This document shows, one piece after another, positions 1 to 64,000 of a DNA stretch of 64,000 nt. The position numbers and the translations under genes are program-made. Position 1 is the stretch's first letter, and each line of letters starts with the position of its first letter. The DNA comes from Leifsonia aquatica (GTDB lineage Bacteria; Actinomycetota; Actinomycetes; Actinomycetales; Microbacteriaceae), in contig NZ_JACHVP010000002.1 in NCBI RefSeq assembly GCF_014190775.1, positions 434,001 to 498,000 of the forward strand, read 5' to 3'. The notes under the pieces were generated by a model. It did not search any database, had not been told where the DNA came from, and saw nothing but the letters and a program-made list of their open reading frames with translations.

Positions 1-233
1 TGCAGGCGCGGGGCATCGACACCCTCGTGCTCGCCGGCATCTCGACCAGCGGCGTCGTGCTCTCGACCGCCCGCGACGCGGTGGACAAGGACTACCGCCT
101 CGTCGTGCTCTCCGACGGCACCTTCGACCGCGACCCGGAGGTGCACCGCGTCCTGACCGAGAAGGTCTACCCCGCCCAGCAGGCCGCCGTCGTCACCATC
201 GACGAGCTGATCGCCGCCCTGACCGCCGCCTGA
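1..233 (+). CDS. Isochorismatase-like cysteine hydrolase, 3' end only
   Basis: The reading frame is open from the left edge (first full codon at base 3) to a TGA at 231-233, so the N-terminus is missing. The visible residues contain LVLAGISTSGVVLSTARDA followed by a strand-helix ending in VVLSDGTFDRDPEVH. This matches the C-terminal part of isochorismatase-family hydrolases, where the nucleophilic Cys usually sits in a G-x-x-T-x-x-C-V motif. Here the equivalent stretch reads GISTSGVV, with Gly where Cys is expected, so the copy may lack the usual nucleophile. Substrate cannot be told. The stop codon lies inside an 11-bp tandem repeat. Confidence 0.7.
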   Translation, partial: QARGIDTLVLAGISTSGVVLSTARDAVDKDYRLVVLSDGTFDRDPEVHRVLTEKVYPAQQAAVVTIDELIAALTAA

Positions 234-256
234 CCGCCGCCTGACCGCCGCCTGAC
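219..256. repeat. 11-bp tandem repeat (3.4 copies) across a stop codon
   Basis: The unit CTGACCGCCGC occurs at 219-229, 230-240 and 241-251, followed by a partial copy CTGAC. It starts in the last codons of the preceding gene and runs past its TGA. Because 11 is not a multiple of three, each copy puts TGA in a different frame, so the array acts as a multi-frame stop cassette. Replication slippage is the likely origin. Confidence 0.8.
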
Positions 257-275
257 TCGGCGACTGCGGCCTCCC

Positions 276-327
276 GGTACGTCTGCGGTCGCTCGCCGCG
301 GCGCAGACGTACCGCCGGACCGCAGAC
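276..327. repeat. Overlapping inverted repeats upstream of the MFS gene
   Basis: GGTACGTCTGCG (276-287) is perfectly inverted at 302-313. In addition GTCTGCGGTC (281-290) is perfectly inverted at 318-327. The two pairings share bases 281-287 and so are mutually exclusive. The element could act as a terminator for the upstream gene or as a switchable hairpin. No T-run follows. Confidence 0.6.
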
Positions 328-340
328 CCGGCCGCAGGCG

Positions 341-374
341 TCACCCGTGTCCACCGATCGGCGGACACGGGTGA
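341..374. promoter_or_regulatory. Palindromic operator candidate before the efflux gene
   Basis: TCACCCGTGTCC (341-352) is perfectly inverted at 363-374 with a 10-nt centre that is itself partly palindromic (CCGATCGG). The element ends 49 bp before the MFS start codon. Size and position suit a TetR- or MarR-type repressor site for a drug-efflux gene, but no such regulator gene is adjacent. A structured leader hairpin is the alternative. Confidence 0.5.
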
Positions 375-423
375 CCACCGGCCGCCGGTGCCGCGCGCGG
401 GCGCCCGCGGCGAGGCTGGGAGC

Positions 424-2001
424 ATGAAACCAGGATCCTCGTCGCGGCTGGCGCTCGCCGGCCTCATCCTCGCCGTCTCCATGACGACGATCGACCAGAC
501 GATCGTCGCCCTCTCCGCGCCCACCATCCAGCAGAACCTCGGGCTCAGCCACGACGGGATGCAGTGGGCCGTCAACGTCTACCTGCTCGCCACCGCCGCC
601 TTCTTCCTGCTCGGCGGACGCATCGCCGACGTCGTCGGCCACAAGCGGATGGCCCTCGTCGGCATCGCCGGCTTCGGCATCACCTCGCTGCTGTGCGGCC
701 TCGCCCCGACCGGCGACCTCGCCGAGCCGTGGCTGGTCGCCGCCCGCGCCCTCCAGGGCATCAGCGGCGCGATCATGTTCCCGGCCGCGATCGGCATCGT
801 GGTCGAGGGCTTCGCCCGCGAGAGCCGCGGCCGTGCGATGGCGATCTTCTTCGCCATCACCGGCGCGATGACCGCGCTCGGCCCGATCGCCGGCGGCTAC
901 CTCACCCAGTGGACGTGGCGCGCGATCTTCTGGGTCAACGTGCCGATCGCCGTCGCCGCGTTCGTGATCGTCGCGATCGCCGCGCGCCCCTCCACCCCGC
1001 GCCGCGAGCGCATCGACTGGCTCGGCGCGGTCGTCGTCGCCGCCGGGATGGGCCTGATCGTCTTCGGCCTGCAGCAGGCGAGCCCGTGGGGCTGGAGCAG
1101 CCCAGCGGTCCTCGGCTCCCTCGTCGCCGGTGCCGCCCTGATCGTCGTGTTCGTGCTCCTCCAGCGCCGCGCAGCGCAGCCGCTCGTGCAGCTGGCCGCG
1201 TTCCGCGACCGCGGGTTCACGCTCTCCACGCTGGCGACGCTGTTCTCGTCGGTCGCGTTCATCGCCACGTTCTTCTTCCTCAGCGTCTACGGGCAGGTCT
1301 CGCTCGGCCTCTCCGCCGGCCTCACCGGGGTGCTCTTCCTCAAGTTCTTCATCGGCTTCGTCGTCGCGAGCCGGGGCGGCTCGGTGCGATTCGACAAGTA
1401 CGGCGCCCGCGGAGTGGTGCTCGCCGGCGGCCTGATCGGCGCCGTCGGCTTCGCCTGGCTCGCGTTGAAGGCGACGGACCTGGACTTCAACCCGGAGTCG
1501 TTCTTCAACCAGCAGACCTGGCCGATCCTGATCGCGGGGGCCGGCATCGGCCTGATGTTCTCGGCGGTGTCGACGGATGCGGTCAACCGCGCGATCGGTG
1601 CCAGCTACGGCGAGGTGACGGCCATCTCGCAGACGATGAAGAACTTCGGCGGCGCGCTCGGCCTGGCCGTCTTCACGACGATCGTCACCTCCCGGCTCAC
1701 CGATCTGCTGACCGCGTCGTTCGAGAAGATCGGCGGCACGGCGGCGGACGCGCAGAGCGCGGTCGACCGCATCAGCGGGGCCTCGGGAGACGGCGGCTCC
1801 CTCGCGAAGCTGCCCACGGCCGTGCGCGACCAGATCATGCACGCGGTCGCCTCCGACTACGCCGGAGCCGTGCAGTGGGCGTTCTGGGGCATGGCCGGCG
1901 CGATGCTGATCGTCGCCGTGATCGGGGTGTTCTACCCGGCGGGTCGCACCTCGGTCGCCGAGGCTTCCTCCGCCCAGCCCGAGCGAGCGACTACAGTCTG
2001 A
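424..2001 (+). CDS. MFS drug-efflux transporter, DHA2 (EmrB/QacA) type
   Basis: This 525-aa, highly hydrophobic protein is a proton-driven multidrug exporter of the inner membrane by family. The signature loop GGRIADVVGHKRM lies after the second helix, and the antiporter motif ALGPIAGGYLTQ lies in helix 5. The length fits a 14-helix DHA2 member. The start at 424 (MKPGSSSRLALAG) is preceded by a GGGAG-like ribosome site. An upstream in-frame start at 388 would add an arginine-rich leader that the family lacks. The gene ends two bases before the histidine kinase start, so efflux pump and two-component system may be co-transcribed. Substrate is unknown. Confidence 0.88.
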   Translation: MKPGSSSRLALAGLILAVSMTTIDQTIVALSAPTIQQNLGLSHDGMQWAVNVYLLATAAFFLLGGRIADVVGHKRMALVGIAGFGITSLLCGLAPTGDLAEPWLVAARALQGISGAIMFPAAIGIVVEGFARESRGRAMAIFFAITGAMTALGPIAGGYLTQWTWRAIFWVNVPIAVAAFVIVAIAARPSTPRRERIDWLGAVVVAAGMGLIVFGLQQASPWGWSSPAVLGSLVAGAALIVVFVLLQRRAAQPLVQLAAFRDRGFTLSTLATLFSSVAFIATFFFLSVYGQVSLGLSAGLTGVLFLKFFIGFVVASRGGSVRFDKYGARGVVLAGGLIGAVGFAWLALKATDLDFNPESFFNQQTWPILIAGAGIGLMFSAVSTDAVNRAIGASYGEVTAISQTMKNFGGALGLAVFTTIVTSRLTDLLTASFEKIGGTAADAQSAVDRISGASGDGGSLAKLPTAVRDQIMHAVASDYAGAVQWAFWGMAGAMLIVAVIGVFYPAGRTSVAEASSAQPERATTV

Positions 2002-2003
2002 CC

Positions 2004-3236
2004 GTGCACCAGCAGCGCAGCACCGACAGCGAGTTCCTCGAGTTCCGGGCGTGGCTCGCCTACTCCGCGGCGGCCACGCTCGCGACGGTCGTGATCATCC
2101 TGGCCAACCCGTACACCGGGGTGGTCCAGGCGATCGTGTCGGCGGCGATCGTGCTCGCGCTGCTGCCGCTGTTCTGGTTGCTGGTGCGCCGCGGCTCCGT
2201 GCCGGACGACGCCGCGCGATCGATCGCGTACTGCGTCGTGGCGTCCGTCGGCTACCTGGTCGCGCTCTCCCTGAACGACTGGGTGAACGTCGCCCTGTTC
2301 GTCCTGTCGCCGCAGTTCTTCCTGCTGCTGTCGCTGCTCCCGGCGGCCGGCGCGATCGTGCTGGTCAACGCGGGCGGCGTCGTCGTGCGCTGGGCGATCG
2401 GCGACATCACGCCGGCGTCGCTCGTGGACGTCGCCGGGATGACGCTGCTCGTGATCGCCTTCTCGATCTTCTTCGGCCACCGCGTCGCGGCCGTCAGCAA
2501 GCAGAGCGCCGAGCGCGGGCGGCTCATCGACCGCCTGCGGCAGCAGCAGAAGGAGATCGCCCAGCTCTCCGAGCAGCAGGGCGCGGCGGCCGAGCGGGAG
2601 CGCATCGCGCGCGAGATGCACGACACACTCGCGCAGGGCTTCACCAGCATCGTCACGCTCGGGCATGCCGTGCAGGGCGAGCTGGCCGCCGATCCCGTCG
2701 CGGCCCGGCGGCACGTGGAGCTGATGACCGAGACCGCGCAGGAGAACCTCCAGGAGTCCCGGCGCATCATCGCGGCCATGTCGCCCGGGAGGCTGAACGG
2801 CTCGCCGCTGCCCGAGGTGCTCGAGCGCGTCGTGGCGCGCTTCGCCGAGGAGAGCGGCGTCAGCGCCGGCTTCGTCGTGGACGGGGAGGCGCGCCCGGCG
2901 CCGCCCGTCGTCGACGTGGTCGCGCTGCGGCTGCTGCAGGAGTCCCTCTCGAACGTGCGCAAGCACGCTGCGGCGCGCACGGTGGACGTCGAGCTCGCCT
3001 ACCTGCCCGACGCGGTACGCCTGCGCGTGACCGACGACGGCCGCGGCTTCGACCGCGACGCACCCCGCGGCGGCTACGGACTCGACGGGATGGCGGCGCG
3101 GGTCCGCGAGGCGGGCGGCCGCTTCGAGGTCGAGTCGGAGCCCGGCCGCGGCACCGGCATCACGGCGGAGCTGCCCGCCCCGGCCGTCGGCGCGCCCGCG
3201 CCCGATCCCACCACCCCCACCGAGGAGTCCGCATGA
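2004..3236 (+). CDS. NarL-type sensor histidine kinase (HisKA_3)
   Basis: This 410-aa membrane sensor starts at GTG 2004. Its N-terminal half holds about five to six hydrophobic helices with no large extracellular loop, like DesK-type membrane sensors. The dimerisation helix carries the phospho-acceptor His in REMHDTLAQGF, typical of HisKA_3. The ATP-binding domain has its N-box in LLQESLSNVRKH and G-boxes in DDGRGFD and GGYGLDGM. It overlaps the response regulator by four bases (ATGA), so the two are translationally coupled. Being directly behind an efflux gene, it may sense membrane or envelope stress; that role is inference. Confidence 0.9.
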   Translation: MHQQRSTDSEFLEFRAWLAYSAAATLATVVIILANPYTGVVQAIVSAAIVLALLPLFWLLVRRGSVPDDAARSIAYCVVASVGYLVALSLNDWVNVALFVLSPQFFLLLSLLPAAGAIVLVNAGGVVVRWAIGDITPASLVDVAGMTLLVIAFSIFFGHRVAAVSKQSAERGRLIDRLRQQQKEIAQLSEQQGAAAERERIAREMHDTLAQGFTSIVTLGHAVQGELAADPVAARRHVELMTETAQENLQESRRIIAAMSPGRLNGSPLPEVLERVVARFAEESGVSAGFVVDGEARPAPPVVDVVALRLLQESLSNVRKHAAARTVDVELAYLPDAVRLRVTDDGRGFDRDAPRGGYGLDGMAARVREAGGRFEVESEPGRGTGITAELPAPAVGAPAPDPTTPTEESA

Positions 3237-3871
3237 TCCGCATCGTCCTGGCCGACGACCACCCCGTCGTCCGCGAAGGCATCCGCGGGATGCTGACCGG
3301 CTACGACGACATCGACGTGGTCGGGCAGGCCGCGAGCGGACCGGAGGCGGTCGACCTCGTCGCCGCGCTGCACCCCGACCTGGTGCTGATGGACCTGCGG
3401 ATGCCCGGCGGCGACGGTGTCGCCGCGACCCGCGCGATCACGGCCTCCCACCCCGGCACCCGTGTCGTCGTGCTCACGACCTACGAGACCGACCAGGACA
3501 TCCTGCGCGCGATCGAGGCCGGCGCGAGCGGCTACCTGCTGAAGGACATCGCCCCGGCCGAGCTCGCCCGCTCGGTGCGCGCGGCCGCGACGGGGGAGAC
3601 GGTGCTCGCCACCTCCGCCGCCTCCGCACTGCTCGGGAGGCTGCGCGCGGGCGGGCCGCCCGCCCCCGCCCTCTCGCCCCAGGAGGTGAAGGTGCTGCGC
3701 CTCGCCGCGGACGGCCGCACCAACGCCGCCATCGGCGCCGAGCTCTTCATCGGCGAGGCGACGGTCAAGACGTACCTGAGCCGCGCCTACGAGAAGCTCG
3801 GCGCCTCCGACCGGACCTCGGCCGTGCGGCGTGCCCTGGAGCTCGGTCTGCTCGGCGACGCGCCAGAATGA
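3233..3871 (+). CDS. NarL/FixJ-family response regulator
   Basis: This 212-aa protein is the partner of the preceding kinase. The receiver domain shows the acidic pair in LADDHP, the phospho-acceptor Asp in VLMDLRMPGGDG, and the conserved Lys in YLLKDI. The C-terminal LuxR-type helix-turn-helix lies in LSPQEVKVLRLAADGRTNAAIGAELFIGEATVKTYLSRAYEKL (positions about 145-190). The ATG overlaps the kinase stop. Its targets are not visible; the upstream efflux gene is an obvious candidate. Confidence 0.93.
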   Translation: MIRIVLADDHPVVREGIRGMLTGYDDIDVVGQAASGPEAVDLVAALHPDLVLMDLRMPGGDGVAATRAITASHPGTRVVVLTTYETDQDILRAIEAGASGYLLKDIAPAELARSVRAAATGETVLATSAASALLGRLRAGGPPAPALSPQEVKVLRLAADGRTNAAIGAELFIGEATVKTYLSRAYEKLGASDRTSAVRRALELGLLGDAPE

Positions 3872-3875
3872 GCGC

Positions 3876-4499
3876 ATGGCAGTGGTGAGGACGGAGCGCG
3901 GGCTCGACCGGCTGGTCAACTTCTCCGACGCGACCGTGGCGATCGCGATCACCCTGCTGATCCTGCCCCTCGTCGATCAGGCCGACGACGCCGCCTCCGA
4001 CATCGGCGCGTGGATCCGCGACAACTACTGGGAGCTGATCGCGTTCGCCGTCTCGTTCCTGGTGATCGCCCGGTTCTGGATGACGCACCACCGCATCTTC
4101 GAGTGGGTCGTCAGCTACGACGTCCGCATCATCTGGCTGAACTTCCTGTGGCTGCTGTCCATCGTGATCATGCCGTTCACGACGAACGTGCTCGCCGCGG
4201 GCAAGTCCGGCCAGTCGGCGGTCTACGCCCTGTACATCGGGAACATGCTGCTCGTGTCGGTCTCGATGCAGTTCATCGCCATCGTCCTGCGGCGCACGCC
4301 GGAGCTGGTGCGCGACGACGCGAAGGACGAGATGGATGCGTCGCGCGGCTGGCTCGCCGACATCCTGCTCCTGCTCGCCCTGGTGCTCGCCGTGCTCTTC
4401 CCGCACATCGGCATCTGGTGGCTCTTCGTCCTGTTCCTGCAGGGTCCGCTCAGCGCGCTGGTGAAGGCCGTTCGGCGCAGGCCCGGCGCGACCTCCTGA
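3876..4499 (+). CDS. TMEM175-family (DUF1211) membrane protein
   Basis: This 207-aa protein has about six hydrophobic helices. Near its start it carries RLVNFSDATVAIAITLLIL, matching the RxxxFSD signature that lines the pore of bacterial TMEM175 potassium channels. The ATG at 3876 is five bases after the response-regulator stop, so the gene probably belongs to the same transcript. By family it is a potassium-permeable channel; selectivity and physiological role in this organism are unknown. Confidence 0.8.
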   Translation: MAVVRTERGLDRLVNFSDATVAIAITLLILPLVDQADDAASDIGAWIRDNYWELIAFAVSFLVIARFWMTHHRIFEWVVSYDVRIIWLNFLWLLSIVIMPFTTNVLAAGKSGQSAVYALYIGNMLLVSVSMQFIAIVLRRTPELVRDDAKDEMDASRGWLADILLLLALVLAVLFPHIGIWWLFVLFLQGPLSALVKAVRRRPGATS

Positions 4500-4567
4500 C
4501 CATCCCGGGGTTCCGGCCGGGCCGCGTGCGGTCTACTGTCGGCCGCAGACGGATTCAGGAGGACCGG

Positions 4568-4735
4568 ATGCGCTTCAAGACTTTTCTCGTTCTGATCGGG
4601 ATCGCCGTGGCCTACGTGCTGGGCGCGCGGGCGGGCCGCGAACGCTACCAGCAGATCGTGGGCGCCGTGTCGTCGTTCTGGAACGACCCGAACGTGAAGA
4701 AGACGCGCAAGAAGATCAAGAAGGCGACCCGCTAG
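4568..4735 (+). CDS. Small YtxH-like membrane protein (55 aa)
   Basis: The protein has one N-terminal helix followed by GARAGRERY and a lysine-rich tail (KKTRKKIKKATR). An AGGAGGA ribosome site lies just ahead of the ATG. The layout (short helix, G-x-R-A-G-R-x-x-Y, polar tail) matches YtxH-like proteins and closely resembles the 93-aa protein at 51873-52154. Function is unknown; the basic tail would face the cytoplasm and could bind acidic lipids or nucleic acid. Confidence 0.75.
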   Translation: MRFKTFLVLIGIAVAYVLGARAGRERYQQIVGAVSSFWNDPNVKKTRKKIKKATR

Positions 4736-4766
4736 GCCGCCTCCCCGCCGTCAGCGGCCGAGCGGT

Positions 4767-4988
4767 TTACGGCTCGTCACTGTCCGTGTACTCGCCCTGG
4801 GGCGCGTCGGCCGCTTCGTCGACGTCCGTGTAGGTGCCCTCGACCTCGGTCGTGGGCCCGGGGTCGTCCTCGGTCTCGGTGTACTGGCCGTGGACGGTGC
4901 GCTCGTGGGGGGCTTCGCCGTCGACCTCGGTGTAGCTGCCCTCGAGGTCCTCGCGCGGAGTGTCGGCCGGGTCTGCTGGGGTGCTCAT
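4767..4988 (-). CDS. Acidic four-repeat protein (73 aa)
   Basis: A small, strongly acidic protein with no hydrophobic segment. Four copies of an eight-residue unit occur: GSYTEVDG, GQYTETED, GTYTDVDE and GEYTDSDE, so the consensus is G-x-Y-T-[DE]-x-[DE]-x with spacing of about 16-19 residues. The start ATG is at 4988; longer in-frame starts upstream would overlap the divergent gene. I do not recognise the family. The regular Tyr-Thr with acidic flanks might be a phosphorylation or metal-binding repeat. It is transcribed opposite to both neighbours. Confidence 0.7.
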   Translation of the reverse strand: MSTPADPADTPREDLEGSYTEVDGEAPHERTVHGQYTETEDDPGPTTEVEGTYTDVDEAADAPQGEYTDSDEP

Positions 4989-5115
4989 GGTGCAGACATT
5001 ACGCCCCGCAGGCCTCCAGGTGTAGAGCGCCGTCGATTCGCACGGATGCCCAGGCTGGCCGCGCGTCCTCGCCGGGCGGTACCCTGCGCGCGTCGGCATG
5101 GCGCGGGAGGCTCTC

Positions 5116-7980
5116 ATGGGCGTGTTCACCACCCTGTTCGGCGCGGCGCGCGAGGGCGCCCGCGACCAGAACATCCTGGAGCTGCGCATCCACGGCATCA
5201 AGAACACGCCGCCGGCCGAGATGCTCGGAGTGCCGCCGGGGGAGGTGCGGCCCGACCAGGCCGACGAGAACGGCGGGTTCTTCGTCCCCACCGTCGACCC
5301 GGTCGACCCCACCGACCCGGCGTACCCGCCGACGCGGATCCGGCGCGAGGGCTACTCGTGGGGTCTGATGGCGCGGTACGGCGGGGGTGCCCTGGTCATC
5401 ATCGGGCAGTTCTTCGTGCAGCTGGCCTGGCTGCTCATCCTGCCCTTCGGGCTGTGCAACACGGCGTACTGGACGCGCCGCATCCCCCGGCAGACCGTCG
5501 CCGGCGAGTGGAGAGCGGGGCGCGGCGCCGCGTCGCTGCGGGTGTTCGCGCTCTGCCTGACGCTGCTCTACGTGTGCGCCCTGGCCTCGGTCAGCCTCGA
5601 CCTGATCGGGTCGCAGTGCCTCGCCGGCACGGCGTCGTGCCCGTCGATGCCGGGATGGCTGAACGACTTCTTCGCGCTGCCCGACTTCGATCGGCGCGGC
5701 ATCCGCCTGGCAATGCTCTCCCTGGTCCCCGTGCTCGGCGTCGTGCTCCTGCTGCTGGTCTCGCACACGGCGCGCACCCGCTACGAGGCGGGCATCTTCG
5801 GCACCGTGGACAAGATGCGGCACGCGGAGGAGCGGGGAGGCGCGGCGGCGTCGGCGCCGAACGGCCGCACCCCGCTGGCGACGGAGGGCTTCTGGGGCAT
5901 GACGCGGGTGAAGCTCCCCTCCGAGCTGCTGCACCTGGCCGGATCGCTCTTCCTCGTCGCCGTGCTGCTCGGCTGGGACAACGTGTTCGCCGCCTGCTCG
6001 GGAGGCAGCAGCCGCATCCCCGCCGCCTGCTGGGGCGCCGACCCCGCGCCGCTCACCCGGTGGTGGGTGTCGGCGGCCGTGATCGCCGCGGTCCTCGGCC
6101 TCGTCGTCACCATCGCCCGGGTCATGGCCGACACCGACACGGTCACGCGCCGCCCGGGGGAGCTGACGAGCGCCGCACGGCGCAACCGGGTGCGCCGCAA
6201 GCTGCGGCGGCGCGAGGCGTGGGCGGGATGGACGCTGCTCGCGGCCGTCGTGGTCTACGTCGCCGTGTTCGTCGCGGTGGCCCTCCCCGACCGGGCGCTG
6301 AACTACGCGCGCATCCCCTTCCTCGGCCTGGTGGTCTCCCCGGCGATCGTGACCGGGGTGCTCCTGGCCATCGCGCTCTCGGCCCTCGGCTGGCGCCGGC
6401 TGCCCGAGTGGCCCTCCTCCGCCGCGCGGGTGAAGGAGTGGCTGCCGGCGGTCGTGTGCATCGTCCTCGTGGTGGTCGCCGGGCTCTCCGTCGCGCTCGC
6501 CGTTGTCCTGACGCCCGACGGGGAGCCGCCGCAACCGCCGTCGATCATGGCGTACGCGGTGAGCGCGGCGGCCCTGCTCGTCCTGGCGCTGATCATCGCG
6601 TTCGGGCCGTCCAGAGCGCGCCGTCGCGACGTGCTCCGCTACGAGGGCTGGAGCGGCACCGGGCCGGGTGTCGTCCTCCTGCTCTCGCTCGGCGGCGCCA
6701 TGCTGCTCTCGACCCTCCTGGTCGTGGGGGCGCAGTGCTGGCTGAGCTCGCCGGGGGCGGTCCCCGCCTGCCCGCTCACTCCCGGTCAGGCGGCCCTCGT
6801 CACCCCGGGCGCGTACCGCAACTTCGGGAGCACCGTCCCGGCCCTGGCCGTGCTCCTCCTGCTGCTGATCGCGATCGTGGCCGTCGCCCGGATGAGCACC
6901 ACGCCACGGCTCACCACCCCGCGCACCGAGGGCGGCCGCCCCCTCCGCGCTCCGTTGCGCCGCTACCGTAACGGCACCGTGCCGCGCGCGGGGTCGACCG
7001 GCAAGCTGACGACCCGGATGCTGCGCGCCCGCCGGTTCGCCGGGCTGTTCCACCGCGGCGAGCCCGTCCTCGGCGCGCTCGCCGGCCTGCTCGCCGTGGG
7101 CTGCGCCGTGTCGGTGTCGTTCCCCGACACGTGGCGGCCGACCGCCCTGCTCGACTTCGCCCTGCCAGCGCTGGGGCTGGTCGCCGTCACCGCGATCGTC
7201 ACCATCGCCGAGAACGCGATCACCACCAAGGAGCGGCCGATCGGGATCATGTGGGACCTGATGTGCTTCCTCCCGCGCGCCGGGCACCCGTACGGTCCGC
7301 CCTGCTACGCCGAACGGGTCATCCCCGAGCTGCGCGGGCGTGTCGTCGGGTGGCTCGAGACCGACCTGCTGAAGGGCAAGATCGTCGACGGGCGCGACAT
7401 CCGCACCGAGACGCAGCGGGCCGACGACGAACTCGCCGCGCTGGGCACCGCGCAGCGGCGCAAGGTCGTGCTGAGCGCGCACAGCCTGGGCGGGGTCCTG
7501 GCCGTCTCGTGCCTCTTCACCCTGGGGGCCGACGCGAAGGACGGCCTGCGCAACGTCGGCCTGCTCACGTACGGCACGCAGCTGCGCGCCTTCTTCGGCC
7601 GATTCTTCCCCGAGCTGTTCGGCGGGGAGGTGCTCGGGGTGCGCAAGAGCCAGGGGCCGTCGCTGTGGGCTGCGGATCCCTGGCTGAAGCAGGTGAACCG
7701 CGACCAGACCGCCCCGCCTGTCGTGCGGCCCGGCGACGGGCCGGAGCCCACGCTGCGCGAGCTGCTCACCCAGCCCGACGGCGAGATCGCCTGGATCAAC
7801 CTCTGGCGCCGCACCGACTACCTCGGCTTCCCCGACGACTCGTACGACGACAACGACATCGACCGCGGCGCCGACGAGTTCGGGCCGACGAGGTACCTCG
7901 TGAAGGTCGCGACGCATCCCGGCTACCCCGCGTCGGCGCAGTACATGACGGCGCTGCGCGATCTGGCGCGGAAGATCTGA
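5116..7980 (+). CDS. Large membrane protein with C-terminal serine-hydrolase-like motif
   Basis: A 954-aa protein. A GGGAGG ribosome site supports ATG 5116 over ATG 5098. The N-terminus has a soluble strand ILELRIHGIKNTPPAEMLG, resembling the oxyanion strand (HG) of alpha/beta hydrolases. About ten hydrophobic helices follow through residue ~720. The C-terminal cytoplasmic part contains VVLSAHSLGGVLA, an A-H-S-L-G form of the nucleophile elbow G-x-S-x-G, then a large polar region rich in acidic residues and ending LRDLARKI. I read it as a membrane-embedded lipase/esterase-like protein whose hydrolase core is split around the membrane block. No substrate can be assigned. Confidence 0.75.
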   Translation: MGVFTTLFGAAREGARDQNILELRIHGIKNTPPAEMLGVPPGEVRPDQADENGGFFVPTVDPVDPTDPAYPPTRIRREGYSWGLMARYGGGALVIIGQFFVQLAWLLILPFGLCNTAYWTRRIPRQTVAGEWRAGRGAASLRVFALCLTLLYVCALASVSLDLIGSQCLAGTASCPSMPGWLNDFFALPDFDRRGIRLAMLSLVPVLGVVLLLLVSHTARTRYEAGIFGTVDKMRHAEERGGAAASAPNGRTPLATEGFWGMTRVKLPSELLHLAGSLFLVAVLLGWDNVFAACSGGSSRIPAACWGADPAPLTRWWVSAAVIAAVLGLVVTIARVMADTDTVTRRPGELTSAARRNRVRRKLRRREAWAGWTLLAAVVVYVAVFVAVALPDRALNYARIPFLGLVVSPAIVTGVLLAIALSALGWRRLPEWPSSAARVKEWLPAVVCIVLVVVAGLSVALAVVLTPDGEPPQPPSIMAYAVSAAALLVLALIIAFGPSRARRRDVLRYEGWSGTGPGVVLLLSLGGAMLLSTLLVVGAQCWLSSPGAVPACPLTPGQAALVTPGAYRNFGSTVPALAVLLLLLIAIVAVARMSTTPRLTTPRTEGGRPLRAPLRRYRNGTVPRAGSTGKLTTRMLRARRFAGLFHRGEPVLGALAGLLAVGCAVSVSFPDTWRPTALLDFALPALGLVAVTAIVTIAENAITTKERPIGIMWDLMCFLPRAGHPYGPPCYAERVIPELRGRVVGWLETDLLKGKIVDGRDIRTETQRADDELAALGTAQRRKVVLSAHSLGGVLAVSCLFTLGADAKDGLRNVGLLTYGTQLRAFFGRFFPELFGGEVLGVRKSQGPSLWAADPWLKQVNRDQTAPPVVRPGDGPEPTLRELLTQPDGEIAWINLWRRTDYLGFPDDSYDDNDIDRGADEFGPTRYLVKVATHPGYPASAQYMTALRDLARKI

Positions 7981-8063
7981 CGAGAACTCCCTGTGAACCC
8001 TGGCCCGCTTAAAACCGAGTGTTGTAAGGTATTGCCACCACCCGGCCACATCGAAGGAGAACC

Positions 8064-10307
8064 ATGGTCGACCGTCTCGTCCGCGCAACCGAACTGACCA
8101 CCGAGGAGAAGGCGTCGATCACCTCCGGCGCGAGCTTCTGGGAGACGGAGGCGGTGCAGCGCGTCGGCATCCCCTCCATCTACCTCACCGACGGACCGCA
8201 CGGCGTGCGCAAGCAGAGCCAGGGCGGCGACCACCTCGGCATCGGCGACAGCGTGCCCGCCACCTGCTTCCCGCCCGCGGTCGCCCTCGGCTCGTCCTGG
8301 GACGCCGAGCTGCTGGAGCGCGTCGGCCGCGCCCTCGGCGAGGAGGCCAAGGCCGAAGGCGTCGGCGTGCTCCTCGGCCCGGGCATCAACATCAAGCGGT
8401 CCCCGCTCTGCGGCCGCAACTTCGAGTACCTCTCCGAGGACCCGATCGTGAGCGGCCGCCTCGGCTCCGCCCTCGTCCGCGGCCTCCAGTCGCAGGGCGT
8501 GGGCGCCTCCCTCAAGCACTTCGCCGCCAACAACCAGGAGACCGACCGGATGCGCGTCAGCGCCGACGTCGACGAGCGCCCGCTGCGCGAGATCTACCTC
8601 CGCGGCTTCCAGCGCGTGCAGGATGCCCAGCCGTGGACCGTCATGTGCTCGTACAACCGCATCAACGGCGTCTACGCCAGCGAGGACCCGTGGCTGCTGA
8701 CGAAGGTCCTCCGCGACGAGTGGGGCTTCGAGGGCCTCGTCGTCTCCGACTGGGGCGCGGTGAACGACCGCGTCTCCGCGCTCGCCGCGGGCCTCGACCT
8801 CGAGATGCCGTCCTCCGGCGGCGTCACCGACGCGCAGCTCGTCGCGGCCGTCCGCGACGGCTCGCTCGACGAGTCGGTGCTCGACACCGGCGCGCAGCGT
8901 GTCATCGACCTCGTGCAGAAAGCCGTCGACAACGCGGACGCGGACGCCTCCTACGACGTGGATGCGCACCACGCGCTCGCCCGCGAGGTCGCCGGCCGCA
9001 GCATCGTGCTGCTCAAGAACGACGGCGTGCTCCCGCTCGCCGCCGAGGCCGGCCGCCGCATCGCCGTCGTCGGCGAGTTCGCGCGCACCCCGCGCTACCA
9101 GGGCGCCGGCTCGTCGCAGATCGTCCCGACCCGTCTCGACAACGCGCTCGACGAGATCCAGGCTCTCGCCGGCGACGCCGAGGTGACCTTCGCCGCGGGC
9201 TACGCGCTCGGCACCGAGGGCGACACCGCCGCTCTTACGGCCGAGGCGGTCGCTGCGGCTTCCGCCGCCGACGACGTCCTGCTCTTCCTGGGCCTGCCGG
9301 GCGAGGACGAGTCCGAGGGCTTCGACCGCGAGCACATCGAGCTGCCCGCCGCGCAGACCGCGCTCCTGGAGGCCGTGCTCGCCGCCAACCCGCGCGTCGC
9401 CGTCGTGCTCTCCAACGGAGGCGTCGTGCGCGTCTCCGGCTGGGCCGACCGCGTGCCCGCGATCGTCGAGGGCTGGCTGCTCGGCCAGGCCGGCGGCGGC
9501 GCCGTCGCGGACGTGCTCTTCGGCGTCGTGAACCCGTCCGGCCGCCTGGCCGAGACCGTGATTGCCCACCTCGGGGACACCGCGGCGTCGATCAACTTCC
9601 CCGGCGAGAAGGGGCACGTGCGCTACGGCGAGGGCCTGTTCGTCGGCTACCGCGATCTGGATGCGCGGGAGGTGGCCGTCAGCTTTCCGTTCGGCCACGG
9701 TCTCTCGTACACGACCTTCGACTTCGGCGCCCCCGCGGTCGAGGCGACGGCCGACGGCGGCATCCGCGTCTCCGTGGACGTGACCAACAGCGGCGGTCGC
9801 GACGGCCGCGAGGTCGTGCAGGTCTACGTGGCGCTGCCCGGCTCGGCCGTGACGCGTCCGGTCCGCGAGCTCAAGGGCTTCGCGAACGTCGCGGTCGCCG
9901 CCGGCGCCACCGAGAGCGTCGTCATCGAGATCCCCGCCGACGACCTCGCCTACTACGACACCGATCTCGCCGGCTGGATCGTCGAGGGCGGCGACTACGT
10001 CGTCTCGGTCGGCGCCTCGTCCCGCGATCTGCGCGGCAGCGCGACGGTGAGCGTCGCCGGCGACGGCAAGGCCGTCCCGCTCTCGGTCGAGTCCACGCTC
10101 GGCGAGTGGCTGAGCCACCCGGTCGGCGCGCAGGTGCTCGGAGCTGCCCTCGCCCAGACCGGCGATGCCGCGGTCGCCGGGATGCTGGCCGACCCGGGGC
10201 TGCGCCGCATGGCCGAGGGCATCCCGCTCATCCGCGCCATCGGCTTCTCGGGCAACGCCGTCTCGCCCGAGCAGCTCGACCAGCTCGTGGCCGCAGCGAA
10301 CGCCTAA
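8064..10307 (+). CDS. Glycoside hydrolase family 3 beta-glucosidase
   Basis: A 747-aa cytoplasmic enzyme (no signal peptide). The N-terminal TIM barrel contains LTDGPHGVRK, KHFAANNQE and the nucleophile motif VVSDWGA (Asp ~229). The alpha/beta sandwich follows with SIVLLKNDGVLPL. A fibronectin-III-like domain with VTNSGGRDGREVVQVYV lies at about 560-640. A GAAGGAG ribosome site lies eight bases before the ATG. The preceding gap has a short AT-rich stretch (8010-8035) that likely holds the promoter. By family it removes terminal beta-linked glucose or related sugars from imported oligosaccharides. It has no transporter next to it. Confidence 0.92.
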   Translation: MVDRLVRATELTTEEKASITSGASFWETEAVQRVGIPSIYLTDGPHGVRKQSQGGDHLGIGDSVPATCFPPAVALGSSWDAELLERVGRALGEEAKAEGVGVLLGPGINIKRSPLCGRNFEYLSEDPIVSGRLGSALVRGLQSQGVGASLKHFAANNQETDRMRVSADVDERPLREIYLRGFQRVQDAQPWTVMCSYNRINGVYASEDPWLLTKVLRDEWGFEGLVVSDWGAVNDRVSALAAGLDLEMPSSGGVTDAQLVAAVRDGSLDESVLDTGAQRVIDLVQKAVDNADADASYDVDAHHALAREVAGRSIVLLKNDGVLPLAAEAGRRIAVVGEFARTPRYQGAGSSQIVPTRLDNALDEIQALAGDAEVTFAAGYALGTEGDTAALTAEAVAAASAADDVLLFLGLPGEDESEGFDREHIELPAAQTALLEAVLAANPRVAVVLSNGGVVRVSGWADRVPAIVEGWLLGQAGGGAVADVLFGVVNPSGRLAETVIAHLGDTAASINFPGEKGHVRYGEGLFVGYRDLDAREVAVSFPFGHGLSYTTFDFGAPAVEATADGGIRVSVDVTNSGGRDGREVVQVYVALPGSAVTRPVRELKGFANVAVAAGATESVVIEIPADDLAYYDTDLAGWIVEGGDYVVSVGASSRDLRGSATVSVAGDGKAVPLSVESTLGEWLSHPVGAQVLGAALAQTGDAAVAGMLADPGLRRMAEGIPLIRAIGFSGNAVSPEQLDQLVAAANA

Positions 10308-10331
10308 CCTACGCCGCTCCGACGGCACGGT

Positions 10332-10359
10332 GAACCCCCTTGCGAGAGCAGGGGGGTTC
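10332..10359 (+). terminator. Hairpin terminator after the GH3 gene
   Basis: GAACCCCC at 10332-10339 pairs with GGGGGTTC at 10352-10359 around a 12-nt loop. No long T-run follows, so strength is uncertain. It lies 25 bp after the GH3 stop. Confidence 0.6.
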
Positions 10360-10376
10360 GGCGTTTCGTGGGGCCT

Positions 10377-10589
10377 ATGAGCGATTCGACGGAGCAGGAG
10401 CCGGTGGTCGGCCACGATCCCACGAACGGGCTGGCCGGCGACCTCGAAGGAGACGACGGCGGCTCGGCCGAGCCGACCGCCGACCAGAACGTGATCCAGG
10501 ACGTCATCGCCGATCTCGACCCCGACCGGGTCGACGACGCGGGCGAGGACGAGGCGGTCACCCCGTACAGCGAAGAGGGCGCCCCCTAG
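10377..10589 (+). CDS. Small acidic hypothetical protein (70 aa)
   Basis: The protein starts MSDSTEQEPVV and is rich in Asp, Glu and Gly with no hydrophobic core, so it is probably largely disordered apart from a short helix around NVIQDVIADLD. The ATG at 10377 is preferred over GTG 10368; the ribosome site is weak. It is followed 25 bp later by another acidic MSD- protein, probably on the same transcript. No family recognised. Confidence 0.6.
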   Translation: MSDSTEQEPVVGHDPTNGLAGDLEGDDGGSAEPTADQNVIQDVIADLDPDRVDDAGEDEAVTPYSEEGAP

Positions 10590-10614
10590 TCGGGGCCTCC
10601 GGAAGGAGCAGCGC

Positions 10615-10911
10615 ATGAGCGACACGAGCGGACTGCAGAACGCCGACGCCGGGGGCGTCCCGGCGGAGGACCAGCCGGAGCGCTTCGAGGGCGGCGACCA
10701 CGACGCGCAGGCGTCCGAGCCGGCCGAGACCGAGCCGGGGCAGGATGTCAGCGACGCCGGTGAGACCGGCGTCACCCCTGAGGGCGCCCAGGACGTGACG
10801 CCCGAGGCCGATCAGGCCGGTGACGGCGCCGAGCCGCCGCCCGCCGAGTTCGACCCGGCGCAGCAGCCGTCGAATCCCGACCTCGTGAAGAACACCGAGC
10901 CACCGGACTGA
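10615..10911 (+). CDS. Acidic, proline-rich hypothetical protein (98 aa)
   Basis: A strong GGAAGGAG ribosome site precedes the ATG. The protein begins MSDTSGLQNADAGG and is dominated by Asp, Glu, Ala, Pro and Gly, with a C-terminus reading NPDLVKNTEPPD. No transmembrane helix or known motif is visible; it is probably intrinsically disordered. It forms a pair with the acidic protein just upstream. Function unknown. Confidence 0.65.
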   Translation: MSDTSGLQNADAGGVPAEDQPERFEGGDHDAQASEPAETEPGQDVSDAGETGVTPEGAQDVTPEADQAGDGAEPPPAEFDPAQQPSNPDLVKNTEPPD

Positions 10912-10927
10912 GCGCCCGGTCACCGCT

Positions 10928-10960
10928 GCGGCCCCGCCCCGTCATCCCGGGCGGGGCCGC
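10928..10960. terminator. Bidirectional hairpin terminator
   Basis: GCGGCCCCGCCC at 10928-10939 is perfectly inverted at 10949-10960 with a nine-base loop, followed by TCTTCG. It lies between convergent genes and can serve both strands. Confidence 0.75.
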
Positions 10961-10978
10961 TCTTCGTGCGCCCGCGAT

Positions 10979-11049
10979 CTCGGCGCCGAGGCGGCGGATT
11001 CTGCGCCGTCTCGCGCCGAGGCGGCAGACTATTCGCCCACTCGGCGCCG
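10979..11049. repeat. Intergenic repeat cluster (CTCGGCGCC motif)
   Basis: CTCGGCGCCGAG at 10979-10990 is a perfect 12-bp palindrome. GCGCCGAGGCGGC then recurs about 31 bp later (near 11013), and CTCGGCGCCG reappears at 11040-11049. The result is two imperfect ~31-bp direct repeats bounded by inverted nine-mers. It lies just beyond the terminator between convergent genes. It may be a short interspersed element; compare 55361-55421. Confidence 0.5.
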
Positions 11050-11070
11050 CGCCCGCACTGCGCCGCCCGG

Positions 11071-11268
11071 TCAGGCGTCGCGGCGGCCGCCGAACATCCA
11101 GCCCGCACCGATCGCCAGCCCGGCCACGCAGAGCCCGATGCCGAGGGCGAGCACCGAGATGCCGCCTCCCGTACGCGGCACGATCAGGCCGACGACGAAC
11201 AGCAGGGCGCCCACGTTCAGCAGCACGGCGGCGATCCAGCCGAGGGTCCTGCGCAGCGCCGCGTTCAT
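11071..11268 (-). CDS. Small two-helix membrane protein (65 aa)
   Basis: The protein has two hydrophobic segments (residues about 10-30 and 36-58) separated by PRTGGG and ends in a short charged tail GGRRDA. The ATG is at 11268 with a weak ribosome site. No family recognised; typical of small actinobacterial membrane proteins. Function unknown. Confidence 0.6.
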   Translation of the reverse strand: MNAALRRTLGWIAAVLLNVGALLFVVGLIVPRTGGGISVLALGIGLCVAGLAIGAGWMFGGRRDA

Positions 11269-11312
11269 CCCCGGTATCGTACTCGCCGCTGCTCCGCGGG
11301 GGCTGACCGCGG

Positions 11313-11618
11313 TCACGACCCGCCGAGGTTGCCCGTGCCTCCCGGTTCCGCTCCCGCGTCCAGGGACTCGTTGATGATCGACCCGACGAGGGTCTTCCAG
11401 TCCGAGCCCTCGCGCAGGGTCTCCGTCTCGCCCGGCGGGATGGTGCCGAACACGGGCTCGTGCTCCTCGCCCTCCGGCGCCACCCGCACCAGGGTGCCCA
11501 GCTCGGCGTGGGACTCGTCCAGCACGACCCACACTCCGGGCGCCTTCTTCTCGACGTGGAAGATGCGGTCCCGGTAGGGGTACCGGACGCTGGACATCTC
11601 GAGCTCACTGGCGGACAT
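11313..11618 (-). CDS. Hypothetical protein (101 aa)
   Basis: A soluble protein starting MSASELEMSSVRYPYRD. It contains several predicted strands (FHVEKKAPGVWVVLD, LGTLVRVAPEGEEHEPVFG) and a helix WKTLVGSIINESLD. An AAGGGG ribosome site supports ATG 11618; the Met at residue 8 is an alternative. A glycine-rich C-terminal tail is present. No family recognised. Confidence 0.6.
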   Translation of the reverse strand: MSASELEMSSVRYPYRDRIFHVEKKAPGVWVVLDESHAELGTLVRVAPEGEEHEPVFGTIPPGETETLREGSDWKTLVGSIINESLDAGAEPGGTGNLGGS

Positions 11619-11704
11619 TGCTGGCCCCTTCGGTCGGTCTCCCGGTCTCACCAGCATCAAACGCCCGCGAGGCCGCCCTTGGCAAGATCCTCTCCCGCTG
11701 ATCG

Positions 11705-11917
11705 CTAGTTGAAGATCGCCCACTCGGCGCGGTTCATCGCCGCCGCCTCGCCGTCGACGATGACGTGCCAATCGGTGTCGTCGCGACGGCGGTACTCGAC
11801 GAGGAGGGTCGTGTAGGTCCACTCCCCAGCCTCCTTCGTCCACCGGATCAACGAGATGAGCTGCCCCTGGCGCAGATACGGCACGGCGATGAAGTCATCG
11901 TGCTTGGCGATGGTCAT
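11705..11917 (-). CDS. Hypothetical protein (70 aa)
   Basis: A small beta-rich protein reading [15 protein letters not shown] at the start, with alternating strands ([27 protein letters not shown]) and ending [10 protein letters not shown]. Lower GC than its neighbours is visible at its 5' side (11930-11975). The gene is divergent from the metallophosphoesterase. No recognised family. Confidence 0.6.
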
Positions 11918-11982
11918 GCTGCATGCTAACTCCGGGGCGCGGCCGGCGGAAGAGTCTGAAATAAAGAAGATCGCGTTCCACG

Positions 11983-11997
11983 ACCCCTTTCGGGGGT
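11983..11997 (+). terminator. Small hairpin in the divergent promoter gap
   Basis: ACCCC (11983-11987) pairs with GGGGT (11993-11997) around TTTCG. The hairpin is just downstream of the most AT-rich stretch of this gap (GTCTGAAATAAAGAAGATC, 11954-11972), which probably holds promoter elements. Role uncertain. Confidence 0.25.
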
Positions 11998-12059
11998 GGT
12001 CCCGGCGCCACGCCGCCCGCGTTCACGCTCCGTTCAGGCTGCGGTGGTGGACTGTCCGC

Positions 12060-12986
12060 GTGAAGACGCGAATCGCGGAGTACCCGCGGCCCGACCACTT
12101 CCTGCTGCATATCAGCGATACCCACCTGCTCGCAGGCGGGGCGCAGCTCTATGGTTCCGTCGACAGCGAGGCGCATCTGCGCGCACTGCTCGACGAGGTC
12201 GAGGCCTCCGGCGGACGACCCGAGGCGATCGTCTTCACCGGGGATCTTGCCGATCGCGGCGAGCCCGGCGCCTACCAGCGGCTGCGGGAGCTCGTGGAGC
12301 CTCTCGCCGAGCGGCTCGGCTCGCACATCGTCTGGGTGATGGGCAATCACGACGACCGCGGCGCCTTCCGCTCGGGTCTGCGCGGCGACGCCGCGACCGG
12401 TGAGCCGGTCGACGAGGTGCACTGGATCGGCGGGCTGCGGATCATCGTGCTGGACTCGTCCGTGCCCGGCCACCACTACGGCGATGTGAGCGAGTCGCAG
12501 CTCGACTGGCTCGCGGCCGAGCTGGCCAGCCCGGCTCCCGAGGGCACCATCCTGGCCATGCATCACCCGCCCGTGCCGAGCGTGCTCGACCTGGCGGTGT
12601 CGGTCGAGCTGCGCGACCAGGCCCAGCTGGCGGAGGTGCTGGAGGGCAGCGACGTGCGCAGCATCCTGGCCGGCCACCTGCACTACTCGTCGACGGCGAC
12701 CTTCGCGGGCATCCCCGTGTCGGTCGCGTCCGCGAGCTGCTACACGCAAGACCTCAACGTGCCGGTCGGCGGCACGCGGGGCCGGGATGGGGCGCTCGCC
12801 TACAACCTCGTCCACGTGTACCCGACGACGGTGCTGCACTCGGTGGTGCCGCTCGGCGCCTTCCCGACCCTCGACTACATCGACGCGGAGGAGTCGGCGC
12901 GGCGGCTCGCGGCCGACGGCATCCGCATCCCACCGGCGCGCACCCCCGTGGCGGCGCCGGCGGAGCCCGTCACGCTTCCGGCGTGA
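12060..12986 (+). CDS. Metallophosphoesterase, CpdA-like phosphodiesterase
   Basis: A 308-aa cytosolic enzyme starting at GTG 12060 ([11 protein letters not shown]). It carries the full set of calcineurin-like metal ligands: ISDTHLL (D-x-H), [23 protein letters not shown] and AGHLHYS. This order and spacing match class III cyclic-nucleotide phosphodiesterases, which hydrolyse 3',5'-cyclic AMP or related phosphodiesters using two metal ions. A longer in-frame start at 11856 would overlap the divergent gene. Its 3' end overlaps the convergent Stealth gene by 17 bp. The true substrate is not fixed by sequence. Confidence 0.85.
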
Positions 12987-14565
12987 CCTCCCATGGCGCG
13001 GCGAACGGGAAGTAGCGCTCGAGGAAGTCGGTGACGACGCGCGTGCGCACGTCGGCCGGGATCTCGGGCTTCGAGCCGTCGTTCAAGCAGAACATGTCCT
13101 GGTCGCGCCGCTTCAGCAGGCGCTTCATGGTGTCGGGCGCCTGGCGCAGGGTCGTCTCGATGTAGAGCACCCGGGCCTGCGTCTGCGTCACGGCCCGGCC
13201 GGACATCAGCGCGTAGTAGTGGTACAGCGAGTTGGTGACCGAGATGTCGGTCGCCGACCGGAACGGGCTCGCGGCCGTGCGCCGGAACTCCTCCGCGAAC
13301 TCCCGCTCCATCTCCTGCAGTACGTCGACCCGCAGCGGGGCTGCGCAGTGCTCGAGGTGCCGGGTCGTCACCGCGCCGAAGCGCTCCCAGAGCAGCCGCC
13401 GGTTCACGCGGGCGGCGTTCTCGAAGCCGCTGCGCGCCGGGTCGGACTCGCCGAGACCGATCCGGGTGCCGGCCTCGATGAACTTGGTGACGCCGCCGGG
13501 GGAGAAGAACACGTCCGGAGCGATCGGCCGCCCGAAGAACATGTCGTCGTTCGAGTAGAGGAAGTGCTGCGAGATGCCTGGGATGTGGTGCAGCTGCGCC
13601 TCGACCGCGTGCGAGTTGTGGGTGGGCAGCGTCGACGTGTCGGCGAAGAAGTCCTCGCTGCGCATGACGTTGATGCGGGGGTGCGAGGCGTCGAGCCATG
13701 CCGGGATGGGCGAGTCGGTCGCGATGTAGATGTTGCGCACCCACGGCGCGAACATGTGCACGCTGCGCAGGGCGTACTTGAGCTCGTCGATCTGCCGGTA
13801 GCGGGCCTCGTTGTCGTCGCCGTCGCCGACGACGTACGACGCCATCTGCGCGGCGCGCTGCCGCTGGTACTCGGCGCTCGAGCCGTCGACCCACGAGAAG
13901 ACGATGTCGATGTCGAACGCCACATCGCTGGCGATCGGGTCGAACATGTGCTGGAGGGTGCGCCAGCGCCGCCCGTACAGTTCGACCTCCGCCTCCACGG
14001 CCTCGCCGCGCGGGAGGCTGGTGCGCATCAGCGCGTTGGGCCGCGGCGCCTGGATCTCGTCGTCACCGAAGCGCCACAGCTCCAGCTGGAACGCGGTCTC
14101 CGACCCGTACCGCAGCCGGCCGACCGGCTCCAGGCGCGGCCGGTACAGGCGGATGACGTCGGCCTTGCGGCGCGAGAGCCGGCCGTCGGCGATGAGCAGG
14201 GCCTCGTCGACGGAGCGCCCCTCCGCATCGACGGCGCGGGCGTAGAACGGCTCGCGGGCGAACGCCTCCGCGAGCACGGCCTCCAACTCCTTGCGGCGCC
14301 GCCGGTCGACGGCGACGATCAACCGGCCGTCGTCGTCGCGGACGAGCAGGAAGTCGAAGCCGGCCGCTTCGAGGGCGTCGTGGACCGCCAGCAGGTCCTC
14401 GATCATCGATTCGCGTGGCGTGAAGGGCCCCGACACCAGGGTGAACAGTCCCTTGCGGCGCACGATGTCCGCGCGCGCGAAGCGGGAGGTCGCTGGGTCG
14501 GAGTCGGCGGTGACGACGACGGGTTCGGGCTGGTCGGAGAGGGAGGCGGGAGGATGCTCTGTCAT
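12970..14565 (-). CDS. Stealth-family sugar-1-phosphate transferase
   Basis: A 531-aa protein with all four Stealth blocks: CR1 [10 protein letters not shown] (219-228), CR2 [16 protein letters not shown] with IYIATD and PAWLD (about 260-300), CR3 around NDDMFFGRP to SLYHYYALM (about 340-450), and CR4 DMFCLNDGS (about 490). The extended N-terminus of about 210 residues is variable in the family. Stealth proteins transfer hexose-1-phosphate units in capsule or teichoic-type polymer synthesis. No other glycan-assembly gene is adjacent. No transmembrane helix is seen. Confidence 0.88.
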
Positions 14566-14624
14566 ACAGTCCCCACTCTAGGCCGGGCGAGCCACTGCGC
14601 CGACCCCGGGTGTAGCCTCTGCGC

Positions 14625-15386
14625 GTGATCCCCACTCCGCTGCATCACGAATGGCACGGCGACCCGGACTCGCCGCACGCGCCGCTGCTGCTCATCCACG
14701 GCGGCGGTTCGACCATCGCGTCCAACTGGGGCCTGCTCCTCCCGCTGCTGTCGCCGACCCGGTCGGTGCTGGCGGTCGAGCTGCAGGGCCACGGACGCAC
14801 GCCCGCCGGCGACGGCCCCGCGTCGTTCGAGCGCTCGGCGGACGACGTGGCCGCCCTCCTGTCGTCGCTGCACTGCGGCCCGGTGGATGTGCTCGGGTTC
14901 AGCAACGGCGGGCAGGTCGGTCTGCAACTCGCCGCACGGCATCCCGGGGCGGTCCGCCGCCTGATCGCCGCGTCCGCGCCCTTCCGCCGCTCCGGCATGG
15001 TGGACGGGTTCTGGGAGGGGCTGGAGGCCGGCACGTTCGACGACCTCCCGGCGCCGTATCGTCAGGCGGACTTCGCAGTCAGCCACGACGCCGAGCACGC
15101 ACGCACGATGTTCGAGCTCGATCGTGCGCTGATGCTCGGCTTCGAGGACTTCCCGGACGACCTCCTCGCCGCGATCGTCGCCCCGACGCTCGTGGTCGTC
15201 GCCGATCGCGACGTCGTGCGGGTGGAGGAGGCGGTCGCGCTGGCCGCGCTGCTGCCGGACGCGCGGCTGCTCGTCGTCCCGGGGACGCACGGCGACTACC
15301 TGGGCGAAGTGCTCGCGGCGGGTGGGGACGACGGGGCGCTGCGCCGCACCCTGCCGTTCCTGCTCGCGCATCTCAGTGCCAGATAG
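14625..15386 (+). CDS. Alpha/beta hydrolase
   Basis: A 253-aa enzyme starting at GTG 14625. The oxyanion strand reads LLLIHGGGSTIAS, the nucleophile elbow DVLGFSNGGQVG (Ser ~90), the acid is probably Asp in VVVADRDVV, and the catalytic His lies in VVPGTHGDYLG. This is the complete triad of the family. Substrate unknown; related proteins include esterases and C-C bond hydrolases. It is divergent from the Stealth gene, with a 59-bp gap. Confidence 0.82.
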   Translation: MIPTPLHHEWHGDPDSPHAPLLLIHGGGSTIASNWGLLLPLLSPTRSVLAVELQGHGRTPAGDGPASFERSADDVAALLSSLHCGPVDVLGFSNGGQVGLQLAARHPGAVRRLIAASAPFRRSGMVDGFWEGLEAGTFDDLPAPYRQADFAVSHDAEHARTMFELDRALMLGFEDFPDDLLAAIVAPTLVVVADRDVVRVEEAVALAALLPDARLLVVPGTHGDYLGEVLAAGGDDGALRRTLPFLLAHLSAR

Positions 15387-15582
15387 AGGGCCGGCTCTCT
15401 CTCATCGTTACGTAGTAAACGCGCTCGAGTGCTGAAGTTTCACCGCATGCATTCGGAGTTCTGCTCTCGCTCATTGCCGCGCGATTCCGCGGATGGTTGA
15501 TTGGGTTCGTCCTCGGCGATCTGGAATTTCAGATCCGGTATCGCCGGGAGTGATCCGATCCCATCGACCGCCGGAGCCCCCC
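15387..15582 (+). promoter_or_regulatory. Leader region of the SipW operon with nested inverted repeats
   Basis: This 196-bp gap is more AT-rich than the genes around it. It holds TTAC-GTA-GTAA (15408-15418), CCGCG/CGCGG (15477-15481 and 15488-15492), and nested arms GGCGAT/ATCGCC (15515-15520 and 15540-15545) enclosing ATCTG/CAGAT (15519-15523 and 15530-15534). The operon's first ATG is at 15583. These elements could be operator sites or a structured leader. I could not fix a -35/-10 pair. Confidence 0.4.
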
Positions 15583-16314
15583 ATGACGCACCCCAGCCGC
15601 ACGCGCCGCGATCTGCGACGCCGCGTGCTCGGCGTGCTGCCGGCCGTCGGTGCGGCCGCCATCGTGGCGAGCGCCGTGCTGGTCGTCGCCGGTACACCGC
15701 ACACCTCGGCGGCCTACCGCGACGACGCGTATCTGAACCTGACCGCAGGAGGGGGCACGCCGATGGGCACGCCCTCGTACGACCTGATGTTCCGGTACCG
15801 CACCTCCGGCACCTGGAGCTCGGGCGAGTCCGGTATGTCCGAGTGGATCCAGGCCGACGCCGACGGCGGAATCGACGTGCCGGACGCCGTCAACTGCCGG
15901 ACGCCGCTCATGGTCGCCGGAAAGACCTCCGACGCGTCGGCGTGCCACGCGGAGATCCAGGTGCGCAACATGAGCCCGCAACTCGCGTCCTTCCTCACGA
16001 CGACGGTGGCGGCCGGCCCGGACTCGGATCCGGGTATGGCGGCCGCCGTGCGCTACGGGTTGTGGTCTGGGTCCCCCACCTCCCGATTCATCTACGTCGA
16101 CAACAACCGCCTGGGCGCGGTGACGACGCTGGTCTCCGGCCCGGGCCGCACCGGCCCGCTGCTGACCGCGCACGGGACGGCGAACGACAACGCGCACCTC
16201 GAGTTCATCTTCTGGCTGTCCGACCAGGGAGCCGCCGGGAACGCAGCCCTCAAGGGCAAGAGCCTCAGCCTGCAGATCTCATTCGCGGGCCGGTCCGAGG
16301 TGCTCGGCCGGTAA
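15583..16314 (+). CDS. SipW-type secreted surface protein (243 aa)
   Basis: First gene of the operon. The N-terminus is basic (RTRRDLRRRV), followed by a hydrophobic helix (LPAVGAAAIVASAVLVVAG) and then TSAAYRDDAYLNL. This is the cleavage-region pattern of SipW-dependent proteins (TasA/camelysin type: aromatic-x-D-x2-x-Y-L-N-L). The mature part is beta-rich, with a paired Cys (CRTPL and SACHAE) and a C-terminal strand LSLQISFAG. No cell-wall anchor is seen. Processing by the signal peptidase encoded at 18386 is inferred. It may be a fibre-type or matrix protein. Confidence 0.7.
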   Translation: MTHPSRTRRDLRRRVLGVLPAVGAAAIVASAVLVVAGTPHTSAAYRDDAYLNLTAGGGTPMGTPSYDLMFRYRTSGTWSSGESGMSEWIQADADGGIDVPDAVNCRTPLMVAGKTSDASACHAEIQVRNMSPQLASFLTTTVAAGPDSDPGMAAAVRYGLWSGSPTSRFIYVDNNRLGAVTTLVSGPGRTGPLLTAHGTANDNAHLEFIFWLSDQGAAGNAALKGKSLSLQISFAGRSEVLGR

Positions 16315-16409
16315 CGCCTCATCCCATCCCATCCCACCCCACACACGTCCGCGCCAGCTGCGGTACGGGTGCACCCATGCCGGATGCACCGAACTACGAA
16401 AGGAACACA

Positions 16410-17066
16410 GTGCAGACCTCCAAGCACAACGGTCGCCGTCGGGCGATCATCGCCGGCGGCGCCCTCCTCGGCGTTGCGGCCCTGACCACTGCTGCGCTCT
16501 TCACGGACAACGCCTACCTGAACCTCGGCGGGTCCGGCGACGGCAACGGCGAATTCAGCACCGGGGGCCGGCTGAACATCCAGGTCGTCCAGACCAAGGC
16601 CGACTTCACTCCGAAGCACGAGACCTTCGAGGCGGCCAAGGCGGCGGGAGAGTGGCAGGAGGCGAACGACCCGGCAGGTGTCTCGTTCGCGATCGTCGGT
16701 GCCGACGCCCTCATCCCGGGCGACGGGCAGTGGCGTAGCGTCAACATCCCGTTCATCAGCGACGAGGGCGGCTCGCTCGGCTACCTCGACGTCACCCTCG
16801 AAGACAAGGGCGGCGACCCCGTTCTGCGCGACGCGCTCCGATTCACCGTGTCCGTGGACGGCGCGCCCCTGCCGGGACTGACGAACGTCCGCTACTCCAC
16901 GGTTCTGAAGAAGGCCATGGGCGGCGCCATCAACCCCGGTAACGGCGGCGTGCTCAAGGTCGCCGTGAACCTCCCCGACCAGGGCAGCGACGAAGCGAAC
17001 AACGCGCTCGCCGGCAAGTCGTCCAAGATCCAGGCGATCATCCACGCGGAGAGCGAGCCTCGCTAG
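16410..17066 (+). CDS. SipW-type secreted protein, TasA-like (218 aa)
   Basis: GTG 16410 has a GAAAGGA ribosome site. The in-frame ATG at 16377 lacks one. The signal region is KHNGRRRAIIAGGALLGVAALTTAALFTDNAYLNL, abbreviated here as basic block, helix, then ALFTDNAYLNLGG. The FTDNAYLNL stretch matches the first protein's YRDDAYLNL. The mature domain is beta-sandwich-like: NIQVVQTKADF, VNIPFISDEGGSLGYLDVTLED, LRFTVSVDGAPL. This is the organisation of TasA/camelysin fibre proteins. It contains no Cys and no anchor. Confidence 0.72.
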   Translation: MQTSKHNGRRRAIIAGGALLGVAALTTAALFTDNAYLNLGGSGDGNGEFSTGGRLNIQVVQTKADFTPKHETFEAAKAAGEWQEANDPAGVSFAIVGADALIPGDGQWRSVNIPFISDEGGSLGYLDVTLEDKGGDPVLRDALRFTVSVDGAPLPGLTNVRYSTVLKKAMGGAINPGNGGVLKVAVNLPDQGSDEANNALAGKSSKIQAIIHAESEPR

Positions 17067-17148
17067 TGATCCGACGGTGGCGGGGAGGCGCAGCCGCCCC
17101 GCCACCGGTCGATTCCCATCCCCCTTCCCCCATCCCCGCCGAACGAGA

Positions 17149-17808
17149 ATGGACCCGAGCGTGACCTCCCCCTCCACTCCTGCGCGCGCGACCGTGCCGC
17201 GCGGACGTCTGCGTGCCGTGCTGACCGCGGGTGTCCTGCTCGGCATCGGCGCGGTCTGCACCGCGGCGACCCTCTCCGGGTCCGCCCCCGTGCTGACCCA
17301 CCTCGACGGCCGGACCAACTACATCGCGGTCCAGACCGTGGCCGCCGACGCGAATACCGAACTCCCCGCGTGGCCGAGCGAGGCGGAGAACTCCTCGTTC
17401 ACTCTCGACCTCGGCGGTGACCGGCTCCTCGAGCCCGGCGACAGCCACACGTTCCGGATGGCGGTCCGCAACGCGAGTCCGCGACTCTCGGCCGACCTCA
17501 CGATGACCATCACGCCGCCGCGGGCCGACACGGCCGCCGGACGAGATGCTCTCCGCATGTTCGAGGCGCTCCAGTTCACCGTTCGCGAAGGCAGCACCGT
17601 CCTCGTCGACCACGTCGGCGGCTCTGATGCGGCGCAGCTCGTCCGCCGGCTCCCCGGCACCGTCGGTTCGGGCGGCGTACGCCGGCTCGAGATCGACGTC
17701 GCGCTCCCCACGACGGCCGTCGGTGACCTCCAGGGCCTCCGGACGCCCGTCCAGCTCGCCTTCACCGGCACCAGCACCTATCCCGCCGACCGATCGGTCT
17801 TCGAATGA
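17149..17808 (+). CDS. Secreted beta-rich surface protein (219 aa)
   Basis: Third gene of the operon. The start is chosen at ATG 17149, with GTG 17161 possible; ribosome sites are weak for both. The N-terminal region is RGRLRAVLTAGVLLGIGAV then TAATLSGSAPVLTHLDGRTNYIAVQ. The DGRTNYI stretch is a diverged form of the SipW-substrate motif in its neighbours. The mature part has the same plan as TasA-like proteins: SFTLDLGGDRLLEPGDSHTF, a strand-rich core, and LQLAF-type closing strand PVQLAFTGTS. It overlaps the next gene by four bases. Confidence 0.65.
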   Translation: MDPSVTSPSTPARATVPRGRLRAVLTAGVLLGIGAVCTAATLSGSAPVLTHLDGRTNYIAVQTVAADANTELPAWPSEAENSSFTLDLGGDRLLEPGDSHTFRMAVRNASPRLSADLTMTITPPRADTAAGRDALRMFEALQFTVREGSTVLVDHVGGSDAAQLVRRLPGTVGSGGVRRLEIDVALPTTAVGDLQGLRTPVQLAFTGTSTYPADRSVFE

Positions 17809-18389
17809 ACAGGAATCTCGCGTTGCGTGCGTTCTCTCGCCTGCTGCTCGTCCTCGGTGCTGCCACCGTCGCTCTGAGCGTGCCGACGGCAGCGCAGGCG
17901 GCCGATCCCTTGCTCTCCGTCGAGAGCACCAGCGTGACGGTTCAAGCACCCGCTCCGGGTGAGACCTGGTCGCAGAGCTACTCCACCCGGAACATCAGCG
18001 CGGGTCCCGTGCGCGTGAGCGTCGCCCTCACCGACCGTTCCGGGACCATCTGGACGGGCCCGTTCCCGGTCGCCGTCTCGCACGACTCCGTCCGACTGGG
18101 CGACGAGCCGGTCTCCTTGGGATCGGTCGCACCCGGCGAACGCGCGAGCGTGACGCTCGACTTCTCGCAGTCGTACGAGGCGGGCAACGAGTACGCACGG
18201 CAGAGCGGCGACGTGACCGTAGTGTTCACCGCCGTCGCCGAGACCGCGTCCCAGCCGGGCGCAGAGGACCTCGCTCGAACGGGTGCCACGACAATGGTTC
18301 CGGCGATCGTCGCCGCCGTCGTCCTGCTCACCGCCGGTGCCGTCGTCTTCGTCATCGCGCGACGTCGATCGAAAACGCACGGAGTATGA
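17805..18389 (+). CDS. LAxTG-anchored surface protein (194 aa)
   Basis: The protein has a classical signal peptide ending AAQAADP (cleavage near residue 32), a beta-sandwich of about 120 residues (VTVQAPAPGETWSQSYS, SVALTDRSGTIW), and the sorting signal LARTG at 156-160. A hydrophobic helix and basic tail RRRSKTHGV follow. LAxTG is the signal read by class E sortases in actinobacteria, so it is probably wall-anchored. It may be the anchor subunit for the TasA-like proteins of the operon. ATGA overlap on both sides. No sortase gene lies in the window. Confidence 0.75.
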   Translation: MNRNLALRAFSRLLLVLGAATVALSVPTAAQAADPLLSVESTSVTVQAPAPGETWSQSYSTRNISAGPVRVSVALTDRSGTIWTGPFPVAVSHDSVRLGDEPVSLGSVAPGERASVTLDFSQSYEAGNEYARQSGDVTVVFTAVAETASQPGAEDLARTGATTMVPAIVAAVVLLTAGAVVFVIARRRSKTHGV

Positions 18390-19036
18390 GTCCCGGCTGG
18401 CGCGTGTACGCCGGGATCCGCAATGTGCTGCTCACAGCCGGAGCGGTGGTCGGCGGGGCGTGCATCCTCATCTTCGCGCTCGGAATGTTCCTCGGGGTGA
18501 AGCCGGCGATCGTGGTCTCCGGCTCGATGCTCCCCACGATCCCGGTCGGAGCGATGACGTTCTCGCTCGACCGCCCGGCTTCGCAGCTGGAGGTCGGCGA
18601 CGTCGTCATGGTCGAGCGACCTGACGACCAGGGTCTCGTGACGCACCGGATCGTCGAGCTGGAGAAGACCGGTGGCCGCGCCTCGCTCACCCTCCAGGGT
18701 GACAACAACGACGTGACCGACCCCGAGCCGTATCTCGTGAAGCAGGCCGCGGTCGTCGTGTTCACGGTTCCGTTGCTCGGTTACATCGCCGACTACGTGC
18801 AGCGCCAGGGCATCCTCGTCGGAGTCATCCTCCTCAGCGTGATCGCGGCGCTGCTGGTGCTCGACCCGGCGAGGCTCGGTCGCCGACGCGAGGGCGAGCC
18901 GGAATCCGGGACCCCTTCCTCGCCCGAGACGACCGCCGAACTCGGCGTCGACGACGAACTCGACGTGGCGCAAGCCGACCCCATGACACGCCCTCGATCC
19001 GCCCGCCGTGCCGTGCGCAAGGAGAATGCCCAGTGA
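18386..19036 (+). CDS. sipW: SipW-type signal peptidase I (S26B)
   Basis: A 216-aa membrane peptidase. An N-terminal helix leads to VVSGSMLPTIPVG, with catalytic Ser at residue 47. The second catalytic position is His (LVTHRIVEL, His 87) where standard bacterial LepB has Lys. This Ser/His pair marks the ER/archaeal-like SipW class. A QGDNNDVTDPEPY block follows, then a second helix and an acidic-then-basic cytoplasmic tail. Its place among proteins with SipW-type leaders indicates that it cleaves them at the outer face of the membrane. It overlaps both neighbours by four bases. Confidence 0.9.
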   Translation: MSPGWRVYAGIRNVLLTAGAVVGGACILIFALGMFLGVKPAIVVSGSMLPTIPVGAMTFSLDRPASQLEVGDVVMVERPDDQGLVTHRIVELEKTGGRASLTLQGDNNDVTDPEPYLVKQAAVVVFTVPLLGYIADYVQRQGILVGVILLSVIAALLVLDPARLGRRREGEPESGTPSSPETTAELGVDDELDVAQADPMTRPRSARRAVRKENAQ

Positions 19037-20436
19037 ACAGCACCCCCACACCTCGGCGCAGGCGACGCGTCGCGCGACCAGTGCTCCTCGGAGCGGGTGG
19101 CGTGGCGATCGTGGCAGCGCTCGGCATGGTCGCCGTCACGGGCGCCGACTTCACGGATCGTGGTCAGTTCAACTACCGGGTGACCGCCGAGGGGTCCCCG
19201 CCCCCGACCACTCCGCCGGCCACCGGCAACGGCGTACCCTCGCAGAACTTCTCGAACCGGCACTCCCTCGCACGCAGCAAGAACGTCCTCTACGGCTGGG
19301 GCGGCGGCGTGACGACCGGCACTGGTGCCGGCTCGCAGTCCCTCCTCCCCGTCGTCATGCCGTCCGGCACGACCTTCACGGAGATCGCGGCAGGTCCGAG
19401 CCACAACCTCGCGATCGACCAGAACGGTGACATCTGGGGTTGGGGCAACGGTCTCCAGGGCGCGCTCGGACCGGCGGGCAACACCGCGGTGTCCACCCCG
19501 ATCAAAGTCACGGCGACGTCGACGAAATTCCGCAAGGTGGCGGCCGGCGGCTACGTCAACCTGGGCAACGGGTCGGTCAACACCGGAACGAGCTTCGCGA
19601 TCGACACCAACGGCAACCTGTGGAGCTGGGGCTCCTGGAACGGCGGCATGTCCACGGCCTGGACGGTGCTGGGCGATGGAAGCCGCGCCAGCAGGAGCAC
19701 CCCCCGGCAGATCACCACGGGCATCGACTTCGTCGACGTCGCGGCCGGGTGGGAGAAGAACGCGGCCGTCACCCGCGATGGCTACGTGTACACGTGGGGG
19801 AGCAACCACTACGCCAGCCTCGCCCTCTCGGACACCTACTCCACGTCGGCGGTGCCGACGCCGACACGGTCCCCGTACCTCAAGAACATCGTGAAGGTCG
19901 CCTTCGGCGGACGCACCGCCTACGCCATCGACGGCGAGGGTTTCGCCTGGGTGTGGGGCAACAAGAGTCCGACGCTGGGCGCCAGCACCCTGGGCGGCGC
20001 GAGCGCGACCGACTGCAAATGGTCCTCCAGCAGCGAGCAGACGACCGCCTCAGCCGCCGTCTGCGTCCCGGCCCGTGTGCCACGCGGCAGCAATCCTCCG
20101 TACACGGACATCTCCGCCGGCGAGTCGAATGTCTACGTTCTGGATGCGGCCGGGGCGGTCTGGAGCTGGGGCGGCAACCGATTCGGCAACACCGGCGACG
20201 GCACCCTCGGCACCATCGCGAACAGGGACACCCTCGTCCCGACGAAAGCGATCTTCCCCGCCGGAATCAAGGTGGAGGCGGTCGTCGCCGCGTACTTCGG
20301 CGGCGTGGCCGTCGATACGACCGGCGGAGTCTGGACCTGGGGGCGTGTCGGCATGACCGGCACCAACCTCCTCGGCGACGGCCGGAACACGTGGGGGGAT
20401 CAGGACGGCCAATTGACCCCGAAGAAGGTGAAGTGA
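19033..20436 (+). CDS. Surface RCC1-repeat seven-bladed propeller protein
   Basis: A 467-aa protein starting at GTG 19033 with an AAGGAGAA ribosome site. The leader is basic (RRRRRVARPV), then a helix, then GADFTDRGQFNYRV, a variant of the SipW cleavage motif. A Pro/Thr linker follows. Seven W-x-W-G-type blade motifs occur in order: LYGWGGG, IWGWGNG, LWSWGSW, VYTWGSN, AWVWGNK, VWSWGGN and VWTWGRV, the count for one closed RCC1 propeller. Residues such as ITTGIDFVDVAAGWEKNAAV give the typical inter-blade pattern. RCC1 propellers bind proteins or ligands. Secretion by SipW is inferred. Confidence 0.85.
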   Translation: MNSTPTPRRRRRVARPVLLGAGGVAIVAALGMVAVTGADFTDRGQFNYRVTAEGSPPPTTPPATGNGVPSQNFSNRHSLARSKNVLYGWGGGVTTGTGAGSQSLLPVVMPSGTTFTEIAAGPSHNLAIDQNGDIWGWGNGLQGALGPAGNTAVSTPIKVTATSTKFRKVAAGGYVNLGNGSVNTGTSFAIDTNGNLWSWGSWNGGMSTAWTVLGDGSRASRSTPRQITTGIDFVDVAAGWEKNAAVTRDGYVYTWGSNHYASLALSDTYSTSAVPTPTRSPYLKNIVKVAFGGRTAYAIDGEGFAWVWGNKSPTLGASTLGGASATDCKWSSSSEQTTASAAVCVPARVPRGSNPPYTDISAGESNVYVLDAAGAVWSWGGNRFGNTGDGTLGTIANRDTLVPTKAIFPAGIKVEAVVAAYFGGVAVDTTGGVWTWGRVGMTGTNLLGDGRNTWGDQDGQLTPKKVK

Positions 20437-22079
20437 TGCGACGCGTGAGATCACTCAGACGACTCCCTGTGCTGCTGCTCGGTGTGCTGCTGGCCATCGT
20501 GCCCGCAGCGACCGCAACGGCGGAAACCCACGTGTACGGGGAGGTCGCGATCTACTCGTACGACGATCAGGATGTCAGCAAGGTCAGTATGTCCGGCGAC
20601 CTGCTCGCTGTGAGCCGCACAGGCCGTGCGGTCGAGGTGATGCGTGTCGACGACACGGGGGCCAAGCTGGACTCCGATACGGTCCCGGCGCCGGAGGGCA
20701 TGACGCGTTTCGGCTACTCGATCGCGATCGACGAGGCGAGCGGTCGTCTGTTCGTGGGGACGAATGACTCCGTCGTGCTCGAGTACGTTCTCTCGACCGG
20801 AGGGGGAGGCTGGCGCTGGCTCCCGGGCAGGACCTTCGTCGCGGCCGGATCGAGCGGCTTCGGGGAATCCCTCTCCGTGCACGGCGATCGGCTCGCCGTG
20901 GGCGCATACGACACCGATTTCGGCGCGGGCGCCGCCTACGTCATCGACCTCGGATCGGGTGCCGTGCAGCGCGCGGGCGTCACCGGCCTCTATCTGACCG
21001 CCGGCATGGGAGACGAAGTCCTCCTCACCGACCGGTACCTCATCGCCAACGCGCACATGATCAAGAAGTGGCCGGGCGATGGCAGGAGCATCCAGACGGG
21101 CGGGGTCTACATCTGGGATCTCGCTGACCTGTCCGCCCCGCTCACGTTCCTCGACCATCCGCTCTGGGGGGTCGACGTCGCGGAGCACAAGACGCGCATC
21201 TACGAGGACGCGGGCGGAACCGCGGGCTTCGGTTACCAGATCGCGGTGACGGACGATTACCTCTGGGTCTCGTCCCCCGCGGACATCAACTACACCTCCG
21301 ACGATCTCCGCGATCCGGTCGGCGGCATCGTCCAATCCGCACTCGATTCCGGCACCACGACCCAGGGCGCGATGTACCGCTTCTCGCTGGGCGACTTCAC
21401 GCAGGTCGGCCCGAGGATCATCCCCCCGCCGCACGAATTCAGCATGGGCCACAACATGACCGCCGTCGGCAACGCCGTGCTCGTCTCGGCCGAGACCAAC
21501 GCGGACGGGCGAACCGGACGCGTGCATGTCTACGATGCCGACGCGATCCCCACGACGGGGACCCCGGGGGATCTGATGCGTCAGCAGCCCGAACCGGTCC
21601 AGGACTTGCAGGGCTCGGACTCACGGCCGGGCGACCGGTTCGGTGCCCTCTACTCGAACGGCGTGCTCGCTGCCGACGGCGGCCGGGCGATCATCGCGAG
21701 CAAGGGGTCGGCCGGTGGGTCCCGCGGCAAGGCCTACCTCTTCTCCCCGATCGTCCCGAACGTCGTCGAGTGGCCGATGACCCTCGAGGCCCCGGACATC
21801 GTCTACGGCCAGGAGGGACGCGTCGTCGCGAGCGTTCCGGGTCTGACCGGGCCCGTGCGGGTCACGCTCGCACTCGACGGGGACGAACGGGAGGCGGACA
21901 CGAATGCGGACGGGGTCGCGGAGTTCGTCTTCCGGCCCGCGCAGCATCCCGCCGGGACGTATCCCGCCGAGGTCTCCTTCCTTGCTCGGGGTGGACTGGA
22001 CTCTGGACATGCGACCGGTGAGTACGTCGTCCGCAAGGCGCCGACCACCGTCGTGAACACGAAGGTGGAGGTGCGCTGA
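20436..22079 (+). CDS. Secreted FG-GAP propeller protein with Ig-like C-terminus
   Basis: A 547-aa protein with an ordinary Sec signal peptide (RRLPVLLLGVLLAIVPAATA, cleavage near ATA-ETH). The body has FG-GAP/integrin-alpha-like repeats: TRFGYSIAIDEAS, SGFGESLSVHGDRLAVGAY, AGFGYQIAVTDDYLWVSSP and PGDRFGALYSNGVLAADGG. An Ig-like domain covers about residues 445-540 (APDIVYGQEGRVVASVPG, ending TGEYVVRKAPTTV). No anchor motif. TGATG junctions couple it to both neighbours. Likely an extracellular adhesion or scaffold protein. Confidence 0.75.
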   Translation: MRRVRSLRRLPVLLLGVLLAIVPAATATAETHVYGEVAIYSYDDQDVSKVSMSGDLLAVSRTGRAVEVMRVDDTGAKLDSDTVPAPEGMTRFGYSIAIDEASGRLFVGTNDSVVLEYVLSTGGGGWRWLPGRTFVAAGSSGFGESLSVHGDRLAVGAYDTDFGAGAAYVIDLGSGAVQRAGVTGLYLTAGMGDEVLLTDRYLIANAHMIKKWPGDGRSIQTGGVYIWDLADLSAPLTFLDHPLWGVDVAEHKTRIYEDAGGTAGFGYQIAVTDDYLWVSSPADINYTSDDLRDPVGGIVQSALDSGTTTQGAMYRFSLGDFTQVGPRIIPPPHEFSMGHNMTAVGNAVLVSAETNADGRTGRVHVYDADAIPTTGTPGDLMRQQPEPVQDLQGSDSRPGDRFGALYSNGVLAADGGRAIIASKGSAGGSRGKAYLFSPIVPNVVEWPMTLEAPDIVYGQEGRVVASVPGLTGPVRVTLALDGDEREADTNADGVAEFVFRPAQHPAGTYPAEVSFLARGGLDSGHATGEYVVRKAPTTVVNTKVEVR

Positions 22080-22486
22080 TGGTCCGGACGACCTTCGCCC
22101 CGCTGATCCGCGCGGCCGTCGGCCTGTCGCTCTCGGCACTGATCGCGGCGGGCATGCTCCTCGCCGGCGGTCTCGGCCCGAGCACGACCACCGCCGCCTA
22201 CCATGACGACGCCTATATGAATCTCTCGATGACGGTCGTCGACAAGCGCACCGCCGTCGTCACCGGCCGAATCGAGGCGCAGTACGGCACCATCCCGACA
22301 GGCACGGTCACCCTGGTGCGCGGCGCGGACACGCTTGCGACGGCGACGCTCGACGCCGGCGCCTATCGGTTCGAGCTCGCCGTGCCGATGACGTGGTCCG
22401 GAGACGTGGAGCTGGAGGTCGTCTACGGAGGCGACGCCAACCACGACGCCAGCCGGAGCGCCGTCACGGTCTCCCTGGGCGCCTGA
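22079..22486 (+). CDS. SipW-type secreted single Ig-like domain protein (135 aa)
   Basis: Last gene of the operon. After a hydrophobic leader comes TTTAAYHDDAYMNLSM, almost identical to AYRDDAYLNL of the first gene. The mature part is one bacterial Ig-like (Big_3-type) domain: IEAQYGTIPTGTVTLVRGA, VELEVVYGGDANHDASRSAV. It contains no anchor and no Cys. It could cap or decorate the surface structure. It overlaps the FG-GAP gene's stop (TGATG). Confidence 0.7.
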   Translation: MVRTTFAPLIRAAVGLSLSALIAAGMLLAGGLGPSTTTAAYHDDAYMNLSMTVVDKRTAVVTGRIEAQYGTIPTGTVTLVRGADTLATATLDAGAYRFELAVPMTWSGDVELEVVYGGDANHDASRSAVTVSLGA

Positions 22487-22564
22487 GACGGCCGATTCTG
22501 AGGGTTCTCTGAGGATGACTCGGTAAGATGTCAGATTCTCGTTACTGAATCACCGGAGGTGGCC

Positions 22565-22900
22565 ATGAAGACGTTCGTTCGTCGTGTCGGCAAGCTGAGC
22601 GCGGACGAGATCGCGCGTCTCGTCGAACTGCAGCTCGCTGCCCAGCGCAATGGCCGGGCGGCACTCGAGAAGACCGCGCGCGTCAAAGTCTCGCGCCTCG
22701 ACGCGGAGCACGACCTGGTCGCCGAGATCGACGGCGCGTTCCTCGAGTCGGCCCGCGCGGTCGGCTACGTGGGTGCACGTCAGGCGGCCCAGTCGGCGGT
22801 CCGGTGGGCCGGCCTCGGCGAGGCCTACCGGGAGCAGCTGGAACCGGAAGAGGTCGAGGCCCTGCAGGCGGTCTGGACGGCGGCGATCGCCAAGCGCTGA
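22565..22900 (+). CDS. Hypothetical helical protein (111 aa)
   Basis: A GGAGGT ribosome site supports ATG 22565. The protein is mostly helical and charged: RRVGKLSADEIARLVELQ, AALEKTARVKVSRLDAEHDL, ESARAVGYVGARQ. No membrane segment or recognised domain. A clean intrinsic terminator follows, and a TAAGAT-like -10 lies at 22524, so it is probably a single-gene transcript. Function unknown. Confidence 0.65.
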   Translation: MKTFVRRVGKLSADEIARLVELQLAAQRNGRAALEKTARVKVSRLDAEHDLVAEIDGAFLESARAVGYVGARQAAQSAVRWAGLGEAYREQLEPEEVEALQAVWTAAIAKR

Positions 22901-22927
22901 TACGCAGCGCACGAGCGCAGCAGTCCG

Positions 22928-22951
22928 GGCCCGCCGACCGCGGGCCTTTTT
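22928..22951 (+). terminator. Intrinsic terminator
   Basis: GGCCCGC (22928-22934), loop CGACC, GCGGGCC (22940-22946), then TTTTT. It is the only textbook hairpin with U-tract in the window, 27 bp after a stop codon. Confidence 0.92.
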
Positions 22952-22991
22952 CGTACGCGGCGGTGACCGTGTCGCGTCATATGATCCGAGC

Positions 22992-23414
22992 ATGACGCGC
23001 GTGCGAGTGGAGCGGCCCCCGGCGGAGCTGATCGTCGCCATCGTGCTGTCGTACGTGGTCGGGATCGGGCAGATCGCGGCCGGAATCGTGCTGGTGTTCG
23101 TGCGCTACGCCGACGGTCTCGACGGCACCGAACGGTTCATCGTGACGCTGGTCGGCGCGCTGACGATGCTGCTCGGGCTGCTGGTCGTCTCGCTGGCGTC
23201 CGGTCTCGGCCGGGCCCGGCGGGACGCGCGCGTGCTGCTCACCGCGCTGATGTCGGTGTCGGCCGCGCTCGGCGTCTACGTGCTGATCACGTCCCCCGGC
23301 GACCTGTGGTTCCGCCTCATCGACGTCGTCGTCACGGCCGCGGTGATCGCGGTGCTGTGGACGGGGCGGGTGGCGCGCTTCTTCGCACGAAGCGACGGTG
23401 CGCGAACCGGATGA
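22992..23414 (+). CDS. Four-helix membrane protein (140 aa)
   Basis: A small membrane protein with four hydrophobic helices (about 14-37, 49-72, 78-96, 108-126) and charged ends. Start ATG 22992 (MTRVRVERPPAEL). It resembles DoxX- or DUF-type actinobacterial membrane proteins in layout but I cannot assign a family. Its last 83 bp overlap the 3' end of the convergent P-type ATPase gene. Confidence 0.65.
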   Translation: MTRVRVERPPAELIVAIVLSYVVGIGQIAAGIVLVFVRYADGLDGTERFIVTLVGALTMLLGLLVVSLASGLGRARRDARVLLTALMSVSAALGVYVLITSPGDLWFRLIDVVVTAAVIAVLWTGRVARFFARSDGARTG

Positions 23415-25773
23415 TCTCGATCGCCCCGATCGTCGCCAGCGAGGTGACCAGCACGAGCAGAGCCGTCACCAGCGACGGGTCGCTGAACTGCAGGAAGTCG
23501 TAGACGATCGGCACCGAGTAGACCAGCACCAGGCCGATCATCATCGCGCCGATGATGAGGATCTTCCAGCCGTCGATCGGCCGCGAGAGCACGGTCAGCA
23601 CCCACAGTCCGACGATGGTGAGGATGAGCGTCGACCCGGTCCGCAGCTCGGGCTCGTGGATGCCGGCGGAGGTGGCCGCCCAGGCGTACAGCCAGAGGGC
23701 GGCGGCGATCACCAGGCCGGCCGGCAGCGCGAAGCTCAGCGACCGGCGCAGGAAGCCCGGCCGGTAGCGCTGCGCGTTCGGCATGAGTGCCAGGAAGAAC
23801 GCGGGCAGGCCGATGGTGAGCCCGTCGATCACCGAGAGCTGCCGCGGCAGGAACGGGAACTGCATCAGCGTCGCCCCGAAGATCACGGCCAGGGCGGTCG
23901 CGTAGGCGGTCTTGGTCAGGAACAGCATGGAGACGCGCTCGATGTTCGCGATGACCTGCCGCCCTTCCGCGACGACCGAGGGCAGGTGCGAGAAGCGGCC
24001 GTCGAGCAGCACGAGGCGCGCCACGGCCTTCGTCGCAGGGGAGCCGGTCTCCATCGCGATGCCGATGTCGGCCTCCTTGATCGCGAGGGCGTCGTTCACC
24101 CCGTCGCCCGTCATGGCGACCGTGTGTCCCGCGGCTTTGAGCGCGATGACGATCCGCTTCTTCTGCGTCGGGGTGACGCGGCCGAAGACGTTGTGCTCTT
24201 CGAGCACGGCGGCGAGGCCGGCGTCGTCCTCCGGCAGCTCGCGCGCGTCGAAGCCGGTGGGCGCGTCGAGCCCGACCTCGCGGGCGATGGCGGCGACCGT
24301 CTGCGGGTTGTCGCCGGAGATCACGCGCACGGCGACCTCCTGCTCGGCGAAGTAGCGGAGCGTCTGCGCCGCGTCCTCCCGGATCTTCTCGCGGAAGGTG
24401 AGCAGGGTGACCGGCTCGAGGGCGGCCGGCAGCTGCTCGGCGGCGACCAGAGCGGGGGTCAGGACTTCGGGTGAGAAGGCGAGGACGAGGGTCCGTCGCC
24501 CGGTCGCGGCGAGCTCGACGGCCTGCGCGCGCAGGTGCTCGCCGCCGGTTCCCGTCGCCGGGAACACCATCTCGGGGCCGCCGAGCACCCAGGTCCCGCC
24601 CGCGTCGGTGTCGGACGCGAAGGCGACCGCGCTCCACTTGCGGGCGGAGGAGAACGGGATGCGCGCGACCGGCTCAGCAGGCGGCGGCGTCGAGAAGGGC
24701 GCGGCCAGGCAGCGCGCCGTGGCGTTCGCGTCGGGATCGGCGCCGTACCAGGCGAGCACCTCCTGCCAGCCCGCGGGGGGCTCGGCTCCGGCGGGATGCT
24801 CGCCGTCGAAGACGATCTCGCCCTCGGTGAGGGTGCCGGTCTTGTCGAGGCAGATCGTGTCGACGCGCGCGAGCCCTTCGACCGCCGGGAGCTCCTGCAC
24901 GAGGACCTGCTGGCGGGCGAGCTTCACCGCGCCGACTGCGAACGCGATGCTGGTCATCAGCACGAGCCCGAGCGGGATCATCGCGACGACGGCGGCGATG
25001 GTGTTGACCGCCGCCTGCTGCCACTTGCCGTCGGCGATGGCCTGCCCCCAGCCGCCGAGGGCGATCATCTGGGCGTTGAGCACCAGCAGCGCGATCGGTC
25101 CGACGATCCAGGCGATCCAGCGCAGCACGCGGTCGATGGAGGAGCGCAGCTCGCTGGCGACGAGCGAGAACTTCTTGGCCTCGCTGGCGAGCCGGTTCGC
25201 GAACGAGTCCGCGCCGACGGCGGAGACCTGGGCGCTGCCCTCGCCGCCCACGACGATCGATCCGGAGAGCACCCGGTCGCCGGGCGCCTTGTCGACGGCG
25301 TCCGATTCGCCGGTGAGCATGGACTCGTCCAGCTGCAGCCGGGACGACGCCGTCACGGTGCCGTCGGCCGGCACCTGGTCGCCGGCGCGGAGCAGCAGGA
25401 GGTCGTCGAGCACGACCTCCGCCACGGGGATCTCGTGCACCTCCCCGTCGCGCCGCACCCGTGCCGCCGGGGCGTGCATGAGCGCGAGCTTGTCGAGGGC
25501 CGCCTTCGCCCGGAACTCCTGCACCGACCCGATGATCGTGTTGGCCAGGGCGCTGATGCCGAAGAGGGCGTCCTTCCAGTGCCCGAGCACGAGCAGCACG
25601 AGGAAGCACGCCGCGATGATGGCGTTGAACAGGGTGAAGACGTTGGCGCGGACAATGCTCCAGGCGCTCCGGCTCGATGCCGCGTCGTATGCGTTCGTCT
25701 GCCCGCGCGCGACGCGCTCGCTCACCTGGGCCTGAGTCAGCCCCTCGGCCTCCGCGACCGCCCGATCGGTCAT
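23332..25773 (-). CDS. P-type cation ATPase, CtpE-like
   Basis: An 813-aa ion pump. It carries the actuator motif MLTGESD (152-158), the phosphorylated Asp in CLDKTGTLTEG (Asp 310), the hinge TGDGVNDALA, and eight to ten membrane helices. The M4 ion site reads MIPLGLVL instead of the PEGL of calcium/proton pumps. The N-terminus GLTQAQVSERVARGQTN and the M4 form resemble mycobacterial CtpE, a calcium-uptake pump; that identity is from memory. ATG 25773 has a GGAGGGG ribosome site. The C-terminal tail is basic and overlaps the convergent gene. Confidence 0.88.
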   Translation of the reverse strand: MTDRAVAEAEGLTQAQVSERVARGQTNAYDAASSRSAWSIVRANVFTLFNAIIAACFLVLLVLGHWKDALFGISALANTIIGSVQEFRAKAALDKLALMHAPAARVRRDGEVHEIPVAEVVLDDLLLLRAGDQVPADGTVTASSRLQLDESMLTGESDAVDKAPGDRVLSGSIVVGGEGSAQVSAVGADSFANRLASEAKKFSLVASELRSSIDRVLRWIAWIVGPIALLVLNAQMIALGGWGQAIADGKWQQAAVNTIAAVVAMIPLGLVLMTSIAFAVGAVKLARQQVLVQELPAVEGLARVDTICLDKTGTLTEGEIVFDGEHPAGAEPPAGWQEVLAWYGADPDANATARCLAAPFSTPPPAEPVARIPFSSARKWSAVAFASDTDAGGTWVLGGPEMVFPATGTGGEHLRAQAVELAATGRRTLVLAFSPEVLTPALVAAEQLPAALEPVTLLTFREKIREDAAQTLRYFAEQEVAVRVISGDNPQTVAAIAREVGLDAPTGFDARELPEDDAGLAAVLEEHNVFGRVTPTQKKRIVIALKAAGHTVAMTGDGVNDALAIKEADIGIAMETGSPATKAVARLVLLDGRFSHLPSVVAEGRQVIANIERVSMLFLTKTAYATALAVIFGATLMQFPFLPRQLSVIDGLTIGLPAFFLALMPNAQRYRPGFLRRSLSFALPAGLVIAAALWLYAWAATSAGIHEPELRTGSTLILTIVGLWVLTVLSRPIDGWKILIIGAMMIGLVLVYSVPIVYDFLQFSDPSLVTALLVLVTSLATIGAIEIIRFAHRRFVRRSAPPAPSTAPRSPRP

Positions 25774-25839
25774 GCGCCCCTCCGCTCTCGCGTCGGTGTC
25801 AGCGTACGGCACGGTCCGATCGGGCGGTCCCTCGGGCGG

Positions 25840-28800
25840 CTAGACCCGGCCCACCGTGAAGCGCAGGGTGCGGACCTCGAACGGTGCGAGGGCGAGGTCG
25901 AACGCGCCGTCCTCCGCAGCCGCGAGCGCGTCGAGGGGCTCCTCGAGCAGCGTCGTGGTGCGCGCCTCGCCGACGGCCGCATCCACTCGCACCCGCGCCG
26001 TCGCGCGGCGGCCGGCCGGCTCGTACAGCCGCACGACGAGGTCGCCGCTGCGGTCGTCGGCCAGCTTGACGCTGGAGAGCAGCGCGCCTCCCTCCACCGC
26101 CACGAGCGGGGCGACCTCCTGTGCGCCGTGCAGCGTCCGGGCATCCTGGTTCAGGAGGATGCCGGCCTGCGTCGCCTCGGTGAGCGTCGTCCCGATCACG
26201 AGGCCGTAGCGGTGGGTCTGGACGCCCTGGTCGGTCTCCGGGTCGGGGAACCGCGGGGCCCGCAGCAGCGACAGGCGCAGCGTGGTGGTGACCTCGCCAT
26301 CCGCCACCGAGCGCTCGGTGTCGTAGCCGTACACGGAGTCGTTGACGAGCGCGACGCCGAATCCCGGCTCCTCGACCAGCACGAAACGGTGCATCGAGGT
26401 CTCGAACTTCGCGGCCTCCCACGAGGTGTTCGTGTGCGTCACCCGCTTCTGCGCGCCGAACTGCGTCTCCGCGACGGTGTGCTCGGCGCGCACGTCGAGC
26501 GGGAACGCGACCTTGAGGAACTTCTCCGTCTCGTGCCAGTCGGTCGACTGGGCGATGGCGAGCGTCCGGGATCCGGGAGCGAGCTCCAGCGTCTGCTCCA
26601 CCGTCGACTGCGAGAAGGAGCGCCGCACCGTGACGCGGGCCACTCCGTCCGCGTCGATGCGCGCGTCGAGGGCGTCGACACCGCGGAGGTCCTCGACGCG
26701 ATTGCGGTAGAACCGGTCGACATCCCACGCGTCCCACATGTTCGGGAAGTCCTGGTGCAGCTGCAGGAGGTTCGCCTCGCGACCGGGTGCGATCGCGTCG
26801 CGGCCGGTCGAGAGGTCGATCGCCGACGTGACGAGTCCGTCGCGCGAGACGGTGACCGACACCAGCCCGTTCGCAAGCACGAACCCGTCGGCCGTCTCGG
26901 TCAGGGTCGCGGCCGTCTCGTGCGCGGTCGCCGCTCCGATCGCGTGCGCGGCCGTCGCGCCGAGCGTGGCCGCCGCGGGGTTGGCCACCAGCACGCGGTC
27001 GCCCTCCCCTGCGAGCGCCTGAAGAGCGGTCTCAATGAGGCCCTCGAGCTCCGCCGCGACGCGTGCGTACGTCTCCACGGCCTCCCGGTGCACCCAGGCG
27101 ATCGACGTGCCGGGCAGGATGTCGTGGAACTGCAGCAGCAGCACCTGCTGCCACAGGGCGTCGAGGCGTTCGTACGGGTAGTCGACGCCGGCCCGCACCG
27201 CGGCGGCGGAGCACCACAGCTCGGCCTCGATCAGCAGGTGCTCTGCCCTCCGGTTGCCCTGCTTGGTGCGGTGCTGCGAGGTGAGCGTCGCCCGGTGCAG
27301 TTCGAGGTAGAGCTCGCCCACCCAGACAGGCGCGTTCGGGAGTTCGGCGCGTGCCCGCTCGAAGAAGGCGTCGGGATGCTCCCACGCGACGCGGGCGCTG
27401 CCCTCCAGATCGGCGAGGCGAGCGGCCGTCCCCACCATCTCCCGGGTCGTTCCGCCGCCTCCGTCGCCCCAGCCGACCGGTGCGATCGATCCGGTGGCGC
27501 GGCGGTTCTCGCGGAACTGGCGGGAGGCCTTGGCCACCTCCTCGCCCGAGAGGCGCGAGTTGTACGTGTCCATCGGCGGGAAGTGCGTGAACACCTGCGA
27601 GCCGTCGATGCCCTCCCAGAGGAAGGTGTGGTGCGGGAACGTGTTGACCTGGTTCCAGGAGATCTTCTGCGTGAAGAACCACTCGAATCCCGCGCGACGC
27701 ATCAGCTGCGGCAACGCGGGGGAGTAGCCGAAGCTGTCGGGCAGCCAGACGCCCCTCGGCGCGATGCCGAACTCCTCGCGGAAGAACCGCTGCCCCTGGC
27801 TGAACTGCCGCACGAGCGCCTCGCCCGTCGGCATCACCGTGTCCGACTCGACCCACATGCCGCCGAGGGGCAGGAAGCGCCCGGCGGCGACGGCCGCGAC
27901 GATCCGCTTCCACACCTCGGGCCGGTGCTCCTTGACCCACGCGTACTGCTGGGCGCTCGACATCCCGTAGACGAAGTCGTCGGTCTGGTCGATGAGGTCG
28001 GCCATCGAGGAGGTCGTGCGCGCCACCTTGCGCACCGTCTCGCGCACCGGCCAGAGCCAGGCGGAGTCGATGTGTGCGTGCCCGACGGCGGAGATCCGGT
28101 GGGCCGACGCGTCGGCGGGTGCGGCGAGGGCGGGGGCGAGCGCCGCACGGGCCGAGGCCGCCGTCTCCGGGATGCGCTGCAGGTCGAGCGCGTCGAGCGC
28201 GTCGTCCAGGGCCTGCAGGATGCGCATGCGCCGTGGCCCCTCGGGCAACTCGGCCTGCAGCTCCAGCAGCACCGCGATGTCGAGACCCAGCTCGTGCACC
28301 TGGGGCTCGAACACGGTGAGGTCGAATCGGCGGGTCGTGTAGAGCGGCTTCGGCGACGAGGTCAGGATGTCGCCCTCCTGCGTGGGGAGGAAGGGGTGGT
28401 AGTCGAGCAGGACGGGGTTGGCCGCGGCCTCCACGTACAGCTCGACCGGCTCCCCGCCCGCAGCGCTCTCGGCGACCAGCACCCACTGGTTGCGCGGATT
28501 GATCGACTTCACCGGCGTCCCGTCCGGCCGGTAGACGAGGCCCTCGCACTGGAAGCCGGGCATGTTCGTGTCGAACCCGAGGTCGGCGACGATCTCGATG
28601 CGTCGCCCGGCCCATTCGGTCGGAACCTTGCCGGTCAGCCGGAACCAGGTCGTGCCCCAGGCCGGTCCCCACGGCATGCCGACGACCGTGGGCGTGTACT
28701 CCAACGCGAGACCCTCCGCCGGCGGGATGGGCTCCCCCGGCAGCTCGTTCCAGGCCACCTCCAGCGGGACAGAGACGCCGTGCGTCGCCGGCAGGATGCG

Positions 28801-28854
28801 CTCGTCGAGCACGCGTCGGGCGCGGCCGGTGGTGAGGGTGATGTCGTCGTGCAT
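25840..28854 (-). CDS. Glycoside hydrolase family 38 alpha-mannosidase
   Basis: A 1004-aa cytoplasmic enzyme. The zinc site is in VGHAHIDSAWLW (His 259, His 261, Asp 263). The nucleophile Asp is in VWLPDSFGYSPALPQL (Asp ~373). FHDILPGTSI in the middle domain supplies a further conserved His/Asp pair. The beta-rich C-terminal half is typical of the family. ATG 28854 has a GAAGG ribosome site, nine bases after the upstream gene's stop. It removes alpha-linked mannose. In this operon it probably trims high-mannose oligosaccharides after import. Confidence 0.92.
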   Translation of the reverse strand: MHDDITLTTGRARRVLDERILPATHGVSVPLEVAWNELPGEPIPPAEGLALEYTPTVVGMPWGPAWGTTWFRLTGKVPTEWAGRRIEIVADLGFDTNMPGFQCEGLVYRPDGTPVKSINPRNQWVLVAESAAGGEPVELYVEAAANPVLLDYHPFLPTQEGDILTSSPKPLYTTRRFDLTVFEPQVHELGLDIAVLLELQAELPEGPRRMRILQALDDALDALDLQRIPETAASARAALAPALAAPADASAHRISAVGHAHIDSAWLWPVRETVRKVARTTSSMADLIDQTDDFVYGMSSAQQYAWVKEHRPEVWKRIVAAVAAGRFLPLGGMWVESDTVMPTGEALVRQFSQGQRFFREEFGIAPRGVWLPDSFGYSPALPQLMRRAGFEWFFTQKISWNQVNTFPHHTFLWEGIDGSQVFTHFPPMDTYNSRLSGEEVAKASRQFRENRRATGSIAPVGWGDGGGGTTREMVGTAARLADLEGSARVAWEHPDAFFERARAELPNAPVWVGELYLELHRATLTSQHRTKQGNRRAEHLLIEAELWCSAAAVRAGVDYPYERLDALWQQVLLLQFHDILPGTSIAWVHREAVETYARVAAELEGLIETALQALAGEGDRVLVANPAAATLGATAAHAIGAATAHETAATLTETADGFVLANGLVSVTVSRDGLVTSAIDLSTGRDAIAPGREANLLQLHQDFPNMWDAWDVDRFYRNRVEDLRGVDALDARIDADGVARVTVRRSFSQSTVEQTLELAPGSRTLAIAQSTDWHETEKFLKVAFPLDVRAEHTVAETQFGAQKRVTHTNTSWEAAKFETSMHRFVLVEEPGFGVALVNDSVYGYDTERSVADGEVTTTLRLSLLRAPRFPDPETDQGVQTHRYGLVIGTTLTEATQAGILLNQDARTLHGAQEVAPLVAVEGGALLSSVKLADDRSGDLVVRLYEPAGRRATARVRVDAAVGEARTTTLLEEPLDALAAAEDGAFDLALAPFEVRTLRFTVGRV

Positions 28855-28862
28855 GCTGGCCT

Positions 28863-30152
28863 TCAACTTTCTGGGTGGGTCAGGGCGGTCGCGACGGCGA
28901 ACGGGCCGTCGATGAGTCGGTGGATGCCGCGGGTGCGCAGGGCGGCCTCGTCGGCGGATCGGGAGCGGAGGACGACCTGCGGTCCGTAGCCGAGCTGCTC
29001 GGCCGCGTCGAGCCAGGCGAGCGAGAACCGTCCCCCGGGTGCGCAGGAGCGCCGGGCGTCCGGAACGGGGAGCCCGCGCTCATCGACGTCGTCGAGCACG
29101 ATCGCCGTCTCCGGCGCGGGCGCGGCCGGCGAACCGCGCAGCTCTCCGGCCAGCTCGGCGAAGCGGGCGCCGACCGGTTTCAGGACGCCGTCCGACGTGA
29201 ACAGCCCGAGGTCGTACTCGAGGTCGGGGAAGTCGACGAGCGCGCGTGAGACGTCGTGCGAGCACCACCAGGTGACGCCGAACGCCTCCTGCACACCGGC
29301 GGCGTTCCGGATGGTGCGCTCGACGAACTCCGGAGCGTCGACCGGGGGGATCACGTTGGTGGGCGCGCCGACCTCCTGCAGCCAGTTGGGCCGGAGCGGG
29401 TCGCGGTTCCAGGCGGCCGCCAGCTGCATCAGGTACTCACCGTGCCGAACCGATCCGGCACCCAGCGGGCCGTGCACGCGCCCGGCGCCGTTGAACACCC
29501 AGGAGTGCGTCACGGTCATGTCGCCGTGCTCGGCGGCGTGGGCGGGCCCGAACGGCTGGTGGTCGTCGTACCAGGCGGCGTCGTACTGGGCGACCGTGAC
29601 CGCGGGCGCTCCCCGGTGGCTGCCGCCGAGGCCGTCGCGTGCCGCGGCGACCATCGTCCCGAGCCAGCTCTCCGCCTGGCCGGGAGCGACCGCGTGCGGT
29701 GCGGGATGCGGCGCGTGCGCGAACTGATTCAGCTCGTTGCCGATGGTCACGCCCAGGAGATTCGGCCGACCGGCGACGGCCGACGCCAGCTGCCGCACGT
29801 ACGCGGCCGTCGAGCCGACCACGTCCGGGTCGGTGAACAGGTTGCGGCGGTGCCAGCTCTCGAGCCATGACGGCAGGAAGTCGAAGCTCGACAGGTGCCC
29901 CTGCAGCGCGTCCACGTTGACGTCCAGGCCGAACGAGGCGGCGATGTCGACCACCTGCACGACGTCGTCGAGCGCCGATGTGCGCACGAGGGAGCGGTTG
30001 GGCTGCACGATCGGCCAGAGCGGGAAGATCCGCACGTGGTCGGCGCCGAGGGAGGCGACGGCCTCGAAGTCGCGCGCCACCGCCGTCGGCGAGAAGTCGA
30101 GCCAGGAGTGGAACCAATCCACGGAGGGGGTGTAGTTGACGCCGAACCGCAT
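28863..30152 (-). CDS. Clan GH-A hydrolase, probable GH5_18-type beta-mannosidase
   Basis: A 429-aa TIM-barrel enzyme without signal peptide. The acid/base Glu is in VTIGNELNQF (Glu 140) and the nucleophile Glu in NWLQEVGAPTN (Glu 260), the two strand-end glutamates of clan GH-A. The N-terminal blocks MRFGVNYTPS, WFHSWLDF and LQGHLSSFDFLPSW resemble what I remember of GH5 subfamily 18, whose bifidobacterial member splits Man-beta-1,4-GlcNAc from the N-glycan core. That subfamily call needs a search. Start overlaps the permease stop (TGATG). Confidence 0.75.
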   Translation of the reverse strand: MRFGVNYTPSVDWFHSWLDFSPTAVARDFEAVASLGADHVRIFPLWPIVQPNRSLVRTSALDDVVQVVDIAASFGLDVNVDALQGHLSSFDFLPSWLESWHRRNLFTDPDVVGSTAAYVRQLASAVAGRPNLLGVTIGNELNQFAHAPHPAPHAVAPGQAESWLGTMVAAARDGLGGSHRGAPAVTVAQYDAAWYDDHQPFGPAHAAEHGDMTVTHSWVFNGAGRVHGPLGAGSVRHGEYLMQLAAAWNRDPLRPNWLQEVGAPTNVIPPVDAPEFVERTIRNAAGVQEAFGVTWWCSHDVSRALVDFPDLEYDLGLFTSDGVLKPVGARFAELAGELRGSPAAPAPETAIVLDDVDERGLPVPDARRSCAPGGRFSLAWLDAAEQLGYGPQVVLRSRSADEAALRTRGIHRLIDGPFAVATALTHPES

Positions 30153-31081
30153 CAGCCCTTCACACCTCCCTCTTCGACGCCCTTGAAGAAGAACCGCTGC
30201 AGCACGGCGAAGACGATCGCGATCGGGATGAACGCGATCATGGTGCCGGCGGCGATCAGCCGCTGATCGTTGGAGAAGGTGCCCTGCAGGTATTGCAGGC
30301 CGACCGTCAGGGTGAGGTTATCCGGCGACTGGAGCACGATCAAGGGCCAGAGGAAGTCGTCCCACGCGCCGATGAATGCGAAGATCGCGACGACCGCGAT
30401 GGTGCCCTGCACGACCGGCAGCGCGATGTGCCGCAGCCGTTGCCAGGCGTTCGCACCATCCATCACCGCCGCCTGGTCGATCTCCTCCGGGAGCTGCCGG
30501 AACGCGTTGTACATCAGCAGCACGTTGAGCGCCGCGATCATCCCGGGCAGCGCGACGCCGGCGAGGGAGTCGGCGAGCCCGAGATCCTTGATCGTCACGA
30601 ACTGCGAGATGATCGTCGCCTCGCCGGGCAGCACGAGCGTCGCCAGGAAGAGCCCGAGGACGACCTTGCGCCCGCGCCACCGCAATCGGGCGATGGCGAA
30701 GCCCGCGAGGGTGGCGAACACGATGTTGCCGATCACGTCGATCGCCGCGACCACCAGCGAGTTGCCGATGTACAGCCACACCGGGATCGCGTCGGCGACC
30801 TTGGCGTAGTTCTCGAGGGTCGGCTGCGCCGGGATGAACGACGGAGACGCCGTGTAGATGTCCTCGCCGCTGCCCTTGAGCGATGTCGAGAGTTGCCACA
30901 GGAACGGCCCGACCGTGATGAACAGCACCACGACGAGGAGCACGTAGCGGAAGATGCGCTCGCCGCGGGACATGACGCCCCACGCCCGGCGTCGACGGCG
31001 GCGAACAGGGGCGGTGCGCGGCTCCCTGCCGTCCGGCTCGGGCACGGACGGCGCCGGAGTGTCTGCGATGGTCTGGGTCAT
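30152..31081 (-). CDS. Sugar ABC transporter permease, MalG-type (CUT1)
   Basis: A 309-aa inner-membrane permease with six helices. The cytoplasmic EAA loop reads EEIDQAAVMDGANAWQRL, the contact site for the ATPase. The N-terminal tail is long and rich in Pro and Arg. ATGA overlap with the partner permease. The operon lacks an ATPase gene, so it presumably uses a shared MsiK-type ATPase encoded elsewhere, as is common for CUT1 systems of actinobacteria. Confidence 0.93.
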   Translation of the reverse strand: MTQTIADTPAPSVPEPDGREPRTAPVRRRRRRAWGVMSRGERIFRYVLLVVVLFITVGPFLWQLSTSLKGSGEDIYTASPSFIPAQPTLENYAKVADAIPVWLYIGNSLVVAAIDVIGNIVFATLAGFAIARLRWRGRKVVLGLFLATLVLPGEATIISQFVTIKDLGLADSLAGVALPGMIAALNVLLMYNAFRQLPEEIDQAAVMDGANAWQRLRHIALPVVQGTIAVVAIFAFIGAWDDFLWPLIVLQSPDNLTLTVGLQYLQGTFSNDQRLIAAGTMIAFIPIAIVFAVLQRFFFKGVEEGGVKG

Positions 31082-31956
31082 CGGTCCGCCTTGTTGTTGA
31101 TCCGGGCGAGGACGAGCATCGGCACGAGCGTCACGGCGAACAGCAGCAGGCTGAGCGCCGAGGCGTAGCCGAGGTTGCCGGTGAAGCCGCGGGCGTACTG
31201 CTGGATGAGCATCACGAGCGACTGGTCCTGACCTCCCGGGCCGCCCGTCCCGTTGGTCAGGATGTAGAGCTCGCTGAACACGCGCAGTGCCGAGACGCAG
31301 ACCAGGATGCCGATGAGCGTCATCGTTCCGCGCACGCCGGGAACGGTCACCGACCAGAACCGCCGCATGGCGCCCGCGCCGTCGATCGCGGCGGCCTCGT
31401 GGAGGTCTTTGCCGACGTTCGCGAGCGCGGCCAGGAAGATGATCATGTAGTAGCCGAGGCCTTTCCAGACGGTCAGGCTGATCGCGCTGAACAGCAGGAG
31501 CCAGCGGTCGGTGAGGAACGGGATCGGTCCCTGGACGACGCCGAGGGCCTTCGCCATCTCGTTGATCACGCCGCGGTCGTCGAGGATCCACGTCCAGATG
31601 AGCCCGACGACGACCGCGGACGCGATCACGGGCGTGTAGTACGCCGTGCGGAAGAACGCGATGCCCGCCATCCGCTTCTCCACCAGCATCGCCATCAGCA
31701 ACGGGAGGAGCGTCAGCAGCGGCAGGCAGACCGCCATGTAGATGACGCTGTTGAGCAGCGCCTCCCACACCTGCGGGTCGGCCAGCAGCTGCTCGAAGTT
31801 CTTCAGCCCGACGAAGTCGGTCGCCCCGCCGAGCGGGCTCGCGTTGGTGAACGAGAGCCGCACGGTGTTGATCGACGGCCAGACGCTGAAGACCAGCAGC
31901 CACAGGAGCGCCGGGGCGACCAGGATCCACGGGGTGAACCAGCGGTTCGCGCGCAT
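31078..31956 (-). CDS. Sugar ABC transporter permease, MalF-type (CUT1)
   Basis: A 292-aa permease with six helices, starting MRANRWFTPWILVAPALLW. The EAA loop reads KDLHEAAAIDGAGAMRRFW. It forms the channel with the MalG-type partner downstream and lies six bases behind the binding-protein gene. Substrate is inferred from the locus to be a mannose-containing oligosaccharide. Confidence 0.93.
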   Translation of the reverse strand: MRANRWFTPWILVAPALLWLLVFSVWPSINTVRLSFTNASPLGGATDFVGLKNFEQLLADPQVWEALLNSVIYMAVCLPLLTLLPLLMAMLVEKRMAGIAFFRTAYYTPVIASAVVVGLIWTWILDDRGVINEMAKALGVVQGPIPFLTDRWLLLFSAISLTVWKGLGYYMIIFLAALANVGKDLHEAAAIDGAGAMRRFWSVTVPGVRGTMTLIGILVCVSALRVFSELYILTNGTGGPGGQDQSLVMLIQQYARGFTGNLGYASALSLLLFAVTLVPMLVLARINNKADR

Positions 31957-31962
31957 CGGCGG

Positions 31963-33267
31963 TCAGCCGTTCGCCAGCAGGCTGTTCATCTTGGCCTGAG
32001 CGGTCTGCAGCGCTTCCTTCGCACTCACGTCGCCCTTCATCGCGAGGGCGATCTGCTGGTCGAGGACCGTGGTCATGGCCGAGTTGGCCTGCACGGGGGT
32101 GAGGTTCTCGGCGGTCTTCAGCGCCTCGTTGGCGAGTACGCGAGCCTGACCGTTCGTGGTCCCGTCGTCCTTCGAGAAGAACGGGTCGGACTGCGACGAC
32201 ACGGTCGACGGGAAGATGTTCACCAGGCGGGCGAACGCCTCCTGGTTCTTCGCGTTCGTCAGGAACTCGGCGAATGCCTTCGCCGTGGCGGGGTGCTTCG
32301 ACTTCGCCGAGACGCTGACGCCCTGCACGTAGAGCGGCGGGGTGTCGAGCGCCGCGGAGACGGCGACGTTGCCCTTCAGGGACGGGTTGTTCTTCTCGAA
32401 GTCGGCCAGGCTGGTCGCGCCGCCCGTCGTCCAGGCGACCTTGCCCTGGGTGAAGAGCGTGGAGTTGCCGAGGTAGTCGCTGTTCAGCACCGACGGCGGC
32501 AGGAAGCCGTCCCGGTAGGCGGCGGCGTAGCGATCGAGCAGGTCGACCGCCTTCTGGGAGTCGGCGAAGACGAACTTCGTGCCGTCGCCGTTGAGCACGT
32601 CGACACCGGCGAGGGTGAAGTCGCCGAGGCCCGGCTTGCGGCTCATGAGGTAGTCGTCGGGGCACGCCGCGTGCGTCGTCGCCGCCTGCTCGAACAGCTC
32701 GTCGGTGGTGGCCGGCGGTGCGGCCGGGTCGAGTCCGCACGCCGTGAACATGGTCGTGTTCCAGTAGTTGACGTCGGTGTTGAGGTACCAGGGGTAGCCG
32801 TACACCCCGTCGAGCCCCTTGTACTCGTAGGCGTCGAGGGCGCCGGCGACATACGTCTTCGCGAGGTCGCCGGATCCCGAGGCGACATCGGCGAGGAAGC
32901 CGCGCTTGGCGAGCGGGAGGGCGATGTCCGGCGGGAGGTTGACCACGTCGGGCAGCGAGCCCGCGGCCGCCTGGCTGAGGACCTTCTCCGCATAGCCGTC
33001 TCCCGGCTGGTCGACGAGCGTGACCGTGGCGCCGGGGTGCGCCTTCTCGAAGTCGCTCGTGACGCCCTTGAGGTAGTCGGTGAACTTGGGTGTGAGCGCC
33101 CAGGTCTGGAGTGTGATGGTGCCGGTGACCGATCCGTCGGAGGCTGCGTCGCCGTCTCCGGCCGAGCAGGAGGTGAGGAGGGCGGCGGTCGCGGCCGCCG
33201 CGCCGAGCAGGCCTACTGCGCGGACCAGCGCCGAGCGGCGGAAGGGGGAGTGGGTGCGGTTGCTCAT
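31963..33267 (-). CDS. Extracellular sugar-binding lipoprotein (CUT1)
   Basis: A 434-aa protein. The lipobox is LLTSCSAG near residue 35, so it is a membrane-anchored lipoprotein. The mature part has family 1 binding-protein features: GTITLQTWALTPKFTDYL, VNLPPDIALPLAKRGFL, DGVYGYPWYLN. ATG 33267 has a GAAGGAG ribosome site. First gene of the ABC-mannosidase operon, directly behind the LacI-controlled promoter. It should capture the oligosaccharide released outside the cell. Confidence 0.92.
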   Translation of the reverse strand: MSNRTHSPFRRSALVRAVGLLGAAAATAALLTSCSAGDGDAASDGSVTGTITLQTWALTPKFTDYLKGVTSDFEKAHPGATVTLVDQPGDGYAEKVLSQAAAGSLPDVVNLPPDIALPLAKRGFLADVASGSGDLAKTYVAGALDAYEYKGLDGVYGYPWYLNTDVNYWNTTMFTACGLDPAAPPATTDELFEQAATTHAACPDDYLMSRKPGLGDFTLAGVDVLNGDGTKFVFADSQKAVDLLDRYAAAYRDGFLPPSVLNSDYLGNSTLFTQGKVAWTTGGATSLADFEKNNPSLKGNVAVSAALDTPPLYVQGVSVSAKSKHPATAKAFAEFLTNAKNQEAFARLVNIFPSTVSSQSDPFFSKDDGTTNGQARVLANEALKTAENLTPVQANSAMTTVLDQQIALAMKGDVSAKEALQTAQAKMNSLLANG

Positions 33268-33294
33268 CGTTTCGGACTCCTTCGTTCGCGGATG

Positions 33295-33310
33295 ACTAGA
33301 ACGCTTTAGT
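33295..33310. promoter_or_regulatory. LacI-type operator O1
   Basis: ACTAGAACGCTTTAGT is a 16-bp pseudo-palindrome with central CG; six of eight base pairs match. It lies in the leader of the ABC operon about 34 bp downstream of the predicted transcription start and matches O2 and O3 (consensus ACTAnAnCGnTnTAGT). Confidence 0.75.
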
Positions 33311-33334
33311 GGCGGAATCATCGATGGTTCCGCC
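33311..33334. promoter_or_regulatory. 24-bp near-perfect palindrome in the operon leader
   Basis: The arms are GGCGGAATCATC and GATGGTTCCGCC; 11 of 12 pairs match. It directly abuts O1 and lies in the predicted 5' leader of the ABC operon. It could bind a second regulator or form a stable RNA hairpin. Confidence 0.6.
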
Positions 33335-33350
33335 GCACTCTCGTCTAACA

Positions 33351-33379
33351 TTTATGACGCACTAAAGCGGTATAGTCAA
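33351..33379 (-). promoter_or_regulatory. Promoter of the ABC-mannosidase operon
   Basis: On the minus strand, TTGACT (33379-33374) and CATAAA (33356-33351) are 17 bp apart. Operator O2 lies between and partly over the -35, so LacI binding would block polymerase. Transcription would start near 33344. Confidence 0.55.
33361..33376. promoter_or_regulatory. LacI-type operator O2
   Basis: ACTAAAGCGGTATAGT, central CG, six of eight pairs matching. Its TATAGT end is also a good -10 hexamer for the divergent lacI-type gene, so the repressor probably controls its own gene too. O1 and O2 centres are 66 bp apart. Confidence 0.75.
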
Positions 33380-33402
33380 GCCTCGCCCGGCATGATGGGT
33401 GC

Positions 33403-34458
33403 GTGGCACCCGACACAGAGGAGAACGACCTGACTCCGCCCAAACGCGCGACGATCGCGGACATCGCGGCGCGAGCCGGCGTCTCGCCGGGCGCGGTCTC
33501 GTTCGCGCTCAACAACCGGCCGGGCGTCTCCGAGGAGACGCGCGCCCGCATCGTCCAGATCGCGCAAGAGCTGCACTGGCGCCCCCATTCGGCGGCCCGC
33601 GCGCTGGGCGGGGCTCGCGCGGGCACGATCGGCTTCGTCCTGAACCGGCCCGCCCGCACGCTGGGGACGGAAACGTTCTTCGGCGACCTGATCTCGGGCA
33701 TCCAGCTCGGCCTGAGCGGTTCGCACACCGGCGTCAACCTCCTCGTCGCCCGGGACCTCGCCGAGGAGCTGGACACCTACCAGGAATGGTGGAACGGGCA
33801 CCAGGTGGACGGCGTGATCGTCGTCGATCCGCGCGAGCAGGACGCCCGTGTCGATCTGCTCGCCGAGCTCGGGATGCCCGCGGTCGTGGTCGGGTCGCGA
33901 CCGTCGGCCGAAGGCGCGCCTCCCACGGTCTGGATCGACGATTCCGAGGCCGCGATGACGGTGTTCGGATATCTGCACGCGCTCGGTCACACCCGCATCG
34001 CCCACGTCGCCGGCGTGGAGGCGTTCGAGCACACCCGGATGCGCACGGCGGCGCTGCAGACCTTCGCGGAGTCGGCGGGTCTGGCGTTCGCGCAGTCCTC
34101 CGCGACCGACTATTCGGCCGAGCAAGGAGCGTCCGTGACGCGGACGCTCCTATCTCGCTCCGAGCCGCCGACGGCCATCGTCTACGACAACGACGTGCTC
34201 GCCGTCGCCGGGCTCGGCGTCGCCGCCGAGATGGGCGTCGGAGTGCCGGACCGGCTCTCGATCGTCTCGTTCGACGACTCCGTCATGGCGCGCCTCGTGC
34301 GGCCGTCCCTCACCGCGCTCCGGCGGGACACGGTGGAGCTGGGCGAGCGCGCCTCCCGGCTGCTCCTCGACCAGATCGAGAGCGGGCGCACGCTGGAGTC
34401 GCGACCCGGGCCGTCCCTGACGCTCGAGGTGCGGGACTCCACCGCGCCGCCGGCGTGA
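33403..34458 (+). CDS. LacI-family repressor of the mannoside locus
   Basis: A 351-aa regulator starting at GTG 33403. The N-terminal helix-turn-helix and hinge read ATIADIAARAGVSPGAVSFALN and a hinge around RPHSAARALGG. The rest is a periplasmic-binding-protein-like effector domain with GTIGFVL, DGVIVVDPRE, HVAGVE and IVSFDDS. Divergent from the ABC operon, with O1/O2 in between and O3 before the Endo H-type gene on its other side. It presumably represses all three units until a mannose-containing sugar binds. Confidence 0.92.
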   Translation: MAPDTEENDLTPPKRATIADIAARAGVSPGAVSFALNNRPGVSEETRARIVQIAQELHWRPHSAARALGGARAGTIGFVLNRPARTLGTETFFGDLISGIQLGLSGSHTGVNLLVARDLAEELDTYQEWWNGHQVDGVIVVDPREQDARVDLLAELGMPAVVVGSRPSAEGAPPTVWIDDSEAAMTVFGYLHALGHTRIAHVAGVEAFEHTRMRTAALQTFAESAGLAFAQSSATDYSAEQGASVTRTLLSRSEPPTAIVYDNDVLAVAGLGVAAEMGVGVPDRLSIVSFDDSVMARLVRPSLTALRRDTVELGERASRLLLDQIESGRTLESRPGPSLTLEVRDSTAPPA

Positions 34459-34486
34459 CGGCGCGGCGGGGCCGCGGCAGCCCGCT

Positions 34487-35431
34487 TCAGGGCCGGTAGA
34501 ACGCCGGCTGCCCGTACAGCGCGGTGGTGAGCGCGCTCACGTAGGAGCTGCGGTCGCCGTTCGGCAGGTTGTAGGTCATGAACACGCCGTATCCGTCGGC
34601 GAGCGTGCGCTTCGCGAGGCCGGTCGCAGTACTCACCGGTGTCGACTGGATGTCGACGGCCGCGGCCGACAGCTGCGACTTCGACAGGCCCGGGATGGCC
34701 GGGGCGCTGTAGCTGCCGTAGTAGGCGTTCCACGCGTACGTCAGCGTGGCCGCCACGGCGGGCGTCGCCGACCGGAGCGCTGTCGACGCCGGGCCGATGT
34801 CGTAGAAGGAGAGGACGGCGTCCGGCAAGCGGGTGCGGAGCGAGGTGAGCAGCCACCCGACCGACTGCTGGTTCGGCCGGGCCGTCCCGTTGACCCCGTA
34901 GTCGGAGTACTCGTCGTCGAGGTCGACGCCGTCGAGCCCGTACCGGGTCACTGTGTCGGCGACCTGTGCGGCGAAGGCGTCCGCCTGGGTCGGAGTGGTG
35001 AAGTTGCTGATCCCGGCGCCCTGGTGGTTGCCGAGCACCGAGAGGAGGACCTTGATGCCTCTCGCCTGCAGGGGCCGGATCTGCGTGGCGGCGTTGTTGA
35101 GCGTCCACTGCACGCGTTCGTTCAGATGGAGTTGCGCCTGGACGCCGTCGTGGTTGATGTTCGCGGCGAAGATGATCGCGACGTCGAAGGCGTTTCCGCC
35201 GTCGGCGAGGCGGTATGAGCCGACGTTCGCGAGGTCCGCATCGTTCACCTCGACGTAGGCGATGCTGGTGGGTCCGCCCCCGCTCGCGGCGTGCGCGGAG
35301 GGGGTGGATGCCGTGGCCGCGCTCGCGGGCCACGCCACCGCAGCGGCGAGGCCTGCTGCCGCGATGGCCAGGAAGGTGCGTCGCGATCGGCGGCGGTGCG
35401 GGGATCGGTTCGTCCGTGGATGGTCGGTCAT
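34487..35431 (-). CDS. Endo H-type GH18 endo-beta-N-acetylglucosaminidase
   Basis: A 314-aa secreted enzyme. The twin-arginine signal SRRTFLAIAAAG (residues 16-27) indicates Tat export, with cleavage near AHAAS. The GH18 catalytic motif is LDGVDLDDEYSDYG (Asp 170, Asp 172, catalytic Glu 174), the Endo H/F1 form. Other blocks are IAYVEVND and KVLLSVLGNHQGAG. These enzymes cut between the two core GlcNAc residues of high-mannose N-glycans. The promoter carries operator O3. No binding module is present. A chitinase role is less likely given DEYSDYG. Confidence 0.88.
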   Translation of the reverse strand: MTDHPRTNRSPHRRRSRRTFLAIAAAGLAAAVAWPASAATASTPSAHAASGGGPTSIAYVEVNDADLANVGSYRLADGGNAFDVAIIFAANINHDGVQAQLHLNERVQWTLNNAATQIRPLQARGIKVLLSVLGNHQGAGISNFTTPTQADAFAAQVADTVTRYGLDGVDLDDEYSDYGVNGTARPNQQSVGWLLTSLRTRLPDAVLSFYDIGPASTALRSATPAVAATLTYAWNAYYGSYSAPAIPGLSKSQLSAAAVDIQSTPVSTATGLAKRTLADGYGVFMTYNLPNGDRSSYVSALTTALYGQPAFYRP

Positions 35432-35497
35432 GTCAGGCGCTCCTCGTCGAGTCGTCGTCGGCGGCCCCGATCGGCGACCGCGGCCCCAGGCTGCGAG

Positions 35498-35513
35498 ACT
35501 AAAGCGCATTAGT
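35498..35513. promoter_or_regulatory. LacI-type operator O3
   Basis: ACTAAAGCGCATTAGT, seven of eight pairs match around central CG. On the minus strand it overlaps TTGACT (35516-35511), exactly as O2 overlaps the ABC promoter's -35. This places the Endo H-type gene in the same regulon. Confidence 0.78.
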
Positions 35514-35651
35514 CAAGACATGCTCGACTTTGTATGCCGGTATTCGCATGCGACCGACGACGACCGGCGAGCGACCACGCTTTCCGCATCCTGTCAATCC
35601 CCCTGACAACGACGGACGACTGTGGTCCCGGTAGGGCACACTAAGACCATC

Positions 35652-35969
35652 ATGGGAAAACTCGTCTACGGTGCAGGTCAGGAATACGACCTGGATGACC
35701 GCGTGCTGAGCCACGTCAAGCTCGCGGTGGTCGCAAAACTCCGGAGGCACGAGAGCTTCCTCCTGAACTGGGATGTGCCTGTCGAGCAGGGCTCCGGCCG
35801 CATCTCCCTCTGGATCAGCCGCGAGGTCCCGCTGGCGTTCCAGTTCAGCGGCAGCCGCCCGCCTGCCATCAATTCGCAGTGGCTGGAGGCGCTCATGCAC
35901 ACCTCCCAGCGCACCGGCGGCATGGTCGTCATGTCCGAGGACCAGCTCGAAGCGCACCTGCCCGACTGA
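35652..35969 (+). CDS. DUF7882-type protein (105 aa)
   Basis: A small soluble protein: MGKLVYGAGQEYDLDDRVL, VVAKLRRHESFLLNW, ISLWISREVPLAFQFSGSRPPAIN and WLEALMHTSQRTGGM. I recognise this pattern from Microbacteriaceae, where it is often mislabelled as an ATP-dependent DNA ligase although far too short. Function unknown. The ATG at 35652 is chosen because the residues MGKL-Y are the conserved start. Confidence 0.75.
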   Translation: MGKLVYGAGQEYDLDDRVLSHVKLAVVAKLRRHESFLLNWDVPVEQGSGRISLWISREVPLAFQFSGSRPPAINSQWLEALMHTSQRTGGMVVMSEDQLEAHLPD

Positions 35970-35983
35970 CCGGCGCGCGACCG

Positions 35984-36154
35984 ATGAGTATGCGTCCCTG
36001 GATTCTCTGGGTGATCGGCGCCTGCGGCCTCGTCTTCATCGGCGGCATCTTCGGCCAGCTCGTGGTGCCGTCGTCCGTCCTCATCTGGGTGGGGCTGCCC
36101 TTCGGCCTGATCGGTGCGCTCCTCGCGCGGGTGTACGTGATGTCCCGGCGCTGA
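35984..36154 (+). CDS. Small two-helix membrane protein (56 aa)
   Basis: The protein starts MSMRPWILWVIGACG and has two hydrophobic helices separated by VVPSS, with a basic end VMSRR. It follows the DUF7882-type gene by 14 bp and may be co-transcribed. Function unknown. Confidence 0.55.
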   Translation: MSMRPWILWVIGACGLVFIGGIFGQLVVPSSVLIWVGLPFGLIGALLARVYVMSRR

Positions 36155-36390
36155 GCGGACCAGGTGCAGCGGCCCGGCGGTCGCGCCGACTCCTTCGTGA
36201 GAAAAGACTCACGTTCGAAACAAACGTCCGTTATGGTGTGATTCACCGAATGTTCACGCGCACATGCAACACCCGTGCGTGAAAGCGAGATTGCTCGCAA
36301 TGAAACTCCGCCACAAGCGCTCTGTACCTCTGCCATACCTGCGCGCTCGCCGAACGTGCAGTCGGACGAAGCATCCCTGGAGGATCACCG
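36155..36390 (+). promoter_or_regulatory. Promoter gap before the M1 peptidase gene
   Basis: This 236-bp stretch contains no credible gene. It is clearly more AT-rich than its surroundings between 36200 and 36320. It holds ACGTT/AACGT half-sites near 36210-36226 and a GCGAG-ATTG-CTCGC hairpin at 36285-36298. The peptidase's GGAGGA ribosome site is at its right end. I could not settle the promoter hexamers. Confidence 0.35.
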
Positions 36391-38745
36391 TTGGAACCCC
36401 GGAACACCTCACCTCGCCGACGGCTGGCGCGCCCGCTCGCCGCCGTCCTCGCCGCCGCTCTGATCGGCGCGAGCCAGATCGCGCTCAGCACCCCGGCCGT
36501 CGCCGCTGACGGCACGCCCGGCGCGACGACGATCGGAGACTCGCTCTTCCGCGGCATCGGCAACGGCGGCTACGACGTCAAGCACTACGACGTCGCGCTC
36601 GCGTTCAACGCCGACAAGACGATCACCGCCACGACGGTGATCACCGCCACGGCCACCCAGGCGCTCTCCTCGTTCTCGCTCGACTTCGAGGGGCTGACCG
36701 TCTCGTCGGTGCTCGTCAACGGGACCCCTGCGACGTTCAGCAGGACGAGCGATCCGAGCATCACGTCGTACAAGCTCGTCGTCACGCCGGCGGCGACGAT
36801 CACGGGAGACTTCACCGTCGCTGTCGCCTATGCGGGCACGCCGGTCACCCACGTGGATCCTGACGGATCGAGCGAAGGATGGGTTTCCACCTCCGACGGC
36901 GCGACCGCGCTCGGCCAGCCGGTCGGCAACATGACCTGGTTGCCCAGCAACAACACCCCCGCCGATAAGTCGACCTACGACATCACGATCGACGCCCCCA
37001 CGACGATCGACGGCGTCTCCGCCGCTGCCGTCAGCAACGGTGAGCTGGTCGCCAGAACGCCCAACGGCGACGGCACCCGAACGTCGTGGCACTGGCGGCA
37101 GACCCGTCCCATGGCCACCGAGCTGGCGATGATCACCATCGGCAAGTATCTGGTCTACGAGTCGGACATCCCGCTCACGGTGAGCGGGCGGACCATCCAC
37201 GAGTGGACCTTCGTCGACCCGGCGGTCACCACGGCGAACCAGGCGACGATCCAGACGCGGCGTGCCGCGCTCCCCGAGATCCTCAACTACCTCGAGTCGA
37301 AGTACGGCGCCTACCCGGGCGGCAGCACCGGCTTCGTGGTCGACATCACCACCCTCGGCTACGCCCTGGAAACTCAGGACCGCCCCTACTTCGAGCGATC
37401 GGTCTCGTTGAACACCTTCGTCCACGAGCTCGCGCACCAGTGGTTCGGCGACTCGGTGACGCCCGCCGACTGGAACAGCATCTGGCTGAACGAGGGTCCC
37501 GCCACCTTCATCCCCACCCAGTACAACCAGGACCACGGCAGCACCGCCACGACGGCCTCGTCGCTGTTCAACACCTGGAACACCACGGCGTCGACGAGCG
37601 CGCGCTGGACGATCCCTTCCGCGGCGATGACCGACCCGGCCGATCTCTTCGACTGGCAGGTCTACACCCGCGGCGCGATGACGCTGGAGGCGCTGCGCCA
37701 GTCCGTCGGACAGACGACGTTCGACGCCATCATGAAGACCTGGGTCCAGCGCTACGCCGGTCAGAGCAAGACGACCGAGGACTTCATCGCCCTCGCCGAA
37801 GAGCTCTCGGGTCGCGATCTGGGCGCCTTCTTCCAGGACTGGCTGTACGACGCCGACAAGCCCGCCTGGCCGTCGACGTGGACGCTCGGCCTCGCCTCCG
37901 ACCCGGTGGACGGTGAGGTCGCACCCGAGCAGGAGATCAGCTACACGCTGACCGCGACCAACACCGGCCAGATCGCGCTGATCGGTGCGACCGCGACGGT
38001 CGACCTCGCCGACGTGCTCGACGACGCGACGATCGACACGTCGTCCCTCCCGGCCGGGCTTTCGCTGAGCGGCACGACGCTCACCTGGAGCGTCCCCGAC
38101 ACCGCCACCGGCGGAACGGCGACGGTCACCTTCACCGCCGTGGTCGCGAAGACCTCCTCGGGCGGCACCCTCGCGGCGACGGCCGCGGCCGGTGCGCTCG
38201 GCGCGACGTGCGCGACGTGCGCCTCCACTCTCACCACGCCGGTCATCCCGGGTCCGGACCCGATCACCGAGGCCGACCTGACCGACGCGACCCGCGGCCC
38301 GGTGCGCCTGCCGGCGACCGCCGTCCCGGGCGGCGTGGTGCACGTGACCCTCCTGGGCGGAGTCAACGAGGGCGAGACGGTCACCCCGGTGCTCTTCTCG
38401 ACCCCGCGCCCGCTCGCCGCGGCCGTCGTCGACGGCGGAGCCTTCAGCGTCACGATCCCGGCGGACGCGGCGCTGGGCGCGCACAAGCTGGCGATCGTCG
38501 ACGCGCAGGGTGTCCTGATCGGTTGGGGTGCACTGACGCTCGTCTCCGCACCGGGCGCGACGGACCCGGAGACGGGGCCGGCAGGCACGGGCGCCGACGC
38601 GCTCGCCAGCACGGGGTCGTCGGTGACGCTGCCGTTCGGCATCGCCTCCGGTGTGCTCCTGGCAGGCCTCGCCGCGCTCCTGCTCGCCGCATGGCGCCGC
38701 CGCACGGCGACCCGAGCCGCGACCGAGGGCTCGTCGCAGGAGTAG
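36391..38745 (+). CDS. Secreted M1-family metallopeptidase with LAxTG anchor
   Basis: A 784-aa zinc peptidase starting at TTG 36391 behind a GGAGGA ribosome site. The signal peptide ends near TPAVAADG. The exopeptidase-type motif YALETQDRP precedes the zinc site VHELAHQWFG (His 345, His 349), with the third ligand Glu 368 in WLNEGPA. An Ig-like/DUF11-type region (about 505-620) follows. The C-terminus has LASTG (738-742), a hydrophobic helix and RRRTATR, a class E sortase signal. It is therefore probably a wall-anchored aminopeptidase that releases amino acids from peptides outside the cell. Confidence 0.9.
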   Translation: MEPRNTSPRRRLARPLAAVLAAALIGASQIALSTPAVAADGTPGATTIGDSLFRGIGNGGYDVKHYDVALAFNADKTITATTVITATATQALSSFSLDFEGLTVSSVLVNGTPATFSRTSDPSITSYKLVVTPAATITGDFTVAVAYAGTPVTHVDPDGSSEGWVSTSDGATALGQPVGNMTWLPSNNTPADKSTYDITIDAPTTIDGVSAAAVSNGELVARTPNGDGTRTSWHWRQTRPMATELAMITIGKYLVYESDIPLTVSGRTIHEWTFVDPAVTTANQATIQTRRAALPEILNYLESKYGAYPGGSTGFVVDITTLGYALETQDRPYFERSVSLNTFVHELAHQWFGDSVTPADWNSIWLNEGPATFIPTQYNQDHGSTATTASSLFNTWNTTASTSARWTIPSAAMTDPADLFDWQVYTRGAMTLEALRQSVGQTTFDAIMKTWVQRYAGQSKTTEDFIALAEELSGRDLGAFFQDWLYDADKPAWPSTWTLGLASDPVDGEVAPEQEISYTLTATNTGQIALIGATATVDLADVLDDATIDTSSLPAGLSLSGTTLTWSVPDTATGGTATVTFTAVVAKTSSGGTLAATAAAGALGATCATCASTLTTPVIPGPDPITEADLTDATRGPVRLPATAVPGGVVHVTLLGGVNEGETVTPVLFSTPRPLAAAVVDGGAFSVTIPADAALGAHKLAIVDAQGVLIGWGALTLVSAPGATDPETGPAGTGADALASTGSSVTLPFGIASGVLLAGLAALLLAAWRRRTATRAATEGSSQE

Positions 38746-38763
38746 CCTTCGCTCGCGTACAGA

Positions 38764-38798
38764 GGGCCGCCCGGTCGAACGACCGGGCGGCCCTTCGT
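38764..38798 (+). terminator. Strong hairpin terminator
   Basis: GGGCCGCCCGGTC (38764-38776) pairs perfectly with 38781-38793 around GAAC, followed by TTCGT. It lies between the convergent M1 peptidase and tautomerase genes and may serve both. Confidence 0.85.
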
Positions 38799-38811
38799 CT
38801 CCGTATGCGGG

Positions 38812-39246
38812 TCAGCTGCCCGCGGCCGCCGCAGCCGCCGCCTTCGCGAGCGCGGTGAACTCCTCCACGCCGAACGCGGTGCCCTGGATGCCCCAGCCGC
38901 CCTCGACCGCCTCGGTGAGGATGACCCAGGTGCGCACGTCGCTGCCGGCGGCCGCGCGGACGATGTCGGTCGCCTCCCGGGTGATGGTGCGCTGTCCCTC
39001 GCGGTTCAGGGAGCCGGGCGGGGTCACGATCTGCACGCGCACGATCGGGGCCGAGGGGGTCGCCGCGGTGCCGAGGGCGGTCGTCGGGAGGCGGTGGATG
39101 AATGCCGCCGTGTTGTCCAGGTGGAACGCGCCAGGCTGGGCGACGCCCTCCGCGCGGAGGACGGCGTGGGTGAGCTCGTCGACGAGTCGCTCGTCCGCGT
39201 CGGCGGGGAAGAGAGTGGTGGGGGCGTAGACATCGATCATGGGCAT
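38812..39246 (-). CDS. Tautomerase-superfamily protein (144 aa)
   Basis: ATG 39246 gives MPMIDVYAPTTLFP, placing Pro at position 2, the catalytic N-terminal proline after Met removal. This decides the start over later Met codons. The length is about twice the 60-residue 4-oxalocrotonate tautomerase unit, as in cis-CaaD/MSAD-like members. A helix-rich second half ends in a poly-Ala tail. Substrate unknown. Divergent from a TetR gene that probably controls it. Confidence 0.75.
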   Translation of the reverse strand: MPMIDVYAPTTLFPADADERLVDELTHAVLRAEGVAQPGAFHLDNTAAFIHRLPTTALGTAATPSAPIVRVQIVTPPGSLNREGQRTITREATDIVRAAAGSDVRTWVILTEAVEGGWGIQGTAFGVEEFTALAKAAAAAAAGS

Positions 39247-39266
39247 GGTGGCTGCTCCTGTCAAAA

Positions 39267-39309
39267 CTATGATGATGTGCATAGACGGTAGATTATGACG
39301 GTCGTCATA
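39267..39309. promoter_or_regulatory. TetR operator candidates between divergent genes
   Basis: TATGAC-N4-GTCATA at 39294-39309 and CTATG-N8-CATAG at 39267-39284 are two palindromic sites in the AT-rich 95-bp gap between the tautomerase and TetR genes. Both share the CTATG/CATAG half, so one repressor could bind both. Confidence 0.55.
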
Positions 39310-39341
39310 GTCAAGGCCTCCCGTCGGAATGGAGCACGCCC

Positions 39342-39920
39342 GTGACCGCAGACGTCCGTTCGCGCATGGTCGACGGCGCCATCCGGCTGCTCGCGACCCG
39401 CGGCCTCGCCGGGACCTCGTTCTCGGAGGTGCTGGAGCTGACGGGAGCTCCGCGCGGCTCGATCTACCACCACTTCCCCGGCGGCAAGGACGAGCTCATC
39501 GCCGCCGCGGTCGACCGCTCGGCCGAGAACGCGGTCACCCTGCTCGACCAGCGTGCGGGGGAGCCGGCCGACCGGGTCGCCGAGCTGTTCCTCGACGCGT
39601 GGCGGCTGCTCCTGACGCGCTCCGGATTCGAGGCGGGTTGCGCGCTGGTCGCGGTGACGGTGGACGCCGACACCGAGGTGCTCCGCGAGCGTGCCGCCGT
39701 GGCATTCACGGTGTGGCGCGGCCATCTCGCCGAGCTCCTGACGCGTGGCGGCATGCCGCCCGCGACGGCGCAGCGCACGGCCACCCTGCTGCTCGCGGCG
39801 GCGGAGGGCGGGGTGATCCTCAGCCGAGCGACACACGACCTCGAGCCGTTCGACACCGTCGCCGCGGCGCTTCTCGACCAGGTGCGGGCCGGCCTGACTC
39901 CCAGAACACCGACCCCCTGA
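39342..39920 (+). CDS. TetR-family regulator
   Basis: A 192-aa regulator. The N-terminal helix-turn-helix reads RGLAGTSFSEVLELTGAPRGSIYHHFPGGKDEL across residues about 20-52. The C-terminal ligand domain contains AGCALVAVTVDADTEVL and TLLLAAAEGGVILSR, close to the LmrA/YxaF type. It is divergent from the tautomerase gene and probably represses it and itself through the palindromes in between. Confidence 0.9.
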   Translation: MTADVRSRMVDGAIRLLATRGLAGTSFSEVLELTGAPRGSIYHHFPGGKDELIAAAVDRSAENAVTLLDQRAGEPADRVAELFLDAWRLLLTRSGFEAGCALVAVTVDADTEVLRERAAVAFTVWRGHLAELLTRGGMPPATAQRTATLLLAAAEGGVILSRATHDLEPFDTVAAALLDQVRAGLTPRTPTP

Positions 39921-39993
39921 CGCGCGCGACGCTGCGGGGTACCGTGCGCCACAGATCCACTCACGGAGACCGGATGCACGGAGGGAGCGCATC

Positions 39994-40254
39994 ATGCCGG
40001 GACAGCCCCAGCTGAAGGACGAGAAGCTGTACGAGAAGCTGCGCGACGAGGGCGACTCGAAGGAGAAGGCGGCGCGGATCTCGAACGCCGCCGCCGCTCG
40101 CGGGCGCTCGTCGGTCGGCCGCAAGGGCGGCGAATCGGGTTCGTACGACGACTGGACCGTGCCGGAGCTCAAGAAGCGGGCGAAGGAGCTCGGCCTCAGC
40201 GGCTACTCGAAGAAGAACAAAGCGGCGCTGATCGAGGAGCTCCGCAACCACTGA
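39994..40254 (+). CDS. Rho-N/SAP-like small basic protein (86 aa)
   Basis: The N-terminal part is highly charged (LKDEKLYEKLRDEGDSKEKAARISNAAA, with a plasmid-stabilisation-like repeat feel). The C-terminal part WTVPELKKRAKELGLSGYSKKNKAALIEEL is the Rho N-terminal/SAP-type helix-extended-loop-helix that binds nucleic acid. GGAGGG ribosome site. Similar DUF7218-type proteins are common in actinobacteria. Probably DNA- or RNA-binding; role unknown. Confidence 0.75.
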   Translation: MPGQPQLKDEKLYEKLRDEGDSKEKAARISNAAAARGRSSVGRKGGESGSYDDWTVPELKKRAKELGLSGYSKKNKAALIEELRNH

Positions 40255-40292
40255 GCCGCGGGCCGTGGGCGCGCAGCGCGTATGCTCGCGGC

Positions 40293-41132
40293 ATGGATCT
40301 GCGGGAGGTCGCCGGCGAGCTCTACGCCGCTGCGCCCGCCGAGTTCGTCGAGCGTCGCAGCGCTGCCGCCGCGGGGGCCGACCGCGACCTGGCGAAGGAG
40401 ATCCGCGCCTTCCGCAAACCGACCGCCTCCGCGGCGGCGATCAACGCGCTGGTGCGCGAGCATCCCGACACCGTCGAGGACGTGCTCGAGATCGGCGACC
40501 GGATGCGGGCCGCCTTCGCCGACCGCGACCGGGCGGCGATCCGCGAGCTGACCCGCGACCGTCAGCGGCTGCTCCAGAAGGCGACCCGCGGTCTCGGCCT
40601 GAGTGCAGCGGTCGAGCGCGAGGTCGAGGAGACGCTGCAGGCAGCGGTGGTCGATCCGGCGGCCGCCGCCGCAGTACGCAGCGGGATGCTGCTGCGGGCG
40701 CTCGAATCCACCGGCGTCGACCAGGTGGACGTCTCCGACGCCGTCGCGCTGCCGGTGGACGTGGACGCGCCGCCGCCCGAGCGACCCGCACGAACTCGGA
40801 AAGCCGCGGACGAGACGCCCGACGTGCCCGAGCGCGAGAGCGCGAGCGAGCGCCGCGAACGGCAGCGACGCCTCCGCACCGCCGAGAAGGCGGTGGAGCG
40901 GGCGCGCGCCGAGACGGACGGCCTCGACGACGAACTCGACACCGAGGTCGACCGTCGCAGCGACCTGGAGGCCGAACGCGACACCCTCCAGCGCCGGCTC
41001 GAACGCACGACCGAGGAGCTCGCGGAGTCGCGCGCGACGGAACGCGACCTGCGCAAACGCATCTCGGCGGCGCACTCCGCCCTCCGCGCCGCCGAACGCG
41101 ATCTGCGCGCGGCGCAGGATGAGGACGCCTGA
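40293..41132 (+). CDS. Coiled-coil hypothetical protein (279 aa)
   Basis: The N-terminal 150 residues are helical (VAGELYAAAPAEFVERRS, HPDTVEDVLEIGDRMRAAF). A Pro-rich linker follows, then a long charged coiled coil from about 180 to the end (TAEKAVERARAETDGLDDE, DLEAERDTLQRRLERTTEEL). I know similar proteins of unknown function in actinobacteria. No membrane segment. It may pair with the Rho-N-like gene 38 bp upstream. Confidence 0.7.
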   Translation: MDLREVAGELYAAAPAEFVERRSAAAAGADRDLAKEIRAFRKPTASAAAINALVREHPDTVEDVLEIGDRMRAAFADRDRAAIRELTRDRQRLLQKATRGLGLSAAVEREVEETLQAAVVDPAAAAAVRSGMLLRALESTGVDQVDVSDAVALPVDVDAPPPERPARTRKAADETPDVPERESASERRERQRRLRTAEKAVERARAETDGLDDELDTEVDRRSDLEAERDTLQRRLERTTEELAESRATERDLRKRISAAHSALRAAERDLRAAQDEDA

Positions 41133-41182
41133 CGCAGCAGCCCCTGAACCGCGAAGGCCGGCAACCACGAGGGCGAAACCAC

Positions 41183-41212
41183 GAAGGGCCGCGGCGGATG
41201 CCACGGCCCTTC
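41183..41212. terminator. Bidirectional hairpin terminator
   Basis: GAAGGGCCG (41183-41191) pairs with CGGCCCTTC (41204-41212) around 12 bases. It lies between convergent genes. Reading either way, the stem ends in a short T/A-containing flank. Confidence 0.7.
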
Positions 41213-41225
41213 GATGGGGAACGGA

Positions 41226-41954
41226 TCAGGCGCGGGGCGCCTTGGCCGCCTTGACGGCGGCGAAGTAGTCGCTCGAGGGGCGCAGCCAGAGCAGCACCAC
41301 ACCGACGATCGACAGGACGACCTGGAGGGCGCCGACGCCGAAGCTCGTCAGGATGTTCAGCAACGAGAGCGCCGTGAGGATCGTCAGGACGATCCGGGCC
41401 CAGCCGGCGCCGCGACGGGCGAAGAACGCGAACAGCACGAAGACGACCGCCCAGAAGATCAGGGTGACGATGGTCCAGATCGTGACGGCCGCGATGGTGG
41501 CGTCGATGACCTGGTTCGCGTCCAGGCCGCGCAGGTCGGTGCCGTTGCGCTGGAGGGTGTCGAGCGCCTCCTGACGCGTGCTGCCGATCGACACGATGGT
41601 GATGATGCCGCTGATGACGCTGACGACCGCCGAGGCGATGAACAGCCAGAACGCCGTGTTGACGGTGCTCGGCGGCGCACTCGGGGCGACGGCCGGAGCA
41701 CCCGGTGTCGCGCCGTACGCCGGGAAGGCGGGCGGCGCCGGCGGCAGGTCGGCGGCGGGGGCAGCAGGCGCGGCCGGAGCGGCCGGCGGCGCGGGGGGCT
41801 CGACCGGGGCCGCGGGCGGCTCGGGCGATGCGGCCGGTGCGGCGTCCGGAACCGGCGGAGCCGGGGGGACGGGCGGGACCGGCGGTGCGGCGTCCGACCC
41901 GGCGGGGGCGCCGGCCGGCTCGTGCGGCGTGTTCTCGTCGTTCGGAATTGTCAT
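41226..41954 (-). CDS. Pro/Ala-rich membrane protein (242 aa)
   Basis: About 95 residues of low-complexity Pro/Ala/Glu sequence (VPPVPPAPPVPDAAPAASPE) precede four hydrophobic helices (around 100-120, 152-175, 185-205, 207-222). The tail ends YFAAVKAAKAPRA. This layout is common among actinobacterial envelope proteins of unknown function. The long disordered N-terminus is probably cytoplasmic. Confidence 0.7.
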   Translation of the reverse strand: MTIPNDENTPHEPAGAPAGSDAAPPVPPVPPAPPVPDAAPAASPEPPAAPVEPPAPPAAPAAPAAPAADLPPAPPAFPAYGATPGAPAVAPSAPPSTVNTAFWLFIASAVVSVISGIITIVSIGSTRQEALDTLQRNGTDLRGLDANQVIDATIAAVTIWTIVTLIFWAVVFVLFAFFARRGAGWARIVLTILTALSLLNILTSFGVGALQVVLSIVGVVLLWLRPSSDYFAAVKAAKAPRA

Positions 41955-41987
41955 GCCGCGACCCTACTGCGGGATGGACAGGTCTGA

Positions 41988-43529
41988 CTAGCCTTCCACG
42001 CGGGTCGGCGGATCCTCGCCCTCGTCCGCGTGGGCCAGCGGAGACGGCACCGGGGCGAGCGGCTCGGTGGCCGGCCCCTCGAGCACGGAGCCGTCGGGGG
42101 CGAAGCGGGAGCCGTGCAGCGGGCAGTCCCAGGAGAGCTCGGCGTCGTTCCAGCGCACGACTCCGCCGAGGTGCGGGCAGACCGCAGCGACGGCGCAGGT
42201 GACCCCGTCGACGGTCGAGATCCCGGCGGGCGCCATGCCGTGCCGGACGACTCTTCCATTCCCCTCCGGAGGCGCGGGGACGTCGACGAGCTCGGGGGCG
42301 GTGGCGGCGCCCGTCCAGCCTGCGGCGGCCGACGCGCCGACGGACGCGTTCATCGCGACGCCCTCGGCGAGGTCGCCCGGGCGCGTCACCCGGTGGTGGA
42401 GCACGCGCGCCCACTCGAGCGTCTCGCCGGTGAGGTCGGCCGCCAGGCTGAGCGCGGCCGCGACGGCGTTCGTCATGCCCCACTTGGCGTAGCCGGTGGC
42501 GAGGAAGACGCGGCCGCGCCCGCGAGGCAGCCAGCCGACGAACGGCACGTGGTTCGCGGAGCGGTAGTCCTGCGCCGCCCACCACTGCGTGCGCTCGGCG
42601 CCAGGGAACCGCTCCTCGGCCCACGCCGTGAGCTCCGCGAGCCGCTGCGCGGGGGAGTCCGCGCGGCCGACCGGATGACCGTTGCCGCCGACCAGCAACA
42701 CGTCGCCCTGGGCGTCGGCCGCCTGGCGCAAGGAACGCGCCGGCGTCTCGGCCGAGAGGTACATCGCCTGCGGGATGTCGCCGGGCACCCGGAAGGCGGC
42801 GACGTACGAACGTTCGGCGGCGGTCTTCGCGAAGTAGAGGCCACGGTCCAGGATGGGCGTGCCCGTCGCGAGCACCACCTGGTCCGCCTGCGTGCGGCCC
42901 GAGGTGCTGGTGATGACGGCCGGCGCGGAAGCGGAGATGGCCGTGACGCGCTCGCCCTCGACGACGCGACCGCCGAGGCGGCGGAGCTCGGCCGCGAGCG
43001 CGGCGAGCACGAGCATCGGGTGCACCTGCGCCTGCCCGCCGAGCGTCAGTGCGCCCGCGACCGCGAACGGCAGCTCGGGCGCGCTCGGCGTCCGGCCGGC
43101 GGGCAGCCCGGCCGCTTGCAGTGCCGCGAGTTCGGCCTCCAACTGGTCGACGCCGTCGGCGCTGGTCGCGTACGTCACGGCGTCGCGCATCTCATACGGG
43201 ACGCCCTGCGCGTCGAGGAAGTCGAGCAGCCACCCCTGACCGGCGGTGTTCCCGTCGACGTAGGCGCAGAGCACACGGTCGGAGGTGCGGCGGCGGATGC
43301 CCGCGAGGGTCGTGCCCTGCAGCAGGCTCACCTTTCCGGTGGTGTTCCCGGTCGTGACGGCGCCGACGGTGCGCGCCTCGAGCACCGCGACGCGGCCTCC
43401 CGCTCGCGCCAGCATCACGGCGGTCGCGAGCCCCGTGAGCCCGGCCCCCACCACGACCGTGTCGTAGCGGCCGTCCCACTCGAACGGATCGGTGGGGATG
43501 GCCGGGGACGTCTCGAGCCAGAGGGACAT
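41988..43529 (-). CDS. FAD-dependent oxidoreductase with C-terminal Rieske domain
   Basis: A 513-aa fusion. The FAD site is VVVGAGLTGLATAVMLARAG (residues about 25-44), in a DadA/glycine-oxidase-like fold (ATGYAKWGMTNAVAAALSLA). The Rieske [2Fe-2S] ligands are in CPHLGG and CPLHGSRF near residues 455-480, giving C-x-H and C-x2-H. Such fusions pass electrons from an amine or alcohol substrate or to a partner; the substrate is unknown. Standard length for the family. Confidence 0.88.
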   Translation of the reverse strand: MSLWLETSPAIPTDPFEWDGRYDTVVVGAGLTGLATAVMLARAGGRVAVLEARTVGAVTTGNTTGKVSLLQGTTLAGIRRRTSDRVLCAYVDGNTAGQGWLLDFLDAQGVPYEMRDAVTYATSADGVDQLEAELAALQAAGLPAGRTPSAPELPFAVAGALTLGGQAQVHPMLVLAALAAELRRLGGRVVEGERVTAISASAPAVITSTSGRTQADQVVLATGTPILDRGLYFAKTAAERSYVAAFRVPGDIPQAMYLSAETPARSLRQAADAQGDVLLVGGNGHPVGRADSPAQRLAELTAWAEERFPGAERTQWWAAQDYRSANHVPFVGWLPRGRGRVFLATGYAKWGMTNAVAAALSLAADLTGETLEWARVLHHRVTRPGDLAEGVAMNASVGASAAAGWTGAATAPELVDVPAPPEGNGRVVRHGMAPAGISTVDGVTCAVAAVCPHLGGVVRWNDAELSWDCPLHGSRFAPDGSVLEGPATEPLAPVPSPLAHADEGEDPPTRVEG

Positions 43530-43545
43530 CGTCAGACCCGGGGCA

Positions 43546-43824
43546 TCAGGAGAGGGAGTCGAAGTCGAACCAGAAGGCGTCGTCCTCGTCCTCGCCGGAG
43601 GCGTGATCGGCGGCGGTCTCGCGCGGGATGGTCGCCGTCTCGATGCGCACGCGCGTCTGACACGTCACGAACAACTCGGTCGGCGGGCGGCTCGACTGGG
43701 TGATGGCGACGAAGTCACCGTCGCTCCGGCTCGCCTGCACGACCCGCTCTTTGAGCTCGTCGACCGGCGCGCGGTCAACGAACGTGAAGCGGAGGTCGTC
43801 GATGTAGACGTGGAACACCTGCAT
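43546..43824 (-). CDS. Hypothetical protein (92 aa)
   Basis: The first half is a compact alpha/beta unit (MQVFHVYIDDLRFTFVDRA, ELKERVVQASRSDGDFVAI, TELFVTCQTRVRIET). The C-terminus is acidic and aromatic (EDEDDAFWFDFDSLS). It follows the upstream gap and precedes the Rieske-FAD gene by 16 bp on the same strand. Not recognised. Confidence 0.6.
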   Translation of the reverse strand: MQVFHVYIDDLRFTFVDRAPVDELKERVVQASRSDGDFVAITQSSRPPTELFVTCQTRVRIETATIPRETAADHASGEDEDDAFWFDFDSLS

Positions 43825-43989
43825 GCCTCTCCCGCTCGCTTTCCGTCTCTCGTCGGATGGGGTCCCGGCCGATAGTACGCGGCGTGGGATGTTTCGCCAG
43901 TGCAGTTCTGCATCATCACCGATCGTCCATCCCGGGTGGGGCTGTCAAGCGGGTTGCGCGCGGGTCGTCCAGAGGGTTGCGTGCAGGGT

Positions 43990-44601
43990 ATGACCGATCG
44001 CACACGACCCCTGTCCGCCCTGGCCCTCGTCTGCACGCTCAAGCCGTCCCCGGCGGAGTCGAGCAGTCAGCTCCTCGCCACCCAGCTCCTCGACGAGCTC
44101 ACCACGCACGGCGTCACCGGCACGGCCGTGCGCCTGGCCGACTACGACATCAAGCCCGGCGTCTCGCTCGACGAGGGCGACGGCGACCAGTGGCCGCAGA
44201 TCCGGGAGCAGGTCATCGCCTCCGACATCCTGGTGATCGTGACCCCGACGTGGATGGGGCACCTCTCGTCGATCGCCCAGCGCGTGCTGGAGCGCCTGGA
44301 CGCCGAGCTGTCGGAGACCGACGCCGACGGGCGTCCGCTCGTGGAGGGCAAGGTCGCGATCGTCGGCGTCGTGGGCAACGAGGACGGCGCGCACGCCATC
44401 ATCGCCGATCTCTTCCAGGGGCTGAACGACGTGGGCTTCACCATCCCGTCGCAGGGAGCGACCTATTGGAACGGGGAGGCGATGCAGACCGTGGACTACA
44501 AGGACCTCGACGAGACGCCTGAGAGCACGGCCAGCACGAACGCGAGCGTGGCGAAGAACGCTGCGCACGTCGCCCGGCTGCTGGCGTCGACGCCGTACTG
44601 A
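43990..44601 (+). CDS. Flavodoxin-like NAD(P)H FMN reductase
   Basis: A 203-aa protein. The phosphate-binding loop is CTLKPSPAESSSQLL, the second flavin loop TPTWMGHLSSIAQRVLERLD, and the third GVVGNEDGAHA. This matches NADPH-dependent FMN reductase/flavodoxin folds. ATG 43990 is used; GTG 43981 is in frame and possible. The 165-bp gap upstream contains an imperfect ~22-bp direct repeat at 43949-43990 (GGGTTGCGxGCxGGGT). Confidence 0.82.
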   Translation: MTDRTRPLSALALVCTLKPSPAESSSQLLATQLLDELTTHGVTGTAVRLADYDIKPGVSLDEGDGDQWPQIREQVIASDILVIVTPTWMGHLSSIAQRVLERLDAELSETDADGRPLVEGKVAIVGVVGNEDGAHAIIADLFQGLNDVGFTIPSQGATYWNGEAMQTVDYKDLDETPESTASTNASVAKNAAHVARLLASTPY

Positions 44602-44624
44602 GCCGCCGCAGCTAGCATGACGGG

Positions 44625-45431
44625 GTGATCGCCCCCTCCACCCCGCCCGATCCCGACCCTGCGCTCGTCGCGCGCCTCCGGGCCGCGGGCTGCGTCTTCG
44701 CGGAGGACGAGGCGGCGCTGCTGACGGAGGCCGCCGCCGGCTCGCAGGTGGAGCTGGAACGGCTGGCCGCCCGCCGTGTCGCCGGCGAGCCGCTCGAGCC
44801 GCTGCTCGGCTGGGCCGAGTTCGCCGGGATGCGGCTGCGGGTCGAGCCGGGCGTCTTCGTCCCCCGCCACCGGACCGAGTTGCTCGCCGAGCGGGCGGCG
44901 CAGGAGGCGGCGGCCCGGCCGGGCGCGACGGTGCTCGACCTGTGCTGCGGGGTCGGCGCCATCGGAGCGGTGGTCCTGCAGCGCGTACCGGGCGTCCGCC
45001 TGTTCGCGGCGGACATCGAGCCGGCTGCGGTGCGATGCGCCCGCGCCAACCTGGGGCCGGACGGCCGCGTGTTCGAGGGGGACCTCTTCTCGGCGCTGCC
45101 CGGCGCCCTGCGTGGCACGTTCGACGTGATCGCGGTCAACGCGCCCTATGTGCCGACCCGCGAGATCCCCCGCATGCCTCCGGAGGCGCGCGACCACGAG
45201 CCCGCTGTCGCGCTCGACGGCGGTGGTGACGGTCTGGACGTCCACCGCCGGATCGCCGCGGAGGCGGCGGATTGGCTGACGCCCGGCGGTGTGCTGCTCA
45301 TCGAGGCGAGCGACGAGCAGGCGCCCGTGAGCGCGGCGCTCTTCGAGGCGGCCGGGCTCGCCGCCGCCGTCGAGCAGGACGACGAGCGCGGCTCCACCCT
45401 CGTCATCGCGCGGGCAGCGGCGTCTTCCTGA
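44625..45431 (+). CDS. HemK/PrmC-like methyltransferase
   Basis: A 268-aa SAM-dependent enzyme. The N-terminal helical domain includes RVAGEPLEPLLGWAEFAG and VFVPRHRTELL, close to PrmC. SAM motif I is VLDLCCGVGAIG. The catalytic N-P-P-Y motif of glutamine methyltransferases appears as VNAPYVP, with Ala for the first Pro. It may modify release factors or another substrate; a true prmC normally sits beside prfA, which is absent here. Start GTG 44625. The 3' end overlaps the convergent gene by 29 bp. Confidence 0.8.
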   Translation: MIAPSTPPDPDPALVARLRAAGCVFAEDEAALLTEAAAGSQVELERLAARRVAGEPLEPLLGWAEFAGMRLRVEPGVFVPRHRTELLAERAAQEAAARPGATVLDLCCGVGAIGAVVLQRVPGVRLFAADIEPAAVRCARANLGPDGRVFEGDLFSALPGALRGTFDVIAVNAPYVPTREIPRMPPEARDHEPAVALDGGGDGLDVHRRIAAEAADWLTPGGVLLIEASDEQAPVSAALFEAAGLAAAVEQDDERGSTLVIARAAASS

Positions 45432-46395
45432 CCAGAGTGGGCTGACGGCGGAACTGGCCGCAGAGCACCAGCACGACCGCGATGACCGTGCACACGACCC
45501 AGCCCGTCCAGCCGAGCGGGAGGAGCGCGAACGGCGAGGCGGGCGAGCCCACGGCCAGCAGCAGCGCACCGATGCCCGCCGACGCGTTGAAGGCGCCGTG
45601 CGCGAAGACCGCGGGCCAGACCGAGCCGGAGCGCAAGCGCAGCCAGCCGATGAGTACGCCGTACGCCATGCATCCCACGGTCATGAGCAGCACGCCGAGC
45701 AGGTTGGGCTCGGCGAAGTTGTAGCCGAGCAGGATGAGCGGGCTGTGCCAGAGGCCCCACAGCGCGCCGGTCACGAGCAGTGCCGGCCACGTGCCGAGCG
45801 GGCGGAGGCTCGGGAGCAGCCACCCGCGCCAGCCGAGCTCCTCGCCGACCGTCGCGAACCCGTTGAACAGCGCGGCGAACGGGATCGTGAGCAGTTGCAC
45901 GGCCACCAGTACGCCGACCGGGACGGGCAACTGCTGCTCCATGCCCGACGCCGCGAGCTGCGTGTGCAGCAGTTCGGCGAATCCCGAGAATCCCGTCAGA
46001 TCGAGCTGCACCGCGCCGACCGCCGCCGCCAGGAACACCGCCGCGACCGAAATCGCGATGGAGCCGAAGATGCCCGCGAGCGACAGGCCGATGAGCCGCC
46101 ACGCCGGACGCAGCGGCCACATCCCGAGGTACTCCGGCACGGAGCGCGGCCGGGGCCGCTGCACCAGGAAGACCGCGACCAGCGCGCCGATCGTGGGCGT
46201 GAACATCATCGCGATCAGGATGAGCGGGGCGAACGGATTGCGCAGACCGCCGTCGAGCCAGAGCGGCAGAGCCACCAGCCAGGCCAGCCCGAAGGCGACC
46301 ACGATGTACGCGGCGACGGCAGGCCACGGCACGCGGGCCGGCCGGTCGGGGCGCACGGTCTCGTCCACGGGCTCCACCGCGGCGGCGGCGGTCAT
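45403..46395 (-). CDS. CPBP-family intramembrane protease
   Basis: A 330-aa protein with about eight helices. Conserved motifs: VGEELGWRGWLLP (Glu-Glu-x3-Arg), LWGLWHSPLI (His) and FAHGAFNAS (His/Asn). These form the active site of Rce1/CPBP metalloproteases that cleave membrane proteins. ATG 46395 overlaps the upstream regulator's stop (ATGA), so regulator and protease are coupled. Longer in-frame extension upstream is the other gene's antisense reading and was rejected. Confidence 0.88.
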   Translation of the reverse strand: MTAAAAVEPVDETVRPDRPARVPWPAVAAYIVVAFGLAWLVALPLWLDGGLRNPFAPLILIAMMFTPTIGALVAVFLVQRPRPRSVPEYLGMWPLRPAWRLIGLSLAGIFGSIAISVAAVFLAAAVGAVQLDLTGFSGFAELLHTQLAASGMEQQLPVPVGVLVAVQLLTIPFAALFNGFATVGEELGWRGWLLPSLRPLGTWPALLVTGALWGLWHSPLILLGYNFAEPNLLGVLLMTVGCMAYGVLIGWLRLRSGSVWPAVFAHGAFNASAGIGALLLAVGSPASPFALLPLGWTGWVVCTVIAVVLVLCGQFRRQPTLVRKTPLPAR

Positions 46396-47024
46396 GCGGT
46401 GCCTCCCGAGGCGTCCTGAAGCTGGGCCGGGTCGAGGACGAACAGACCGCCCACCCGGCGGTCGGGATGCAGCGAGACGCGCCCGATCAGGTCGCCCGCC
46501 TCGAAGCGCAGCGGCACATCCACGACCGTCAGGTCGCCGAGTCGGCGCGACGTCGGCTCGCCGGTGCCCTCGAACGCGCCGACCGCGCTCGCGACCTGCG
46601 CCCACACGGCGCCCAATCCGGCGGAGTCCAGGGCGTCCGCCATCCGTTCGTCGAAGCGCGCCGTGACCGCGTCGTAGCGGGCGGCCGCCAGCTCACCGAA
46701 GATCTCCGTCGCCAGCTCGGCGGCGCCGGTCAGAGGTGTCGTGTCCATGGGTTCTCCTGTCCGCGGATCCACGGGATGCCCGAAGCGCTGGAAGGCCGCC
46801 TGCCGGCTGGTGCCGAGCGTGCGGCCGATGTCCTGCCAGGTCGCACCGGCGTCGCGCGCGGCGTCGACCAGCGCGGCCAGGGTGGCGTCGGCGCGCTCGC
46901 GCACGGTCACCGCGCGGGCGACCAGGTCGAGCGCGTGCGCGCGGTCGGCGGTGCCGTCCGCGTGCACGGTCATGCTCCGCACCGCGTCGGCGAGGGCGTC
47001 GACCGCATCCCGTTCTGCTGTCAT
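46392..47024 (-). CDS. HTH regulator with DUF3887-like domain (210 aa)
   Basis: The N-terminal part has a helical region then a helix-turn-helix ATWQDIGRTLGTSRQAAFQRFG (about 57-78). The C-terminal part IFGELAAARYDAVTARFDERM through VDVPLRFEAGDLIGRVSLHPDRRVGGLFVL resembles DUF3887, a small alpha/beta domain. The start is ATG 47024 because a 23-bp palindrome ends exactly there. It probably represses itself and the coupled CPBP gene. Confidence 0.78.
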   Translation of the reverse strand: MTAERDAVDALADAVRSMTVHADGTADRAHALDLVARAVTVRERADATLAALVDAARDAGATWQDIGRTLGTSRQAAFQRFGHPVDPRTGEPMDTTPLTGAAELATEIFGELAAARYDAVTARFDERMADALDSAGLGAVWAQVASAVGAFEGTGEPTSRRLGDLTVVDVPLRFEAGDLIGRVSLHPDRRVGGLFVLDPAQLQDASGGTA

Positions 47025-47047
47025 CGTGTCAAGGTTACCTTGACACG
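47025..47047. promoter_or_regulatory. Perfect palindrome abutting the regulator's start codon
   Basis: CGTGTCAAGG (47025-47034) and CCTTGACACG (47038-47047) are perfect 10-bp arms around TTA. The right arm ends at the base next to the minus-strand ATG. Read on that strand it includes AAGG as the only ribosome-site candidate and TTGACA as a possible promoter element. Likely autorepressor operator. Confidence 0.7.
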
Positions 47048-47098
47048 TCTCAGCGCGCACCCTTTTCCGCACCGGGCCACCGGTCTACCGTGACGCGC

Positions 47099-47941
47099 AT
47101 GAGCACTCTGACCGGGGATCCCGCCCGAACGGCGATCCGTCCCGTCGCAGCCGACCGCGTCCGGCAGATCGTCGTCATCGCCTCGGCCGTCGCCGCCCTC
47201 GCGGGCGCTGTCGTCGGCTCGGGACTGGTCGGCGGCACGCCTATCCCCGAGGTCGCCGGCGGTGCGCTGAGCGCCGACGCGACCCTGCTCGCCCCCGCCG
47301 GCCCGGCGTTCGCCATCTGGTCGGTCATCTACGCGGGGCTCGTGCTTTACGCGATCTGGCAGGCGCTCCCGTCGCAGGCCGGCCGCGAACGGCAGCGCCG
47401 CGTCGGCTACTGGATGGTCGCCTCCCTGCTCTTGAACGCCGCGTGGATCCTGTCGGTGCAGGCCGGGCTCCTCGCGCTGAGCGTCGCTGTGATCGCGGCC
47501 CTCCTGGTCGTGCTGATCGTGACGTTCGCCCGCTTGCGGGTCTACCCGGGCGGCACGATGGCGGACGCCATCCTCTTCGACGGCACCACCGGCCTCTATC
47601 TCGGCTGGGTCATGGTCGCGACGGTCGCGAACATCGCGGCCGGTCTGACGCAGGCCGGCTTCGACGGCTTCGGCTGGAGCCCGCACGCGTGGGGACTGGT
47701 CGTCGTCGCGGTCGTCGCGGTGGTGTGCTGCGCGCTCGCCGTCTGGGATCGCGGGCGATTCGCGCCGGCGGTCGCCTCGGCGTGGGGCCTGGCGTGGATC
47801 GGCGTCTCGCGGCTGAACGGCGCGCTGCCGTCGGCCCCCGTCGCCGTCGCGGCCTTCGCGGCCGCGGCGTTGGTCGTGCTGGTCGCGGTCGCGGTCCGGG
47901 TGGCGGGGCGTTCGCATCCCTCCGGGCGCCCCCGAGGCTGA
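47099..47941 (+). CDS. TspO/MBR-related membrane protein (280 aa)
   Basis: The protein has about nine hydrophobic helices. The stretch GPAFAIWSVIYAGLVLYAIW and LLNAAWILSVQAG recalls tryptophan-rich sensory (TspO/MBR) proteins, with the characteristic W-x3-Y and N-x2-W placements. At 280 aa it is longer than classical TspO (160 aa), as in the TspO-like MBR family. It is divergent from the HTH regulator, and the 51-bp gap carries the palindrome. Ligand unknown. Confidence 0.75.
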   Translation: MSTLTGDPARTAIRPVAADRVRQIVVIASAVAALAGAVVGSGLVGGTPIPEVAGGALSADATLLAPAGPAFAIWSVIYAGLVLYAIWQALPSQAGRERQRRVGYWMVASLLLNAAWILSVQAGLLALSVAVIAALLVVLIVTFARLRVYPGGTMADAILFDGTTGLYLGWVMVATVANIAAGLTQAGFDGFGWSPHAWGLVVVAVVAVVCCALAVWDRGRFAPAVASAWGLAWIGVSRLNGALPSAPVAVAAFAAAALVVLVAVAVRVAGRSHPSGRPRG

Positions 47942-48100
47942 GAATTCTCACAGGCGGAATCCGCCGCGAAATCGCCGAATCGCTGCGTTTTCGGTCGTAG
48001 ACGGCGGATTTCGCAATGCGATCAGTCGAATCACGATTCGACGTCCGCCGCCGGCCGTGCGTACGATGACTCGTCTCGTCGACTGAGCGAAGGAGCTCGC
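47942..48100 (+). promoter_or_regulatory. Promoter gap before the APC permease
   Basis: It holds GCGGAATCCGC (near 47955), GCGAAATC paired with GATTTCGC about 45 bp later, and CGAATC-ACGATTCG near 48027-48040. A perfect TGAGAATTCTCA palindrome overlaps the TspO-like stop at 47939-47950. Probably promoter and regulatory sites for the permease; hexamers not fixed. Confidence 0.4.
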
Positions 48101-49498
48101 GTGCCCGCCATCACCTCACCCACCTCGCTGCGCCGGTCCCTCGGGCTCTGGGCGATCGTCGGGCTCGGGCTGGGGTATATGACGCCGATGACCGTGTTCG
48201 ACACGTTCGGCATCGTCACCGGCGAGACGAACGGCGTCGTGCCGTCGGCCTACCTGTTCGCCCTCGTCGCGATGGTGTTCACCGCCCTCAGCTACGGCCG
48301 CATGACGCGCGTCTACCCGTCGGCGGGGTCGGCGTACACCTACGCCTCCGAGACCATCCACCCCAACGTCGGCTTCCTGGTCGGCTGGTCGTCCCTCCTG
48401 GACTACCTCCTGCTGCCGCTGGTCAACGCGCTCATCGTGCGGCTGTACCTGGAGTCGTTCTTCCCGCAGGTCCCCGGATGGATCTGGGTGGTCGGCTACG
48501 TCGCCGCCATCACGGCCATGAACCTCTTCAGCATGTCGTCGACCTCGAAGCTCAACGGCGTGCTCGTCGCGTTCCAGATCGTGCTGATCGGCGTGTTCGT
48601 CGCTCTCACCTGGGCGGCACTGAACTCCGGGTCGGGAAACGGGACGGCCTTCAGCCTCACCCCGCTCTTCCATTCGGGCGTGCAGCTGACCGCCGTGATC
48701 GGCGGGGCGACGGTCGTGTGCTTCTCCTTCATCGGGTTCGACGCGATCACGATGTACACGGAGGAGGCGAAGGATGCGCGCACCGTGCCGCGCGCGATCG
48801 TGCTCGCGCTGCTGATCGGGGGCACGATCTTCTTCGTCGCCGCATGGTTCGCGCAGTCGCGGTTCCCCACCATGGCCGGCTTCCACTTCACCGACGACAC
48901 CCTGCCCGAGATCGCGCTCAAGACGGGCGGCATGCTCTTCCAGATCCTCTTCATCTCGGCGGCGGTCGCGGCGGCGGTGGCGTCGAGCCTCGCCTCGCAC
49001 GCCAGCGTCTCGCGGATGATCTTCGTCATGGCGCGCAACGGCAGCGGTCGCCTCTCCCGCTTCCTCTCGTACGTGCACCCGCGTTTCCGCACCCCGTCGA
49101 CGGCCGTGATCCTCGTCGGCGTGGTCTCGCTGCTCGCCGCCGCCTTCACGCTCGAGTTCGTCTCCTCGATGATCAATTTCGGCGCGCTCGTCGCCTTCAC
49201 GGTGGTGAACGCGACGGTCATCATCCACTTCGCGTTTCGCCGCAAGGAGCGGCATGGTGCGTCGCAGATCGTGCGCAACATCGTCCTCCCGGGCATCGGG
49301 ATGGTGCTCACCGGCGTGCTCTGGGCCAACCTCCACCTCGACGCGCTCGAGTACGGGGTCGTCTGGCTGGCCATCGGCATCATCACCCTCCTGGTGCTGA
49401 CCCGGGCCTTCCGCAAGCCGCTGCGCGTGAAGCTGGACGAGGACGGGGATGCCGCGATCATCACGCGCGAGGGCGCACCGGCGGACAGCGCGCGCTGA
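48101..49498 (+). CDS. APC-family amino acid/amine permease
   Basis: A 465-aa permease with 12 helices. GTG 48101 has a GAAGGAG ribosome site. The N-terminal unwound-helix motif reads YMTPMTVFDTFGIVTGETNG and the family block SYGRMTRVYPSAGSAYTYASE. SFIGFDAITMYTEEAKD is typical of putrescine/amine importers (PuuP-like). It lies 86 bp before a sarcosine-oxidase-like enzyme, which fits uptake and oxidation of a secondary amine or N-methyl amino acid. Confidence 0.88.
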   Translation: MPAITSPTSLRRSLGLWAIVGLGLGYMTPMTVFDTFGIVTGETNGVVPSAYLFALVAMVFTALSYGRMTRVYPSAGSAYTYASETIHPNVGFLVGWSSLLDYLLLPLVNALIVRLYLESFFPQVPGWIWVVGYVAAITAMNLFSMSSTSKLNGVLVAFQIVLIGVFVALTWAALNSGSGNGTAFSLTPLFHSGVQLTAVIGGATVVCFSFIGFDAITMYTEEAKDARTVPRAIVLALLIGGTIFFVAAWFAQSRFPTMAGFHFTDDTLPEIALKTGGMLFQILFISAAVAAAVASSLASHASVSRMIFVMARNGSGRLSRFLSYVHPRFRTPSTAVILVGVVSLLAAAFTLEFVSSMINFGALVAFTVVNATVIIHFAFRRKERHGASQIVRNIVLPGIGMVLTGVLWANLHLDALEYGVVWLAIGIITLLVLTRAFRKPLRVKLDEDGDAAIITREGAPADSAR

Positions 49499-49583
49499 CC
49501 GTTGCCGTTGCCGTCGCCGCTGCCGGCGAAAGGCGGCGTAACGCTGCCGCCGCGCTGCCAGGCGCGGCGGCTAACGTGACGGC

Positions 49584-50708
49584 ATGACCGTCGACACCAT
49601 CGTCATCGGGGCCGGCGTCGTCGGCGCCGCCGCCGCGCGTTCGCTTGCCGAGGCCGGCTCCCGCGTCCTGCTCCTGGAGGCGTTCGAGCGCGGGCACGAC
49701 CGCGGCTCCTCCCACGGCGCCAGCCGCATCTTCCGCTACGGCTACGACACCGCCGACTACGTGCAGCTCACGGTGCGCGCCGCCGCCGGGTGGGAGCGGC
49801 TGGAGAAGCAGTGCGGCCGCACGGTGTTCGACCGCACCGGGGCGCTCGATCACGGCGATCCGAAGGCCCTGGATGCGATCGCCGCGGCGATGACCGCCGA
49901 GGACCTCCCGTCGGAGCGGCTGCGGGGTGCCGAGGCGGCCGAGCGCTGGCCGGGACTGAAGTTCGAGGACGACGTGCTGTTCAGTCCGGGCGGCGGGAGG
50001 CTGCGCGCCGACGCCGCGATCGAGGCCCTGCTCGACACCGCCGAGGCGGCCGGAGCCGAACTGCGCTTCGGCGTGCGCGTCACAGGCATCGACTCCGACG
50101 GCGACGGCGTCGTCGTCACCACCGCAGACGGCGAGCACCGCGCGGCGCGGCTGGTCGTCGCGGCCGGGTCGTGGACCCCCACGCTCGCGGGCGACTGGCT
50201 CTCACACCACGGCGCTGCCCTGCCGGATGTGCGGGTCACGGAGGAGCAGCCCGCCCACTTCCCGCTGCTCCCCGGCCCGGCGGACGACGAGAGCCTGTGG
50301 CCCAGCTTCGTGCACCATCCCCTCGACCCGGAGACGCCGAGCGTCTACGGCCTGCTCACCCCGGGCGAGGGAGTGAAGGTCGGCGCCCACGGGTACGGGC
50401 CGGTCGTCGACCCCGACGACCGCGACCGCACGATCGACCCGGTGCGGCTGGGGCGACTGCAGCGCTACGTCGCCGAATGGGTGCCCGGCGTGGATGCGTC
50501 ACGCCCCGACGCGATCAGCTGCCTGTACGACTCGACCCCCGACTCCGACTTCGTGCTCGACCGGGTCGGCCCCGTGACCGTTGCGACCGGCTTCTCGGGC
50601 CACGGCTTCAAGTTCGGCCCGGCGCTGGGAGACGTGCTCGCCCGGCTCGCGCTGCACGGCGAGCGCGCGCCCGAGCGGTTCCGGCTCGCGGTGGCGGAGC
50701 CGGGATAG
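49584..50708 (+). CDS. Monomeric sarcosine oxidase / N-methyl amino acid oxidase-like
   Basis: A 374-aa flavoenzyme. The FAD motif is VIGAGVVGAAAARSLAEAG (residues about 6-24). The SSHGASRIFRYGYD block is typical of MSOX/SolA enzymes. The Cys of ISCLYDSTPDSDFVLDR aligns with the MSOX cysteine that binds FAD covalently. GFSGHGFKFGPALGD closes the FAD site. It oxidises N-methyl or secondary amines to release formaldehyde or an imine plus peroxide. Paired with the amine-type permease. Confidence 0.87.
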   Translation: MTVDTIVIGAGVVGAAAARSLAEAGSRVLLLEAFERGHDRGSSHGASRIFRYGYDTADYVQLTVRAAAGWERLEKQCGRTVFDRTGALDHGDPKALDAIAAAMTAEDLPSERLRGAEAAERWPGLKFEDDVLFSPGGGRLRADAAIEALLDTAEAAGAELRFGVRVTGIDSDGDGVVVTTADGEHRAARLVVAAGSWTPTLAGDWLSHHGAALPDVRVTEEQPAHFPLLPGPADDESLWPSFVHHPLDPETPSVYGLLTPGEGVKVGAHGYGPVVDPDDRDRTIDPVRLGRLQRYVAEWVPGVDASRPDAISCLYDSTPDSDFVLDRVGPVTVATGFSGHGFKFGPALGDVLARLALHGERAPERFRLAVAEPG

Positions 50709-50712
50709 CGAG

Positions 50713-51225
50713 CTACGCGACCGGGTGCTGCTGGCGGTCGACCGACCGCAGGTACTCCGCGTTGCCGCGCAGCGCCGCCTCGTAGCGCAGCAGGTCGGGC
50801 GTGCGGATGCGGTCGGCGGCCAGCTCCATCAGCTCCGCGACCGCGGCATCGCTGCGCCCGGCGGCGTGGAGGGAGAGCGCGTGCCAGGTCTGCACCGACT
50901 CCGAATCGGGGAACTCGGCACGGGCGCGGTCGAGCACCGCGAGCGACTCCTCGAACCGGCCGAGGTTGCGTAACGTGCTGCCGTACTGCAGCAGGCACTT
51001 GCGCAGCGTCTCGCCGGTGAGGCCCCGATCGAGCGCGCGCTCGTAGTACCCGGCGGCCGTCTCCTCCTCGCCCGCGGTGTCGTACGACCCGCCGACCTCG
51101 TAGAGCACGTGCGCGTCGTCGGGATGCTCGGCGAGCACCTCCAGGAAGGCCGCGATCGTCGGGGCCATGTCGGCCCGGTCGCGGGCGGCGAAGATGGTGG
51201 CGAGGCGGTCGTCGAGCGCAGACAT
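50713..51225 (-). CDS. Tetratricopeptide-repeat protein (170 aa)
   Basis: Helical repeats cover most of the chain: TPEPDDAHVLYEVGGSYD-like, EEETAAGYYERALDRGL, LLQYGSTLRNLGRFEESLAVLDRA and HALSLHAAGRSDAAVAEL show the W/L-G-Y-A-F-P spacing of TPR units. ATG 51225. It resembles the TPR-5-type single proteins of actinobacteria. Probably a protein-interaction adaptor; partner unknown. Confidence 0.8.
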   Translation of the reverse strand: MSALDDRLATIFAARDRADMAPTIAAFLEVLAEHPDDAHVLYEVGGSYDTAGEEETAAGYYERALDRGLTGETLRKCLLQYGSTLRNLGRFEESLAVLDRARAEFPDSESVQTWHALSLHAAGRSDAAVAELMELAADRIRTPDLLRYEAALRGNAEYLRSVDRQQHPVA

Positions 51226-51235
51226 GCGCTCCACC

Positions 51236-51817
51236 CTATGCGAGGCGCGGCGCCCGCAGCACGGCCAGCAGCGGCGTCGGGAGGCGGTCGGGCGCGAGTG
51301 CTGCGGTCAGCAGCCGCCCGTACTGCTCCTTGCGACCGGAGGTCGTGCCGAAGAACCGGTGCAGCTGCGCCTCCGCGGGCCGCCCGCGCTGCGCCGGCTG
51401 GTTCTGGAAGGTGCGGAACAGCCGCAGATCGTCCGCCCGCGCCAGCACCTCCTCCACCGCGGCGAGGCCGAGGGCGTCGATCAGCTCGCCTTCCAGATCG
51501 GGCCGGCAGACCGCGATCGATGCCTCCGGCAGCCCGGCACGCTCGTAGAACGGGCGCTCGGCCGCATCGCACAGGCCGCGCAGTTCGGGACCGGTGGCCC
51601 CGGCATCCGTCGACCCGCCCATCCCGAGCGCCTCCACGTACCGGCGGATGCTCATCGCGCCGCCCATCGGGACCACGGCCGTGCCCTCGGCGGCGAGGTC
51701 GCGGCCGAGCACGGCGGCGGCCGCGTGCACCGCGGCACGGTCGCTGGCGCCCTCGACCAGCACGACGATCCGTGCGGCCCGCTCCGGGTCCAGGCTCAGG
51801 TCCTTCACGCGGGCCAT
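51236..51817 (-). CDS. Stand-alone TOPRIM-domain protein (193 aa)
   Basis: The TOPRIM core has the first Glu in IVVLVEGASDRAAVHAAA (Glu ~22), then VVPMGGAMSIRRYVEAL and the second acidic cluster in VCRPDLEGELIDALG. This is the arrangement in OLD-family nucleases, but here no ATPase domain is attached. A C-terminal helical domain (QNQPAQRGRPAEAQLHRFFG) remains. ATG 51817. Likely a metal-dependent nuclease or nucleotide-transfer domain. Confidence 0.8.
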   Translation of the reverse strand: MARVKDLSLDPERAARIVVLVEGASDRAAVHAAAAVLGRDLAAEGTAVVPMGGAMSIRRYVEALGMGGSTDAGATGPELRGLCDAAERPFYERAGLPEASIAVCRPDLEGELIDALGLAAVEEVLARADDLRLFRTFQNQPAQRGRPAEAQLHRFFGTTSGRKEQYGRLLTAALAPDRLPTPLLAVLRAPRLA

Positions 51818-51872
51818 TCTGCTCCGATCCGCCCCCTGTCGCCTCCCGCCAGGCGCGCGTACCGTTCGCGAC

Positions 51873-52154
51873 ATGAAACTACTCATCTTCGTAGCAGGGG
51901 TCGCTGTCGGGTTCGTCGTCGGTTCGCGCGCGGGCCGGGGCGCCTACGACGACATGCGCAAGCGGGTGCGGGACTTCACCGGATCCGCACCGGTGCAGCA
52001 GGTCAAGGACGACGTGAAGGACTTCGCGTCCCGTGCCGCCTCCGACATCGGCGAGACCGTCGGCGACGCGGTCGGCAAAGCCACCGACAAGGCGGCCTCC
52101 AAGATCGACGACATCACCGGCAAGAAGAGCGGCGGGGCCGCGACGGCGAACTGA
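51873..52154 (+). CDS. YtxH-like membrane protein (93 aa)
   Basis: One N-terminal helix (LLIFVAGVAVGFVVGSRAG) is followed by RAGRGAYDDM, an amphipathic helical tail with DDVKDFASRAASDIGETVG and a Lys-rich end. It has the same start layout as the 55-aa protein at 4568-4735 (helix, G-S/A-RAGR-x2-Y). The tail of heptad-like Ala/Asp/Lys resembles stress-induced YtxH/LEA-like proteins. Confidence 0.75.
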   Translation: MKLLIFVAGVAVGFVVGSRAGRGAYDDMRKRVRDFTGSAPVQQVKDDVKDFASRAASDIGETVGDAVGKATDKAASKIDDITGKKSGGAATAN

Positions 52155-52157
52155 GCA

Positions 52158-52703
52158 TCAGGCGCCCTGGGGCGGGTGGGCCAGCAGGTCGGCCCGCTCC
52201 CTCAGGTAGCCGACGGCGTCGCGGGCGTCCGCGTCCGCGACGGCCGCGCTCCAGCGCACCAGCACGCGCCCCTCGCGCAGGAACAGCGGGCCACGGCCGG
52301 TCTCGGCGGCCTCCCGCAGACTCCCGACGTCCAGCGCCACAGGCTCCGCGTCGAAGTTCACCGTCTCGCCGTCACGGAAGTGACCGCGTTCGGCTGCGGC
52401 GCGGTAGGCGCGCCGGGTCTCGGCCGACACCGAGACGTACTGGGTCCGCCCCGGCTCGGTGGCGCGCACGATCGACCCCGTCGCGTGGAGGCCGCCGTCG
52501 GCGTCGAGCAGCAGGACGCCGAGCCGCCACACCCGTCCAGCGGGTCGCAGCACCGGCTCGCGCATGATCAGGAGCTTGCGCTGCCGATCCTCGTAGGTGG
52601 CGAGCGCCTCCTCGCGGGCACCGGCCTCCCGCAGCATCGCTGCGACCTCGGCGATCACCGCCCGGAGAGCCGCCACCGCCTCCTCATCGCCCGCATCCGT
52701 CAC
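52158..52703 (-). CDS. Hypothetical protein (181 aa)
   Basis: The start is GTG 52703. The N-terminal half is helical (AVAALRAVIAEVAAMLREAG), followed by strands RVWRLGVLLLDADGGLHATG, TQYVSVSAETRRAYRAA and DAEPVALDVGSLREAAE. I recognise no domain. It begins only four bases after the convergent YtxH-like stop. The reading frame has good codon bias for the genome. Confidence 0.6.
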   Translation of the reverse strand: MTDAGDEEAVAALRAVIAEVAAMLREAGAREEALATYEDRQRKLLIMREPVLRPAGRVWRLGVLLLDADGGLHATGSIVRATEPGRTQYVSVSAETRRAYRAAAERGHFRDGETVNFDAEPVALDVGSLREAAETGRGPLFLREGRVLVRWSAAVADADARDAVGYLRERADLLAHPPQGA

Positions 52704-52741
52704 CCTCCGAGGGTACGACGCGCGGCGGTCGTCGTCCGGAC

Positions 52742-53017
52742 TTACGGCAGGGTCCGGATGCTGAACGAGTTGTCGTCCGTCACCATCAGGAGCTCGACGC
52801 CCTCCTCGTGCCGCAGCACCACGAGGGCGGAGCTGTCTTCCACCGCGACGCGCTCGACCTGGCGCACGAAGATCTGCGCCATCTCGTCGCTCACCCGGAA
52901 ATCCCGGCCCAGCGCGTGGACGATGTACCGCGGACGGGCCGGCGACGGGCGGGCGCCCAGGGCGGTCTCGGTGCGGAAGTCCTCAACGGCGAGCTGCATC
53001 TCGGGTGTCATCGTCAT
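52742..53017 (-). CDS. Hypothetical protein (91 aa)
   Basis: An AGGAGG ribosome site precedes ATG 53017. A short helical N-terminus (MTMTPEMQLAVEDFRTETA) is followed by beta-rich YIVHALGRDFRVSDEMAQIF, VEDSSALVVLRHEEGVELL and MVTDDNSFSIRTLP. I do not recognise the family. Divergent from the aldo/keto reductase gene with a 102-bp gap between them. Confidence 0.65.
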   Translation of the reverse strand: MTMTPEMQLAVEDFRTETALGARPSPARPRYIVHALGRDFRVSDEMAQIFVRQVERVAVEDSSALVVLRHEEGVELLMVTDDNSFSIRTLP

Positions 53018-53119
53018 GGCTTCCTCCTGTTGATCCGCGGGCATTCTTCTCCCGTGGTTCGAACGGTAGACCGGGTCGTCTCGCAGGAGGAGGGGGTTGA
53101 CGGGAGGAGGATGGGAGGC

Positions 53120-54049
53120 ATGCGAACCTTCAGCTTCCCCGGCGTCGCCGTCGACGCGTCCACCATCGTCCTCGGCCTCATGCGCATCGAACCCCTGTCC
53201 GACGAGGAGATCCGCACCCTGGTGCGCACCGCTCGCGACGAGGGCGTCACGGTGTTCGACCACGCCGACATCTACGGCGAGGAGCGGCACGGGAGCGAGC
53301 GTCGCTTCGGCGACGCCGGCGCGATCCCGGCCGCCGAGCGCGACCAGGTCGTCATCCAGTCCAAGGTCGGCATCCGCGACGGCTACTTCGACTTCTCGCG
53401 CGAGCACATCCTCGCCACCGTCGACGAGTCCCTCGCCGCCCTGCGGACCGACTACCTCGACCTCCTGCTGCTGCACCGCCCCGACACCCTGGTCGAGCCC
53501 GAGGAGGTCGCCGCCGCGTTCGACGAGCTGCAGGCGGCCGGCAAGGTGCGCGCGTTCGGCGTCTCCAACCACACGCCCGGCCAGATCGACCTCCTGCGCC
53601 GGTACGTCTCGCAGCCGATCGTCGCCAACCAGGTGCAGCTGAGCATCACGCACGCCCCCCTCATCGCGCAGGGCGTCGCCGCAAACATGGCCGGCCTCCC
53701 GCAGTCGATCGACCGCGACAACGGCATCCTCGACCACGCACGCCTGCACGACATCACCCTCCAGGCCTGGTCGCCGTTCCAGAAGGGCTTCTTCGACGGC
53801 GTCTTCCTGGGCGACCGCGAGCACTTCGCCGAGTTGAACGACGTGATCGACGAGCTGGCCGCCTCCTACGGCGTCACCCCGACCGCGATCGCCACCGCCT
53901 GGATCACCCGCCACCCCGCCGGCATCCAGGTCGTGCTCGGCACCACCAACGCGCAGCGCGTCCGCGACGCCGCCGCCGGCTCCGACCTGCCCCTGACCCG
54001 CGAGGAGTGGTACCGGCTGTTCCGAGCGGCGGGGCACATCCTGCCGTAG
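53120..54049 (+). CDS. Aldo/keto reductase (YdhF-like)
   Basis: A 309-aa NADPH-dependent reductase. The catalytic tetrad is visible: Asp in FDHADIYGEERHGSE with Tyr in DIYG, Lys in VIQSKVGIRDG, and His in LLLHRPDTLV. The motif FGVSNHTPGQIDLL and the phosphate-binding VVLGTTNAQRV follow the AKR fold. GGGAGG ribosome site. Substrate unknown; carbonyl detoxification is usual. Confidence 0.9.
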   Translation: MRTFSFPGVAVDASTIVLGLMRIEPLSDEEIRTLVRTARDEGVTVFDHADIYGEERHGSERRFGDAGAIPAAERDQVVIQSKVGIRDGYFDFSREHILATVDESLAALRTDYLDLLLLHRPDTLVEPEEVAAAFDELQAAGKVRAFGVSNHTPGQIDLLRRYVSQPIVANQVQLSITHAPLIAQGVAANMAGLPQSIDRDNGILDHARLHDITLQAWSPFQKGFFDGVFLGDREHFAELNDVIDELAASYGVTPTAIATAWITRHPAGIQVVLGTTNAQRVRDAAAGSDLPLTREEWYRLFRAAGHILP

Positions 54050-54138
54050 GGGTGGTTCTGCAGCAGTCCTCACACATTCCGGGTGACCCGGCGAGCCGCC
54101 GCTAGTCCGCGGACGTATGCCGGGATACCGTCAACCGA

Positions 54139-55350
54139 GTGGATGCCGAACGTGTGACGCTGGGGCGTCGCCTCCTGACCCGGGCGCAGCTGCTGCGGGT
54201 CGTCGGCGTGCGCAGCGGGTTGGCGCGGCCGGCGGACGCACCGCAGGGATTCGCCGCGGGACGGCGCAACGTGCGCGTGCTGCTGGCGGGCTCGGGGCCG
54301 GTCGTCGGCTGGGGTGTCGCGAGCTACGACCTCGCACTGCCCGGCGCGCTGGCCCGGGCGATCGGGTCGTCGACCGGGCGCGGGGCCGTCGTCGACGTCG
54401 TCGCGCATCCCTCGGCCGGCGTGCGCAGGCTGCGGTCGCTGGTCGCGGCGGCGGGGCCGGAGCGCTACGAGGTGGTCGTGCTGAGCGCGACGCTCGCCGA
54501 CTCGCTGCGACTGCCCGACCCGGAGCGGTGGGGCGAGCGGGTTCGCGCGCTGCTGAGGGACGTTCGGGCCGCGCGCGGGGCCGGCGGCGCGGTGGTGTGG
54601 CTCGGCGCCCAGCCGATCCGCTCGTTCGACCCCGACGACGCGGGACCGACCCGGATCGCCCAGGAGCACGCCGAGCGTATGAATCTCGTGGCGGAGCGCG
54701 TGTGCCGGGAGGAGGGTGCGCTGTTCGTGCCGCTCCCGGCTCCGCCGCATGCCGAATCCGCTCGGCACCGCGGGCCCGCGGACTACTTGTTCTGGGCGAG
54801 GCGGATCGCCGACGTGCTCGTGCCCGCGCTCGTCGAGCCGCGCGGGAGCACGCCTCCCTCGTCGCGGACCGCTGCGGAGCGGGTGGAGGCCATCGAGCGT
54901 CTGCGCCTGGCCGAGCGGGGCCGGGATGCCCGCCTCGACGGGCTGGTGGGCACGGCGCAGCGCACGCTCGGCACCGAGATCGCCATGTTCACCATCCTCG
55001 ACGCCGAGAAGGAGTGGGCGATCGCCGCCGTGGGCACGGCGACGCGTGAGTTCCCGCTCGAGGAGTCCGCCTGCCAGTACACGATCGCCTCCGCCGACGG
55101 CCTGGTCGTCGCCGACGCCGAGCTCGACGAGCGCTTCGCGTCGAGCCCCGTGGTGACCGGTCCCGCCCACCTGCGGTACTACGCCGGCTACCCCGTGGAG
55201 GCGCCGGACGGCACGCGCATCGGCGCGCTCTGCGTATTCGGGCGCAAGCCGCGCGACGCCGAGACCGGCGAGCTCGACCTCGACGTGCTCCGCGAGCTGG
55301 CCCTGCTCGCCCAGCGCGAGCTCTGGCGCTGGGAGCCCGACCGCGTCTGA
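54139..55350 (+). CDS. Degenerate SGNH domain fused to a GAF domain
   Basis: A 403-aa protein starting at GTG 54139. Residues about 45-240 show the SGNH fold: VRVLLAGSGPVVGWGVASYDLALPGALA, but with G-S-G where G-D-S is expected, SATLADSLRL where G-x-N-D is expected, and YLFWARRIAD where D-x-x-H is expected. The hydrolase residues thus look lost. Residues about 265-400 form a GAF domain (LEESACQYTIASADGLVV, YYAGYPVEAPDGTRIGALCVFGRKPR). Probably a small-molecule sensor or regulator rather than an enzyme. Confidence 0.78.
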   Translation: MDAERVTLGRRLLTRAQLLRVVGVRSGLARPADAPQGFAAGRRNVRVLLAGSGPVVGWGVASYDLALPGALARAIGSSTGRGAVVDVVAHPSAGVRRLRSLVAAAGPERYEVVVLSATLADSLRLPDPERWGERVRALLRDVRAARGAGGAVVWLGAQPIRSFDPDDAGPTRIAQEHAERMNLVAERVCREEGALFVPLPAPPHAESARHRGPADYLFWARRIADVLVPALVEPRGSTPPSSRTAAERVEAIERLRLAERGRDARLDGLVGTAQRTLGTEIAMFTILDAEKEWAIAAVGTATREFPLEESACQYTIASADGLVVADAELDERFASSPVVTGPAHLRYYAGYPVEAPDGTRIGALCVFGRKPRDAETGELDLDVLRELALLAQRELWRWEPDRV

Positions 55351-55360
55351 CCGGCCGACG

Positions 55361-55421
55361 GCCGAGTACGCGAATTGTCTGCGTACTCGGCGGTTCGAGC
55401 CGTACTTTCCGCGTACTCGGC
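55361..55421. repeat. Inverted plus direct 11-bp repeats; probable terminator
   Basis: GCCGAGTACGC (55361-55371) is perfectly inverted at 55381-55391 and the inverted copy recurs at 55411-55421. The sequence AGTTGTCT also repeats partly after the copies (AATTGTCT). The first pair is a good hairpin between convergent genes. The third copy suggests a duplicated short element. Confidence 0.6.
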
Positions 55422-55428
55422 AGTTGTC

Positions 55429-56376
55429 TCAGTCGGGGAGGGCCGCGAGGAGGCGGTCGAGCGAGCCGCCGAGGCCCCAGCGGGCGGCGAGTGCGTCGAG
55501 GGTCTCGCGCTGCTTCGCGCTCGGCCGGCGCAGCCGCGCATCCACGTCGGGCAGGTCGAGGTCGCGCACGACCTCGACGACGCGCGGCGCGACATCCAGA
55601 TAATCCGTCGCCGCCGCGAAGCGGGCGCGGACCCCCGGCTTCATCGGGCTGGAGTCGTCGGCCGCCGCGGCGCGGATGCCGTCGAGCGAGTCGTACTCGG
55701 CCAGGAGTGCTGCCGCGGTCTTCTCCCCGACGCCCCCAACGCCCGGGAGGCCGTCGGACGTGTCGCCGCGCATGGCCGCGAAGTCGGCGTACTGGTCGGG
55801 CCGCACGCCGTACTTGCCCGACACGACCGCGTCGGTGAGCACCTCGAGGTTGCTCATCCCGCGCGCCGTGTAGATCACCCGCACGTCGTGCGCGTCGTCC
55901 ACCAGCTGGAACAGGTCCCGGTCACCGGTCACGACATCCACCGGGCCGTCGCCTCGGGAGGCGAGGGTGCCGATCACGTCGTCCGCCTCGTGCTGCGCGG
56001 CGCCGACGATCGCGAGGCCGAGCGCCTCCAGCACCTCCCGGATCACCGGCACCTGTTGCACGAGCGCCTCGGGAGTCTCCTCGACATCCACCCCGCCGGG
56101 CACTTCGCGGGCCACCCGGTGGGCCTTATAGCTCGGGATGAGGTCGACGCGCCACCGCGGGCGCCAGTCGTCGTCCCAGCACGCGACCAGGGAATCCGGC
56201 CCGAACTCGCCGATGAGCCGCGCGATGATGTCGAGGAAACCGCGCACCGCGTTGACCGGTTCGCCCTCGGGCGACCGCACCGTGTCGGGCACCCCGTAGA
56301 ACGCGCGGAAGTACAGCGACGCGGAGTCGAGCAGCATGGTCCGTCCGGTGGCGGACGCGGGCGTGGGCTGGGGCAT
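55429..56376 (-). CDS. 5'-3' exonuclease (Pol I N-terminal-like)
   Basis: A 315-aa nuclease. The metal-binding acidic residues lie in MLLDSASLYFRAFYG, HEADDVIGTLAS and VVTGDRDLFQLV. The helix-hairpin helix H3TH is in MRGDTSDGLPGVGGVGEKTAAALL. ATG 56376 has a GGAGG ribosome site eight bases upstream. It is a stand-alone version of the Pol I flap nuclease domain, in addition to the presumed polA elsewhere. It removes RNA primers or flaps. Confidence 0.92.
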   Translation of the reverse strand: MPQPTPASATGRTMLLDSASLYFRAFYGVPDTVRSPEGEPVNAVRGFLDIIARLIGEFGPDSLVACWDDDWRPRWRVDLIPSYKAHRVAREVPGGVDVEETPEALVQQVPVIREVLEALGLAIVGAAQHEADDVIGTLASRGDGPVDVVTGDRDLFQLVDDAHDVRVIYTARGMSNLEVLTDAVVSGKYGVRPDQYADFAAMRGDTSDGLPGVGGVGEKTAAALLAEYDSLDGIRAAAADDSSPMKPGVRARFAAATDYLDVAPRVVEVVRDLDLPDVDARLRRPSAKQRETLDALAARWGLGGSLDRLLAALPD

Positions 56377-56445
56377 GGTCGGCACCTCCGGATGCCCACG
56401 TTACGCAGGGGTCTCCTCCGGGGCCAGAGGCGTTACCCTGGCGGC

Positions 56446-56892
56446 ATGGCCGGAACGACCGTCGTGGAGCGCACCGAGCGCATCGCCGCGACCCCCGAAG
56501 AACTGCAGCGCCGCCTCGCGGACCTCCCGGGCTGGATCGACTGGTCGCCGTGGGAGGGGCTCGACCCCGACCTCCACCGCGAGTACTCCGGCGAGCCGGG
56601 AACGGTCGGGTCGAGCTACGCCTGGTCGGGCAACCGCAAGGCCGGAGCAGGCCGCATGGAGGTCACGGCCGTCGACCCGGACGGGGTCGGCATCGCGCTC
56701 GACTTCACCAAGCCGTTCCGCTCCACCAACGCCATCCGCTTCGTGCTGACCCCCGAGGGCGACGGCACCCGCGTGATCTGGCGGATGGAGGGCCCCCGCA
56801 CGCTCATGACCCGGCTCTTCAACGTCGAGAAGCTGGTCGGCCCCGACTTCGAGAAGGGGCTGCGGCAGCTCAAGCAGGTGGTGGAGGGGTAG
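56446..56892 (+). CDS. SRPBCC (polyketide cyclase-like) protein (148 aa)
   Basis: A START/SRPBCC fold: TTVVERTERIAATPEELQRRL, DLPGWIDWSPWEGLDPDL, GSSYAWSGNRKAGAGRME and IRFVLTPEGDGTRVIWRMEG. These are the usual hydrophobic-cavity blocks of polyketide_cyc2 proteins. Ligand unknown. ATG 56446. The gene is divergent from the exonuclease, with a 69-bp gap. Confidence 0.85.
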   Translation: MAGTTVVERTERIAATPEELQRRLADLPGWIDWSPWEGLDPDLHREYSGEPGTVGSSYAWSGNRKAGAGRMEVTAVDPDGVGIALDFTKPFRSTNAIRFVLTPEGDGTRVIWRMEGPRTLMTRLFNVEKLVGPDFEKGLRQLKQVVEG

Positions 56893-56918
56893 GGGCCGCG
56901 CCCGATCCTCGGCTTCCC

Positions 56919-56957
56919 GGGGCCGGCCCCGCTGACGTGTTCAGCGTGACCGGCCCC
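56919..56957 (+). terminator. Nested hairpin terminator
   Basis: GGGGCCGG (56919-56926) pairs with CCGGCCCC (56950-56957), and inside it CGCTGA (56930-56935) pairs with TCAGCG (56941-56946). TCTTCG follows. It separates the SRPBCC gene from the ribose-type operon. Confidence 0.75.
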
Positions 56958-56985
56958 TCTTCGTGCACCGTGCGTGCAGCTTCGG

Positions 56986-57015
56986 TTGACGAGTGGACAA
57001 CTATGGACATACACT
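56986..57015 (+). promoter_or_regulatory. Promoter of the ribose-type operon
   Basis: TTGACG (56986-56991) and TACACT (57010-57015) are 18 bp apart. The -10 and the spacer lie inside the 45-bp palindrome at 56993-57037, so a bound repressor would exclude polymerase. Confidence 0.6.
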
Positions 57016-57037
57016 GCTCATGTTCATAGTTGTCCAC
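56993..57037. promoter_or_regulatory. 45-bp near-perfect palindromic operator
   Basis: Two 18-bp arms (56993-57010 and 57020-57037) match at 17 of 18 positions around a nine-base centre. The outer half is GTGGACAACTATG. Each arm also carries a shorter repeat (TGGACA and TGGACA/TGAACA about ten bases apart), so it may hold four half-sites. It is the probable target of the GntR regulator encoded at the operon's end. Confidence 0.75.
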
Positions 57038-57059
57038 GTACAAGGAAGTACTCGAATCG

Positions 57060-58001
57060 ATGAAGATCGCTGTGGTCGGAAGCTACGGAGCGGGCCTCAC
57101 CATGCGGGTCCCGCGCTCGCCGGAGGCCGGTGAGACGGTCAGCGGAGGCGTCTTCGACTCCGGGCCGGGAGGCAAGGGCTCGAATCAGGCCGTCGCCGCC
57201 GCCCGGCTGGGCGCGGAGGTCTCGCTCCTCACCGCCGTCGGCGCCGACGACTTCGGTCGCGCGGCCCGTGAACTCTGGGCCCGCGAGGGTGTCGACGCGA
57301 GCAAGACGCTGACCGGCGCCGGCGCGACGATGGTCGGCTTCATCCTGGTCGAGCCGAGCGGTGAGAACCGCATCGCGATCGCACCCGGTGCGCTCGACGA
57401 GCTCGACGCCGCCGCAGTCGACGGCTTCCGCGACGAGATCGCCGCGGCGGACATCCTCGTCGTCTCGATGGAGATCCCGCTGGCCGCGGTCGTGCACGCG
57501 TTGCGGACGGCCCGGGAGGTCGGAACGACCACCCTGCTCAACCCGGCGCCCGCCCGCGCCCTGCCCGACGAGGCGTGGGTGCTCATCGACATCATCACCC
57601 CCAACCAGACGGAGGCGCCGGTGCTGCTCGGCCGCGAGCCCGGCGACGGGGCGACCGAGCACGAGCTCGTCACCGCTCTCCGCGCCCGCACCGGCGGGTC
57701 CGTCCTCCTCACCCGCGGCGCGGCCGGCGCGCTCCTGGCCGACGCGGAGGGGGAGCGCGAGATCGCGCCCGTGCCTCCCGTCGCCGTCGTCGACACGACC
57801 GGTGCGGGCGACTCGTTCACCGCCGCCCTGGCTGTCGCGGTCGCGGCGGGCGCGTCGCTCGCCGATGCCGCCGCGTACGCCGCCCACGCGGGAGCCCACA
57901 CGGTCGCGGCGGAGGGCGTCGTCCCCGCCCTCCCGACCGCGGCGCAGCTCCCGGCCCTCCCCTCCCTCCCGACCCCCGGCTCGATTGGACCCACCCGATG
58001 A
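57060..58001 (+). CDS. rbsK: PfkB-family sugar kinase, ribokinase-like
   Basis: A 313-aa kinase, first gene of the operon. The PfkB N-terminal motif is DSGPGGKGSNQAVAAARLGA, the C-terminal motif DTTGAGDSFTAALAV with the catalytic Asp. IVGSY- at the start replaces the usual G-S-x-x-x-D substrate loop (VVGSYGAGLTMRVPRS), so the sugar may not be plain ribose. ATG 57060 follows AAGGAAG. It phosphorylates the imported sugar at the 5-hydroxyl by family. It overlaps the permease gene by four bases. Confidence 0.85.
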   Translation: MKIAVVGSYGAGLTMRVPRSPEAGETVSGGVFDSGPGGKGSNQAVAAARLGAEVSLLTAVGADDFGRAARELWAREGVDASKTLTGAGATMVGFILVEPSGENRIAIAPGALDELDAAAVDGFRDEIAAADILVVSMEIPLAAVVHALRTAREVGTTTLLNPAPARALPDEAWVLIDIITPNQTEAPVLLGREPGDGATEHELVTALRARTGGSVLLTRGAAGALLADAEGEREIAPVPPVAVVDTTGAGDSFTAALAVAVAAGASLADAAAYAAHAGAHTVAAEGVVPALPTAAQLPALPSLPTPGSIGPTR

Positions 58002-58999
58002 CCGCCACCACCGTCCCCGCGCGACGCAGCGCACCGGACTTCCGCAAGCTCCTCCACGCCCGCGAGGCAGGCGTGTTCGCCGCGCTCGTGCTGCTCGTCG
58101 TGCTCGGCACCGTGCTCTCGCCGAGCTTCCTCCAGGCGGGCAACCTGCTCTCGGTGGGCCAGCAGGTCTCGCAGATCGGCATCATGGCCGTCGGCGCGAC
58201 CTTCGTGATCATCAACGGCGAGATCGACCTCTCCGTCGGCTCGATCTACGCGCTCTCGGCGATCGCGACCGGCATGGCGATCGCCGGCGGCGTCGCCTGG
58301 CCGCTCGCGATCCTGATCGGCCTGGCCGTCGGAGTCGTCGCCGGGCTGGTGAACGGACTGGCCGTGGTGCTGCTCGGCGTCCCCTCGTTCATCGTCACCC
58401 TCGGCAGCCTGAGCGTCTTCCGCGGAGTCGCGCTCCTCATCTCCGACGGCAAGCCGATCTCGCTCAGCACCTCACAGGCCGGCGTCGCCGACTTCAACCT
58501 GCTGGGCCAGGGGCGCCTCTTCGGCGTCGTCCCGATGCAGCTCATCGTCTTCGCCGCGATCATCGTGCTCGGCGTCGTCCTGCTCTCCCGCTCGCGGCTC
58601 GGCTTCAACACCTATGCCGTCGGCGGCAACAAGGAGGCCGCTCGGCTCGTCGGCATCAACGTCGGCGTGGTCAAGTTGACGGCGTTCGTCCTCTCCGGAT
58701 TCACGGCGGCCGTCGCCGGCGTGCTCGGTCTGTCGTTCCTCAGCTACGTGCAGGGCGTGACCGGCACCGGCCTCGAGCTGACGGTGATCTCCGCGGTCAT
58801 CATCGGCGGCGCGGCCCTCTTCGGCGGCTCCGGCACGATGTGGGGCACCGTCATCGGCGTGCTCTTCATCGGCATCCTGCAGAACATCCTCAACATCAAC
58901 GGGATCTCGTCCTTCTGGCAGACGGTCGTCACCGGTCTCGTCATCGTCGCGGCCGTGGCCGCCGACACCTGGCAGCGCAAGCGCAAGACGCGCGCGTGA
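57998..58999 (+). CDS. rbsC: Ribose-type ABC transporter permease (RbsC)
   Basis: A 333-aa permease with eight to ten helices. Family motifs: GEIDLSVGSIYALSAIATGMA, NGLAVVLLGVPSFIVTLGSL, and NKEAARLVGINVGVVKL, the ATPase-contact loop of CUT2 permeases. ALFGGSGTMWGTVIGVLFIGIL follows. It forms the channel with the binding protein and RbsA-type ATPase encoded downstream. Confidence 0.92.
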   Translation: MTATTVPARRSAPDFRKLLHAREAGVFAALVLLVVLGTVLSPSFLQAGNLLSVGQQVSQIGIMAVGATFVIINGEIDLSVGSIYALSAIATGMAIAGGVAWPLAILIGLAVGVVAGLVNGLAVVLLGVPSFIVTLGSLSVFRGVALLISDGKPISLSTSQAGVADFNLLGQGRLFGVVPMQLIVFAAIIVLGVVLLSRSRLGFNTYAVGGNKEAARLVGINVGVVKLTAFVLSGFTAAVAGVLGLSFLSYVQGVTGTGLELTVISAVIIGGAALFGGSGTMWGTVIGVLFIGILQNILNINGISSFWQTVVTGLVIVAAVAADTWQRKRKTRA

Positions 59000-59075
59000 C
59001 CGCCGCGGCATCGATGCCGCGCCCGCGCACCACCCGCATGCACCACCCGAGCACATCACACACGAAGGAGTACTG

Positions 59076-60101
59076 ATGTCTTTCCGCACCCTCACCCGCC
59101 GCGTGCTGACGGCCGCCGCCGTCGCCACGACGGTCGCGCTGACCGCCGCCGGCTGCGGCGCGATCACCAACGGCAACGCCGCCGACGCCTCCGGCGGCTT
59201 CCACCTCGCCGAGTACATCCAGAAGCGCGTCGACGGCGGTGAGAAGCTGCGCATCAAGCTCAGCTACCACGACCCGTCGCTCGCGTTCGCGACCCCGATC
59301 CGCGAAGGGATGGAGAAGGCCGGCACGGAGCTCGGCGCCGACGTGCAGCTGATCGGCCCGACCGGTGGCGACGCCGCGAAGCAGGTCGCCGAGCTGCAGA
59401 CGCTCATCCAGCAGCAGGCGGTCGACGGGCTCGCGGTCTCGTCCGCCAGCAGCGACGCCTTGAAGCCGGTCATCGCGCAGGCCTATGAGGCGGGCATCCC
59501 GATCATCTCGTTCAACACCGACAACCCCGGCTCGAAGCAGATGGGCTTCGTCGGACAGGACCTCGCCGCGTCCGGGACCTCCGAGGCGAAGCAGCTGCGC
59601 ACCGCCCTCGGCGACACGGCGTCCGGCAAGGTCGTCGTCTTCTCCCTCGACACGGGCGCCGGCTGGTCGAACGACCGCTTCGGCGGATTCAAGAAGGGCA
59701 TGGAGGGTTCGGGTCTCGAGGTCGTCGGCCCGGTCAACGTCGGCAACGAGCCGAACGCCGCCTACAACACGGTCGACTCGACCATGTCGGGCCAGTCGGG
59801 CGTCGTCGCCATCGCCGGCCTCGACTGCTGCAGCACGACGGCCGCGGCCAAGTGGGTCCAGCAGTCCGGCAACGCGGGCACGATCACCATGGTCGGCTTC
59901 GACCTCCTCCCGCAGACCGCCGAGTTCATCACCCAGGGCGTGGTGACCTTCACGATCAGTCAGAACCCGTCGGAGCAGGGCTACCAGGCGGTGAAGGTGC
60001 TCGCCGACTTCCTGAAGAAGGGCACGAAGATCTCCGGCGTCGACACCGGTGCCCAGATCATCGACGCGAAGAACCTCTCCGACGCGACGGTGGAGGGCTG
60101 A
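59076..60101 (+). CDS. rbsB: Ribose-type substrate-binding lipoprotein (RbsB)
   Basis: A 341-aa protein. The lipobox is LTAAGCGA near residue 28. The mature periplasmic-binding fold type I includes SLAFATPIREGMEKAGTELG, DGLAVSSASSDALKPVI and GIPIISFNTDNP. GAAGGAG ribosome site before ATG 59076. It delivers a pentose-like sugar to the CUT2 permease. The spacer of 76 bp from rbsC has no gene. Confidence 0.92.
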   Translation: MSFRTLTRRVLTAAAVATTVALTAAGCGAITNGNAADASGGFHLAEYIQKRVDGGEKLRIKLSYHDPSLAFATPIREGMEKAGTELGADVQLIGPTGGDAAKQVAELQTLIQQQAVDGLAVSSASSDALKPVIAQAYEAGIPIISFNTDNPGSKQMGFVGQDLAASGTSEAKQLRTALGDTASGKVVVFSLDTGAGWSNDRFGGFKKGMEGSGLEVVGPVNVGNEPNAAYNTVDSTMSGQSGVVAIAGLDCCSTTAAAKWVQQSGNAGTITMVGFDLLPQTAEFITQGVVTFTISQNPSEQGYQAVKVLADFLKKGTKISGVDTGAQIIDAKNLSDATVEG

Positions 60102-60102
60102 C

Positions 60103-61632
60103 ATGACGCTCCCGACGCCCGACGCGGCACAGCCGGCCATCCGCATCACCGGGCTCAGCCGCCGGTTCGGACCGGTCACGGCTCTCGCCGACGTCACGAT
60201 GGAGGTTCCGGAGGGGCGGGTGACCGCGCTGCTCGGAGAGAACGGGGCGGGCAAGTCCACCCTCCTGAAGATCCTCGCGGGCCTGCAGCCGCCGAGCGCC
60301 GGGAGCGTCACCGTCCACGGGGTCGAGGTGCAGCGGTTCGATCCGCACTCCCTGCTCACCGACCACGGCGTCGCGATCGTGCCGCAGGAGCTCTCGCTCC
60401 TGCCGGAGCGCACCGTGGCCGAGAACATCCTCGTGGGAGTGGAGCCGGGCAGTCGCTGGTTCCCGTCGCGCCGGCGGATGCGGCAGCGCGCCGCCGAGCT
60501 GCTTCGCACGCTCGACCTCGACCTCGACCCGGCCGCGCCGGTCGGCGGGCTCGATCTGGCGACGCAGCAGCTCGTCGTGGTGGCGCGCTCCATCGCCCGC
60601 GGCTGCCGCATCCTGATCCTCGACGAGCCCACCTCGGTGCTCACGCCCGCGGAGTCCGAACGACTGTTCGCGCTGATGGAGACGCTCACACGCCAGGGCA
60701 CCACCCTGCTGTACGTCTCGCACCGGATGCCCGAGGTGTTCCGGCTGGCGGATCAGCTCGAGGTGCTCCGGGACGGACGGCACGTCGCCTCCTGGAGCCG
60801 GGAGGAGACGACACCGGAGCAGGCGGTCGCCGCGATGGTCGGCCGTGAACTCGGGGATCTGGCGCGCCGCTCCGACACCGTGCGCGCGGAACCGCTGGTC
60901 GGCCCGGTGCTGACCGTGCGCGACCTCGCGGGCCGTGGGCACCGGGAGGTGTCGTTCGACCTGCATCCCGGCGAGATCCTCGGCATCGCGGGTCTGCCCG
61001 ACAGCGGGCGGGTCGAGCTGCTCCGCAATCTCTTCGGCGCCGAACGCGGCGCCGGCGGCCGGATGATGCTCGACGGCCGGTCGTACGACCGTCGGACGCC
61101 CGGGGAATCGGTGCGCCGTCGCCTCGGGTTCGTCCCCGGCGAGCGTCGCGCGCAGGGCCTCCTCAGCTCCCTCGGCGTCGGCGACAACATCGGCGTGCTC
61201 ACGCTCGGCCGCCACACCTCCGGCGGCCTCGTCCGCCGCGGCGGGTTCGACAGGGAGGCCGGTCGGCTGGCGACCGCCCTCACGGTCAAGACCGCGTCGC
61301 TGCAGACCCCGATCGTCAACCTCTCCGGGGGCAACCAGCAGAAGGCGATGCTGGCGCGCTGGCTCGCGATCGAGCCGCGCGTGCTCATCCTCGACGAGCC
61401 GACGCGCGGCGTCGACGTCGGGGCCAAGGCCGAGATCTACGAGCAGCTCTTCGCGCTCGCCGCGGCGGGCGTCGCCATCCTGTGCTCCTCGTCCGACCTC
61501 CCGGAGCTGCTGACCATCACCGACCGCATCGCCGTCATGGCGGAGGGGCGCATCGCGACGGTCCTGCCGACGGCGGAGGCGACGGAAGAGAACATCATGG
61601 CCGCTGCGACCGGCGCCGCCGCCGTGGCCTGA
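60103..61632 (+). CDS. rbsA: Ribose-type ABC ATPase with two nucleotide domains (RbsA)
   Basis: A 509-aa double ATPase. Domain one has Walker A LLGENGAGKSTLLK, the Q-loop PQELSLLPE, a degenerate signature (LATQQLVVVARS) and Walker B ILILDEPTS. Domain two has an altered Walker A (GLPDSGRVELL), signature LSGGNQQKAML and Walker B VLILDEPTRGVD. The degenerate second Walker A is normal for CUT2 ATPases. It starts one base after the binding-protein stop. Confidence 0.93.
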   Translation: MTLPTPDAAQPAIRITGLSRRFGPVTALADVTMEVPEGRVTALLGENGAGKSTLLKILAGLQPPSAGSVTVHGVEVQRFDPHSLLTDHGVAIVPQELSLLPERTVAENILVGVEPGSRWFPSRRRMRQRAAELLRTLDLDLDPAAPVGGLDLATQQLVVVARSIARGCRILILDEPTSVLTPAESERLFALMETLTRQGTTLLYVSHRMPEVFRLADQLEVLRDGRHVASWSREETTPEQAVAAMVGRELGDLARRSDTVRAEPLVGPVLTVRDLAGRGHREVSFDLHPGEILGIAGLPDSGRVELLRNLFGAERGAGGRMMLDGRSYDRRTPGESVRRRLGFVPGERRAQGLLSSLGVGDNIGVLTLGRHTSGGLVRRGGFDREAGRLATALTVKTASLQTPIVNLSGGNQQKAMLARWLAIEPRVLILDEPTRGVDVGAKAEIYEQLFALAAAGVAILCSSSDLPELLTITDRIAVMAEGRIATVLPTAEATEENIMAAATGAAAVA

Positions 61633-61663
61633 TCCCGCCTCGCGACCGAACAGAAGGAGAGAC

Positions 61664-62119
61664 ATGAAGAAGAACGGCATCCTCAACGCCGAGCTGAGCG
61701 GAGCGCTCGCCACCCTCGGCCACACCGACCTGCTGCTGGTCGTCGACGCCGGGTTCCCCATCCCGCGCGACGCGCACCGCATCGACCTCGCGATCGCCGA
61801 GAACCTCCCGGACCTGCGCACCGTGCTCGGCCTCATCGCCGACGAGCTGGTGGTGGAGGGCGTCGTCCGCGCCGACGACGTCGTCTCCAACAACCCGCGC
61901 CTCGACGACTGGCTCGGCGACCGCTTCGCCGGCGCCGAGTTCAGCACACGCACCCACGCCGACATGCTCGGCGCGGTCGCCGCCCAGGCGAAGGTCATCG
62001 TCCGCACCGGCGCCTTCGAGCCCTGGGGCAACATCGGCCTCGTCTGCGGCGTCGACGTGCCCCGCTGGTTCGGCGGGGACGGCGTCGTCGCCCCCGATTA
62101 CTACGCCGACCGTCTCTGA
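61664..62119 (+). CDS. rbsD: D-ribose pyranase (RbsD)
   Basis: A 151-aa protein beginning MKKNGILNAELSGALATLGHTDLLLVVDAGFPIP, with the catalytic His in LGHTD. It ends in the typical VRTGAFEPWGNIGLVCGV block. RbsD converts the pyranose to the furanose form used by the kinase. GAAGGAG ribosome site. Length is near the usual 131-150. Confidence 0.93.
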   Translation: MKKNGILNAELSGALATLGHTDLLLVVDAGFPIPRDAHRIDLAIAENLPDLRTVLGLIADELVVEGVVRADDVVSNNPRLDDWLGDRFAGAEFSTRTHADMLGAVAAQAKVIVRTGAFEPWGNIGLVCGVDVPRWFGGDGVVAPDYYADRL

Positions 62120-62171
62120 CGGCCGGAACCTCCCACCCCGCACCCGCGGTCCACGCGAAAGGAACACCACC

Positions 62172-62876
62172 GTGACCACCACCACCGGCGAGAAGACACT
62201 CGCCCCCGCCGAGCTGGCCCCGTACATCCAGCACACCAAGATCGAGGTCGGCCTCACCCGCGACGAGATCGTCGCCCACGCCCGCGAGACCGTCGAGCAC
62301 GGCTTCAACGCGGCGATGGTCCCCGCCTCGTGGGTCGACGTCGTCGCCGCCGAACTGCGCGGCACCGGCGTCGGCATCGCCACCGCGCTCGACTTCCCCA
62401 CCGTGGGCGTCACCACGAGCGCGGGCAAGGCGGCCGAGGCCGAGTCGATCGCGCGCCTCGGTGCCACCCAGCTCGACATCGGCGTGCAGATCGGCTGGCT
62501 CAAGAGCGGCATGTACGACGCGTTCCGCGACGACATCGCCGGGGTCGTGCGCGCCTCGGGCATCCCGGTCAAGGTGATGCTGGAGCTCCCGCTCCTGACG
62601 CCCGACGAGCGTCGCGCAGCCGTCGAACTCTCGATGGAGGCCGGCGTCGCGTTCCTGAAGAACGCGTCCAGCGGGCAGATCGAGACCGCCAACCCCGAGA
62701 GCGTCCGCTACCTCGTCGGCCTGGCCCGCGACGGCGTGCTCGTGAAGGCGTCCGGCTCGATCAAGAGCTACCCGCAGGCGCTGTCCCTGCTGGAGGCGGG
62801 CGCGAGCCTGCTCGGCACCAGCGCGGGCCTCGAGATCATCAGCGACTCCGGCGACGAGAACACCGCCAGCTATTGA
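62172..62876 (+). CDS. DeoC-family aldolase, divergent
   Basis: A 234-aa TIM-barrel aldolase starting at GTG 62172. Motifs: LDIGVQIGWLKSGMYDAFRDDI, VKVMLELPLLTPDERRA, the Schiff-base Lys in FLKNASSG and the second Lys in VLVKASGSIKSYPQAL. The N-terminus reads YIQHTKIEVGLTRDEI where canonical DeoC has D-H-T-L-L-K-P-x-A, and FLKNASSG replaces V-K-T-S-T-G. The family cleaves 2-deoxyribose-5-phosphate; here a related sugar phosphate is possible. Confidence 0.82.
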   Translation: MTTTTGEKTLAPAELAPYIQHTKIEVGLTRDEIVAHARETVEHGFNAAMVPASWVDVVAAELRGTGVGIATALDFPTVGVTTSAGKAAEAESIARLGATQLDIGVQIGWLKSGMYDAFRDDIAGVVRASGIPVKVMLELPLLTPDERRAAVELSMEAGVAFLKNASSGQIETANPESVRYLVGLARDGVLVKASGSIKSYPQALSLLEAGASLLGTSAGLEIISDSGDENTASY

Positions 62877-62883
62877 CCGCGCC

Positions 62884-62920
62884 GCCGCCGTCCCGCGTGA
62901 ACTAAGGTCGGGACGGCGGC
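62884..62920 (+). terminator. Hairpin between aldolase and GntR genes
   Basis: GCCGCCGTCCCG (62884-62895) pairs perfectly with 62909-62920 around 13 bases. No T-run follows. It may be an attenuator lowering expression of the regulator, or a terminator with gntR having its own promoter. Confidence 0.6.
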
Positions 62921-62945
62921 GCACACCAGGGGAGGACACACGACG

Positions 62946-63710
62946 GTGACCGTGAACGACGAGCTGTTCGACGAGGGGGACGTCGACCGCGGGGCCCCGA
63001 TCGCCCTCCATTCGCAGATCTCGGAGCGCATCCGCGGCCGGATCGCGACGGGCGAGTGGCCGGCGCACTACCGGCTGAAGAGCGAGCCCGAGCTGGCGCA
63101 CGACCTCGGGGTCAGCCGCGGAACGCTGCGCCGCGCCCTGACCACGCTGATCGAGGAGGGGCTGCTGCGGCAGATCCGCGGCAAGGGCACCTTCGTCACC
63201 TCCACCACGATCGAGCCCTCGATCGCCCAGAAGCTCAGCACGCTCTCGGAGGACTTCGCCAACCAGGGGATCGTCACGCAGACCGAGGTGCTGGAGTGCG
63301 TGCTGCTCGAGCCCCCGCGACCGGTCGCCGCGCTCCTCGACATGCCCGCCGGGGCCAAAGTGCTGAGCCTGCGTCGTCTGCGCCGCACCGAGGACGGCCC
63401 CGTCGCCCTGCTCGTCAACTACGTCCGCACCGACCTCACACCGGGGCTGGAGGACACGGACTTCACCACGGCCAGCCTGTTCGGGACCCTGGAGGGTCGC
63501 TTCCAGCTGAAGATCGGCAGCGCGCGACGCACCTTCTCGGCCGAGGCCGCCGACGCCGCCACCGCCGCATCGCTGGAACTCGCGACGGGTGCTCCCGTGC
63601 AGTACCTGCAGCAGGTGACCTACCTCGCCGACGGCCGCCCGATCGAGTACTCGGACGTGTGGATCCACTCGGGCCGGCTGCGTGTGACCTCGCTGCTGTC
63701 GCGCCGCTGA
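62946..63710 (+). CDS. GntR-family regulator, HutC/UTRA type
   Basis: A 254-aa regulator starting at GTG 62946 (GTG 62952 is also possible). The winged helix reads YRLKSEPELAHDLGVSRGTLRRALTTLIEEGLL within residues about 38-75, followed by IRGKGTFVTS. The C-terminal UTRA ligand domain contains LLDMPAGAKVLSLRRLR and YLQQVTYLADGRPIEYSDVW. It probably represses the ribose-type operon through the 45-bp palindrome and responds to a sugar phosphate. Confidence 0.9.
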   Translation: MTVNDELFDEGDVDRGAPIALHSQISERIRGRIATGEWPAHYRLKSEPELAHDLGVSRGTLRRALTTLIEEGLLRQIRGKGTFVTSTTIEPSIAQKLSTLSEDFANQGIVTQTEVLECVLLEPPRPVAALLDMPAGAKVLSLRRLRRTEDGPVALLVNYVRTDLTPGLEDTDFTTASLFGTLEGRFQLKIGSARRTFSAEAADAATAASLELATGAPVQYLQQVTYLADGRPIEYSDVWIHSGRLRVTSLLSRR

Positions 63711-63734
63711 GGGCGGGGCGCGTCACCGGCGGGT

Positions 63735-64000
63735 TCAGCCCGCCAGATACGTCCCGTGCCCCCGCACGATCACGTCGCCGTCGAACTCGAGCACTTCGCT
63801 GACCACGCCGCCGGCCTGATTGCGGTAGCGGATCACGATCGTGCCGACCCCGACGTAGTGGTCGAGCACTTCGAACCGGAGGTCGGGGAGGGCGGCCAGG
63901 CCGGCCGTCCAGTACTCGCGCAGCGCAGTCTTGCCGCGCGCGACTCCACCGCTGCCGGGGAGCAGCCGCGCGGCGAGCGGCGAGGTGAAGACGACGTCGT
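63735..64000 (-). CDS. NTF2-like (SnoaL) protein, C-terminal part
   Basis: The minus-strand frame is open from the right edge to a TGA at 63735-63737. It encodes 88 residues. Blocks: VFTSPLAARLLPGSGG, REYWTAGLAALPDLRFEVL, GVGTIVIRYRNQAGGVV and a final GHGTYLAG. This matches the cone-shaped NTF2-like fold of SnoaL/DUF4440-type proteins. The start lies beyond the window. The gene is convergent with the GntR gene, 24 bp away. Confidence 0.75.
   Translation of the reverse strand, partial: DVVFTSPLAARLLPGSGGVARGKTALREYWTAGLAALPDLRFEVLDHYVGVGTIVIRYRNQAGGVVSEVLEFDGDVIVRGHGTYLAG

Follow-up and report, generated by a model that had tools for sequence, protein, structure and literature searches.

The question raised by this locus, which lies in a 64,000-nucleotide stretch of the Leifsonia aquatica genome (the window), is what could be built at the cell surface by an operon that combines a SipW-like signal peptidase with several TasA-like proteins, an RCC1-type beta-propeller and a sortase substrate. 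It is generally unsettled how TasA-type fibers attach to the cell, and what occupies the fiber ends. With a probability of roughly 0.58, we favor the reading that the operon encodes a wall-anchored, heteropolymeric, TasA-like donor-strand fiber, in which g2 would be the main subunit, the propeller g6 the tip and g4 the anchor.

The initial annotation had described an eight-gene operon joined by ATGA or TGATG overlaps for most of its length. All eight open reading frames were found and assigned coordinates (Table 1), and five of the seven gene junctions do overlap (ATGA, ATGA, GTGA, TGATG and TGATG), one of them through GTGA. Gaps of 95 nt and 82 nt separate g1 from g2 and g2 from g3, and a promoter scan returned 0 hits.

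Table 1. Features of the operon, with positions counted from the first letter of the window.
Feature	Position	Strand	Remarks
g1, putative minor TasA-like subunit, SipW-type leader (AYRDDAYLNL)	15583..16314	+	243 aa
g2, proposed main TasA-like subunit, leader FTDNAYLNL	16410..17066	+	218 aa, GTG start
Strong hairpin directly 3' of the g2 stop	17068..17115	+	-36.1 kcal/mol, z -2.50
g3, putative TasA-like subunit, diverged leader DGRTNYI	17149..17808	+	219 aa from ATG; start uncertain
g4, sortase substrate and proposed wall anchor (acceptor only)	17805..18389	+	194 aa
LARTG sorting motif of g4	18270..18284	+	
g5, SipW-like Ser/His signal peptidase	18386..19036	+	216 aa
g6, RCC1-type beta-propeller, SipW-type leader FTDRGQFNY, proposed donor-only tip	19033..20436	+	467 aa, GTG start
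g7, FG-GAP protein, ordinary leader	20436..22079	+	547 aa
g8, Ig-like protein, SipW-type leader AYHDDAYMNL	22079..22486	+	135 aa

SipW-type leaders were identified on five of the seven secreted proteins, that of g3 being a diverged one, whilst the leaders of g4 and g7 are of the ordinary AxA type. The motifs first quoted for the five (YRDDAYLNL, FTDNAYLNL, YHDDAYMNL, FTDRGQFNY and DGRTNYI) were read as stated. Searched as a degenerate DNA pattern, [FY]xD[DN]AY[LM]N gave 3 matches in the organism's own genome (4.4 Mb), all of them in this operon (g1, g2 and g8), and the reversed-pattern control gave 0 matches there. Mature TasA begins with aromatic-x-Asp, as is predicted for the mature subunits here. 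The strict motif was present in 29/37 relatives of g2, in 12/26 of gY (a gene of the related loci described below) and in 7/33 of g3, where the leaders are mostly diverged; the SipW-type leader model TIGR04088 gave weak matches in 5/15 members (best 0.0062).

The signal peptidase g5, taken in the initial annotation for a Ser/His enzyme of SipW type, contains the motifs SGSM, THR and GDNN and scored 69.1 bits against TIGR02228 (cut-off 51.85), placing it with the S26 / ER-type signal peptidases I. Against the Bacillus SipW equivalog model it reached 63.9 bits, below the cut-off of 190. SipW-type leaders and a sipW gene in the same operon, as expected for TasA/camelysin fiber subunits, were both found.

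To assess the fold of the proposed main subunit we used an AlphaFold2 model of g2 (pLDDT 79.1, pTM 0.76), which predicts a jelly roll. The best structural matches were the TasA fiber 8aur (132 residues aligned, rmsd 2.6; Z 8.1, borderline by the tool's own yardstick and at the edge of a "common arrangement"), followed by 5of1 (7.8), 5of2 (7.3) and, in fourth place, the Pyrobaculum calidifontis bundling pili (7ueg; Z 6.8, and 6.5 for the g4 model), an archaeal likeness in fold. With Foldseek, neither the g2 nor the g4 model had a match at E<=1e-3, the TasA fiber appearing at E 1.4e-2 with TMq 0.46. In a PDB sequence search the g2 profile reached no TasA chain at E<=10, returning two unrelated chains (best E 0.76), and at E<=0.1 none of 15 members matched Pfam camelysin. 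For g1 no family was found in Pfam or NCBIfam, and for the g2-family subunits no Pfam family fitted. The model nevertheless supports a TasA-like fold for g2. The initial annotation had suggested two or three TasA-like proteins, with the 243-, 218- and 219-aa ones as candidates; a structural match was obtained for the 218-aa g2, and for g1 and g3 membership of the same class is supported through homology to g2. The g2-family profile recovered g1 at 3.9e-13 and g3 at 1.6e-13 in the own genome, hhalign gave 99.7% for g2-g3 and 98.7% for g1-g2 (the g1 side consisting of two sequences only), and the same methods link g1, g2, g3, gX and gY.

A stem scoring at least 30 was found right after the g2 stop in 23/35 loci vs 7/80 other gaps, a strong hairpin at this place being missing in 12 of the 35 loci. 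Because a terminator scan gave only two sites, both on the - strand and no more than in shuffles, the hairpin is not a U-tract terminator. We propose that this hairpin causes g2, as the main subunit, to be made in excess, with g1 and g3 as minor ones. These data bear on an alternative that we regard as unlikely, a short wall-anchored surface complex without a polymer, in which each TasA-like protein would be incorporated a single time, through strand exchange or through side contacts, with g4 as anchor and the propeller as exposed ligand binder. An operon with one anchor, one propeller and several distinct TasA-like subunits that are alike in size would suit such a complex, but a hairpin specific to g2 suggests unequal amounts in the manner of a main subunit, and the closest folds to g2 belong to fiber formers.

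The RCC1 propeller in the initial annotation was borne out, as g6 scored 166.4 bits against PF25390, the RCC1-like domain (cut-off 150), and 84 bits against PF00415 (cut-off 21.7). An aromatic-x-Asp leader end was found in 31/33 operon propellers vs 8/158 background genes and 0/27 g4 relatives, in calls from a purpose-written gene caller whose starts are approximate (the g4 relatives L037 and L068 were called without a leader). Among RCC1 proteins outside such operons it occurred in 1/8, in a genome (G030) whose operon is without a propeller. One intended control was left out for want of a callable gene start (L030/L122), two had no clear leader (L119 and L126), and L123 is a weak control since a SipW-like gene adjoins it.

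With the g2 family alone, 24 named loci were fetched, of which 2 were contig ends and 22 were counted. All 22 contained SipW, a g3 relative, a g4 with an L/I-x-x-T-G sorting signal and a beta-propeller that bears a leader of SipW type or a remnant of one, with gX in 21/22 and gY in 19/22; the profiles behind these counts were partly built from the counted loci, making the labels partly circular, whilst Pfam and the sorting motif are independent. Conservation of SipW, propeller and sorting signal extends beyond Microbacteriaceae. The operon recurs in nine named genera, in Micrococcales and Propionibacteriales, with Arthrobacter terricola, Microbacterium hominis and Sanguibacter inulinus among its hosts (L051, L054 and L055). 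What the window contains is one copy of this conserved operon, rearranged and of Leifsonia type, and not a lone cluster. Among the exceptions, L039 has no propeller in its operon, L038 has no SipW within 19 kb, and in L047 the sorting motif was not found. The propeller is of the RCC1 type in most loci and of the DUF5122 type in L038. In an order sample the g2 profile was positive in 18/297 genomes including the own one, 7 with the propeller operon and 11 with loci of a W-T-D class without a propeller, which were kept apart and not counted as support. In a phylum sample 1/296 was positive (the own genome), suggesting either that the system is patchy or that the g2 profile is narrow. A plasmid search with g2 gave no match. 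The constancy of g4 also speaks to a second alternative, which we consider improbable: a secreted biofilm-matrix set, of which the TasA-like proteins and the propeller would be released and g4 would be a separate surface protein sharing only the operon. In Bacillus, TasA belongs to the matrix (PMC9674648), but none of the 22 uninterrupted named loci lacks g4, and g4 and g3 are homologs.

The wall-sorted subunit inferred earlier from its LAxTG motif was supported, as g4 scored 31.2 bits against the NCBIfam sorting-signal model NF058582 (cut-off 27) and has the LxxTG, hydrophobic segment and positive tail of sortase substrates; [LI]xxTG was found near the C-terminus in 27/27 relatives. Class E sortases prefer LAxTG. 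One is encoded about 137 kb from the operon (244.3 bits vs 160), the genome gave a second sortase match, and no sortase gene adjoins the operon. In hhalign g4 gave 97.0% with g3, 78.0% with g2, 26.2% with gY and 0.1% with g1, and the alignment with g3 leaves out the N-terminal (donor) segment. Judged by these alignments, g4 is a relative of g3 and the TasA-like subunits that lacks this segment. Its model (pLDDT 86.4) matched the FimH pilin domain best (Z 8.9), with donor-strand pilins of the FimH, Csu and Pap type at ranks 1-13. No usher or chaperone family was found among the operon proteins, leaving a likeness to these Gram-negative, chaperone-usher-assembled pili in the fold of donor-strand-accepting domains only. 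The weakest alternative, that these are beta-sandwich proteins without strand exchange, with a common jelly roll and a leader end that is a mere SipW recognition site, draws on the weak Foldseek E-values, the missing sequence match to TasA chains and the commonness of Ig-like folds, but is improbable given that the four top-ranked matches to g2 are all TasA or bundling-pilus chains, and that g4, which has neither a SipW-type leader nor the matching N-terminal segment, resembles donor-strand pilins first. Sortase-class and type IV pili were rejected, since neither a pilus-specific sortase family nor one of prepilin peptidases was found among the eight proteins.

In the fiber reading that we prefer, SipW (g5) would cut the leaders just before the aromatic-x-Asp motif, so that g1, g2, g6 and g8 would each expose a free donor strand at the N-terminus, as would g3 in diverged form. 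The subunits would then polymerise by donor-strand exchange in the manner of TasA, which would give the chain a polarity. Since g6 would have a donor strand and has no TasA-like domain, it could only start or cap the chain. Since g4 retains a domain related to that of the subunits and has no donor strand, it would serve as acceptor only, taking up the last donor strand before being attached to the wall by a sortase. Such a fiber may function in adhesion. The operon would then offer candidate parts for both fiber ends and a testable rule for telling from sequence which proteins are donor only, which are donor plus acceptor and which are acceptor only, and would assign a role to one set of bacterial RCC1 propellers. 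More tentatively, and at somewhat less than even odds, the loci of Micrococcales and Propionibacteriales may represent a fiber class with both ends encoded in the operon, a donor-only, exchangeable propeller tip and an acceptor-only, sortase-linked base that is a relative of the main subunit; if true, this would mean a TasA-type fiber with a covalent tie to the cell wall.

Among the closest known systems is TapA-SipW-TasA of Bacillus subtilis, which shares with ours a SipW in the operon and a jelly-roll subunit, TasA being the best structural match. According to two reports, TapA is thought to supply the first donor strand, and to anchor and start TasA fibers with no part beyond initiation (PMC9674648, PMC10151520); it is by analogy with TapA that we propose a donor-only partner role for the propeller. 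Unlike in B. subtilis, the TasA-like subunits of the operon here are several, a propeller bears a leader of SipW type, and the sortase substrate is itself a relative of the subunits; the likeness to TasA does not extend to sequence. The TasA/CalY/CapP system of Bacillus cereus combines SipW with a pair of TasA-like subunits plus a helper protein, and is described as sortase-independent, with no RCC1 propeller in the available part of its description (PMC13082335). In bee bifidobacteria, RCC1 proteins are themselves LPxTG-anchored (PMC4449606), whereas here the sorting signal sits on a separate protein and the leader of the propeller is of SipW type. Among the matches listed in a search of the open-access literature, no published description of an operon with SipW, an RCC1 propeller and a sorted subunit was found. 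The actinobacterial W-T-D class loci (L003 in this genome, and L104-L115) also combine SipW with small TasA-like proteins, but have AAWTD-type leaders, a longer SipW in most loci, a propeller in 0/12 and one match to the g4 profile, at 21 bits.

The FG-GAP and small Ig proteins of the initial annotation both passed their Pfam cut-offs, g7 with 26.1 bits against PF14312 (FG-GAP_2, cut-off 23) and g8 with 40.7 bits against PF16640 (Big_3_5, cut-off 35.5), and were seen only in Leifsonia-type copies (the window, L035/L049 and L036). Compared with the copy in a congener (L036, 47-73% identical), dN was lower than dS for all eight genes, with ratios of about 0.25-0.6.

The eight genes of the operon, g1 to g8, overlap at five of their seven junctions, with gaps at g1-g2 and g2-g3. 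NCBIfam and Pfam searches (E <= 1) assigned a sorting signal to g4, the SipW/archaeal-type signal peptidase to g5, RCC1 to g6, FG-GAP to g7 and an Ig-like domain to g8; no family above cut-off was found for g1, g2 and g3, the TasA-like genes. The leader pattern [FY]xD[DN]AY[LM]N matched three times in the L. aquatica genome (4.4 Mb in 9 contigs), each time inside the operon, and the reversed pattern, used as a control, had no match in that genome. LAxTG is the preferred signal of class E sortases; one such sortase is encoded approximately 137 kb off the operon (244.3 bits against a cut-off of 160), and the genome holds a second sortase match without class assignment.

Coordinates of the operon, its hairpin and features at comparison loci
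Feature	Sequence	Positions	Strand	Energy
Eight genes g1-g8	window	15583-22486	+	
Stem-loop after g2 stop	window	17068-17115		-36.1 kcal/mol, z -2.50
SipW-type peptidase (449 aa), small proteins, 1896-aa protein	L003	7132-10232	-	
Two DUF5122 beta-propeller proteins at the RCC1 place of other loci	L038	4276-6802	-	
RCC1 protein (596 aa) beside another SipW-like peptidase	L123	3378-7519	-	

The g2 profile recovered g2, g3 (1.6e-13) and g1 (3.9e-13) from the L. aquatica genome, with no other match at E <= 1e-5. Comparison of the mature families with hhalign joined g2 to g3 (99.7%), to g1 (98.7%) and to gX (99.5%) and gY (99.8%), the further TasA-like genes of operon copies outside the Leifsonia type; these are single pairwise comparisons, and the g1 family held two sequences. 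Sequence searches from g2 did not reach TasA, nor were the subunits placed in the TasA family by sequence; the operon resembles the TasA fibre by fold and leader. An AlphaFold2 model of mature g2 with 20 relatives (pLDDT 79.1, pTM 0.76) had an N-terminal strand at 2-10, followed by a poor stretch at 11-24. Its top VIA-align match was the TasA fibre 8aur (Z 8.1, 132 aligned, 2.6 A), then the TasA crystals 5of1 (Z 7.8) and 5of2 (Z 7.3), with archaeal bundling pili (7ueg) at 6.8 and other beta-sandwiches at 6.7 or below; since VIA-align warns that Z below 8 may mean merely a common arrangement, the TasA match lies near the edge. Foldseek returned nothing for this model at E <= 1e-3, the TasA fibre scoring E 1.4e-2 and TMq 0.46.

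A g2 protein search was positive in 13 of 99 genomes, our own included, and a contig scan with a seven-sequence g2 alignment gave 24 loci, from Leifsonia, Arthrobacter, Leucobacter, Microbacterium, Sanguibacter, Propionicicella, Oerskovia, Cellulomonas and Cellulosimicrobium and from metagenome-assembled genomes of Microbacteriaceae, Micrococcales, Leucobacter and Propionibacteriaceae. Gene content was counted on six-frame ORFs, leaving out two loci whose contigs end inside the operon (L058, L059). The propeller, SipW, g3 and g4 with an [LIV]xxTG motif were present in all 22 remaining loci, gX in 21 and gY in 19. An overlapping set of 14 loci (L035-L048; one contig appears as both L035 and L049) gave 13/14 each for the propeller (exception L039), SipW (L038) and the g4 motif (L047). 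The most frequent order was g2, g3, gX, g4, propeller, gY, SipW, with neighbours swapped in some loci, such as the propeller ahead of g4 in L054 and L056. In the Leifsonia-type copies (window, L035/L049, L036) the order is rearranged to g1-g2-g3-g4-SipW-RCC1-g7-g8, and gX and gY are absent. Among named clusters the closest found was L049, from the metagenome-assembled Leifsonia sp. 71-9, where g2 is 100% identical; its RCC1 gene, in L035 as in L049, is split in two by a stop, which may be an assembly error. At L039 (genome G030) the g2-g3 block occurs in two near-identical copies flanking sucC/sucD-like genes. In seven loci (L050, L060 and L066; L053, L056, L061 and L064) the operon is adjoined by either a large LuxR-type regulator of 840-856 aa or a sigma-70-like factor with a long C-terminal extension (482-899 aa); neither type is adjacent to it in the window.

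In the order sample the g2 profile was positive (E <= 1e-5) in 18 of 297 genomes, seven of which, including our own, had the operon with propeller. Two of these seven loci (L102, L103) had diverged leaders and no recognised g4; they are divergent operons that begin with the propeller and whose subunit leaders are of VDGEYG type; SipW was seen in L103. The other 11 genomes, plus a second locus of genome G350, carried 12 loci with SipW and W-T-D (AAWTD-type) leaders. None of these 12 (two of them, L108 and L115, each truncated at a contig end) held a propeller, so the propeller accompanies one class of SipW operon; a g4 match was seen in them once, at 21 bits. L. aquatica has its own W-T-D locus (L003, C5:64000-82000), where a second SipW-type peptidase adjoins two small proteins with AAWTD/AAWND-type leaders.

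Pfam RCC1-like models matched 33 of 34 operon propellers; the remaining one, at L038, is of DUF5122 type and looks like a swap for RCC1. That locus showed no SipW within 19 kb. Of 33 operon propellers (excluding the broken L035 and L049 copies and the second L038 protein, which has no leader), 31 had the aromatic-x-Asp motif that ends SipW-type leaders after their hydrophobic core, compared with 8 of 158 other genes from these loci that have a hydrophobic stretch at the N-terminus and one of eight RCC1 proteins outside such operons. The positive, L121, lies in G030, whose operon L039 is without propeller; three of the seven negatives are weak controls, since L119 and L126 have no clear leader and L123 adjoins a SipW-like gene. 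Judged from its sequence, the operon propeller looks like a SipW substrate. At L123, the RCC1 protein and the peptidase are accompanied by small secreted proteins whose leaders are of another type.

No aromatic-x-Asp leader end was found in the first 75 residues of 27 g4 relatives; 24 had an AxA motif by a loose test, for two the called start left out the leader, and all 27 ended in an [LI]xxTG motif. With hhalign, g4 matched g3 at 97.0% (E 1.1e-10), g3 columns 44-183 aligning with g4 18-142, or 22-189 with 1-143 without realignment; the g4 domain thus starts approximately 20-25 columns later, without the donor segment. Matches to gX (89.7%), g2 (78.0%), gY (26.2%) and g1 (0.1%) were lower. 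The g4 model (pLDDT 86.4, pTM 0.73) matched the FimH pilin domain (Z 8.9), FocH (8.7), CsuA/B (8.3) and CS20 (8.0), ranks 1-13 all being donor-strand pilins. This likeness is suggestive, as Foldseek found nothing at E <= 1e-3 and Ig-like folds are common.

We propose that the subunits would be joined by donor-strand exchange. The propeller, once cleaved by SipW, would be donor only and would start the chain; g8, the remainder of which is an Ig-like domain, would also be donor only; g1, g2, g3, gX and gY would be donor and acceptor, and g4, acceptor only, would take the last strand before a sortase links it to the wall. The genes present, their motifs, homologies, predicted folds and conservation are what the analysis observed; leader cleavage, polymerisation, the order of the subunits and a part in adhesion are inferred. 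One account describes TapA as having a complete Ig fold of its own, deems a role beyond initiation unlikely, and reports TasA homologues from several bacterial and archaeal lineages (PMC10151520). SipW/TasA systems are already known, the B. cereus TasA/CalY/CapP system being described as sortase-independent (PMC13082335), and RCC1 proteins with LPxTG are reported from bee bifidobacteria (PMC4449606). We found no open-access literature joining SipW or TasA with RCC1 or with such an actinobacterial operon.

A stem-loop follows the g2 stop. In the 80 nt after g2, z fell below -2 in 22 of 36 loci, compared with 1/34 after g3, 0/24 after gX, 2/27 after g4, 1/36 after the propeller, 4/26 after gY and 9/34 after SipW. 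Because the stretches after other genes are mostly coding, other same-strand gaps of 45-200 nt from the same loci served as a second control: stem scores of at least 30 were seen in 23 of 35 gaps after g2 and 7 of 80 control gaps (rank test p = 6e-7, a value too small, as related loci are not independent). The stems are constant in place and variable in sequence, and we read the hairpin as lifting g2 above its neighbours, by processing or by stabilisation.
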